From NCBI GenBank assembly GCA_020160875.1, contig JAIUPE010000020.1, positions 1 to 39,419 of the forward strand: a stretch of 39,419 bases of DNA, read 5' to 3'. The notes beneath the pieces are model-generated. The model saw only the letters and a program-made list of their open reading frames with translations. It made no database searches and was not told the DNA's origin. Position 1 is the stretch's first letter, and each line of letters opens with the position of its first letter. The translations under genes and the position numbers were made by a program. This DNA is from Pseudomonadota bacterium. Lineage in GTDB: Bacteria; Pseudomonadota; Alphaproteobacteria; Rhodospirillales; Rhodospirillaceae. Below, one piece after another: positions 1 through 39,419 of the stretch.

Positions 1-1
1 G

Positions 2-2074
2 GAGAGCCAAGGGATGATGTGCTCCTACCGTGAGCTGAAGCTGGGCGAAGATCACGCCGGCATCATCGAGTTGCCGGAAGACGCGCCCGTGGGAGCGCCG
101 GTGACGCAGGTGCTGAAGTTCGATCCCGTCATCGAGATCAATCTGACGCCGAATCGCGTGGATGCCCTTGGCGTCTACGGCATCGCGCGTGATCTGGCCG
201 CCGCCGGCCTTGGCACGCTGAAGCCCCTCAAGAACACGCCGGTGCCCGGCAAGGGCGCAAGCGCGCGCAAAATCCACATGGGCTTGGCCGCCGGTCATGA
301 ACACAAGTGCCCGCAGTTCGTCGGCCGCACCATCCGCGGCGTGAAGAACGGCGAGAGCCCGGCGTGGCTGAAGGACCGCTTGCAAGCGATTGGCCTGCGT
401 CCGGTGTCGGTGATCGTCGACGTCACACAGTATTTGACCATCGACCTCGGCCGTCCGCTGCACGCCTTCGACGACGCGAAGCTGTCGGGCGATATCGGTC
501 CGCGCCTTGCCAAAGCGGGCGAAGAGATCGCCGCGCTGAACGGTAAGAGTTATACGCTCGATGAAAATATGGTCGTGATCGCCGATCAGGCCGCCGGTCT
601 CGGCATCGGCGGCATCATGGGCGGCGAACCGTCCAGCGTGACCGAAGGCACCACGGCGATCTTCCTGGAGTCGGCCCTGTTCGACGCCAAGAACATCGCC
701 GAGACGGGCCGCAAGCTGCTGCTCAATACCGACGCCCGCTACGCCTTCGAGCGCGGGGTCGATCCGGCCTCGGCGCACATGGGCATCGAAGTCGCGACGC
801 ACATGATCCTCGAACTCTGCGGCGGCGAACCCGCCGAAGTGGTTGAGGGCGGCAAAGCTCCCGATTGGAACCGCGCCATCGCGTTCAATCCGGCGCGCGT
901 GAAATCGCTCGGCGGCGTTGAGCTGCCCGACGCCGAAATGAAATCGATTCTGACGCGTCTCGGATTCACGGTGTCCGGCACCGGCGCCGACTGGCACGTC
1001 GCGCCGCCGTCCTGGCGCACCGACGTCGAAAGCTGGCAGGACCTCGTCGAAGAGATTTTGCGCATTTACGGCTACGACAATATCCCGCCGGTGCCGATGC
1101 CGCGCGCATCGATGCCGAAACAAGTCCTCTCGACCGATCAGAAGCGCTGGGAAGTGGCGCGCCGCGCGCTCGCGGGCCGTGGCCTCAACGAGACCGTGAC
1201 TTGGGCGTTCCTGGCGCGCGCCCACGCCGAGAAATTCCTTGGGGACCTCGCGCTTGTGCTGCTGGCCAACCCCATCAGCTCCGATCTCGACGCCATGCGT
1301 CCGTCGCTGATCCCGAACCTCGCCACCGCCGCCGGACGTAATGCCGCGCGCGGCATGGCCGACGTCGGCTTATTTGAAGTCGGGCCGCGGTTCGAAGGCA
1401 TGAAGCCCGGCCAGCAGGCCTTGGTCGCGTGCGCCCTACGCGCCGGCCATACCAGCGCACGCCATTGGGACGGCTCGCGCCGCCCGGTGGACGCGATGGA
1501 CGCGAAGGCCGACGCCATCATTGCCTTGGAAGCGGCGGGTGCGGGCGTTGCCGGCCTGCAGACGTATTCTGGACATGGAAGCAGCGTGCCGGCCTGGTAT
1601 CACCCGGGCCGCGCGGGTGTGCTCAAGCTCGGCAACCAGATTCTCGCCGCCTTCGGCGAATTGCATCCGGCGATCCTGACGGCGCTGGACGTGAAAGGCC
1701 CGATGGTGGCCTGCGAAGTCTTCCTGGAGCGCATCCCGCCGGTGAAGAAAAAAGGCACGGGCGCGGCCCGTCCGCTCCTAAAGGCCTCGAACTTCCAGCC
1801 GGTGGAGCGTGACTTCGCGTTTGTCGTCGCGACCACCGTTTCGGCGGAATCGCTGATCCGCGCGGTGCGCGGCGCCGAACGGGAACTGATTTCCGATGTC
1901 GGCCTGTTCGACGTGTACGAAGGCCCGCACGTCGGCGAAGGCCAAAAATCCCTGGCCATCGCCGTCACGCTGCAACCGAAGGACACGACCCTCACGGACG
2001 AACAGATCGACGCGGTGGGTAAGAAGATCATCGCCGCCGCCGAGAAAACCTGCGGCGCGAAACTGCGCGCCTAG
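2..2074 (+). CDS. pheT: Phenylalanine--tRNA ligase beta subunit, 5' end missing
   Basis: Beta subunit of the cytoplasmic alpha2-beta2 enzyme that charges tRNA-Phe. The frame is open to the left edge and reads ESQGMMCSYRELKLG, the conserved motif that follows the N-terminal EMAP/OB-type domain. The annotated ATG at 14 is therefore internal, and roughly the first 110 residues of a normal ~800-residue protein lie outside the window. Then come the B3/B4 editing domain (about residues 90-270), a B5 domain (about 290-360, ending near WRTDVESWQDLVEEILRIYG), the catalytic-like core, and a C-terminal FDX-ACB anticodon-binding domain starting near FQPVERDFAFVV. pheS should lie just upstream. The 76-bp gap to lepA shows no clear terminator. 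Identity is secure from motif order and length. Confidence 0.97.
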   Translation, partial: ESQGMMCSYRELKLGEDHAGIIELPEDAPVGAPVTQVLKFDPVIEINLTPNRVDALGVYGIARDLAAAGLGTLKPLKNTPVPGKGASARKIHMGLAAGHEHKCPQFVGRTIRGVKNGESPAWLKDRLQAIGLRPVSVIVDVTQYLTIDLGRPLHAFDDAKLSGDIGPRLAKAGEEIAALNGKSYTLDENMVVIADQAAGLGIGGIMGGEPSSVTEGTTAIFLESALFDAKNIAETGRKLLLNTDARYAFERGVDPASAHMGIEVATHMILELCGGEPAEVVEGGKAPDWNRAIAFNPARVKSLGGVELPDAEMKSILTRLGFTVSGTGADWHVAPPSWRTDVESWQDLVEEILRIYGYDNIPPVPMPRASMPKQVLSTDQKRWEVARRALAGRGLNETVTWAFLARAHAEKFLGDLALVLLANPISSDLDAMRPSLIPNLATAAGRNAARGMADVGLFEVGPRFEGMKPGQQALVACALRAGHTSARHWDGSRRPVDAMDAKADAIIALEAAGAGVAGLQTYSGHGSSVPAWYHPGRAGVLKLGNQILAAFGELHPAILTALDVKGPMVACEVFLERIPPVKKKGTGAARPLLKASNFQPVERDFAFVVATTVSAESLIRAVRGAERELISDVGLFDVYEGPHVGEGQKSLAIAVTLQPKDTTLTDEQIDAVGKKIIAAAEKTCGAKLRA

Positions 2075-2150
2075 AAAATTTGTTTAATGTCGCCTTTTCG
2101 ACGGAAAACCGGCTGCTCCTTTTCCTGAAAACGCTCCTTTTAGAGTTGTC

Positions 2151-3953
2151 ATGACCGATCTCGCGCATATCCGTAACTTCTCGATCATCGCCCATATCGA
2201 CCATGGGAAGTCGACACTCGCCGACCGCTTGATCCAATACTGCGGCGGGTTGACCGAGCGCGAGATGACCGAACAGGTCCTCGACAACATGGACATCGAG
2301 AAAGAGCGCGGCATCACCATCAAGGCGCAGACCGTGCGCCTGATGTACAAGGCCAAGAACGGCGAAACCTATCAGCTCAACCTCGTCGATACGCCGGGCC
2401 ATGTGGACTTCGCCTATGAAGTCAGCCGTTCGCTGGCGGCATGCGAAGGCTCGATCCTGGTGGTGGACGCAAGCCAGGGCGTCGAAGCCCAGACGCTCGC
2501 CAACGTCTATCAAGCGATCAACGCCAACCACGAGATCGTGCCGGTTCTCAACAAGATCGACCTGCCCGCCGCCGACCCCGAGCGTATCCGTCAGCAGATC
2601 GAGGACGTGATCGGCCTCGACGCCTCCAACGCCGTCCTGGCCTCGGCCAAGACCGGAATCGGCATCCAGGAGGTGCTGGAGGCCATCGCCATGCGCCTGC
2701 CCCCGCCGACAGGCGAAACGACCAAGCCGCTGAAGGCGCTGCTCGTCGACTCCTGGTACGACCCGTACCTCGGCGTCGTGATTCTTGTTCGCGTGAAAGA
2801 CGGCATCATCAAACGCGGCACCAAGATTCAGTTCATGTCCACGGGCGCGTCCTATCAGGTCGAACGCGTTGGCGTCTTCACGCCGAAGCGCGAAGAGATC
2901 CCGTCGCTGAACCCCGGTGAACTCGGGTTCCTCACCGCCAGCATTAAGGCCGTCGCGGACGCCAATGTCGGCGATACGGTCATCGACGAGAGCAACCCCG
3001 CCGCAGAGCCCCTGCCCGGCTTCAAGGCCAGCGTTCCGGTGGTGTGGTGCGGTCTGTTCCCGACCGATGCGGCGCAGTTCGAAGTGCTGCGCGAGAGCCT
3101 TGGCAAGTTACGCCTCAACGACGCGAGCTTCCATTTCGCGATGGAAAGCAGCGCGGCGCTTGGGTTCGGATTCCGCTGCGGCTTCCTGGGCCTCCTGCAC
3201 ATGGAGATCATCCAGGAACGCTTGGAGCGCGAGTTCAACCTCGACCTCATCACAACGGCGCCGAGCGTCGTTTATAAGATTCACACCACCGACGGCGAAT
3301 CGCATGAGATGCACAACCCCGCCGACATGCCGGACGTGACACGCATCCGCATGATCGAGGAGCCGTGGGTGAAGGCGACGATCATGGTGCCCGATGAACA
3401 CTTGGGGCCGGTTCTGAAGCTGTGCACCGACCGGCGCGGCGAGCAAATCGATCTCACGTACGTCGGCAACCGCGCGATGGTGGTCTATCACCTGCCACTC
3501 AATGAAATTGTGTTCGATTTCTACGACCGCCTGAAATCGATTTCGCGCGGTTACGCCAGCTTTGATTACGAAGTCTCCGAGTACCGCGAGTCCGACCTCG
3601 TGAAGGTCAGCATTCTCGTGAATAATGAATTGGTCGATGCGCTGTCGTTCATGGCCCACCGCAGCCAGGCCGAAGGCCGCGGCCGTCAGATCTGCGAACG
3701 CCTGAAGGACCTGATCCCGCGTCACCTGTTCAAGATCCCCGTGCAGGCGGCGATCGGCGGCAAGGTGATCGCGCGCGAAACCATCAACGCGCTGCGCAAA
3801 GACGTGACGGCGAAGTGCTACGGCGGCGATGCCTCGCGTAAGCGCAAGCTTCTCGACAAGCAGAAGGAAGGCAAGAAGCGCATGCGCCAGTTCGGCAGCG
3901 TGGATATTCCGCAATCTGCTTTCATCGCGGCTCTTCGTATGAATGATGAGTGA
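2151..3953 (+). CDS. lepA: Elongation factor 4 (LepA), ribosome-associated GTPase
   Basis: Translational GTPase that acts on stalled or misassembled ribosomes; membrane-associated or cytosolic in bacteria. 600 residues, the usual family length. G-domain motifs are intact: AHIDHGKST (residues 14-22), DTPGHVDF with the catalytic-type His at residue 84, and NKIDLP (G4, near residue 134). The C-terminal LepA-specific domain is present ([20 protein letters not shown]). Start ATG 2151. The odd part is the 3' end: the last 14 codons recur twice downstream at exact 80-bp intervals (see the repeat at 3911-4113). The stop used here, TGA at 3951, belongs to the first copy. The third copy ends in TAA and may be the ancestral end of the gene. 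Confidence 0.98.
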
Positions 3954-4113
3954 GTTGCATCTTTAGCTTGGCGACCTTCGTCGCCGGGCCGCAATCTGCT
4001 TTCATCGCGGCTCTGCGCATGAATGATGAGTGAGCTGCATCTTTAGCTTGGCGACCTTCGTCGCCGGGCTGCAACCTGCTTTCATCGCCGCGCTCAGGAT
4101 GAACGACGAATAA
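3911..4113 (+). repeat. Three tandem copies of the lepA 3' end, period 80 bp
   Basis: Copies start at 3911, 3991 and 4071. Each encodes [11 protein letters not shown] followed by a stop. Copies 1 and 2 share a 40-bp tail containing a small hairpin (GGCGAC-cttc-GTCGCC at 3970-3985 and 4050-4065); copy 3 ends in TAA and runs into a terminator. Because 80 is not a multiple of three, the three copies lie in different frames, so only copy 1 is translated as part of lepA. Between copies 1 and 3 almost all differences are synonymous (for example AAT GAT GAG versus AAC GAC GAA). That is expected if the copies diverged while each was a real gene end, and not from drift after a local duplication. Confidence 0.95.
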
Positions 4114-4147
4114 AAAAGGCGGCCTCTAATAGCCGCCTATCTTCTTT
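4112..4147 (-). terminator. Rho-independent terminator for the small membrane protein gene, possibly bidirectional
   Basis: Stem AGGCGGC (4117-4123) pairs with GCCGCCT (4132-4138) around an 8-nt loop. On the minus strand the stem is followed by a run of T, so it mainly serves the minus-strand gene ending at 4164. The plus-strand side has a weaker T/C-rich tail and could also end lepA transcripts. Confidence 0.8.
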
Positions 4148-4163
4148 CGTATTGAGGAAGGTC

Positions 4164-4508
4164 TTAGCCGCGCTGGAAAACGCGGCGGCGCGCGCGGCGC
4201 TTGCGGCAGAAGTGCGTGAGCGCGAAGCCCACCACACCGAGCACGACCCACGCGGGCATTTGCATGATGCCTGCACCAGCCGTTGCGATCATTTCAGCAG
4301 AACCGTCGGCTGCATCGAAGGACGGGCTTTGGCCGACCAGAAGTGTCCACAGGTCGACGGTGGCCAGGCTGTCATACGCGCCCATGCCCAATGCCATCAC
4401 AGCCTCCGCAGAGGCCATCAAGATGGCTAAAACCATGAAAATCCAGCCGCTTACGCGCCCGAACAACACAGGAACCCCACACCCACGCTCAGAACTTACC
4501 CCGAGCAT
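4164..4508 (-). CDS. Small two-span membrane protein, unknown function
   Basis: I do not recognise a family. The product has a first hydrophobic segment (FMVLAILMASAEAVMALG), a roughly 50-residue, acid-leaning linker, and a second segment (MPAWVVLGVVGFALTHF) followed directly by a basic C-terminus (CRKRRARRRVFQRG). The basic tail suggests it stays in the cytoplasm. A strong terminator lies immediately downstream, which supports a real transcribed gene. The start is uncertain: ATG at 4508 is given, but GTG at 4469 has a better upstream purine-rich stretch and would shorten the protein by 13 residues. The longer frame to 4571 has no support. It stands alone between lepA and tRNA-Ser. Confidence 0.7.
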   Translation of the reverse strand: MLGVSSERGCGVPVLFGRVSGWIFMVLAILMASAEAVMALGMGAYDSLATVDLWTLLVGQSPSFDAADGSAEMIATAGAGIMQMPAWVVLGVVGFALTHFCRKRRARRRVFQRG

Positions 4509-4571
4509 GAGGTATACCCGATAACACGCTTGAATTACAGGGCTTTTTGGCTTGGTTTTGAGGGCGAACAA

Positions 4572-4905
4572 TCAACCCATAGTGGCAATGGGGGCGTTGT
4601 CCCCCAGGCTGTGGATAACGGGGACAACTTCAGGCGCTTCCATCCCGTCTAGATCCCGGGGCCAAAACCGGGGCGAAGCCCGATTCCGTGCAAAAAGACC
4701 GCCTCGCAATAGGCGAGTCGGTGCGACTCGGCTTTCTATTGCGATGCCCCTGCATCGCCAAGGCTACGCAGGGGTCGGCTATCCAATCCTGCGAAGCGGC
4801 GGAGCAGGGTGGTAATGGCCCTGCTTCGCTGAGGCTCCGCAGGGCATTCTGCTACGCGTCTTCATATGGGCAATTCTGCGAAGCGCCGTGAGGCGCGTAG
4901 CAGAA
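4572..4905. repeat. Intergenic region with a cluster of hairpin-forming palindromes
   Basis: No gene is supported here. The first ~130 bp show nothing notable. From 4704 several inverted repeats follow in close succession: TCGCAATAG (4704-4712) with CTATTGCGA (4736-4744) enclosing CGAGTCG-GTG-CGACTCG; CCCCTGC (4747-4753) with GCAGGGG (4768-4774); CCTGC (4789-4793) with GCAGG (4804-4808); GCCCTGC (4818-4824) with GCAGGGC (4839-4845); and ATTCTGCTACGCG (4846-4858) with its complement (4894-4906). The stems share a CCTGC..TCGC..GGCT..GCAGG theme, like REP elements. The last arm touches the CCA end of tRNA-Ser, so part of it may act as the tRNA 3' trailer or terminator. Confidence 0.75.
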
Positions 4906-4996
4906 TGGCGGAGGGAGTGGGATTCGAACCCACGATACCCTTTTGGGGTATACACACTTTCCAGGCGTGCGCCTTCAACCACTCGGCCATCCCTCC
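4906..4996 (-). tRNA. tRNA-Ser, anticodon GGA
   Basis: Reads GGAGGGATGGCCGAGTGGTT from 4996 downwards. It has a serine-type long variable arm, anticodon loop with GGA, the T-loop GTTCGAATC, a matching acceptor stem and an encoded CCA at 4906-4908. Reads UCC and UCU codons. A candidate promoter upstream on the minus strand is TTGCGG, 17 nt, TAGGTT. Confidence 0.95.
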
Positions 4997-5102
4997 GGCG
5001 CGACTCGGTTGAAAGAAGGCGCAGAACCTAACCGAGCGCCCCCTGCCCCGCAATCAACTTTCGTTGCCTTTTTAGGGGCATGAGACAGGTTATTTTTGAA
5101 TG

Positions 5103-5124
5103 GGCGGCGGCGGCCGCCGCCGCC
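5103..5124. repeat. 22-bp perfect GC-only palindrome
   Basis: GGC-repeat arm 5103-5113 and its complement 5114-5124 form a perfect palindrome followed by TTTT. It lies 26 bp upstream of the GFA-family start. It could end transcription or simply be a GGC-rich hairpin in the leader of that gene. Confidence 0.6.
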
Positions 5125-5150
5125 TTTTGGCCCCAAGGAAATGCTCTGAA

Positions 5151-5540
5151 ATGATCCACGGCTCCTGCCTCTGCAACAGCGTGAAATGGACCTTCGCGGG
5201 CACACCCGACGGGGCCACGGCCTGCAACTGCACGGCCTGCCGCCGCTACGGCACTTTATGGGCCTATGGCTACGAGGAGGAAGGCGTGGACGTCTCGGGC
5301 AAGACCAAGATGTTTGTCCGCGGCGAAGCGGTGGAATTCCACTTCTGCCCCAAGTGCGGCTGCATGGCGTACTGGCGCGGACAGACGGTGGACGATCGCG
5401 GCCGCCGGCGCCTGGCCGTCAACCTGAGGCTCGCCGACCCAGCGTTGATCGCCGACATCCCGATCGATCACTTCGACGGGCTGGACAGCTTCGACGACCT
5501 GCCGCGCGACGGCCGGTGCGTCAAAGATCTCTGGTTCTAG
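5151..5540 (+). CDS. GFA-family (Gfa/CENP-V) zinc-binding protein
   Basis: Small protein of the glutathione-dependent formaldehyde-activating enzyme (GFA/CENP-V) fold. It binds zinc through two Cys clusters: GSCLCNSVKW (CxC) with CNCTACRRYG (CxxC), and HFCPKCGCMAYWRG. About 129 residues, typical for the family. ATG 5151 is chosen because the conserved domain begins immediately after it (MIHGSC) and AAGGA lies 9 nt upstream; the frame extends to 5100 but that part is encoded by the GC palindrome. Family members are often annotated S-(hydroxymethyl)glutathione synthase, but most have no proven substrate, so no specific reaction is claimed. Stands alone; a hairpin overlaps its stop. Confidence 0.88.
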   Translation: MIHGSCLCNSVKWTFAGTPDGATACNCTACRRYGTLWAYGYEEEGVDVSGKTKMFVRGEAVEFHFCPKCGCMAYWRGQTVDDRGRRRLAVNLRLADPALIADIPIDHFDGLDSFDDLPRDGRCVKDLWF

Positions 5541-5562
5541 AACTTGTTTCACAAATTCTAGA
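5536..5562 (+). terminator. Stem-loop overlapping the GFA gene stop
   Basis: TCTAGAA (5536-5542) pairs with TTCTAGA (5556-5562), with an inner TTGT/ACAA stem. It begins within the last codons of the GFA gene. There is no good T-run, so terminator function is a guess. Confidence 0.4.
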
Positions 5563-5597
5563 TTCTTGATGGGTCGCGCTTTCTGGAGAAAACACTT

Positions 5598-5700
5598 CTA
5601 GAGCGTGTTGAAGTAATGTCGAATCGCCAACGCGCCCGAGATTCTTATTTGGTCGCGCGTTCTACGGCGAACCGGCTTCCACTTCGCCGGAACGCGCTCT
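5598..5700 (+). mobile_element. MITE-like repeat, copy 1
   Basis: About 103 bp, with imperfect terminal inverted repeats GAGCG(T/C)GTT at both ends. The same sequence occurs at 32048-32152 as the reverse complement with essentially one mismatch. The left flank is TA. The non-coding content, short length, terminal repeats and TA next to the ends fit a miniature element mobilised by an IS630/Tc1-type transposase. It lies between the GFA and groEL genes, where both transcripts end, so it is probably neutral. The rest of the gap to 5903 holds only a weak hairpin (about 5813-5842). Confidence 0.8.
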
Positions 5701-5904
5701 GGGGGAAGATCGCGATCAGCCGCGGGACGACGAGGCGCGCACGCCGCCATTCCCATTTTATCATTCCCGACGCCAGCCCGTAACAAAGCGCAACGCTCAT
5801 GCTGAACCGGAAGGCCCCGGTAAAATGACGTTGTCCCGGGGCTTAACGGCGAAAGAAGCCTGGCGGGCATCGCGCCTTCTGTAAGATTTTCCGACCGCCG
5901 CCAA

Positions 5905-5935
5905 TAAAAAGGGCCGCCCCGTCGGGCGGCCCTTT
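5905..5935 (-). terminator. Rho-independent terminator of groEL
   Basis: GGGCCGCCC (5911-5919) pairs with GGGCGGCCC (5924-5932) around CGTC. On the minus strand it is followed by TTTTT. It lies 30 bp past the groEL stop. Confidence 0.92.
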
Positions 5936-5961
5936 CGCATCCGGAGACCCGGAAATCGATC

Positions 5962-7698
<1,737 letters not shown>

Positions 7699-7725
7699 TT
7701 AGCAGAGTCTGGGCCGGAGTGCTAA
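7699..7725 (-). promoter_or_regulatory. CIRCE-like HrcA operator of groEL
   Basis: On the minus strand: TTAGCACTC, 9 nt, CTCTGCTAA. The first half matches the CIRCE consensus (TTAGCACTC-N9-GAGTGCTAA) perfectly; the second half matches 6 of 9. It lies 64-90 bp upstream of the groEL ATG, the expected location in the 5' leader. Confidence 0.8.
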
Positions 7726-7785
7726 TGAATTGATTTTATTGAACATAATAAGACATTTGACCGGAAATCCGGCGCGATTCGCCCC

Positions 7786-7823
7786 TTAAAAAGCAAAACG
7801 GCCCGGCGTAAAGCCGGGCCGTT
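7786..7823 (-). terminator. Terminator of the molybdenum hydroxylase operon
   Basis: AACGGCCCGGC (7797-7807) pairs with GCCGGGCCGTT (7813-7823). On the minus strand the stem is followed by TTGCTTTTTAA. It lies 14 bp past the stop of the large subunit gene. Confidence 0.9.
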
Positions 7824-7836
7824 CATATGAGGCGGG

Positions 7837-10017
7837 TTAGGCCGATACGCCAGAGGCGGTCAGCGGAAGTTTCGTCGGCGCCTTTCCGGTCAGCGACAGG
7901 ATGGCATTCGCGACGGCTGGACCAATGGGCGGCACGCCCGGTTCACCGACGCCCGTCGGTTTTTCGGCGGACGGGACGATATGCACTTCGACCTTCGGCA
8001 TCTCGTTGATGCGCAGGACGTCGTAGTTGTTGAAATTGCCCTGCTCGACGATGCCGTCCTTCAAGGTGACTTCGCCCTTCAAGATGGCGCTGAGGCCGTA
8101 ACCGATGCCGCCTTCCATCTGGGCGCGGATGACATCGGGCGTCACGGCGATGCCGCAGTCCACCGCGCAGACAACACGGTCGATCCTGATCCCGCCATTC
8201 GCGGTGCGGCTGATCTCGGCGACCTGGGCGACATAACTGCCGAAGGATTCGGCGACGGCGATGCCGCGCGCCTTGCCTTCGGGAAGCTTAGTTCCCCACC
8301 CCGCCTTCTCCGCCGCGAGGTCGAGGACCGCGCGGTGACGCGGATGATCTTTGAGCATCGCGCGGCGCGCCTCCAAGGGATCCTTGCCGGCGGCGCGCGC
8401 CACCATGTCGAAGAACACTTCGGTTGCGTAGGCTGTGTGCGTGCTGCCGACGGACCGCCACCAGAGCACGGGCACGCCGACATCGGTGGTGTGCGCTTCG
8501 ACGGACAGATTAGCGACGGCGTAAGGAAGGTTGGACGCGCCTTCAACGGTCGTCGCATCGACGCCGGGACCGGCGAAGGGCGTGCCCTTCATGATGGACT
8601 GACCGACGATGCGGTGCTGCCAGGCCACGAGTTCGCCCTTGGCGTCGAGACCGGCGGCGAAGCGGTGCAGATACATCGGACGGTAGCGCCCGCCCTTGAT
8701 GTCGTCCTCGCGCGTCCAAATGAGTTTCACGGGCGTACCTTGCGGAAGGGCTTTTGCGACCTCCACCGCCTCGACGACGAAATCAGAAGCGAAGTTGGCG
8801 CGGCGCCCAAAACTTCCGCCCGCGAGCAGTGTATGGATGCGCACTTTATCCACCGGCACGCCGGCCGCTTTCGCGGCATTACCCTGGTCGACGGTCTGGA
8901 ACTGGCAGCCGGCCCAAACCTCCACGCCATCGGCATTGATGCGCGCGACCGCGTCCAAAGGCTCCATCGGCGCGTGGGCGAGATAAGGGAATTCAAAGTC
9001 CGTGGTGATGGTCTTCGCCGCGCCCTTGAGCGCGGCGGCGACGTCGCCTTCCTTGCGCGCCGATTGGCCGGGACTTTCCGCGATTTTGCGATATTCGGCG
9101 AAAATCTGCGGAGTCGAGCGCTTCTCCGCTTTGCTGTCGTCCCATTCGATCTGCAACGCATCGCGCGCTTTCATCGCGGTCCAAAAGGAATCGGCAACCA
9201 CCGCGACACCGCTGGAGATCTGCGTGACGGCGATGACGCCCTTGACGCCCTTGGCGACCTTATCGTCGACGCTCTTCACAACGCCGCCGAAGCGCGGCGG
9301 ATGAGCCACGGCGGCATAGACCATGCCGGGCTGCACGATATCGAGCGCGAAGATCGCGGTGCCCGTGGTCTTGCCTTCATTGTCGAGACGTGGGAGCTCG
9401 CGGCCTAAAAGCGTGAAGGCGCGCGGGTCTTTGAGCTGCACGTCGGCCGGCGGCGTCAGCGTCGCGGCACGCTGCGCGAGTACACCGAAGGTCGCCGTCT
9501 TGCCCGAGACCGCATGGCTGACGACGCCATTCTTCACAGCGATTTCGTTCGCCGGCACCTTCCACATCTGCGCCGCGGCGTTCACCAGCATGGCGCGGGC
9601 GGTCGCGCCGGCCTTGCGCAGTTGGTCCCACGAGTTGGCGACGGCCGTGCTGCCGCCGGTACCTTGCATGCCGAAAGCGAGATTGGCGTAGAGCTTCACA
9701 TCGGCCGGCGCGGATTCAGCGCGCATCTGTGACCAATCGGCGTCGAGTTCCTCGGCGACGATCGCCGAAAGACCGGTGTAAACACCCTGCCCCATCTCCA
9801 GGTGCTTGATGATCACCGTGACGGTGTTATCCGGCGCCACGCGTACGAACGCGTTGGGCGCGAGCACGGCCGGAGCCGCGGCGCGCGCCATGCGCGACCC
9901 CATCGGCGTCCAGGAAAACGCGAGCAGGAGTCCGGCGGCGCCGGCGCCCAGCACATTGCGGCGGCTGGGTTCGGAAACGGTTTGGTCCTGAGGAAGCGCG
10001 AAGACCGACTTGTTCAT
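7837..10017 (-). CDS. Molybdopterin-binding large subunit, isoquinoline 1-oxidoreductase/aldehyde oxidase type
   Basis: Catalytic subunit of a periplasmic two-subunit molybdenum hydroxylase of the xanthine dehydrogenase superfamily (IorB-like). 726 residues. It starts with a twin-arginine signal, [17 protein letters not shown], as in exported members that carry a bound Mo-cytosine-dinucleotide cofactor. Family blocks include [22 protein letters not shown] near the N-terminus, the aldehyde-oxidase a/b hammerhead near residues 205-290, [19 protein letters not shown] (the FGRR motif) and [16 protein letters not shown] near the C-terminus, where the conserved Glu is the catalytic base of the family. 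Its gene starts 3 bp after the 2Fe-2S subunit. No cytochrome c subunit and no XdhC-type maturation factor are next to it. The substrate (an N-heterocycle or an aldehyde) cannot be read from sequence. Confidence 0.92.
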
Positions 10018-10020
10018 GAC

Positions 10021-10482
10021 TTAGCCCTCCATCGTGCGCGACGCGTCGTGGATCGCGGCGCGGATGCGGTGATAGGTGGCGCAGCGGCAGATGTTGCCGC
10101 TCATGGCGTCGTTGATATCGGCGTCGCTGGGCTTGGCGTTCTGCGTCAACAGCGCCACCGCCGACATGATTTGGCCGGACTGACAGTAGCCGCACTGCAC
10201 GACATTGAGTTTTTGCCACGACGCCTGAACCGCGTCGGCGGCTTTGCCTTCGATGCCTTCAATCGTCGTGACCTTCATGCCCTCGACCGAGGACACGGGC
10301 GTCGTGCAGGACCGCATCGCGACACCGTCCACATGCACGGTGCAGGCCCCGCAGCTTGCGATGCCGCAGCCGAATTTGGTGCCGGTGAGACCGGCTTTTT
10401 CACGGATCGCCCAGAGCAACGGCATATCCGGGTCGACATCGAGCGCGACCGCTTTGCCGTTCAGTTGGAACGAGACAGTCAT
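10021..10482 (-). CDS. 2Fe-2S subunit of the molybdenum hydroxylase
   Basis: Electron-transfer subunit (IorA-like, 153 residues) that passes electrons from the Mo site through two [2Fe-2S] clusters. The N-terminal plant-ferredoxin-type domain has CGIASCGACTVHVDG and a fourth Cys in RSCTTP; the C-terminal all-helical domain has QCGYCQSG and NICRCATYHRI. All eight cluster cysteines are visible. It has no signal peptide of its own and probably leaves the cytoplasm with the Tat-tagged large subunit. First gene of a two-gene operon. ATG 10482. Confidence 0.94.
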   Translation of the reverse strand: MTVSFQLNGKAVALDVDPDMPLLWAIREKAGLTGTKFGCGIASCGACTVHVDGVAMRSCTTPVSSVEGMKVTTIEGIEGKAADAVQASWQKLNVVQCGYCQSGQIMSAVALLTQNAKPSDADINDAMSGNICRCATYHRIRAAIHDASRTMEG

Positions 10483-10590
10483 GAGGGGCTCCTAGAGATG
10501 GGAGATGAAGACCCATTTTAGCAGGATTTGGCACGCGGAGTCAGGCGCGTTGCGGATGACGCTTATGCGGCGAAAGCGCCTTTAGGCCGT

Positions 10591-11907
10591 CTATAGGGTC
10601 ATCGCGAGGTTGGCCACGACCGCGCCCGGAAGCCGCATGGACTGGGTCGAGCGCGACTCATAAGTGCTGGTCGACAGACGCAAATCCCGGTGCGCCGTGA
10701 GGTCCACGAGGTTCGTGCCCAAAATGTTGTAGAGGGTGTCGTCGAACCGCATCACATTCAAAGGCGCGACGATTTCGCCGTTCTCGACCCAGAACGTGGC
10801 AAAGCGGGTCATACCTGTCAGGCGGCAGGCGTTCCGGTCGGAATAATTCGTATACCAAAGGTTGCCGACATAGACGCCCGTACCAAGCGTCTTCAGCACG
10901 TCGGCGTCGGCGAGAGCGCCGGCCGCCATGTCGAGCGCCACGGGCGATTCGCTACCGTCGGCACCGTTCTGCGGAACCCCGAACTCGGCGGCGGACCGCG
11001 GCGACGCGAGCGCACTGGTGTAGGCGCCCGCGGTGATGAGCGGCACGCGCGCGGGCTTGACGAAGCCTTCTTCCTGGAAGCCGGGCGCGAGACCTTCGGC
11101 CGCGTTCTCCACCAGGGTCACACGCGGGTCGAGCTTCGCGCCTTCGGCGATCATGCGAATGAAAGGCGTGGTCGCGGTCTTTTCCGACGCCAAGCTAAAA
11201 CCGCCCCAAGACAGAAGGCCGAATAGTTCTTCGAGCGCCGCGGGCGCCAGGAACACGCGGTAACTGCCGGGCGAGATGGTTTTCGGCGCGCGCGCGAGGG
11301 CTTTGAGGCGCATCTTCGCCCCGTCCATCTTGGCGGTGAACGCGCCGGCATCCCACGCCGTGCCGGCGTGATCGACTTTCACGGCCTTGTCGCTTTGCAG
11401 GTAGAAACTGAGGTCGGCGGCGAAGGCATGGGCCGTATCCCAATTGCGTTGGCCGAAGCTGTTGGCGAAGCCGCGATGGATCGGACCCGACGCATACAGG
11501 CCCACGAGATCGCGCCCTTTGCCGGTTTCGAGGATCGCCGACACCGCCTCATCGTCGCCCGGCAACTGATTCGGCAACACCCGTACGGACGAAGACGGCG
11601 TTTCATTGATGAGGAAGTGCGGATCTTCAGGCGTGTCGGTCAAGACCTCGCGCAGCGCGACAACCGCAGCGATCACGGCATCCCTGTCGTCAGCGCCGGT
11701 CAGCGTGATGGATTGCGAGGCGTGCCGCTTGCCAATGAAAAGCTCGAGCGACAAATAACGTTGCTCGACGGCGCCCGCCTGACGCACGGCCGAGCGGTTG
11801 AAGCGCACGAACTGTGAACTCTCGCCGGAGAAATTGGCGAGAAACCCTTCCTCGCCGCGCAGCGAAGACTGGATGAGGTCGGCGATTTCGGAGAACTGCT
11901 GTTGCAT
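10591..11907 (-). CDS. TldE/PmbA-like subunit of a TldD/TldE-type peptidase
   Basis: About 438 residues of the PmbA/TldD family, the subunit that lacks the metal site. ATG 11907 (MQQQFSEIADLIQSS) is preferred; the frame continues to 12003 but that part overlaps the upstream gene and is not domain sequence. The conserved C-terminal block TGMTRFATFWVENGEIVAPLNVMRFDDTLYNILG matches the family. The gene begins 2 nt after the stop of the TldD-like gene, indicating translational coupling and a 1:1 complex. In E. coli the TldD/TldE heterodimer degrades unfolded peptides and processes microcin B17 and CcdA. These proteins are divergent from that pair, so the substrate here is open. Confidence 0.88.
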   Translation of the reverse strand: MQQQFSEIADLIQSSLRGEEGFLANFSGESSQFVRFNRSAVRQAGAVEQRYLSLELFIGKRHASQSITLTGADDRDAVIAAVVALREVLTDTPEDPHFLINETPSSSVRVLPNQLPGDDEAVSAILETGKGRDLVGLYASGPIHRGFANSFGQRNWDTAHAFAADLSFYLQSDKAVKVDHAGTAWDAGAFTAKMDGAKMRLKALARAPKTISPGSYRVFLAPAALEELFGLLSWGGFSLASEKTATTPFIRMIAEGAKLDPRVTLVENAAEGLAPGFQEEGFVKPARVPLITAGAYTSALASPRSAAEFGVPQNGADGSESPVALDMAAGALADADVLKTLGTGVYVGNLWYTNYSDRNACRLTGMTRFATFWVENGEIVAPLNVMRFDDTLYNILGTNLVDLTAHRDLRLSTSTYESRSTQSMRLPGAVVANLAMTL

Positions 11908-11909
11908 GA

Positions 11910-13349
11910 TCAGCCGCCGCCAAAAACTTGCACGTCGGCGAACAAACCCGGCGGCGTCGCATGGCCGACGCGGATCGCCTGGTTCGGCTCGCCTTTCCCG
12001 CAAGTTGGCGTGCCGTGCACGCTGACGGTGGCGGCATTGCCAAGCCCTTTGAGATTGCGCCAGAAGGTCGCCGAGATCCCGCGGTAGTTCGGATTCTTCA
12101 CGACCTGACCGACTTTGCCGTTCTTGATGAGGCGCGCACGCTCGCAGCCGAACTGGAACTTGTTGCGGCTGTCGTCGATGGACCAGGAGGTGTTGGTTTC
12201 CATCACGATGCCCTCATTCACCTGGGTGATGAGATCTTCAAGCGACGAACTCCCCGCCTCGATATTGAGATTGGCCATGCGGTCGATGGCCGGGCGGTTC
12301 CAATTGCAGGCGCGCGAATTGGCGACACCGGGGATGTTGATGCGCGCCTGACTGGTGGCGCCGCCGAGGCCGCGTTCCAGCATGCCGGCGCGGATCAGGA
12401 ACTGTTTGGCGGCCGGGGTGCCGTCGTCGTCGAAGGCATAGGAGGCGGTTTCACCGGCGACGCCCGGATCGAAGGTGACATTGAGAAGCTCAGATCCGTA
12501 GCGGTAGGCCCCAAACATGTCGGGCGTCACGAAGCTGGTGCCGGCGTAATTGCGTTCGTCGCCAAGGATGCGGTCGAGTTCGAGCGGATGCCCGATGGAC
12601 TCATGAATTTGGATATACATCTGGTCCGGCATGAGCAGGAGATCCATCGTGCCGGCCGGGCAGTCGGGCGCGGCCAACAGCTCGAGCGCTTCTTCGGCGA
12701 TGCGCTCCGGCGCCTGCCAGAAGCCGACGTCCTCGAGCACGTCCCAGCCGCCCTGACGCATCACGCCGCCGCGCGCCAACGTCCGCGTCTGGGTCTCCGC
12801 GCCGTCGGAGGCGCTGGCAGAAAGGCCGGGAATGACGAGGCCGCGCCGCTGGCGGATGAAGTCGCCATCGGAGGTCGCGAGAACCACATCTTCATCGGCG
12901 TAGGCGACATAAGCGGCCCAGTCGACGATTTTGTCGCCGCGCTTCAAGGCGTCGGCCGTGGATTTCAAACGCTCGATCTTGGCGGAGCGGCTGAGCGAAT
13001 CCCACGATTGGCGCGGACGATCCTCATGATCAAATTTGACCGGCGCCGTTGTCTTGCGGTCCACCGACGCGACCATGCGGCCCGCGACGCATTCCGCCCA
13101 CGCGTGCGCCGCGCGGCCCGCGGCCTTGAGGCCGGCGGAACTAATGTCCGACGTTGCCGCATATCCAACGCCGCCTTTAGCCTGCACCGTCACCATGGCG
13201 CCGAGGTCGTCGCCAAGGCTGACGGGGTCGACAATGCCGCGTGTCACGGACAGGGATTCGCTGCGGCTGCGCATGACGCGAATGGACCAGGCGTCGCACG
13301 CCGGAGCCACGGCGGCGAAGCGCGCGGCGATGTCAGCAATGGCAGTCAT
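11910..13349 (-). CDS. TldD-like zinc metallopeptidase subunit
   Basis: 479-residue TldD-family protein, predicted catalytic partner of the following gene. The zinc-binding HExxxH motif is intact (QIHESIGHPLELDRI, about residues 245-260). The C-terminus PTCGKGEPNQAIRVGHATPP contains the conserved Cys-Gly-Lys segment of the family, which contributes a metal-binding Cys. Cytosolic, no signal peptide. Start ATG 13349. The two genes form an operon (2-nt spacing). The nearby molybdenum hydroxylase is on the same strand, but a ~110-bp gap separates the two units, and I see no precursor-peptide gene that would suggest a peptide-maturation role. Confidence 0.92.
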   Translation of the reverse strand: MTAIADIAARFAAVAPACDAWSIRVMRSRSESLSVTRGIVDPVSLGDDLGAMVTVQAKGGVGYAATSDISSAGLKAAGRAAHAWAECVAGRMVASVDRKTTAPVKFDHEDRPRQSWDSLSRSAKIERLKSTADALKRGDKIVDWAAYVAYADEDVVLATSDGDFIRQRRGLVIPGLSASASDGAETQTRTLARGGVMRQGGWDVLEDVGFWQAPERIAEEALELLAAPDCPAGTMDLLLMPDQMYIQIHESIGHPLELDRILGDERNYAGTSFVTPDMFGAYRYGSELLNVTFDPGVAGETASYAFDDDGTPAAKQFLIRAGMLERGLGGATSQARINIPGVANSRACNWNRPAIDRMANLNIEAGSSSLEDLITQVNEGIVMETNTSWSIDDSRNKFQFGCERARLIKNGKVGQVVKNPNYRGISATFWRNLKGLGNAATVSVHGTPTCGKGEPNQAIRVGHATPPGLFADVQVFGGG

Positions 13350-13409
13350 CGTTTTAGCGTTTACCCCCGGGAAATTGAATCAAGCGCACCCGCTACTTTC
13401 TTTTTTTGG

Positions 13410-13455
13410 GGCATGTTCTTATCGGAAAACCGCTCACACTTTTCCGGAACATGCC
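13410..13455. repeat. Large imperfect hairpin with a 4-nt bulge
   Basis: GGCATGTTC-ttat-CGGAAAA (13410-13429) pairs with TTTTCCGGAACATGCC (13440-13455); only the four bases TTAT are unpaired in the stem. It starts 2 bp after the stop of the tandem hydrolase gene. The minus strand has an A-run after the stem, not a T-run, so it is not a standard terminator for that gene. The hairpin at 23622-23698 has the same design. Confidence 0.75.
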
Positions 13456-13457
13456 TA

Positions 13458-15305
13458 TTAAAGTGTCTTTCGCAACCAGCTGATGATGTCGTCGGTCAGG
13501 CGGGTCTCGTAGCCGTCGAAGGAGTTGGTGGCGCCGGTGGCGCCACCATAGAAGATATAGGTGGCTTTCTCGCCCGCCGCCTGGGTGAATTGAATCAAAT
13601 ATGCACCCTGCATGAGCGGATCGCGCGAACCGCCGACAGCGAGGATTGGAATGGGCGCGTTCGCCACGAGCCGCGTGTGTACGGCCTTGGAATTGGGACC
13701 CCAATAGCTGAGGAAGCTGTCCGCGTAATAATAGGTGAAGCCCGAGCCCGGCACCGAGAGAACCATCGGCTGACGGGCGTCTTCCTCATAGGTCGCTTGC
13801 GGGAACGGTGTGTTGATGAGACGGCTGGACCCCATGCCATCGCGCACGGCCTCGCCGGCTTCGAGCACGGCGCGCGCATAGCGATCTTCGCCCATGGCCG
13901 TGCGGGCGTGTGTGGGCATATCGCGCATCGGCGCAAGATAGACGGCCGCTTTGAGGCGTGTATCCTTGGTTTCGCTGAGGTAGTAGCTGAACCATAAAGC
14001 GCCGGTGGAATGACCGGCGGCCACGAGATTGCCGTGACCGCGCGCGCTCATGAAATTCACCCACGCCGCGATGTCCTGGGGGATGTCTTCGAGCTTTCCC
14101 TTCACCACGCCGCGGAAACCCGAGGCGCGGGTTTCGAACGCGAGCACCGTATAACCACGCTGCGCGAGACGCTGGCCCAACCAATGCGGCGTACCGCGCA
14201 TAATGTCGCTGGTCCAACCGTGCGCGATAAGGATCGCCGGCCGCGTGCGGTCGGCGCCAGCGGCCGGCGTATAGAGCACGCCGGCGAGGGGTGTCCCATC
14301 CTTGGCGGTGGCATCGACAATCGTCATCACCACGCGCGGCGGCGGGGCGAGGCCGAGCTTCGCGAGCCATGCGCCGACGTCGGCGATCAAGGGATCGCGG
14401 GCTGCCGTGAGATCGTGACCGGCGCCGGGATAGTATTTGATCTCTATCCGCTTTGAGAGGAAGGCGACGGCCTTGAGACGCTCCAGCCGGCCTTTCGGTA
14501 CGGCGGCGTCGCGGTCCCCGGCGGCGAGAAACAGCGGTTTGTCGACGCCCGCCATGTTCGCGGTCAGCGACGTCTTCGCGGTCGGACCATACCAATCAAG
14601 GAAACTTGCCGGCGTGAAGATGAGCCCGTCGCCGAGATCGATGAATTCACCGCGTCCGCCGGTGCTCACGGCCTTCGACGCGGATTCGACCGTGGCCCAA
14701 TATTTTTCCTCGCCCATGGATGCGCGCCAAGCTTCGGCGATATCCGTGCTGGGCGCGAACGCCGCAACCGCCTTGATGCGTCCGTCGGCGGTCTCGGCCA
14801 TGTAGCGCGTCGCCAGCAACGACCCGAGGCCGTGCCCCGCGAGCACGATATTGGAGAACCCGCGCACCTGGAGGAAATCAACCGCCGCGCGCACATCGTT
14901 GATCGTGTCATCGAAACGGCTGAACGCGTAGGACTGCGCATAACGCGGCTCCAGGCTCAGGCTTGTATAGCCGAGGCGCGCGAGCCCGGTCGCGACATAA
15001 CGTGAAGTGACATTGGGCTGAACGGCGTTGATGCCGGGACCGTCGGGCAAATGCAGGATCGCCGCGCCGCCGGTGTTCACGCCGCTGGCCGGATAGGTCA
15101 TGACGATGGGTAAGGTGACACCGTCGTTGGTGGTGACGGTGCCGAGTTCGAAGGCCGGCGCGGCATCGGCCGGCGCCCGCGCCTGGGCTTGTACTGGCGT
15201 TTGTGTGGAGGATTGCGCAGGAACCTGCGCGGCAGCCGGACCCAGGTCCGGCAGCACGATGCCCATAAGCGCAAACAGGGTCAGAGCCGCCCGCGTCATC
15301 CTCAT
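13458..15305 (-). CDS. Exported protein with two tandem alpha/beta-hydrolase domains
   Basis: About 615 residues. ATG 15305 (MRMTRAALTLF) is chosen because GGAAGAG precedes it and a signal peptide follows (ALTLFALMGIVLPDLGPAAAQ, cleavage after AAA/Q); ATG 15299 is an alternative, and the frame to 15380 is not supported. Two related hydrolase domains follow (about residues 55-320 and 325-615). In domain 1 the nucleophile elbow reads AGHGLGS: Gly replaces Ser by one base (GGC for AGC), while the late GAGHD His is kept. In domain 2 the elbow is normal (AGHSTGA), but the aligned late segment reads FYGGATGATNSF with no His. Each half therefore seems to lack a different triad member. Function unknown; periplasmic or surface location is likely. 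Upstream it diverges from mnmC. Confidence 0.85.
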   Translation of the reverse strand: MRMTRAALTLFALMGIVLPDLGPAAAQVPAQSSTQTPVQAQARAPADAAPAFELGTVTTNDGVTLPIVMTYPASGVNTGGAAILHLPDGPGINAVQPNVTSRYVATGLARLGYTSLSLEPRYAQSYAFSRFDDTINDVRAAVDFLQVRGFSNIVLAGHGLGSLLATRYMAETADGRIKAVAAFAPSTDIAEAWRASMGEEKYWATVESASKAVSTGGRGEFIDLGDGLIFTPASFLDWYGPTAKTSLTANMAGVDKPLFLAAGDRDAAVPKGRLERLKAVAFLSKRIEIKYYPGAGHDLTAARDPLIADVGAWLAKLGLAPPPRVVMTIVDATAKDGTPLAGVLYTPAAGADRTRPAILIAHGWTSDIMRGTPHWLGQRLAQRGYTVLAFETRASGFRGVVKGKLEDIPQDIAAWVNFMSARGHGNLVAAGHSTGALWFSYYLSETKDTRLKAAVYLAPMRDMPTHARTAMGEDRYARAVLEAGEAVRDGMGSSRLINTPFPQATYEEDARQPMVLSVPGSGFTYYYADSFLSYWGPNSKAVHTRLVANAPIPILAVGGSRDPLMQGAYLIQFTQAAGEKATYIFYGGATGATNSFDGYETRLTDDIISWLRKTL

Positions 15306-15463
15306 CACTCTTCCAGGTCGTCTCCCGCGTCCTTGTGCGGCAAAGGTCTTTACGCGCACAAGTGTGAAACGACGCATCACTGAAAGCCGAGGGTGAATTT
15401 CTTGTTATAGTACGGCGAAAGTATGATGCGCACGCACACCAAACCCCAGAACGGTAAAAGACC

Positions 15464-17422
15464 ATGACCGGCGCGTTCGGCCGGCGCGGACGGCCCCTGC
15501 CTGCTCCCGATCTCGCGTGGGAACGCGGGCATACGCCGGTCGCGGAGCGATTCGGCGATATTTACTACAGCCGCGACGGTGGCCTCGCGGAGAGCCGTCA
15601 CGTTTTCCTTGCCGGCAATGAGCTACCGCAGGCTTGGCAGCACAAGGAATGCTTCTGCATCGCCGAACTCGGCTTCGGGACCGGGCTCAACTTCCTTGCG
15701 ACATGGGAGATGTGGCGAAGCACGCGCACACCCAATAGCCGCCTTCATTATATCGCCGTCGAAGGCTTTCCACTGACCGGCGCTGAAGTACGCGATTGCC
15801 TTGCGCCGTGGGATGAGGTGGGAACGCTGGCGCGCGCCCTGGTCGCCGTTTATCCGGAGCCGCAGCGCGGCTTCCATCGTGTCTTCCCCGCCGTGGATCG
15901 CGGTGAATCCGGGGACGTCGCGCTCACGCTGCTTTATGGCGACGCCGCAGAAATGCTCGGCCAACTGGAGGCCCGTGTCGACGCCTGGTTCCTGGACGGA
16001 TTCGCGCCGGACAAAAACCCAGAGATGTGGAGCGGAAAAGTCTTTTCGCACGTCGCGCGTCTCTCAAAGCACGGTGCGAGCGCCGCGACTTATAGCGTTG
16101 CGGGCGCGGTGCGGCGCGGCCTCGACATCGCGGGGTTCGACACCGTACGCGCCCCCGGGTTTGGCGCGAAACGTGAAATGCTGAAAGCGCGCTTTCGCGA
16201 CGGCCCGCAGACGTCCGCTTTGCAGCCGTGGTTCGCGCCTGCGCCGCACGCCGCCGGGCGCGGTCATGCGGCCATTATCGGCGCGGGCCTGTCCGGCGCA
16301 CACACCGCCGCGGCGCTGGCACGGCGTGGGTGGCGCACGACGCTCATCGAACGGCACGACGCCCTCGCCGCCGAAGCCTCCGGGGTTCCCCGCGCGGTGA
16401 TGGCGCCGCGGCTGACGGCGGCACCCGCTCTTGATGGGCGGTTTTACGCGGCCGCGTGGAGATACGCGCTGGCGATGCGCGCCGAATCTCATGCGCAAGT
16501 CGGAAGCCTGCAGCTCGACGGCGGGAACGACACCGCGCGCTTCGCCGAAATCGTCGCTGCAGGTGTACTGCCCGGTTCCTACATCGCCCATGTGGACGCC
16601 GCGGAGGCTTCCGATCTCGCGGGCCTCGCGCTGAAACAGGGCGGACTTTATTTTCCACAGGGCGGTTGGCAGGAACCGCGCAAAGCCTGCGGTCCACTCA
16701 CGGCGCAGACGCAGATGCGATTTGGCGTTGCCGCAAGTGCCCTTACACATACGGCCGGACGCTGGCGCGTCGATGACGCGGCGGGCCATGCGATCGCCGA
16801 CGCCGATGTCGTGATCCTCGGCAATGCGCTGGGTTTGAAGCGGTTCCGGGAAACCGCATGGTTACCGCTAGAGGCACGGCGCGGACAACTGACATTGGCG
16901 CCGACCAATGCGCGCGCCGAGGCGCTGCGTACAATACTGCTCTATGGCGGGTTTCTGACGCCCGCGCATCACGGCGTGCACGAGCTGGGCGCGACGTTCG
17001 ACATGGAGACCGGCACGGATGTGCGCGCGAGCGATCATCAGCGCAACCTCGACGATCTGGCGCGCATTGCGCCGGACCTGTTCGATCCCTCCGCCGATTT
17101 CAGCGGCTTTGCCGCCGTGCGCTGCATGTCGCCCGATCATCTGCCCATGGTCGGCCCCGTGCCCGAACACGGCCGTTACCTTGAAGACTTCGCGAGTCTT
17201 CGTCACGGCCATCCCTGGGCCCGCTATCCGGACGCGCGTTATCACTCCGGCCTTTATGTGCTTACGGCCTTGGGCGCACGCGGTGCGGTTTCCGCGCCGC
17301 TCGCGGCGGAGCTGTTGGCCTGCCACATCACCGGTGAGCCATGGCCGCTGGAGCGCGATCTTGTCACGGCCTTACATCCCGCGCGCTTCCTCGTGCGCGA
17401 GTTAAAGCGGCGCGAAATCTAG
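15464..17422 (+). CDS. mnmC: MnmC, bifunctional tRNA wobble-uridine modification enzyme
   Basis: Completes 5-methylaminomethyl(-2-thio)uridine at the wobble position of several tRNAs. The C-terminal FAD domain removes the carboxymethyl group and the N-terminal SAM domain methylates the amine. 652 residues, the normal fused length. The methyltransferase half (about 1-240) has ELGFGTGLNFLATWE and the signature DAWFLDGFAPDKNPEMW. The oxidoreductase half (about 260-650) opens with the dinucleotide-binding motif IIGAGLSGAHTAAALARRGW and includes the late motif PDHLPMVGPVPE. Start ATG 15464 without a strong ribosome-binding site. The stop is TAG (17420-17422), and the same frame stays open for another 53 codons with a coiled-coil-like end (see findings). 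Confidence 0.96.
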   Translation: MTGAFGRRGRPLPAPDLAWERGHTPVAERFGDIYYSRDGGLAESRHVFLAGNELPQAWQHKECFCIAELGFGTGLNFLATWEMWRSTRTPNSRLHYIAVEGFPLTGAEVRDCLAPWDEVGTLARALVAVYPEPQRGFHRVFPAVDRGESGDVALTLLYGDAAEMLGQLEARVDAWFLDGFAPDKNPEMWSGKVFSHVARLSKHGASAATYSVAGAVRRGLDIAGFDTVRAPGFGAKREMLKARFRDGPQTSALQPWFAPAPHAAGRGHAAIIGAGLSGAHTAAALARRGWRTTLIERHDALAAEASGVPRAVMAPRLTAAPALDGRFYAAAWRYALAMRAESHAQVGSLQLDGGNDTARFAEIVAAGVLPGSYIAHVDAAEASDLAGLALKQGGLYFPQGGWQEPRKACGPLTAQTQMRFGVAASALTHTAGRWRVDDAAGHAIADADVVILGNALGLKRFRETAWLPLEARRGQLTLAPTNARAEALRTILLYGGFLTPAHHGVHELGATFDMETGTDVRASDHQRNLDDLARIAPDLFDPSADFSGFAAVRCMSPDHLPMVGPVPEHGRYLEDFASLRHGHPWARYPDARYHSGLYVLTALGARGAVSAPLAAELLACHITGEPWPLERDLVTALHPARFLVRELKRREI

Positions 17423-17866
17423 GAACGCGAATCCGCGCCGAAATACTCCTGGGGATTGGGGCCGCGACACGCGGGATGGGTGAGTAGCGGGGGGTGTGGG
17501 GTATCCCGCGCGTCGCGGTATTTGAAGCAGCGTCTCAAGGAACTTGAGAAGGAAGCTCAGGTCAGGGCCGAGATGAACTAGGGTCCATCTACGCGGACGG
17601 GCGGTTATTGATGGGTCGAGTTTAACCTCGACCCTGACCTCAATTTCCTCGGGGATACATCGCGCCACTCTCGTTTCAGAAAGATCTTCTCCCGCCCGCT
17701 TTGGGTCAGGCCCGAAACCGGGCGGGAGAAGATAAAAGCCTCAGAAGGTCATCGGGGTAGGATCTGACTCGTGGCGATGACGTTCGAGGCGGATCACAAA
17801 GTCTTCCTGAACACGGTCTCGAGGTTGGCTTGTATCTGTAGAGTTGCTACGCTCCCCTGAAATTAT
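17423..17866. other. Gene-poor region with several strong stem-loops
   Basis: About 440 bp between mnmC and the operator region of DUF6502. Inverted repeats: CCGCGACACGCGGGAT (17462-17477) with its near-complement (17503-17518, one mismatch); AGGTCAGGG (17559-17567) with CCCTGACCT (17632-17640), enclosing GGGTCGAG-tttaac-CTCGACCC (17613-17634); and a perfect 15-bp arm ATCTTCTCCCGCCCG (17684-17698) with its complement (17719-17733), followed by AAAAG. The order suggests a structured RNA or a nested series of terminators, but no known RNA family was recognised. A short frame 17522-17581 (LKQRLKELEKEAQVRAEMN) is the only coding-like stretch. Confidence 0.6.
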
Positions 17867-17883
17867 GTGGGAAAATTTCCCAC
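17867..17883. promoter_or_regulatory. Palindromic operator 1 upstream of DUF6502
   Basis: Perfect 17-bp palindrome GTGGGAAAATTTCCCAC. It is almost identical to the palindrome 64 bp downstream, which implies a dimeric transcription factor that binds both. The regulator is not recognised. Confidence 0.75.
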
Positions 17884-17930
17884 GAATAGGAGAAAGCGTA
17901 CTCCGTCCGCCGGAATGAGTCAAATAAAAA

Positions 17931-17947
17931 GTGGGAAAAATTCCCAC
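17931..17947. promoter_or_regulatory. Palindromic operator 2 upstream of DUF6502
   Basis: GTGGGAAAAATTCCCAC, with 7-bp perfect arms. A possible -10 box TATAGA lies at 17955-17960, so this site would overlap the -35 region and bound protein would directly affect promoter access. Starts 64 bp after the first operator. Confidence 0.75.
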
Positions 17948-18003
17948 GACCGTGTATAGAGAGAGTCAGACGTCACCGCTTGCGAAATAAGACTCCGCCT
18001 CGA

Positions 18004-18891
18004 ATGCCTTCCCAAGAACCTGTCGCCGGCCTCCCAAAGCCATTGATCTCAGCCCTTCGCCGGCTCCTGCGTCCCTTGGCGCGGCTGCTGATCGCCAAGG
18101 GTGTGGGCCTGGCCGCGCTGATGGAACTCTTGAAAGAGGCCTACGTCGACGTCGCGCTCAATGAATTTCCGGTCGATGGGAAGAAACAGACCGATAGCCG
18201 CGTCAGTCTCCTGACGGGCGTGCACCGGAAAGACGTGAAAAGACTGCGCGAAAGACCCACCGAAAAGATGGCGGCGCCGCGCTCGATCGGGCTTGGCGCA
18301 CAGATCGTTTCGCGCTGGCTGGGCTCGAAGGACACGACCGACAAGAAAGGACAGCCGCTGCCGCTGCCCCGCAAGGCCGAGTCGCGCGGCCCGTCCTTCG
18401 ATTCGCTGGTTTCGAACGTCTCCAAGGACGTCCGCCCGCGTGCGCTGCTGGATGAATGGCTGCGCCTTGGAGTCGCGCATCTGGACGAAGATGGCCGGGT
18501 GGTGCTGAACCGCTCCGCCTTCGTCCCGGAAAAAGGCTTCGAGGAGAAGGCGTTCTACTTCGGCCGCAATATCCATGACCACCTGGCGGCGACCGCCCAC
18601 AACCTCTTGGAAGAAGGCAACCCGACTCTCGAACGTAGCGTTCATTACACAGGACTTACGGATGAGTCTGCCAGAGAACTCGCGCAAGCCGCGGAGCGGA
18701 CCGGGATGAAGGCTTTGTTGGAAATGAACCGTCTAGCGCTGGAGCTTGCCGAAAAGGATAAGGGCCGCGCGACCGCTACACGGCGCATTAATTTCGGCTT
18801 GTATTTCTTTGATGGCGCTGCAAATTTCAATAACTTACGCTCGGATTCCGATGTGCCGGGCGAGCCTGTACCGGAAAAAGAGTCGGACTAA
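18004..18891 (+). CDS. DUF6502 family protein, possible DNA-binding regulator
   Basis: About 295 residues, soluble, no signal peptide. The N-terminal part (ALRRLLRPLARLLIAKGVGLAALMELLKEAYVDVA) followed by SRVSLLTGVHRKDVKRLRE reads like a winged-helix or HTH-type domain; the remainder is helical with no known catalytic motif. It matches my memory of the uncharacterised DUF6502 family. Start: ATG 18004 is given; a TTG at 17980 in frame would add eight residues. Two identical-type palindromes lie 57-137 bp upstream, so the gene is regulated and could control itself. The next gene, a DUF5666 lipoprotein, starts within 15-50 bp on the same strand, indicating an operon. Confidence 0.75.
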   Translation: MPSQEPVAGLPKPLISALRRLLRPLARLLIAKGVGLAALMELLKEAYVDVALNEFPVDGKKQTDSRVSLLTGVHRKDVKRLRERPTEKMAAPRSIGLGAQIVSRWLGSKDTTDKKGQPLPLPRKAESRGPSFDSLVSNVSKDVRPRALLDEWLRLGVAHLDEDGRVVLNRSAFVPEKGFEEKAFYFGRNIHDHLAATAHNLLEEGNPTLERSVHYTGLTDESARELAQAAERTGMKALLEMNRLALELAEKDKGRATATRRINFGLYFFDGAANFNNLRSDSDVPGEPVPEKESD

Positions 18892-18938
18892 GCCGGGTTG
18901 ACCGAATGCCAACCCGCGAAAGACGTCGAGCTGGGGCA

Positions 18939-20153
18939 ATGACTGGGGTTGATACCCTGCGGCTGTGGGAGAGTGGACTGCATCGTCTTGCGGTCGTGGC
19001 CGTGCTTTGCCTGGCGGGCGCCTGCTCCACAACGGGCACCGCGCCGTCGCAAGTGGCCGAGCGCCGGAACGGCGATGGCATCGGCGGCACGGGTTCGCCA
19101 AATACCGTGACGGCCGCGGCCGACGGCAAGAAGAACGGCGACGGCATCGGTGGCACCGGAATCCTCGGCACCATCTCGGGCTTCAGCTCGGTGATCGTCA
19201 ACGGCATCGCCTGGGAGTTCGACCGTCACACCGCCGTCGAGTCCGACGGCAAACCTTCGTCGCTGGAAGAGTTGAAAGTCGGCCAGGTGATCCAGGGCGT
19301 CGCGCGCCTGCGGGGCGAAAAGTATTTCCTCGACACGCTCGAGATCCAGCACGCGGTCACCGGTCCGATCGGCGCGGTCGATCACGCCGGCGAGACGATG
19401 ACCGTGCTCGGCCAGAAGGTGAAACTGAACCTGGCCGGAGATAAAGCCGCGATCGACGCCTTCCGCACTTTGCAGGCCGGCGACACCGTGAGCGTCTCGG
19501 GCCTGCGCCTTGAGGATGGCACGATTGTCGCGAGCCGCGTCGACGAGCAGTCGAAGGACGACGGCCGCGTGCTTCTGCGCGGCATGGCGAATGTGAGCGG
19601 CGCGAGCGTGCGGATCGGCGATCTGACCGTGACGCCGGGCGCCGATGCCATCGTTTCGCAACCGGCGAACGGCGCTCAGGTGTTCGTCGCGGGCCGCATG
19701 ATCAACGGTCAGTTCGTCGCCGATGTGGTAGCGGGCGCGAAGGCGTTGCCGTTCGGCAAAGACGTCCGCGATGTCTCGCTGGAAGGTTATGCGCCGGCGC
19801 GCGCGAATCCGCTCTCCATCCAGGGGATCGCGGTGCAGGGCGCGCTGCCCGCCGGCACGTCCGCGGGCGACCGTATCGTCGTGACCGGTCACATCGCCGG
19901 CGACAATACCATCGCGGCGACGGCCATTACGAAAGTCCGCACCGTCGTGACCATCAACAAGGCGAACGGCTCGCTGCGTCCCGCGGCGATGCGTCCCGAC
20001 ACGCGCCAGCGCCCGGACCGCGTCGCGCCGCCGGAACGTCCGCCGATCGACCGACCCCAAGCCCTCGACACACCGAAGCCGGATGTCGTGCGTCCGACCG
20101 TACCGGAGCGCCCGCAGATCGAGCGCCCGCAGAACATCGGCCCTACATCTTAA
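18939..20153 (+). CDS. DUF5666 repeat lipoprotein
   Basis: Predicted lipoprotein of about 404 residues. The signal segment HRLAVVAVLCLAGACS ends in a lipobox LAGA-C, so the mature protein is anchored to a membrane by a lipidated Cys. The start of the mature part has two NGDGIGGTG motifs separated by 22 residues. Several DUF5666-type beta domains follow, with recurring patterns such as GTISGFSSVIVNGIAW, VGQVIQGVARLRG, GDTVSVSGLRLEDGTIVASRV and GDRIVVTGHIAGDNTI. The last ~60 residues are Arg/Pro-rich (RPDTRQRPDR, VPERPQIERPQ), like a wall- or envelope-spanning linker. ATG 18939 follows GGGG at 3 nt; ATG 18906 in frame is an alternative. Function unknown; cotranscribed with DUF6502. Confidence 0.78.
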   Translation: MTGVDTLRLWESGLHRLAVVAVLCLAGACSTTGTAPSQVAERRNGDGIGGTGSPNTVTAAADGKKNGDGIGGTGILGTISGFSSVIVNGIAWEFDRHTAVESDGKPSSLEELKVGQVIQGVARLRGEKYFLDTLEIQHAVTGPIGAVDHAGETMTVLGQKVKLNLAGDKAAIDAFRTLQAGDTVSVSGLRLEDGTIVASRVDEQSKDDGRVLLRGMANVSGASVRIGDLTVTPGADAIVSQPANGAQVFVAGRMINGQFVADVVAGAKALPFGKDVRDVSLEGYAPARANPLSIQGIAVQGALPAGTSAGDRIVVTGHIAGDNTIAATAITKVRTVVTINKANGSLRPAAMRPDTRQRPDRVAPPERPPIDRPQALDTPKPDVVRPTVPERPQIERPQNIGPTS

Positions 20154-20167
20154 AAAAGCGGACATCC

Positions 20168-20185
20168 TAAGACGCGGACGTCTTA
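20168..20185. terminator. Weak hairpin between convergent genes
   Basis: TAAGACG-cgga-CGTCTTA between the ends of the DUF5666 gene (20153) and the beta-barrel gene (20200). There is no proper T-run on either strand; a short A-run precedes it. Confidence 0.35.
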
Positions 20186-20199
20186 AGCGGGATTCGCCG

Positions 20200-20985
20200 T
20201 TACCACTGGTATGTGAGGAAGGTGCCGCCGCCGGCATCCGGGCTATTCTTGGAAAAACCAAGAACGCCGTAGATGTTCATCGATACGCGGTCGCTGAGCT
20301 TGAAGTTGGCGTAGACCGTGCCTTCCTGCGGCGCCGCGGCCGTGGGGATCGAGGACTGGCGCACATCATAGTAGACGCCGGTCGAGATTCGCGGCGTCCA
20401 GCCATACTGCACGCCCGCCGTTCCATAAACCACATCGCGCAACGTGAACCCCGCCGGCTGGCCGGTGAAACGATAGCCGACGGCGGCGAACGGCGCGAAT
20501 TTCCCAAGCACCGTGGCGATATCCATCTGGATCGATTGATCCCATTCGCCGGTGCCGAGGCCGTCGGCAAAACTAGCCGTGGGGATCTTCACGCGCGCGG
20601 TCAGATCAATGAAGACGTTATGGGCGTACAGGCTTTCGACCGAGTAGCGGCCGTAGAGATTGATGTCGCCGGCGCCGGACGCCGAGCCTGACGTCCGCAC
20701 CGGCACGGTACCGACGGACGAGCCATCCAGAAGGAGCGCCGGCCCCGAAACCCGCAGCCACGAAACATCACCCTTGATGGTCCAAGGGCCTTTCGTCGCC
20801 TGCACCGTGAGCGGCACATAGAGGACTTCAGTAGGTTTATCGGCGCCGTATTTGCCCGAGCTGAAATCGAAGCCTGTCGTCGCCTTGAAGCGCCAGAAGG
20901 CGTCGGCAAAACTGTCCTGCGCCGAGACCGGCGAAACCTGGCCCGCACAAAAGCCGATAACGAGGGAAAGAAACCGGAACCGCAT
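20200..20985 (-). CDS. Outer-membrane beta-barrel protein, unknown function
   Basis: 261 residues from ATG 20985. This start places a clear signal peptide first (MRFRFLSLVIGFCAGQVSPVSAQ), whereas the longer frame begins with a charged, non-domain stretch. The mature part alternates short amphipathic strands with turns (FRFKATTGFDFSSGKYG, GDINLYGRYSVES, HNVFIDLTARVKIPT, GTVYANFKLSDRVSMNIYG) and ends in an aromatic residue (FLTYQW), typical of outer-membrane barrels recognised by the BAM complex. The pattern resembles the transporter/phenol-degradation MetA-type barrels, but I would not assign a substrate. Its stop faces the DUF5666 lipoprotein gene. Confidence 0.8.
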   Translation of the reverse strand: MRFRFLSLVIGFCAGQVSPVSAQDSFADAFWRFKATTGFDFSSGKYGADKPTEVLYVPLTVQATKGPWTIKGDVSWLRVSGPALLLDGSSVGTVPVRTSGSASGAGDINLYGRYSVESLYAHNVFIDLTARVKIPTASFADGLGTGEWDQSIQMDIATVLGKFAPFAAVGYRFTGQPAGFTLRDVVYGTAGVQYGWTPRISTGVYYDVRQSSIPTAAAPQEGTVYANFKLSDRVSMNIYGVLGFSKNSPDAGGGTFLTYQW

Positions 20986-21008
20986 GCGCCGACGATTATA
21001 TATGACGC

Positions 21009-23540
21009 CTAGGCTTTTTGGCGCAGTTTCGCGACGTCGGCGCTCAAGGTGGAGATCAGATCGCCGCATTCGCTGAGGACTTTGGCTTCGGCGCGCAGGA
21101 CCGCTTCGAACGCGGAAGCCTTGAGCGCGACGGCGTCGATATCATCACCCGCGCCTTCGATCTTGGCCGCATCGAGCACGATGTCGATCAGGCGTTCGGC
21201 CGCGTGCAGACGGCCCCACAGATAGTCGTTCTGCCTGTACGCAAGGCAGAAGAAGGCGCCGAAATGATGGAATTGGATGCCCTTGAGGGTCGCCGAGGCA
21301 TCGCCTTTCCGTAAGGTCTGCGAGTCGTCGGGGCTGAGGCGATCGACGCGGATTTCGTCGAATTCGTCCAAGTCGCGCCAGTTGGTGATCGAGAAGGTGA
21401 GCACATCCCACACCGCGAAGCCGACGTAATGCTCGATCAGTTCGCGGGCGGCGGCGGCCGGAAGTGCTGGGATCGCGCCCGCGCCCCGCACCAGAGTGGC
21501 GAGCAACGCGTCGGTGCGGGCGTTGTCCGCTTCCAGCGCCATCTCGTCGGCCAGTGAGGCCAGGGTCTCGGTGATCCGGGATTCGAATTTCTGCGCCACG
21601 GCGGTCGAGTTCACCGCCAGCAGGGGATCGGTGTCCATGGCCTTGACGATGTCGCGCACCACCGCTTTCACCGCTTCCGCCGTGCGGCGTGAGAGACCGT
21701 GTTTACCGTCGACAGCGGCCGCGCGCGCGGTCATCGGTTGCAAGAGCGCGAGCGCGTCATAGAGGCCGGCTTTAACATAGTCCAGACGGTCGGCCTTCAA
21801 CCCCTCGAGCGCGGGATCGGACAGGCGCATGTAGAGATGATTGACCGCGCGCACGACGAACCGCACGCGGCGCTGGCGGTATCTCACATCGAAGCGCAAC
21901 AGGAACTGCACCCACGCCGGCGGTTCACCGGGGGCCGAGGGTTTTTTCAATGCTTCAGGCGACGGGAAAACGCCCGTAAGCGTCGCCCAGCGCTCGATGA
22001 TGATGATGATGCGGCTGGCCTCGGTCGTGTCGCGACCGTAGCCGCAGACCTCGGCCACCATGGCGGCCACGTCCTCGATGACCGCGGTGAGCTTGAGGCG
22101 TAGATAACCTTCGTAAGCGAACCCCGTTTCGGCGCGGGCACGGTTGTTTGCCAGCTCGCGGAAACGGCCGATCTCCTCGCCCGTGATGTTAGGGTCGAGC
22201 TCCTCGCCGGCAATGGCTTCAGCGATGGCTCGAATATGTGAGCGCGCGCCGTCGACCACCATTTGCAGACGGCGCACTTCGGCGTTGTAGGTGTTCACCC
22301 AGGCGAGATCATCGTGAATGGGCTCGTTGCGCGGGATATCGGACAACGCGCCCTTGAGCGTGGTGAAGAACCCCGGCACATGCATGGACGAGCGGTCCTT
22401 GGTGGTCTCCGGGTGCGGGTCGACATAGAGCAGGCGCCGGTCGACATGACGGTAGGCCGGACGCCCGCGGATGGACTCGATGGCTTGGGCGAACGGCTTG
22501 TTGTTCAGCACGCTACCGTCGATGAAGGCCGCCTCGCCAGGGTTGAGATTGGCGAGGAAGTAAGGCCTGAAGTTCCGATAGAGGAAATCCACCCGGCTGT
22601 TCCAGGACACGCCCCGCTCGGTGATGAGGGTGTCGATCTCGCGCAGCTGCATCGGCGGAAAAGCGCCAGGGAACGAGGACGTCGCGCGCGCGCCGAACAC
22701 CAGCGCGGGTAACCCGTCGCGGTCGAACGAGCTTGTTTCATGACCACGCGGCCAGTGGCGATAGGAATAGCGCAGCACCTGACGGTGTTCGCGGTCGCGG
22801 ATCACCGGCGGATTGTGGATCGGCGTGTCGGTGACGTAGCCGCGGAAATCGGTGACCGTGACAAAGAGGTCGAGCTGGAGGCCAGAGGGGATGAGCGAGC
22901 TGCCGGGCTCGTGCGGGTCGCCCATGGCGCCGAAGCCGTCGAACAGCACTTTCGTGAGATTGTAACCATCGAACGGCGGCTTGAACCAGCGCGAGCGAAG
23001 AAACATGGACAGCTTCGCCTTAAGCTCGGCGTTTTCGCCAAGATCCTCGCGGAACTTCCACAGGAACATCCACACGAAGGGACGGAAGTACCATTTGCGC
23101 CAGGGCCCCGCCTTCACATGGTCCGGCATCAACTCGGCGACGTCGGAATGTTTCAGCCAGAAATCGCGTAAGGGATCGATTTCGAGATCGTGCGCGAGGG
23201 CGCGGGCGAGAATGACGCCATTGATCCCACCGGCGGACGCGCCCGCGATGATGTCGACGACGATGCGCAGATCCAAGGTCTTGCCGATTTGGCGGAGCAG
23301 CTCGAAGTAAACGGCCTCGGTATCGACCGGGTCCTTGCGCGGCTGGGCCACGTCGGCATGAGCGACGCTGGCGTCGCCTTTATTGGTATAGGTGTGGAAG
23401 TCGCGCGAGGCGCGGACAAGCTTCAGGATCTCTTTGGTGATCCCATGCATATACACGGCCAGCGAGACGCCGCCGTAACACACCAACGCAAACCGAAGCT
23501 CTTTTTCTTTCAAACGGCCGCCGCCCCATGGCGCCGCCAA
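21009..23540 (-). CDS. Large patatin-like phospholipase
   Basis: Patatin-related protein of about 840 residues, longer than simple patatins. The N-terminal domain carries the whole Ser-Asp dyad set: the oxyanion loop CYGGVSLAVYMHG, the nucleophile GASAGGING (Ser in GXSXG), and the Asp motif FIDGSVLNNKPFAQAI near residue 350. This predicts a lipid acyl hydrolase. The rest is helical and rich in Glu and Ala, with no other recognisable domain. No signal peptide, so cytosolic or membrane-peripheral. Start is non-ATG: the first start in the frame is TTG 23540; a second TTG at 23513, preceded by GGGGCGGCGG and followed by KEKELRFALVCYGG, is equally plausible. An 11-bp inverted repeat overlaps the upstream TTG. 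Confidence 0.9.
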   Translation of the reverse strand: MAAPWGGGRLKEKELRFALVCYGGVSLAVYMHGITKEILKLVRASRDFHTYTNKGDASVAHADVAQPRKDPVDTEAVYFELLRQIGKTLDLRIVVDIIAGASAGGINGVILARALAHDLEIDPLRDFWLKHSDVAELMPDHVKAGPWRKWYFRPFVWMFLWKFREDLGENAELKAKLSMFLRSRWFKPPFDGYNLTKVLFDGFGAMGDPHEPGSSLIPSGLQLDLFVTVTDFRGYVTDTPIHNPPVIRDREHRQVLRYSYRHWPRGHETSSFDRDGLPALVFGARATSSFPGAFPPMQLREIDTLITERGVSWNSRVDFLYRNFRPYFLANLNPGEAAFIDGSVLNNKPFAQAIESIRGRPAYRHVDRRLLYVDPHPETTKDRSSMHVPGFFTTLKGALSDIPRNEPIHDDLAWVNTYNAEVRRLQMVVDGARSHIRAIAEAIAGEELDPNITGEEIGRFRELANNRARAETGFAYEGYLRLKLTAVIEDVAAMVAEVCGYGRDTTEASRIIIIIERWATLTGVFPSPEALKKPSAPGEPPAWVQFLLRFDVRYRQRRVRFVVRAVNHLYMRLSDPALEGLKADRLDYVKAGLYDALALLQPMTARAAAVDGKHGLSRRTAEAVKAVVRDIVKAMDTDPLLAVNSTAVAQKFESRITETLASLADEMALEADNARTDALLATLVRGAGAIPALPAAAARELIEHYVGFAVWDVLTFSITNWRDLDEFDEIRVDRLSPDDSQTLRKGDASATLKGIQFHHFGAFFCLAYRQNDYLWGRLHAAERLIDIVLDAAKIEGAGDDIDAVALKASAFEAVLRAEAKVLSECGDLISTLSADVAKLRQKA

Positions 23541-23593
23541 TTTGAAGTCCCTGTCCGTGCTTTCGCAAATGTCAGCGATCGCGACTTCAAATT
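23539..23593. repeat. 11-bp inverted repeat at the patatin gene start
   Basis: AATTTGAAGTC (23539-23549) and GACTTCAAATT (23583-23593), 33 bp apart. One arm abuts the TTG start codon, so it could be an operator or a hairpin that affects translation. Confidence 0.65.
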
Positions 23594-23621
23594 ATAAAGC
23601 GGCACCAATTCAAGAGAGTCT

Positions 23622-23698
23622 CTAGCGCCTTCTTGGTTTCCGAAGTTCGCAGTCCGATACGTCCCGCGAGCGGGCGAACTTCGGAAACCAGGCGCTAG
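23622..23698. repeat. 77-bp hairpin element with 25-bp arms and a 4-nt bulge
   Basis: CTAGCGCCT-tctt-GGTTTCC-GAAGTTCGC (23622-23650) pairs with GCGAACTTC-GGAAACC-AGGCGCTAG (23674-23698). Only TCTT on the left arm is unpaired, and a 23-bp loop separates the arms. It lies in the intergenic space between the RND permease 3' end and the patatin gene, and lacks a T-run. The same bulged-arm design occurs at 13410-13455. Confidence 0.8.
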
Positions 23699-23804
23699 CC
23701 GCCAGCACGGGCAGACGCGACCCGGTACACAACTGGTATAGGAGTTTTGACGGGGGAGTGTCCAGCCGAGCGGCACCACATCAATGCCGCCCGGCGGATC
23801 AAGG

Positions 23805-26800
23805 CTATTCAGCGGGCTGATGGCCCAGTTCGTCGGCTTCCTCGCCCTTGAGCGGATGACGGCGTTCGAAGTCGCGCAGCTCGGCCGCGACACGGCCCGG
23901 CGAACCGGTGTTACGGGCGATCAGCATGTAGAAGGCCGGGATCACGAACAGGGTCACGAAGGCGGCGAAGGACACCCCGGTGAAGATCGTCACGCCCAGC
24001 GGACGGCGGCCTTCGGAGCCGGCGCCCGTGGAGATCATGAGCGGCACGGCGCCCATGACGGTCGCGAGCGCGGTCATGATGATCGGACGCAGGCGGGTCA
24101 TGGCGCCTTCCACGAGGGCTTCGCGGAAGGACCGGCCCGCATCGCGCAGCTGGTTGGCGAACTCGACAATCAGAATCCCGTTCTTCGCGGCAAGACCCAC
24201 GAGCACGATGATGCCGACCTGCGAGTAGATATTGATACTCTGGCCGAACAGCGCGAGGCCGAGCAGCGCGCCAAACACCGCGAGCGGCACGGTCATCATA
24301 ATCACCAGCGGGTGGATGAAACTTTCGAACTGCGCCGCGAGCACGAGGAACACGACGATCAGCGCGAGTCCGAAGCTGACGTAGATGAGATAGCCCGTTT
24401 CCTTGAAGTCCTGCGCTTCACCGCGCCAGACCAGCTCGGCGGTCTGAGGGAGGATGGGCTGCGCGATCGCTTCGACTTCGGTCACGAGCTCGGACAGTTT
24501 CACGTCGATGCGCGGATTCAGGAAGAACTGGATCGCGCGCTTACGGTCGATACGCGACAGGTTCTCGGCGTAAGTGCCCTCTTCGAGCTTCACGACGCTG
24601 GCGAGCGGGATCAATTCGCGCGTGGTGTCCGAGCGCACGTAGATGTTGGAGACATCCGTCGGCGTGCGGCGGTCCGCCAACGACCCCTGGAGCAGCACGT
24701 CATATTCTTCGCCGTTATCGACAAAAGTGGTGACACGGCGCGAGCCCATCATCGCGGCCAAGGTGTTCCCGATGGCCCCGACCGACACGCCAAGATCGGC
24801 GGCGCGTTCCTGATCGATGCGGATACGGACCTGGGGTTTCGTTTCGATGAAATTGTTCCGGACCTGGGCGATCATCGGGCTCTTCTGCAGCGCCGGCATC
24901 AACTTGTCGCGCCAATCGCGGAGCTCTTCGAAAGTTTGGCCCGACACGGAGAAACTGATGAAGTTGCCGCCGCCGCCGCCACGGCCGGACCGGCCGCGCA
25001 ACTGCGGAGAGATTTGTGCGCCGGGGATTTTCGCGATCGCGGGGGCGATTTCCGCAATGATGTCCTGCGCCGAGCGCCGCTCGTCCCAATCGACCAGGCG
25101 CAAAGAAACGCCGCCGTCGTTACCCGGACTTTGCACGCGTTCGATCATTCGCATGATCTCGCCTTTTTCGGCGATCGGTTTGATCGCAGCGGCGACCTGC
25201 TCGACGATTTTTTGCGTGTAGGCCAGCGTCGCGCCTTCAGGCGAACGGATTTGCACGTCGATGGCGCCGCGGTCTTCCTTCGGCTGGAACTCCTGCGGCA
25301 GGACCTTGAACAGCACCACGACCGCGAGCGTGACCAGCCCGAACGCGGCGAACACGAGTCTCGGCTTATCGAGCACCTTGTTCAGGTTGCGTTCGTAGGC
25401 GCTCTTCAGGCGCTCGAACACTTCTTCGGCCTTATGGGCAAGCTTGCTTTCGTCCAGGTCGGGCGTGAGGATCTTGCTGCACATGACCGGCGTGAGGGTC
25501 AGCGAAACGAACATCGAGAAGGCGACGGCCACGGCCATCGTGACGGCGAACTCGAAGAACAGCTTGCCGATAGTGCCCGGCATCAGCATGACGGGCACGA
25601 AAGCCGCGCAGAGCACCATCGTCGTGGACAGGATGGCGGTCCCGACCTGCTTGGCGCCGCGGAACGCCGCCAGGAGCGGCGGTTCGTTCATCAGCTTCAT
25701 ACGGCGATGGATATTCTCCAGCATGATGATGGCGTCGTCGACCACAAGGCCGATGGCGAGCACCATGGCGAGAAGCGTCAGGATGTTGATCGAGAAGCCG
25801 AGCGGCGCGAGCACGATCGCGGTGCCGATCAGCGAGATCGGCACGGTGACGGCCGGGATGAGCGCGGCGCGGATCGTTCCGAGGAAGAGATAGATCACGC
25901 CGACGACGAGAACGCCGGCAACGATGAAAGCGATCGTCACCTCATGGAGCGCGCGCTCGATAAAGTCCGCTTGGTCATTACTGGCAACGACGGTGAAATC
26001 GGACGGCATCGTCTGCTGCAGTCGATCAACGTGCGCCATGATCGCCTCGCTTACGTCGAGGGTCGACGCACCGGGCTGCTTGGTCACACCGATTGCGGTC
26101 CCAAGGGAGCCGTCCTGGCGGAACAGGGATTTGTCGTCGACGGAGCCGATCTCAACCTTGGCGATTTCACCGAGGCGAATGAGATAGTTGTTCGCCGGGC
26201 TCCGCGTAATGACGAGGTTGGCGAAGTCTTCCGGCGTACGGAACGTGCGCATCGTACGCATGGTATAATTGCGCTCGGCGGATTCGAGCATGCCGGCGCC
26301 GAGTTCGACGTTCTCGCGGCGAAGCGCGGCTTCGACGTCGGCGGCGGTGATCTCGCGAGCCGCCATGGCGCGGCGATCCAGCCACACGCGCAAGGATTTC
26401 TCGCGCGCGTTGCGCAGTTCGGCCGCGGCGACGCCCGGAATGGTCGCGAGTTGCGGAAGGACATTGATATTGAGGTAATCGGCGACTTCGAGTTGCGAGC
26501 GCTTATCCGAATACACGGCGATGGTGACGATCGGCTCGTCGTCGGCGTCCATCTTTTGGAGTACGGGCGGCTGCGCATCGACCGGAAGACGGTTGACGAT
26601 ACGGCCCAACTGGTCACGGACATCGTTGGCCGCTTCATCGAGGTTGTGGCCGATGACGAATTCGAGGTTGAATCCGGCAAAGCCGTCACGGGCGAAGGAA
26701 CGGATGGTCTTGAGACCGGTGATCGAGCCAATCTGCTGCTCGACGATCTTGGTGACCTTGGTCTCGACGACTTCGGCCGAGGCGCCGGGGTACTGCACGT

Positions 26801-26942
26801 TGACGAAGATCGTCGGCGTGTCGATGTCGGGGGTTTCGCGCACCGGCAGACGCATGCCGGCGAACAAACCGAACACGACCAGAAGAAGACTGATCACGAT
26901 CGCGACGACCGGACGCCGGATAGAGATGTCGGATAAAACCAT
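23805..26942 (-). CDS. RND efflux pump permease, AcrB/MexF-like
   Basis: Inner-membrane proton-drug antiporter of the HAE-type RND superfamily, 1045 residues (usual 1030-1050). The N-terminal MVLSDISIRRPVVAIVISLLLVVFGLF forms TM1. The TM4 proton-relay Asp pair is visible in LAIGLVVDDAIIMLENIHRRM. The C-terminal half repeats the fold (GIIVLVGLAAKNGILIVEF, GVSFAAFVTLFVIPAFYM). It ends just short of the hairpin region at 23622. The adaptor gene lies upstream on the same strand with a 39-bp gap, so the two form an operon. No TolC-type outer-membrane gene is next to it, so it probably uses one encoded elsewhere. The substrate class cannot be read from sequence. Confidence 0.95.
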   Translation of the reverse strand: MVLSDISIRRPVVAIVISLLLVVFGLFAGMRLPVRETPDIDTPTIFVNVQYPGASAEVVETKVTKIVEQQIGSITGLKTIRSFARDGFAGFNLEFVIGHNLDEAANDVRDQLGRIVNRLPVDAQPPVLQKMDADDEPIVTIAVYSDKRSQLEVADYLNINVLPQLATIPGVAAAELRNAREKSLRVWLDRRAMAAREITAADVEAALRRENVELGAGMLESAERNYTMRTMRTFRTPEDFANLVITRSPANNYLIRLGEIAKVEIGSVDDKSLFRQDGSLGTAIGVTKQPGASTLDVSEAIMAHVDRLQQTMPSDFTVVASNDQADFIERALHEVTIAFIVAGVLVVGVIYLFLGTIRAALIPAVTVPISLIGTAIVLAPLGFSINILTLLAMVLAIGLVVDDAIIMLENIHRRMKLMNEPPLLAAFRGAKQVGTAILSTTMVLCAAFVPVMLMPGTIGKLFFEFAVTMAVAVAFSMFVSLTLTPVMCSKILTPDLDESKLAHKAEEVFERLKSAYERNLNKVLDKPRLVFAAFGLVTLAVVVLFKVLPQEFQPKEDRGAIDVQIRSPEGATLAYTQKIVEQVAAAIKPIAEKGEIMRMIERVQSPGNDGGVSLRLVDWDERRSAQDIIAEIAPAIAKIPGAQISPQLRGRSGRGGGGGNFISFSVSGQTFEELRDWRDKLMPALQKSPMIAQVRNNFIETKPQVRIRIDQERAADLGVSVGAIGNTLAAMMGSRRVTTFVDNGEEYDVLLQGSLADRRTPTDVSNIYVRSDTTRELIPLASVVKLEEGTYAENLSRIDRKRAIQFFLNPRIDVKLSELVTEVEAIAQPILPQTAELVWRGEAQDFKETGYLIYVSFGLALIVVFLVLAAQFESFIHPLVIMMTVPLAVFGALLGLALFGQSINIYSQVGIIVLVGLAAKNGILIVEFANQLRDAGRSFREALVEGAMTRLRPIIMTALATVMGAVPLMISTGAGSEGRRPLGVTIFTGVSFAAFVTLFVIPAFYMLIARNTGSPGRVAAELRDFERRHPLKGEEADELGHQPAE

Positions 26943-26981
26943 AATTGGCCCTCCCGCCTAACGCGGCGGACTGCGCGTGGT

Positions 26982-28091
26982 TCAGCTCGGCTCGACGAGG
27001 CGCGAGGCGTGCTGATCGGCCGTTTCGGCCCGGTTCATGATCTCGATTTTGGCGCCTTCGTTGAGGTCCTGGAGACCTTCACGGACGACCATGTCGCCTT
27101 CCTTCAGACCCGAGAGGATCTCGACGAAGCCGAGGCGGCGGCGGCCGATCTTCACTTCAACGCGATGCGCGGTGTTGGTTTCGAGGTTGGCGATGACGAC
27201 GTATTGCTTGTCGTTGGCCGGATCGAGCGCGGCTTCGGGGATCATGAGGGATTCGCGCTGATCCTTGATCAGCTCGACCACCATGAGCATGCCGGGACGC
27301 AGGCGCAGATCCTTGTTGTCGATTTCGGCACGCACGCTGACCGAGCGGGTCGTGGGATCGACGCGGCTGTCGACCGCGATCACCGTGCCCTTGAAGGTCG
27401 CGTCGTTATAGGCAGCCGTGGTGCCTTCGATCGGAAGGCCTGGCTTCAGCGATGCGAGAAAGGTTTCGGGCACCGCGAAATCGAGCTTCACCTTGGAAAT
27501 ATCGTCGAGCGTCGTGACGACCGTGCCCGGACTGACGAGGGCGCCGACGCTGATGCGGCGGGTGCCGACGACACCGGAAAACGGCGCGGTGATGAGACGG
27601 TCGCCCGCACGAACGCGCGCGGCCGCGACGTTGGCTTCGGCCTTCTTCAGCGCGGCGGTTTGTTCATCGACACGCGCCTGAGAGATGTGGTTGTCCCTGG
27701 CGAGAACCAGCGTGCGCTCAAGTTCGCTGCGCTGCTGTTCAAGGTTGGCGAGTTCGACGTTGAGCTGCGCCGTCTGTTCGCCGGCGTCGATGGCCGCGAT
27801 CTCGCGGCCCTTCTCGATCGTGGCGCCGTCGTCGAAGTAAATGGAGCGGATGATGCCTTGCACCTTGGCCGTCACGTTGACCGACTCTTGCGCCATCACG
27901 GTGCCGAGGGCTTCGATACGGTCGGAGAAGGTCTCGCGTGTGACCGCGGCGACGTTCACCGGACGCGGGCCCATCTGGCGGCGCGGGCCGTCGCCACCTC
28001 CGCCGCGCATAAACATGGCCCAACCTCCGACGGCGACGACGGCGATGAGACCAATGACAGTCAGGCGGCGTGGCAGCTGTGGCAAAGCCAT
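26982..28091 (-). CDS. RND efflux periplasmic adaptor (membrane fusion protein)
   Basis: HlyD/AcrA-type adaptor that links the RND permease to an outer-membrane channel. 369 residues. It begins with an uncleaved-looking membrane segment (LTVIGLIAVVAVGGWAMFM). Then come the barrel-sandwich lipoyl half-motifs (VNVTAKVQGIIRSIYFDDGATIEKGREIAAID and LITAPFSGVVGTRRISVGALV as separate blocks), a coiled-coil hairpin between them (LEQQRSELERTLVLARD), and beta-barrel and membrane-proximal domains (VEILSGLKEGDMVVREG). First gene of the efflux operon; ATG 28091. No adjacent regulator gene. The upstream region has a GTAACC-att-GGTAAC semi-palindrome near 28211. Confidence 0.93.
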   Translation of the reverse strand: MALPQLPRRLTVIGLIAVVAVGGWAMFMRGGGGDGPRRQMGPRPVNVAAVTRETFSDRIEALGTVMAQESVNVTAKVQGIIRSIYFDDGATIEKGREIAAIDAGEQTAQLNVELANLEQQRSELERTLVLARDNHISQARVDEQTAALKKAEANVAAARVRAGDRLITAPFSGVVGTRRISVGALVSPGTVVTTLDDISKVKLDFAVPETFLASLKPGLPIEGTTAAYNDATFKGTVIAVDSRVDPTTRSVSVRAEIDNKDLRLRPGMLMVVELIKDQRESLMIPEAALDPANDKQYVVIANLETNTAHRVEVKIGRRRLGFVEILSGLKEGDMVVREGLQDLNEGAKIEIMNRAETADQHASRLVEPS

Positions 28092-28382
28092 GTAAGCAAA
28101 ACCCGTACAAACGTGGTGACGCGTGACCCTTAAGGGCCCTTCGCCGTACCCCGGGTTATCGCCGTTTAAGGTTTATACCAGAGGCCGGTTACGAAGCCAT
28201 GGCGCCGGATGTAACCATTGGTAACGCTCGGGTAAACCTCGATTTTTTAATGTATGGCGGTTTTTAAAGGCCCCGCCCAGTGACAGGAACGTGAGGACCG
28301 CCCCACTCCGTCGCTTTTCACATTAAAAATTGTCGACCTTCCCGCAAACTTCCGTCGCCACCCGGAGCCTGGGTCTTTGTGA
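28092..28382. other. Intergenic region upstream of the efflux operon
   Basis: No gene seen. It must hold the promoter of the minus-strand efflux operon. The only notable motif is GTAACCATTGGTAAC around 28211-28225, with another GGTTAC at about 28187; this could be a regulator site. A TA-rich stretch lies near 28240-28260. Confidence 0.4.
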
Positions 28383-28414
28383 CAAAAAAAACACCCCGCC
28401 CAAAAGGCGGGGTG
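28383..28414 (-). terminator. Rho-independent terminator of the pip transcript
   Basis: CACCCCGCC (28392-28400) pairs with GGCGGGGTG (28406-28414). On the minus strand it is followed by eight T. It lies about 190 bp past the proline iminopeptidase stop. Confidence 0.85.
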
Positions 28415-28521
28415 GAAAGTTGGGGTAATGGAACTTGTCAGCAGTTATGCCGCCGCCCGTCGCTCCGGATTGCGGCACACCCTTTTTCTGACAGAGTGAG
28501 TGGATTCAAGGACCTGCGAAC

Positions 28522-28565
28522 TCTGACAGGTCGGCGCCAAAACGGCCTGTCTGTTCTGACAGGTC
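28522..28565. repeat. Two direct repeats TCTGACAGGTC
   Basis: Identical 11-mers at 28522-28532 and 28555-28565, 33 bp apart (three helical turns). A shorter match, TTCTGACAG, is near 28487. They lie in the 3' untranslated region of pip. Confidence 0.6.
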
Positions 28566-28600
28566 AGGCCGGGTTTTCCACAGGAGCCCGGGCGCCACGC

Positions 28601-29596
28601 TTAACAGAGGTGTTTGAAGTCCTCGGTCGCCTTCACCAGGGCGGCGCGGACGCCTGGTTCCATGGACGAATGACCGGCGTCCGGCACGATGCGGTACTGC
28701 GCCCCGGGCCAAGCCCGGGCCAGACGGTCCGCAGCCGCGATCGGGCAAACCATATCGTATCGGCCTTGGACGATGACCGCCGGATGGCGGCTGAGGACAT
28801 GCATATTATTGATGAGCTGATCGGGCCCGAGGAAGCCGTGGTTCGCCATGTAGTGGGCCTCGATCCGGGCCATGGCGAGGGCGCCCGTGTAGTACTGGTC
28901 ATTGTCGCCGCCGCGCCCGGCGGCCGGAATCAGGCGTGAACAGGCGTTTTCATAAGCGCACCACGCCGCGGCCGCGGGCCGGTGAACCAGCGGGCTCGGA
29001 TCGATCAACCGCTTGTAATAGGCCTCCAGAAGGTCGGGCTGTTCGGCCGCGGGAATAAAGGAGCGGAACGCGCGGTGCGCTTCGGGAAAGAAGCGGCCCA
29101 TGCCGGTGGCGGCGGGCACGACCTGGCCATGACCATGGCCGATGAACCAGGACACCTCGTCGTCGGTGAACAGGAAAATGCCACGCAGCACAAACGCGAC
29201 GCAGCGTTCGGGATGCGCCTGGCCATATGCCAGCGCGAGCGTTGAGCCCCAGGAGCCGCCGAACACCACCCATCGTTCGACGCGCAAATGGCGGCGCAAG
29301 GCTTCCATGTCGGCGACAAGATGCCCGGTGGTGTTATCGGTGAGTTCGGCCTCGGGCAACGAGCGGCCGGCGCCGCGCTGATCGAACAGAATGATGCGAT
29401 AGCGCGCGGGATCGAAGAAACGCCGATAGGCGGGCGCGGTGCCCGCGCCGGGGCCGCCATGCACGAACACGACGGGCAATCCCTTGGGATTACCGGATTG
29501 CTCCCAATAAATGCGATGCGGCGCGCCGACATCGAGCATGCCGGAGGCGTAGCTATCCAGCGGCGGAAACAACGGCCGCTCGTCGCCGGTCTTCAA
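28601..29596 (-). CDS. pip: Proline iminopeptidase
   Basis: Cytosolic alpha/beta-hydrolase (peptidase family S33) that removes N-terminal proline from peptides. 331 residues. The oxyanion motif HGGPGAG, nucleophile elbow GGSWGSTLALAYG, acid in GRYDMVCP and His in DAGHSSMEPG are all present, together with the family N-terminus PLDSYASGMLDVGAPHRIYW. The start is TTG at 29596 in this frame; no in-frame ATG lies close to the conserved N-terminus, so a non-ATG start is likely. It diverges from the MFS transporter gene across a ~200-bp shared promoter region. Confidence 0.95.
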   Translation of the reverse strand: MKTGDERPLFPPLDSYASGMLDVGAPHRIYWEQSGNPKGLPVVFVHGGPGAGTAPAYRRFFDPARYRIILFDQRGAGRSLPEAELTDNTTGHLVADMEALRRHLRVERWVVFGGSWGSTLALAYGQAHPERCVAFVLRGIFLFTDDEVSWFIGHGHGQVVPAATGMGRFFPEAHRAFRSFIPAAEQPDLLEAYYKRLIDPSPLVHRPAAAAWCAYENACSRLIPAAGRGGDNDQYYTGALAMARIEAHYMANHGFLGPDQLINNMHVLSRHPAVIVQGRYDMVCPIAAADRLARAWPGAQYRIVPDAGHSSMEPGVRAALVKATEDFKHLC

Positions 29597-29796
29597 AAGC
29601 AGGCGCCCGGCGCTCTCAAGACCGGTGTTTTCTAACGCGGCGATGGGTCCATTTCCTTATGTGCGCGCGGCAACCGAAATCCAGTATATAGCGCGGCCGC
29701 GCCGATATCGACTTTTCGCGAAGTGGATTTTATCGTGCCGCGCGCTTTTCGCCGCCCCTCGCCGTCCTGCGAGGGCTCGGTTTTCCACGAGACCTT

Positions 29797-30957
29797 ATGC
29801 CCGTTCTGTTCCTGATCGTCTTTGTCGACATTCTTGGCTTCGGCCTGTTGCTGCCGCTTCTCCCCTTTTATGTGCAGCGGATCGGCGCGGGGCCCGAAGT
29901 CATTACCGCGGTCCTGGGCCTGTATTCCCTCGCTCAAGTGATCGCCGCGCCGGTGTGGGGCCGCGTGAGCGACCGTTACGGGCGTAAACCGGTTCTCGCG
30001 TTCACCTGCATCGGCCTTGGGCTGTCCTACGTTGTGCTGGCATTTGCCGATTCACTCGCGCTGGTCGTCGCGAGCCGCATCATCGGCGGACTCATGGCCG
30101 GCAACATCGCCGCCGCGCAGGCGTACGTCGCCGATGTCACGTCGCCGGAAACGCGCGCGAAGGGCATGGGCATCCTGGGCGCGGCCTTCGGGCTCGGCTT
30201 TATCGTGGGCCCAAGTATCGGTGGGCTTTTTGCGGGCGCATCCGTTGAAGGCGCCGATTACCGAGCACCCGCCCTTGCCGCGATGACCCTGAGCTTCGCC
30301 GCCGCCGCCGGCGCGGTATTTTTCCTGAAAGAGAGTTTATCGGCCGAGGCACGCACGCACATGGAGCGGCGCGCGACATTCGCCGAGAAAATGCGCATCG
30401 CGCTTCAGCGTCAGGCGCTACTTGTGCTGGTCGTGACCGGCTTTCTGATCATCACCGCCTGGGCGCAATTCGAGACGGTGTTTGCGCTTTGGGTGCATCG
30501 GGTTTTTGCGTTCGGGCCGCGCGAGATCGGTTTTGTGTTCGGCTTCATGGGCGCAGTGAACGTTCTGGTGCAAGGGGCGCTGATGGGAATGCTCACGCGC
30601 CGCTTCGGCGAGCGGCGCCTCGCGCTCGTTGCCGGAGCGCTGTTCGTTTCAGGGTACCTCGCGGTCGCCGTGAGCACATCGCCAACCACGCTTCTCATGT
30701 CCTGCGCGGTGCTCGCCTTTGCCTCGGCGCTATTCAATCCGTCGGTGACAAGCCTTGTGTCGAAGGAAGCCGCAAGCCGCGAGCGCGGCGCGGTGATGGG
30801 CGCCTATCAATCGGCGACCGCCTTGGGCCGCGTCGCGGGGCCTTCCGTCTCCGGCAGCCTGTTCGCCGCCGGGATGACGCTGCCCTACCTGGTGGCCGCG
30901 GCGCTGGCGGCCGGCGGCCTCGCGCTGATCGCCTTTCGCGGAAAGCACCGCGAATAA
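29797..30957 (+). CDS. MFS transporter, TetA/DHA1-like drug:H+ antiporter
   Basis: 386 residues with twelve predicted transmembrane segments, the usual size of TetA-type DHA1 transporters. The N-terminus MPVLFLIVFVDILGFGLLLP and motif A GRVSDRYGRKPVL (loop 2-3) are characteristic, and motif C-like GFIVGPSIGGLFAG is in TM5. This is an inner-membrane exporter, substrate unknown. The likeness to tetracycline pumps alone does not show resistance. No TetR gene is adjacent. The start ATG 29797 has no obvious strong ribosome-binding site. Confidence 0.92.
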   Translation: MPVLFLIVFVDILGFGLLLPLLPFYVQRIGAGPEVITAVLGLYSLAQVIAAPVWGRVSDRYGRKPVLAFTCIGLGLSYVVLAFADSLALVVASRIIGGLMAGNIAAAQAYVADVTSPETRAKGMGILGAAFGLGFIVGPSIGGLFAGASVEGADYRAPALAAMTLSFAAAAGAVFFLKESLSAEARTHMERRATFAEKMRIALQRQALLVLVVTGFLIITAWAQFETVFALWVHRVFAFGPREIGFVFGFMGAVNVLVQGALMGMLTRRFGERRLALVAGALFVSGYLAVAVSTSPTTLLMSCAVLAFASALFNPSVTSLVSKEAASRERGAVMGAYQSATALGRVAGPSVSGSLFAAGMTLPYLVAAALAAGGLALIAFRGKHRE

Positions 30958-30982
30958 CGATACGCGCCAATGACTTACAGCC

Positions 30983-31011
30983 CTTGACGGGCGCCCTTAA
31001 ACACCCAAAAT
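30983..31011 (+). promoter_or_regulatory. Candidate heat-shock (RpoH-type) promoter of hsp20
   Basis: CTTGAC, 15-nt spacer, CCCAAAAT. The -35 resembles the RpoH CTTGAA core and the -10 its CCCCATAT-like box only loosely. The position, 67 nt upstream of the hsp20 ATG, and the gene identity support it. Confidence 0.45.
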
Positions 31012-31048
31012 AAGAGGAGCCGCTGCGCCAATCCTGGGCAGGGCTTTT

Positions 31049-31072
31049 GAGCGCCGCGCGGCGGGCTCGGAG
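31049..31072 (+). promoter_or_regulatory. GC-rich hairpin touching the hsp20 ribosome-binding site
   Basis: GAGCGCCGC-gc-GGCGGGCTC type stem (31049-31068), immediately followed by GGAG (31069-31072) and the ATG at 31078. The location suits an RNA thermometer, but the anti-SD pairing of a classic ROSE element is not seen, so this is tentative. Confidence 0.4.
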
Positions 31073-31077
31073 TACGT

Positions 31078-31572
31078 ATGACCAGAGTGAATCTCTTCTC
31101 AAGCCCCCATCTGCTCGGCTTCGATCACATCGAACGTGTGCTCGACCGTGTGGCGAAAACCGCCGGCGAAGGCTATCCGCCCTTCAACATCGAACAGACC
31201 GGCGAGCACCGCCTGCGCATCACGCTGGCTGTCGCAGGTTTCGCCGACGACGATCTCTCCGTTTCGGTTGAAGACAATCAGCTCGTCGTGCGTGGCAAGC
31301 AGCAAGACGACAGCGCGAATCGCATCTATCTCCACCGCGGTATCGCCGCGCGCCAGTTCACACGCAGTTTTGTTCTCGCCGAGGGAATCGAAGTGCGCGG
31401 TGCGGAGATGGTGAACGGCCTTTTACATGTGGACCTTGAAAGACCCGTGCCGCAACCCAAAGTGACTCACGTCGAGATCAAAAGCGCGACCAAGAAGAAA
31501 ATCGCGCCGAAGACCATCGACGTGGATCCGCACGCCGGATCACACGGCGGACGCACCGACACCCGAAAATAG
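31078..31572 (+). CDS. Hsp20/alpha-crystallin small heat-shock protein
   Basis: ATP-independent holdase that keeps unfolding proteins soluble. 164 residues. The alpha-crystallin domain spans about residues 37-135, with PPFNIEQTGEHRLRITLAV, VEDNQLVVRGKQ and a GLLHVDLER strand (the conserved A-x-x-x-G-L/V-L motif as AEMVNGLLHVDL). The C-terminal extension is long and basic. This is the IbpA-like class common in alphaproteobacteria. The following DUF1150 gene is on the same strand, 89 bp away from ATG to stop, and this pairing recurs in alphaproteobacteria. A GC-rich hairpin next to the ribosome-binding site suggests thermal control. Confidence 0.95.
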   Translation: MTRVNLFSSPHLLGFDHIERVLDRVAKTAGEGYPPFNIEQTGEHRLRITLAVAGFADDDLSVSVEDNQLVVRGKQQDDSANRIYLHRGIAARQFTRSFVLAEGIEVRGAEMVNGLLHVDLERPVPQPKVTHVEIKSATKKKIAPKTIDVDPHAGSHGGRTDTRK

Positions 31573-31661
31573 CCACATTGACGGGCCAGATTTAAGACGC
31601 TCCACCGGCGGTATCGCCTCAAGGGATGCCGCCTTTCATGATCGCTCGAAAGGAGGATCAT

Positions 31662-31946
31662 ATGTTCGAGAAAGACATCAAAGCGAAAGCCGCCGACACC
31701 GAGATCGTCCCGGCCGCGACCAACACCTCTGAGACCGAAAGCACCGCAACGGCCGGCGCCACGCCGATCGACCTCGCGCGCCTTGGACTCAATGAGATCG
31801 CCTATATCCGTCAGGCGATCGTGAACGACGAAGAAGTCTGGGCGATCTTCAATGCCTCGGGCGAACCGATCGGCGCCGCACAGACCTTCGACCAAGCCTG
31901 GGGCGCCGTGCGTCAGCACGACATGGAACCCGCACGCGTTCATTAA
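31662..31946 (+). CDS. DUF1150 family protein
   Basis: 94 residues from ATG 31662, which has a near-perfect ribosome-binding site AAAGGAGG 5 nt upstream; the longer frame from 31626 is not needed. The C-terminal core LGLNEIAYIRQAIVNDEEVWAIFNASGEPIG matches the DUF1150 pattern known from alphaproteobacteria; the N-terminal ~35 residues are Thr/Ala-rich and low-complexity. Function unknown. The family is usually found beside Hsp20 genes, as here, so a role in stress is plausible but unproven. A strong terminator follows. Confidence 0.85.
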   Translation: MFEKDIKAKAADTEIVPAATNTSETESTATAGATPIDLARLGLNEIAYIRQAIVNDEEVWAIFNASGEPIGAAQTFDQAWGAVRQHDMEPARVH

Positions 31947-31985
31947 AATGTAAAACCGCCCCCCGCGGACGGGTGGAGACGAAGA

Positions 31986-32015
31986 GGGCGCCGCGCATTC
32001 AGCGGCGCCCTTTTT
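31986..32015 (+). terminator. Terminator after the hsp20-DUF1150 operon
   Basis: GGGCGCCGC (31986-31994) pairs with GCGGCGCCC (32002-32010) around GCATTCA, followed by TTTTT. Confidence 0.95.
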
Positions 32016-32047
32016 GTTTGCACGGCTCACTTGCGCGCATGGATGTG

Positions 32048-32152
32048 CTAGAGCGCGTTCCGGCGAAGCGGAAGCCGGTTCGCCGTAGAACGCGCGACCA
32101 AATAAGAATCTCGGGCGCGTTGGCGATTCGACATTACTTCAACACGCTCTAG
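32048..32152 (-). mobile_element. MITE-like repeat, copy 2 (inverted relative to copy 1)
   Basis: Reverse complement of 5598-5700 with about one mismatch. Bounded by CTAGAGCG and CGCTCTAG, so TA dinucleotides flank both ends, as expected for TA target duplication. Its right edge is 10 bp upstream of the ATG of the next gene. Confidence 0.85.
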
Positions 32153-32162
32153 GACACTGCGT

Positions 32163-32681
32163 ATGACCTGGGATTTGCGCACGCTCGGCCCCACCGCCGC
32201 GATGACGGTTGGGATTTCGTTCGCCGTTTATAGACGCGTCCGGCGCAGCATCGGCCGCCAGCCGCTGCATCCGATCCGCATGAGCCTGCGCGCCGGCATT
32301 CTCGCGCTTGTGTGCCTCGTATGTGCCGGTCTGCATCCCACGCTGCTCAGCGTTGAAGCCGAGATCCTGGGCGCGGCGGTTGGGATCGCGCTTGGGTTCT
32401 ATGCGCTGAAGCACACACGCCTCGAGGCGACGGCGGAGGGAAAGTTCTACACCCCGCATCCCTATATCAGTCTCGCGGTCGCCGGCCTTTTCATCGGCCG
32501 CCTCGCCGACCGCTTGCTTTCGAACGGTTTCACGCCCGGCGCACCGCCGAGCTTCCGCGCCATCGGCGATGCGGTCTCGAATCCCGTGACCCTCGCGCTC
32601 TATTTCCTAATGGCGGGCTACCACCTCCTCTTCACCGTGGGCGTCTTGAAACTGGCGCGCGAACCGACTGCGCCTATTTGA
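32163..32681 (+). CDS. Small integral membrane protein (DUF1453/CcdC-like)
   Basis: 172 residues with about five hydrophobic spans. The central part KHTRLEATAEGKFYTPHPYISLAVAGLFIGRLADRL resembles the DUF1453/CcdC type, but I hold this assignment loosely. Start ATG 32163. The Shine-Dalgarno-like AGGA (32151-32154) sits exactly at the junction with the MITE, so the MITE supplies the leader. tRNA-Arg follows. Function unknown. Confidence 0.75.
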   Translation: MTWDLRTLGPTAAMTVGISFAVYRRVRRSIGRQPLHPIRMSLRAGILALVCLVCAGLHPTLLSVEAEILGAAVGIALGFYALKHTRLEATAEGKFYTPHPYISLAVAGLFIGRLADRLLSNGFTPGAPPSFRAIGDAVSNPVTLALYFLMAGYHLLFTVGVLKLAREPTAPI

Positions 32682-32687
32682 GGTTTC

Positions 32688-32715
32688 TTGGGACGGGGCG
32701 GGCGGCTGTGATAGA
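32688..32715 (+). promoter_or_regulatory. Candidate sigma-70 promoter of tRNA-Arg
   Basis: TTGGGA, 16 nt, GATAGA, ending 11 nt before the tRNA start. Spacing is good but both boxes are only partial matches. Confidence 0.45.
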
Positions 32716-32726
32716 ACTTCGCCCGG

Positions 32727-32803
32727 GTCCCCGTAGCTCAGCTGGATAGAGCACCAGATTCCTAATCTGGGGGTCGTGCGTTCAAATCGCGCCGGGGACG
32801 CCA
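32727..32803 (+). tRNA. tRNA-Arg, anticodon CCT
   Basis: GTCCCCG (32727-32733) pairs with CGGGGAC (32793-32799). The D-arm GCTCAGCTGGATAGAGC, the anticodon arm CCAGA-TTCCTAA-TCTGG with anticodon CCT, and the T-loop GTTCAAATC are all present. CCA is encoded at 32801-32803. It reads AGG codons. The 3' half is the left attachment site of the element. Confidence 0.95.
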
Positions 32804-34381
32804 ACCTGCCATAGAAACTGGAACCGTATTTGGGCGCTTTCCGCGCATCGATGCGGTCGCGTGGGCCAGGGCTTCCTTGGACCCGACGATATTGATATGG
32901 CGGGAGCCCACCTCCACTTCCTGAATGAATAGACGGAAGTAAGCTTTGCGGAGTTGCAAGTCGCCCTCCCTAAGCAAGCGCCCGAAGGCCAACGCAATAG
33001 AGCTAAGGTCAGCAGACGACACCGGGAGAATACCCTTCGAGGCTTCGCGGGTCGCCTCGATCTCGTTTTTCGTTTCTTCCAGTTCGGCGTGCAGGGTCGA
33101 TAGCCTTCCCCTGAAGACCTCAACATCCCCGACTAGGCCATTCTCGATCGCTTCATACAGTCGGTTGATCTTGAGCGTGATCGCCCGTTCCTGGCCGTGG
33201 AGTTGCTTGAGCTTCCGCCTTGTATCCCCATTACCTGACCTCAATGATTGGCGCACTTCTTGAATAAGTGCCCGCATGCGTTCCGGCGTAAGGATGCGGT
33301 CTAGGAGCGCATCCGTAACCAAGGCGTCCAACGTCGGCATTGAGAGTTTGTTACCTTTGCACGCACTGGCACCAACGCGAGCCCATGTGCTGCATGCGTA
33401 GTAGCGGTAGCGGCCACTCTTCCCAGCGCGCAATGTCATCGCCCCGTTGCAGTACGAACAGCGCGCTATCTGGCTCAGCAGTATGCTGTTACTCGTTACC
33501 CGCGTCGGCGTCTTACGCGGATTGCGCTCAGCCAAGAGCTTCTTCACCGAACTAAAGGTTTTGTGGTCAACAATCGCGGGGCATTTCATTTCGACCCACT
33601 CAGTCATGGGCTTGCGCTTATTGGTGCGGCTATCCTTTCTGTTGAAGTAATGCTTGCCGATGTAGGCGGTGTTCCTAAGCGCCTCGTGAACGAACTTGAT
33701 GTGAAAGGGCTTGCCGTTACGCTGGGTTCTCCCGCGCCCGTTCAGGTAACTGACAATATTCTTAATACCCATTGGCCCAGTTTTGCCGTCGCCTGCGAGA
33801 TACAACGTGAAGAACTGTCGAACAATCTTCGCCTCCGGCTCGTAGACTTCTAGGGTTTTCTTGATCTTGTCGCCACGCCGTTCCGCATCGACAACCCTAT
33901 AACCGAAGGGTGGTGCGGAGCCGTTCCAATACCCCTGCTTGGCATTTTCTTTCATGGCCCGCAGCGTGTGCTTCGCGCCCTCTCTGCTTGCATGCTCATC
34001 GAAGAGGGCGATCATACGGCGGGCAAGGTGTCCCCCGGCGTCATCGCCCATCTCTTGAGTGATTGAAGCAAGTTTTACATTCGCTTTGGCAAGGCTGCGG
34101 ATGTAAAGCTCCGCATCTATTGCTTCACGGGCAAAGCGCGAATAACTGTGAACAAGGATGATATCGTATGGATGCCGCGCATCTTCGGCATCACTTATCA
34201 TTCGCTGAAACATTGGCCGGTCATCAGTGGTCGCGCTAGCGCCGGGCTCAATATATTCCCGCACCACCTTATAATTTTTTCGTCGGCAATAGTCGCGAAG
34301 CTGGCGCTGCTGATCGGGTATCGACAGGTCTTGTTCCGCTTGCTTCCTTGTCGAAACGCGGATGTAGAGTGCGGCGCGCAT
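32762..34381 (-). CDS. Large serine recombinase (integrase)
   Basis: Site-specific recombinase of the large serine family, 539 residues. Resolvase domain with the nucleophile Ser10 (YIRVSTRKQ) and the DEHASREGAKHTLRAM helix; then a Recombinase domain (about residues 160-290, GYWNGSAPPFGYRV); a zinc ribbon with Cys 308, 311, 330 and 341; and a coiled coil (about 390-450) that controls directionality in this family. The last 13 codons (W527-D539, WRPRRDLNARPPD) and the stop lie inside tRNA-Arg, antisense, and W527 is encoded by the complement of the tRNA CCA. The C-terminus therefore depends on the integrated state. Start ATG 34381 with a weak ribosome-binding site. Confidence 0.93.
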   Translation of the reverse strand: MRAALYIRVSTRKQAEQDLSIPDQQRQLRDYCRRKNYKVVREYIEPGASATTDDRPMFQRMISDAEDARHPYDIILVHSYSRFAREAIDAELYIRSLAKANVKLASITQEMGDDAGGHLARRMIALFDEHASREGAKHTLRAMKENAKQGYWNGSAPPFGYRVVDAERRGDKIKKTLEVYEPEAKIVRQFFTLYLAGDGKTGPMGIKNIVSYLNGRGRTQRNGKPFHIKFVHEALRNTAYIGKHYFNRKDSRTNKRKPMTEWVEMKCPAIVDHKTFSSVKKLLAERNPRKTPTRVTSNSILLSQIARCSYCNGAMTLRAGKSGRYRYYACSTWARVGASACKGNKLSMPTLDALVTDALLDRILTPERMRALIQEVRQSLRSGNGDTRRKLKQLHGQERAITLKINRLYEAIENGLVGDVEVFRGRLSTLHAELEETKNEIEATREASKGILPVSSADLSSIALAFGRLLREGDLQLRKAYFRLFIQEVEVGSRHINIVGSKEALAHATASMRGKRPNTVPVSMAGWRPRRDLNARPPD

Positions 34382-34401
34382 ATTGATGGCTCATGTCGCA
34401 G

Positions 34402-34845
34402 TTAGTCCTGACCGCCGTTGTCGTTCCCTGCGGTCGCTGTCCTAAGTAATTCTGCCAGCGCCGGTCCAACGAGCGCAATTTCATCGTTCAAGATCGGAAG
34501 CTGGTTTGGCAGATTTGTTTTCACCGAAAACTTCGATTTGGCTTTTGGGGGGCGATTGAGCCGCGTAGGTGCCTTTTTGAGCACCAAGGATTGCGAAGCC
34601 GATTGGCTGGCTATCGACCCAGCCTCTTGAAAAGTTGAGCGTCCTTGATGCTTCAAACCCCGGCTAGGACGGGGTTCAGAGGCAAGCGATACGCGCGGGG
34701 AGGGACCACATTGATCCGCGCAGCTTGCCACAGCGGTTATTTCAAGAGCCGCAGAAGTCGCGCCTCCCGAAATAGCCGCTTGCCGACCTGCGCGAAGCAC
34801 CGAAGGCCATCGACACCGCAATCGGCCTACGAGATAGCTGGTCAT
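34402..34845 (-). CDS. Hypothetical protein between replication-like protein and integrase
   Basis: 147 residues, no family recognised. ATG 34845 has AGGGG about 9 nt upstream and lies 14 bp after the stop of the gene at 34860; the stop is 20 bp before the recombinase start, so the three genes look like one operon. The first ~70 residues are low-complexity and rich in Ser, Ala, Arg and Gly. The C-terminal part (KSKFSVKTNLPNQLPILND with EIALVGPALAELLR) looks more like a folded domain. Might be an excisionase- or control-type accessory protein, but no HTH is seen. The start, and even the coding status, are not certain. Confidence 0.5.
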   Translation of the reverse strand: MTSYLVGRLRCRWPSVLRAGRQAAISGGATSAALEITAVASCADQCGPSPRVSLASEPRPSRGLKHQGRSTFQEAGSIASQSASQSLVLKKAPTRLNRPPKAKSKFSVKTNLPNQLPILNDEIALVGPALAELLRTATAGNDNGGQD

Positions 34846-34859
34846 AGCGAGTGCCCCTA

Positions 34860-36059
34860 TCAGAGGAAACGACGCCTAACCTTCGAACGGCGCAAAAAAC
34901 CCGGCGTGTTTGCGATAAGCTCGACCGCCCTCCTAAAACGGTCCGATACCGGGTAGATGCTGTGACGGCGCGGGGAACTAATAATCCCACCAGCGCGTAA
35001 TGAGCGAATTATGTCCCGGCCCTCTGAAGAGAGTAGGCGTCGATGACTAACAAGTCTGTCGAGCACGCCATCGACCAACTCAATATCTTGGAGCCGCGCA
35101 ACAAGCTCCGCGTAAAGCTGGACAGCCGTGGCATCATCGCAAACGACACTCATGCGGGCGCGCACAAGGTCCTGAAACCGGACCGCCGCGTGCTGCGATA
35201 GGTTGGCAAATAATTGCAGGAATGCCTGTTCCGTGTGGATCGACATTGAGCGGCTGCGCACGAGCCGGGAATGCGCGTAGAGACGAAGTCTATCTTCCGA
35301 TAACGTCAATTCCCACCGCACGCGGTTTGGCCAGGCTTTGACGTAGCATTTGATACGCTCATTTGGATGAATATAGCCTTCAACCATACTTCCCTGACGG
35401 CTTATTGCACGCTGATACCGTGAACGAGGATATCGCCTATATGAGACCTCGGGACACAGCGCCGCTATCTGAGGCAAAAATCTCTCTACTGTAAGGTTAG
35501 GTTGCCGCGAGAAGAAATCGTAGGCGATCTCAATACGACGAAGCGTGATCTGCGTGCTTGCAATTCTCGGGCGCTGATTACGCGGCACGCCCGCCACAGA
35601 TCGGTTGTCTAAAATTTGCTGAACCATGTCCTGGCAATACGTGCCCATCGTCGGCGCAAGTCGTGCTACAGCGCGAATGGCCCATGAATTGTCGGCGCGG
35701 ATGTCGGCAGCTTTGATCCAGTTGTCCTGACCCGGAAGTCCGTGCTCGTTGATCTTCGCCCTGCTTCGCCGGTGAATAGCTTTAAGCGGCGACATCTCCA
35801 CGGCAAAACCGACACTCTCCCGATTTATGATGGACGCTTGAATGCGCGTGGGGATGCTATCAGGTCGTAATGTAAGATCATCTAGCCAGTATCCCCAATC
35901 CCCGTCCTCCGTCACCATCCGCTCGAAACCAAAGGCATCACGCAAGGCTCGCAAAAAATTTGCAGGAAGATTGTAGACGTGCACTTGCACGTAAACAGTG
36001 ATCCTATCGCACACGAGGGCGCGTGGTGTTATCGGTGTGGTCATCTCTGGCAATGGCAT
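34860..36059 (-). CDS. Putative replication-initiator-like protein
   Basis: About 399 residues. ATG 36059 has TAGGAG 7 nt upstream; TTG 36065 is the outermost alternative. No textbook domain is certain. The middle reads RRIEIAYDFF, and further on a segment IKCYVKAWPNRVRWELTLS follows, a Tyr/Lys then R-x-E-x-T-L pattern found in filamentous-phage gene II/X and related rolling-circle initiators. This suggests, but does not prove, a Rep function. The perfect 12-bp inverted repeat at 36128-36159, just upstream, would fit an origin or operator. It is first in an apparent operon with the hypothetical protein and the integrase. Could alternatively be a phage-type protein of unrelated function. Confidence 0.5.
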   Translation of the reverse strand: MPLPEMTTPITPRALVCDRITVYVQVHVYNLPANFLRALRDAFGFERMVTEDGDWGYWLDDLTLRPDSIPTRIQASIINRESVGFAVEMSPLKAIHRRSRAKINEHGLPGQDNWIKAADIRADNSWAIRAVARLAPTMGTYCQDMVQQILDNRSVAGVPRNQRPRIASTQITLRRIEIAYDFFSRQPNLTVERFLPQIAALCPEVSYRRYPRSRYQRAISRQGSMVEGYIHPNERIKCYVKAWPNRVRWELTLSEDRLRLYAHSRLVRSRSMSIHTEQAFLQLFANLSQHAAVRFQDLVRARMSVVCDDATAVQLYAELVARLQDIELVDGVLDRLVSHRRLLSSEGRDIIRSLRAGGIISSPRRHSIYPVSDRFRRAVELIANTPGFLRRSKVRRRFL

Positions 36060-36127
36060 TTTCAACTCCTACCCTGTTGCTCACATGCAGACAGCCAAAC
36101 AGACAGACGTCTTGGGCGCTGTTGGCT

Positions 36128-36159
36128 GAACGTGCGCTGATCGTCGGCAGCGCACGTTC
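36128..36159. repeat. Perfect 12-bp inverted repeat with 8-nt loop
   Basis: GAACGTGCGCTG (36128-36139) and CAGCGCACGTTC (36148-36159). It lies between the gene ending at 36214 and the start of the replication-like gene at 36059. No T-run on either strand, so it is an operator or origin-type hairpin more than a terminator. Confidence 0.85.
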
Positions 36160-36204
36160 TGATGGTGCGGAGTTGTATGAGATTTTTAGGGAGCTTAAAG
36201 CAGC

Positions 36205-36223
36205 CGCAACTTATCAAGTTGCG
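36205..36223. repeat. 8-bp hairpin overlapping a stop codon
   Basis: CGCAACTT-atc-AAGTTGCG. It covers the stop of the hypothetical gene 36214-36930. It is followed by a weak T-stretch on the minus strand about 8 nt later. Confidence 0.5.
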
Positions 36224-36930
36224 TGGCTTAAATAGACGCGGCGCGCGTCTTCGAAGAGGGGAATGCTGCGTTCAATTGCCCGCACCATCCCCGCCGGGGT
36301 TTTCCCCGCAAGACTTATGAGGCGTCTCCGTAGTAAATCGGTCACGCCCTTCGTAGACCGTAACTCCATCTTACCGGTGTCGCGGTCAAAATTCGTCGGA
36401 TATACGGCCAGGAGTAGTTCCCCAAGAGGTTTCCAAATGCGGGCGGGCATGACCTTGTAGTCCTCCTGATCCATAGCGCGCAGCGTCGTCAGTGTCATAA
36501 GGCCAGCGCAGACGGGATACGCAGTAAATAACTGCTTCTGCACCATACGGATGCCTTGCACTGTATGCTGCTGCCGAAGGGTCACGGCGAGTTCTCTTGC
36601 ATTCTCATCTTCAATCGCCTCGCTTCGACGCTGAAGATTGTAGAAGCGCTCGCGCCGCCTTCGAAGGGCATCGCGGTTTTGTGTGTTCCTGATCACGTAC
36701 TCTGTCAGAATGAGGAAATAAGCTAGCGTCTCGGCTGCCAAGATTGCGCGTGCGTCTTTTGCAAGGTTGGTTCGCGCAATTTCAATCGCCGGAACGGATT
36801 TGAATGCAGTGGCACGCGGAACGAGACGAGCAAATTCCTCGAAGCCCAAAGGAAGTCGCGGGAACGGCCCAACCGTCGTCTGGGGTTTTCTTATCGGGCG
36901 AGCCTGCGGCCAACGTCGGCGAAGTGCCAT
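36214..36930 (-). CDS. Hypothetical protein of the element
   Basis: 238 residues, no known family. Predicted mostly helical. The middle is strongly charged (RRRRERFYNLQRRSEAIEDENARELAV), likely coiled coil. The N-terminus has a run of Arg and Pro; a hydrophobic segment appears at AILAAETLAYFLILTEYVI. ATG 36930; no strong ribosome-binding site. It reads on the same strand as the other element genes. Nothing suggests its role. Confidence 0.6.
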   Translation of the reverse strand: MALRRRWPQARPIRKPQTTVGPFPRLPLGFEEFARLVPRATAFKSVPAIEIARTNLAKDARAILAAETLAYFLILTEYVIRNTQNRDALRRRRERFYNLQRRSEAIEDENARELAVTLRQQHTVQGIRMVQKQLFTAYPVCAGLMTLTTLRAMDQEDYKVMPARIWKPLGELLLAVYPTNFDRDTGKMELRSTKGVTDLLRRRLISLAGKTPAGMVRAIERSIPLFEDARRVYLSHAT

Positions 36931-37084
36931 AGATTTGGGCGACTATTGATCATGGTGGGGTCAAGGGGTCTGCCTCCGTTTTTCGCAAACGGTTCGCTTG
37001 GGCGCAACAATAGGATGGGGCCGGGTGCGGGGATTGGGGCTCCCCGATGTGCATCAATGCGGCTCCGAGATGCGGGCGGATTTG

Positions 37085-37209
37085 CCAGCGGCAGTTTGCC
37101 AACGTGAGCAAACCGCTGCCGCTACATTAGATAAAGAACCTACAGGCCTTATCTAATCGAGCTACAGGGCCTATCTACCCCGGCAACCCCCTATCTATCT
37201 GAAAGATAG
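37085..37209. repeat. Cluster of TATCTA repeats and a stem-loop, iteron- or operator-like
   Basis: Direct repeats CTACAGGCCTTATCTA (37140-37155) and CTACAGGGCCTATCTA (37162-37177) are 22 bp apart. Further CTATCTA copies are at 37191-37197 and 37195-37200, the latter closing a palindrome CTATCT-gaa-AGATAG (37195-37209). An inverted TTAGATAA lies at 37127-37134. Preceding this, a CAGCGG..GTTTGC / GCAAACCGCTG stem lies at about 37085-37120. It lies between divergent-free minus-strand genes, in a ~294-bp gap with no gene. Confidence 0.7.
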
Positions 37210-37224
37210 CGCTAAAGGTCGAGG

Positions 37225-37737
37225 TCAGATATGCGCCCATATAGAGCGCGTTACGATGGCGTGGGCATGTGAATAGGCGATGCCATAACCCTTCGCCAAT
37301 TTTCGGATCGATGTGCCTTTCGCATGGCGTTGCCGGATATCTAGCACGTTTTCATCGCGCAGGACGGAGGCAGGGTTTGCTTCCCCTTTCAGCCCAAGGA
37401 ACCCTTTCTGGCCCGGTGGCCGCGTATGTATCCGTTCCCTGTCTAGATCGATGATCTTTCTGGGAAGGAAATGGGTTTCTTCCATGCATCGGTGGTTGCC
37501 GCAGGTGGGCGTAATCCTATGGCCCTCCGGCGGAGGATCGTCATGGCGCAAAATCCATAGCAATTTTGGCAGCGTATAGCGTCTGCCCGCGACGTATATG
37601 ACGGGGTAACTCCCTCGTCCGCAAAAGCCTGTATACTCAAGACAGCCGATCTTTTGATCTGGACGGCGAAGCCTACGCCGCGATTTCTCATACAACTGCC
37701 GTGTGATCGAATGTCGCATCTTGATCCGCTTGACCAT
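37225..37737 (-). CDS. HNH-type endonuclease with C-terminal HTH
   Basis: 170 residues from ATG 37737, which has AGGTG 7 nt upstream (GTG 37767 also possible). The first half has an EYTGFCGRGSYPVIYVAGRRYTLPKLLW block followed by TCGNHRCMEETHFLP, in which the C..H/N..C and the late His match phage-type HNH nucleases. The second half, RDENVLDIRQRHAKGTSIRKLAKGYGIAYSHAHAIV, looks like a helix-turn-helix of the kind attached to homing endonucleases. Probably a free-standing homing-like nuclease of the element. Confidence 0.75.
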   Translation of the reverse strand: MVKRIKMRHSITRQLYEKSRRRLRRPDQKIGCLEYTGFCGRGSYPVIYVAGRRYTLPKLLWILRHDDPPPEGHRITPTCGNHRCMEETHFLPRKIIDLDRERIHTRPPGQKGFLGLKGEANPASVLRDENVLDIRQRHAKGTSIRKLAKGYGIAYSHAHAIVTRSIWAHI

Positions 37738-37810
37738 GGTCGCACCTATGTCTTCGGTCAAATCCACCGCACATATGATACGCGATCAGAGCGATTTTCA
37801 AAAATCGGCG

Positions 37811-38503
37811 CTATGCGGCTTCCAGCGCGAGTAGCGTGCTAAGTCTCGACACGGATTTTGCGTGCCACTTGCCACCGCGCGGAGTTGAGATGCCGCGCGC
37901 GTTGAGTGCTTCGGCAATTCGCAGCAATGACGTGACACCGGCGCGGCGAAGCTCGTCCAATACCGGTGCAAGCTCTCCGGCTTTCCGCTTAGCCTCAGTG
38001 GATTGGCTTTGACGGCCCAACGCTTGCGCGTCGGAAAGATTTCGTGGATTGCCGAGATGTTCGCCCCGCGCCCGTTTCGCCGCGAGCGCGGCACGAGTTC
38101 GCTGCGAGATCAGTTCGCGCTCTTGCTGCGCAACGGCGGCGTGAATGTGCAAGAGAAAATTGCCCACGTCCGGCCCAAGCTCCGCGACGATGAACGGCAC
38201 CTTCCGAGCCATCAGGCCGCTGATAAACGCCACATCGCGGCTTAACCTGTCCAACTTGGCAACGACCACCGCACAGTCCCGGCGTTTGGCCTCCCGAAGG
38301 GCTTCACGAAGCTGGGGACGGGCCTCAATCGCGTTCTCCCCCGCGCCGGTTTCGATCTCGGTGTAGGTGTTGGCTAGGACGAACCCGAATTGCTCGCAGA
38401 AGGCCCTTATACGGTCTTTTTGGGCCTCAATTCCGAGGCCCGATTGACCCTGGCGGCGGGTGGAAACCCGGACGTAACCCACTATCGGCTTCATTTTTGA
38501 CAT
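37811..38503 (-). CDS. Small serine recombinase/resolvase
   Basis: About 230 residues, resolvase/invertase family. Catalytic Ser14 in [16 protein letters not shown]; later motifs [15 protein letters not shown] and [21 protein letters not shown] fit the family. The C-terminus [27 protein letters not shown] is the usual DNA-binding part. ATG 38503 is chosen; 38494 is nearly as good and the frame extends to 38530. It may resolve dimers or invert DNA in the element. The upstream gene starts 58 bp past its frame. Confidence 0.92.
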
Positions 38504-38588
38504 CCGTAATCGTTCGTTTACGGCTGCCAATCCTGGTCACCACGGTTCTTCCAGGCAATCCAAATCGACAGCCCGCCGCAGATCGGCG

Positions 38589-39356
38589 CTACGTCGTGGC
38601 TTCTTGAAACAGAACTGCGTCCATCGTCGGCTCGATTTTTGAAGCTCTGTCGACGGCGGCGATGACATTCGCGTATCCTTCGCAATCCGCCCGGACGATT
38701 TGGAGCACAGCTTGGCTCAGATGGATGGGAGTTTTTGCTGCGCTCTCCGAATAGCGGCGCTCGATTTCGCGCAGGTACTCCGAAGGCGACCGCGTCTTCG
38801 GTATCCACCCGGTGCCCTGTTCATATACTGTTTCGAGCGTTAGCCGAATAATCTCTTCATAGTCCTTTGACGTACTCGCTACCTGTCGCACCGTGGTCCT
38901 TGAACTCTTCGCTGATGAAGGAGAACCTGCCGGTTCAGTCCATGAGTGGTTCATTTCCACAAGATCGATTTCACGCAGCAGCGCCGCGTTTCCTTTGTGG
39001 TCGGCTCGGATAACGTCCAACATGGCGTGCGGTATTGATCGTGCCGTCGCAGCCGGCTCTTGTGCGATGCGCTGTTCTATTGCTTGCACATATTCCGCCG
39101 CAGAGCGCTCATGAGGAATGGTCTTTGCCTTGTCCCGTACAGCGCCGACGACAATGCCAGCTATTTCGGTACGTTGCGCGTGGGAAAGTTGGTTCCATAA
39201 TTCTGCAAGGGATATTGGCGCCGACCGAGAAGCAATCCGAGCGCCGCTTGCGTCACTATGGCGGGCATTGTTGCCCATAACGATGGCGGTGATGCCGGAT
39301 ACAATTACAGTGCTAAGGAAGAGAAAAACTACCCCGCCAAACTGACCGGCCCCCAT
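38589..39356 (-). CDS. Membrane-anchored protein with two tandem copies of one domain
   Basis: 255 residues. One N-terminal hydrophobic segment (FGGVVFLFLSTVIVSGITAIVMG, about residues 6-28) is the likely anchor, with the rest outside or inside depending on topology. Two aligned ~70-residue repeats follow without gaps at an offset of 105: residues 64-132 and 168-237. Matching blocks are AEYVQAIEQRI / SEYLREIERRY and MLDVIRADHKGNA / VLQIVRADCEGYA. No known family. ATG 39356. The remainder of the window (39357-39419) shows nothing. Confidence 0.7.
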   Translation of the reverse strand: MGAGQFGGVVFLFLSTVIVSGITAIVMGNNARHSDASGARIASRSAPISLAELWNQLSHAQRTEIAGIVVGAVRDKAKTIPHERSAAEYVQAIEQRIAQEPAATARSIPHAMLDVIRADHKGNAALLREIDLVEMNHSWTEPAGSPSSAKSSRTTVRQVASTSKDYEEIIRLTLETVYEQGTGWIPKTRSPSEYLREIERRYSESAAKTPIHLSQAVLQIVRADCEGYANVIAAVDRASKIEPTMDAVLFQEATT

Positions 39357-39419
39357 TGGGTGGTCCGATCGGAATGTTAATTCAGCATCGGTCGTTCGAC
39401 CAGTGGTGAGCTGTCCGGC

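Follow-up and report, generated by a model that had tools for sequence, protein, structure and literature searches.

Some integrative elements provide the 3' end of the gene that they enter, as do e14 and phage 21 at icd. Displaced 3' ends have been described in T6SS and Rhs loci, according to the parts of two papers available to us (PMC5361080; PMC3240628), and the available part of the first provides a precedent for a new gene end that is placed in front of an old one, which is displaced downstream, by homology-facilitated illegitimate recombination (PMC5361080). The route by which REP-like hairpins spread is called poorly understood in the accessible part of another study (PMC8266576). The accessible part of a study of small variable segments describes no gene-end duplications (PMC2884548), and a word search of the open literature, outside which most subscription papers lie, returned no description of gene-end duplications beside palindromes.

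The locus considered here carries three tandem 3' ends of lepA. In the reading to which we tentatively lean, with doubt slightly outweighing confidence, it is a case of a recurrent change in the genus that proceeds via capture of another allele's gene end. The window (the whole stretch of DNA analysed, 39,419 nt) belongs to genome G000, whose nearest relative is G012 (97% LepA identity). The features of the locus are as follows:

2151..3953, + strand: lepA (translation factor EF4), 600 aa, whose present end is tail copy 1 (ORF translation; 97% identical to G012)
3909..3953, + strand: lepA tail copy 1, stop TGA, the functional end (sequence comparison)
3954..3988, + strand: spacer of unit 1, with a hairpin at 3966-3989 whose foot lies against tail copy 2 (pattern, folding)
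3989..4033, + strand: lepA tail copy 2, peptide as in copy 1, TGA, second unit of the insert (96% over 80 nt)
4034..4068, + strand: spacer of unit 2, with a hairpin at 4045-4070 (pattern, folding)
4069..4113, + strand: lepA tail copy 3, stop TAA, displaced native end (stop and downstream sequence match G012)
4117..4138, + strand: native terminator-like hairpin 3' of copy 3 (folding; arms common to G012)

Every copy encodes the same C-terminal peptide followed by a stop codon. The 80-nt unit is present twice from position 3909, the alignment of all three copies starts at 3911 with a spacing of 80 + 80 nt, and TRF reports a period of 80 with 2.2 copies (score 325), which confirms the three equivalent termini, 80 nt apart, reported by the first-pass annotation. 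Copies 1 and 2 are 96% identical across the unit, with two differences in the tail (both synonymous) and one in the spacer. Copy 3 has the core CTGCTTTCATCGC in common with them; beyond this core most synonymous sites differ, and 5' of it the residues are LQP in copy 3 and PQS in the other two. Over the stretch TCT..GAG, 9 nt distinguish copy 1 from copy 3, corresponding to seven synonymous codons and one non-synonymous codon (S to P), in agreement with the roughly nine bases and single replacement counted earlier. So few non-synonymous codons occurred with a frequency of 4e-5 in a simulation of random substitutions, and the claim that the copies diverged under coding constraint is thereby upheld. 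In the distal part of the tail, all 7 of the codons differing between copies 1 and 3 are synonymous.

The two spacers, only 35 nt long and devoid of any integrase or cargo, fold as hairpins (-17.6 and -18.4 kcal/mol; z -3.4 and -3.0), and the foot of each adjoins the next tail. The spacer pattern matched twice in the window and not at all in 100 shuffles, and an Rfam search of window positions 3700-4600 matched no family. At the end of the window, two ORFs that appear serine-recombinase-like from their translation (32762-34381 and 37811-38530) may mark an integrated element.

The lepA gene of G012 has one tail, ending ATGAACGACGAATAA, followed by a terminator whose arms are AAAAAAGGCG and CGCCTATTCTTTTT, and by the same neighbouring sequence as in G000. 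Since copy 3 and its downstream region match this arrangement, the native end is copy 3, displaced by a single insert of two units, copies 1 and 2, that precedes it. The G012 terminator itself holds a twin hairpin (GCCGGCGAAGGCCGGC, ATGCGCGCCTTCGCGCGCAT; L003:3326-3372). LepA was present in 61 of 61 genomes, and 30 lepA loci, that of G000 included, were compared. The 29 loci other than that of G000 (L003-L031) include one that is truncated before the end of lepA; of the 28 readable ends, 27 are single-tailed. The exception is G007 of the same genus (L013), where a triple lepA tail is built from a 61-nt unit with a different spacer and a hairpin GCGCGCGTTTCCCGCGCGC lying directly against the tail. 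Single tails in close relatives were one half of what had been named in advance as pointing to local duplication; this half is largely seen, but G007 departs from it. Slippage, in the sense of a local tandem duplication of the lepA end, accounts for copy 1 versus copy 2, but the absence of a spacer behind copy 3 excludes it as the whole story, and most of the differences that set copy 3 apart from the other two are synonymous. As a full explanation we regard it as very improbable.

Wider surveys gave a similar distribution. A strict lepA tail pattern, which is blind to truncated copies so that G007 counts once, had matches in 109 of the 317 genomes searched across the order; G000 has three, G169 two and every other matching genome one. 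The two tails of G169 belong to two separate lepA genes on different contigs (L173, L174), and these different genes may reflect strain mixture or true paralogy. A script for second tails, applied to 80 loci (the best of 586 from named relatives), flagged L057, L038 and L041. It requires most of the tail, and the downstream sequence covered was 0.16-3 kb, so that short or distant copies could be missed; the truncated tails of G007 were flagged only through its weaker protein criterion. L038 and L041, together with the near miss L061, were dropped after reading of the sequences. In L057 (Sphingomonas vulcanisoli), the lepA tail is repeated 682 nt downstream. By eye, this second occurrence spans about 140 nt and has partly decayed, and a ParD/ParE-like, toxin-antitoxin-like ORF pair lies between the tails (L057:3500-4400). 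Foreign DNA with cargo may thus land at the lepA end in other genomes.

The lepA end of G000 is strongly diverged from that of G012: third positions differ in 11 of the last 15 codons, against 9 of 45 just before. However, 1 of 35 control genes is as diverged at its end, and at six other scoreable duplicated loci (a comparison that leaves out lepA and the 285-aa gene discussed below) 30 of 90 positions differ in the last 15 codons versus 164 of 525 in controls. Raised tail divergence was therefore dropped as proof of foreign origin, and at lepA it is weak evidence when taken alone. No donor allele, that is a single lepA tail with the G000 spacer and hairpin, was found in the 317 genomes of the order, where at most two candidates were scored per genome. 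A search of the order with the spacer DNA gave matches at E up to 0.1 in 128 of 317 genomes; eight of the nine opened matches outside lepA lie in coding sequence, which led us to reject the spacer as an independent dispersed mobile repeat, and the ninth is an intergenic twin hairpin in G012.

To place lepA in its genomic context, 1,620,419 of the 3,759,503 bases of G000 (1.62 Mb, 43%), consisting of the window and further stretches, were sampled. At least 13 places with a duplicated gene end or start were identified, comprising ten 3' ends with a hairpin, one without, and two mirror cases at starts:

Window, 3' end: lepA, three tails, hairpin
L164, 3' end: MarR-like gene, hairpin
L171, 3' end: 285-aa ORF, three tails, hairpin
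L181, 3' end: 78-aa ORF, hairpin
L187, 3' end: methyltransferase, hairpin
L205, 3' end: PHB depolymerase, three tails, hairpin
L205, 3' end: RcnB-like gene, hairpin
L200, 3' end: accA, four tails, hairpin
L293, 3' end: purD, hairpin
L296, 3' end: Usp gene, hairpin
L169, 3' end: cupin gene, four tails 24 nt apart, no hairpin
L154, mirror case: CoA-transferase (named from its reading), start repeated; hairpin by eye
L166:10331-10590, mirror case: tRNA-Val(TAC), upstream region and 5' half duplicated 183 nt upstream; hairpin by eye

Duplicated ends follow the order gene, variant tail, stop, spacer, hairpin and then old gene end, and the repeat unit at the eleven 3' ends measures 24-125 nt. Pfam backs 8 of the 10 proteins tried at these loci; no family was matched by the 285-aa ORF or the 78-aa ORF, both of which have homologues in relatives. 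In the first 439 kb, the last 30 nt were repeated downstream (at least 28 matches) in 3 of 1291 ORFs versus 0 of 1291 control 30-mers, two of which reached 25 and 26 matches. In one listing of near direct repeats, 10 of the 12 lay inside single coding frames according to a script; outside coding frames, a gene end with its stop was the commonest kind among those opened. No such duplication was seen in 204 kb of G012, where one or two would be expected at the density of G000; the Usp duplication of G012 mentioned below was located through orthology.

This recurrence bears directly on the proposal of the first-pass annotation that elements carrying a foreign lepA tail had repeatedly integrated site-specifically at the lepA 3' end and then lost their cargo, leaving the spacer hairpin as a scar. 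The sharp change from shared core to recoded tail agrees with it, as do the triple tail of G007 and the tail repeat with a toxin-antitoxin-like insert in L057, and the idea of tail replacement stands insofar as copies 1 and 2 precede the old native end. The notion of a lepA-targeting element that lost its cargo does not: twelve unrelated gene ends of G000 show the same arrangement with other hairpins, spacers and cores, so that the spacer hairpin is not specific to lepA, and the thirteen ends have cores that vary in place and length rather than a single target with a fixed core. The inserts contain no integrase or cargo, and the exact lepA tail pattern matched no viral contig; the tail peptide matches 13 phage and 54 plasmid records, those with a gene name among the matches listed being lepA. 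The integration model is thus largely refuted by the recurrence of the layout across the genome and retains a very small probability.

At the duplicated loci, the second gene end starts within a few bases of the hairpin foot. A perfect stem is present at the join in 8 of the 10 hairpin-bearing 3' ends versus 90 of 1192 control positions located 30-75 nt behind other genes (7.6%; P 4e-8), and the two remaining joins carry imperfect palindromes of a shared family. Hairpins at four loci belong to this one family, a dispersed palindrome with 32 matches in the 1.62 Mb (E up to 0.5, many of them weak), for seven of which the position relative to genes was inspected. The MarR-like locus and tRNA-Val have another hairpin element in common (39 nt, 95%), with a join that appears alike by eye. 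A homologous junction on the gene side (the shared core) is therefore combined with a non-homologous one at the hairpin foot. Two further palindromic arrangements were observed in the sample: the dispersed palindrome TGGTCGCGCGTTCTACGG..GCCGGAACGCGC at window positions 5650-5697, with four copies in 1.62 Mb, and a whole hairpin-bearing intergenic unit that is tandemly duplicated with a period of 79-80 (L207:10097-10260).

The recurrence of hairpin families fits the main rival to allele capture, namely that a REP-like hairpin element inserted near a gene end with a long target duplication in a single lineage, after which the copies diverged by vertical descent, their cores evolved in concert and losses differed between descendants. 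However, the duplicated length varies, and a constant-length flanking repeat of the kind left by transposons as a target-site duplication was not found: repeats measure approximately 12-61 nt, with a spacer of about 8-75 nt on one side (by eye), and the sequence between stop and hairpin appears by eye unlike the native downstream region. Flanking repeats of at least 12 nt were found at only 5 of the 32 family matches, many of which are weak, and these five are units at the duplicated loci. We consider such local insertion rather unlikely on balance, though well ahead of the remaining alternatives.

A variant in which a REP-associated tyrosine (Y1, HUH) transposase mobilises the hairpins, and small circles of gene end plus hairpin re-enter by homology, is improbable. 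It would explain the hairpin at the join and the tandem units, and G000 contains three Y1_Tnp genes (L301, L302, L303; ORFs of 213-243 aa). However, the stems of at least 7 nt around these genes are other hairpins, one gene has almost no upstream sequence, and the joins, inspected by eye, lack the constant C/T dinucleotide that the accessible part of PMC8266576 reports for TnpA-REP cleavage. The RAYT-like Y1_Tnp gene of L302 is preceded by a GGGGTCAGA..TCTGACCCC palindrome. A reverse-transcriptase route was rejected: PF00078 (RVT_1) had no match in G000 (91% complete), while 3 of 14 control genomes were positive.

Comparison of present and old tails reveals that the pattern seen at lepA is shared. 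At five loci both tails encode the same distal peptide with other codons, and all 19 differing sense codons are synonymous: seven at lepA, four each at the 285-aa and Usp genes, and two each at the 78-aa and cupin genes. In simulations, an all-synonymous outcome arose by chance in 0 of 100,000 trials for lepA and with frequencies of 2e-5 for the 285-aa gene, 0.003 for Usp, and 0.033 for both the 78-aa and cupin genes. The stop codon also differs between tails at four of these five loci. Elsewhere, the old end has decayed (accA, PHB depolymerase and methyltransferase (frameshift)) or is still identical over the repeated coding part (MarR-like, RcnB-like and purD), the latter as local hairpin insertion would have it. 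At lepA and the 285-aa gene, however, the relic is still coding-like and it is the present tail that has changed at most synonymous sites, the opposite of what local insertion predicts for an unconstrained relic. This constellation favours the presence of two alleles.

The distribution of duplications among species is uneven. As at lepA, the sequence downstream of the last copy matches G012 at the MarR-like and methyltransferase loci, which marks that copy as native. The Usp duplication is common to G000 and G012; 13 other genomes of the genus in which the locus could be read lack it. Judged by reading, the RcnB-like duplication is found in G000 and G004 but not in G012 (the G004 relic has an indel and was not flagged by the script), and the methyltransferase duplication occurs in G000, G004 and G005. 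These distributions demonstrate that duplications persist across species and can be missing in a nearer one. They also make an assembly artefact, in which a mixed-strain draft of 219 contigs joined alleles, hardly credible: the same duplications occur in separate genomes (Usp in G000 and G012, RcnB-like in G000 and G004), some relics have decayed, and units carry private differences.

Duplications common to species, and the RcnB-like pattern with its absence from G012, are likewise compatible with local hairpin insertion, and so is the history of Usp. Its core copies differ at 0 of 29 positions within G000 and 1 of 29 within G012, versus 3-4 of 29 between species (between the two, the Usp segments are 78-94% identical, similar to the 87% of the gene body). 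Near-identity within and divergence between species indicate that the cores were homogenised, and the sharp switch from core to variant sequence is therefore, at this locus, at least partly due to gene conversion. Given this homogenisation at Usp and the duplications common to several species, a local event with later vertical divergence is possible at most loci. The ancestry of two loci is mixed, which may point to an insert from another genome: the methyltransferase of G000 is 91% identical to that of G012, yet its KTE-stop tail and GCCGCC spacer are as in G004 (the G005 spacer is similar), and at the 285-aa gene the sequence downstream of copies 1 and 2 resembles G012 (TGATTATTTT) while that downstream of copy 3 resembles G005.

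We therefore return to allele capture. The segment most likely came from the allele of another strain or species of the genus with a different downstream region. It comprises a copy of the gene end with its stop, a spacer peculiar to the locus and, at all but one of the 13 places, a REP-like hairpin, and it lies before the old end. The gene remains intact, since the incoming copy supplies the missing end, and the old end persists as a relic beyond the hairpin. Joining would rely on homology on the gene side and be illegitimate at the hairpin foot, with hairpins perhaps protecting or defining the ends of the incoming strand. Later, the repeats would mutate while gene conversion homogenises the cores, slippage could add units (two at lepA, three at accA), and recombination between repeats might drop the insert to leave an intact gene with its old tail. 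As the most likely account, capture explains why the gene is intact and the tails differ synonymously, why ancestry is mixed at the methyltransferase and the 285-aa gene, and why the arrangement resembles displaced ends in T6SS and Rhs loci. Against it stand the missing donor allele, the cupin locus without a hairpin and the G005 methyltransferase spacer without a strong one, and neither capture nor any of its rivals gives a reason why the hairpin foot should meet the gene end itself.

If capture is right, bacterial gene ends record allelic exchange, with a fossil of the old end beside the new one, and the spread of REP-like hairpins becomes directly testable within one genus. It would also show how intergenic DNA can be exchanged beside accA and purD, which are usually essential, without breaking either gene. 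A bolder version, which we consider fairly improbable, sees hairpin-ended gene-end cassettes as a distinct and harmless route by which palindromes spread, carried along with a copy of the neighbouring gene end. In that case, arrival at the same locus in another strain would yield a complete gene whose 3' UTR is new and whose old end is kept as a hidden backup, which recombination between the repeats could bring back, and genes would exist in long and short end forms traded between species.

Each of the known systems shares part of this picture. Orphaned 3' ends at Rhs and T6SS effector/immunity loci likewise combine one homologous with one illegitimate join and form serial copies; unlike in those arrays, the ends duplicated here belong to housekeeping genes, the peptide is often unchanged, the units measure only 24-125 nt, and a hairpin mostly stands at the illegitimate join. 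REP, BIME and REPIN sequences with their RAYT (TnpA-REP) transposases are also short dispersed hairpins, many of them by gene ends, and G000 has Y1_Tnp genes; however, the gene ends beside the hairpins are duplicated here, and these hairpins were not seen near the Y1_Tnp genes. Integrative elements at gene 3' ends similarly preserve the gene through a synonymous incoming tail and leave the old tail at the far end, whereas the present inserts lack cargo and integrase, affect many target genes and have varying cores. Displaced gene ends as such are therefore known, and what may be new here is that hairpins mostly mark the join and that the encoded peptides are often unchanged.
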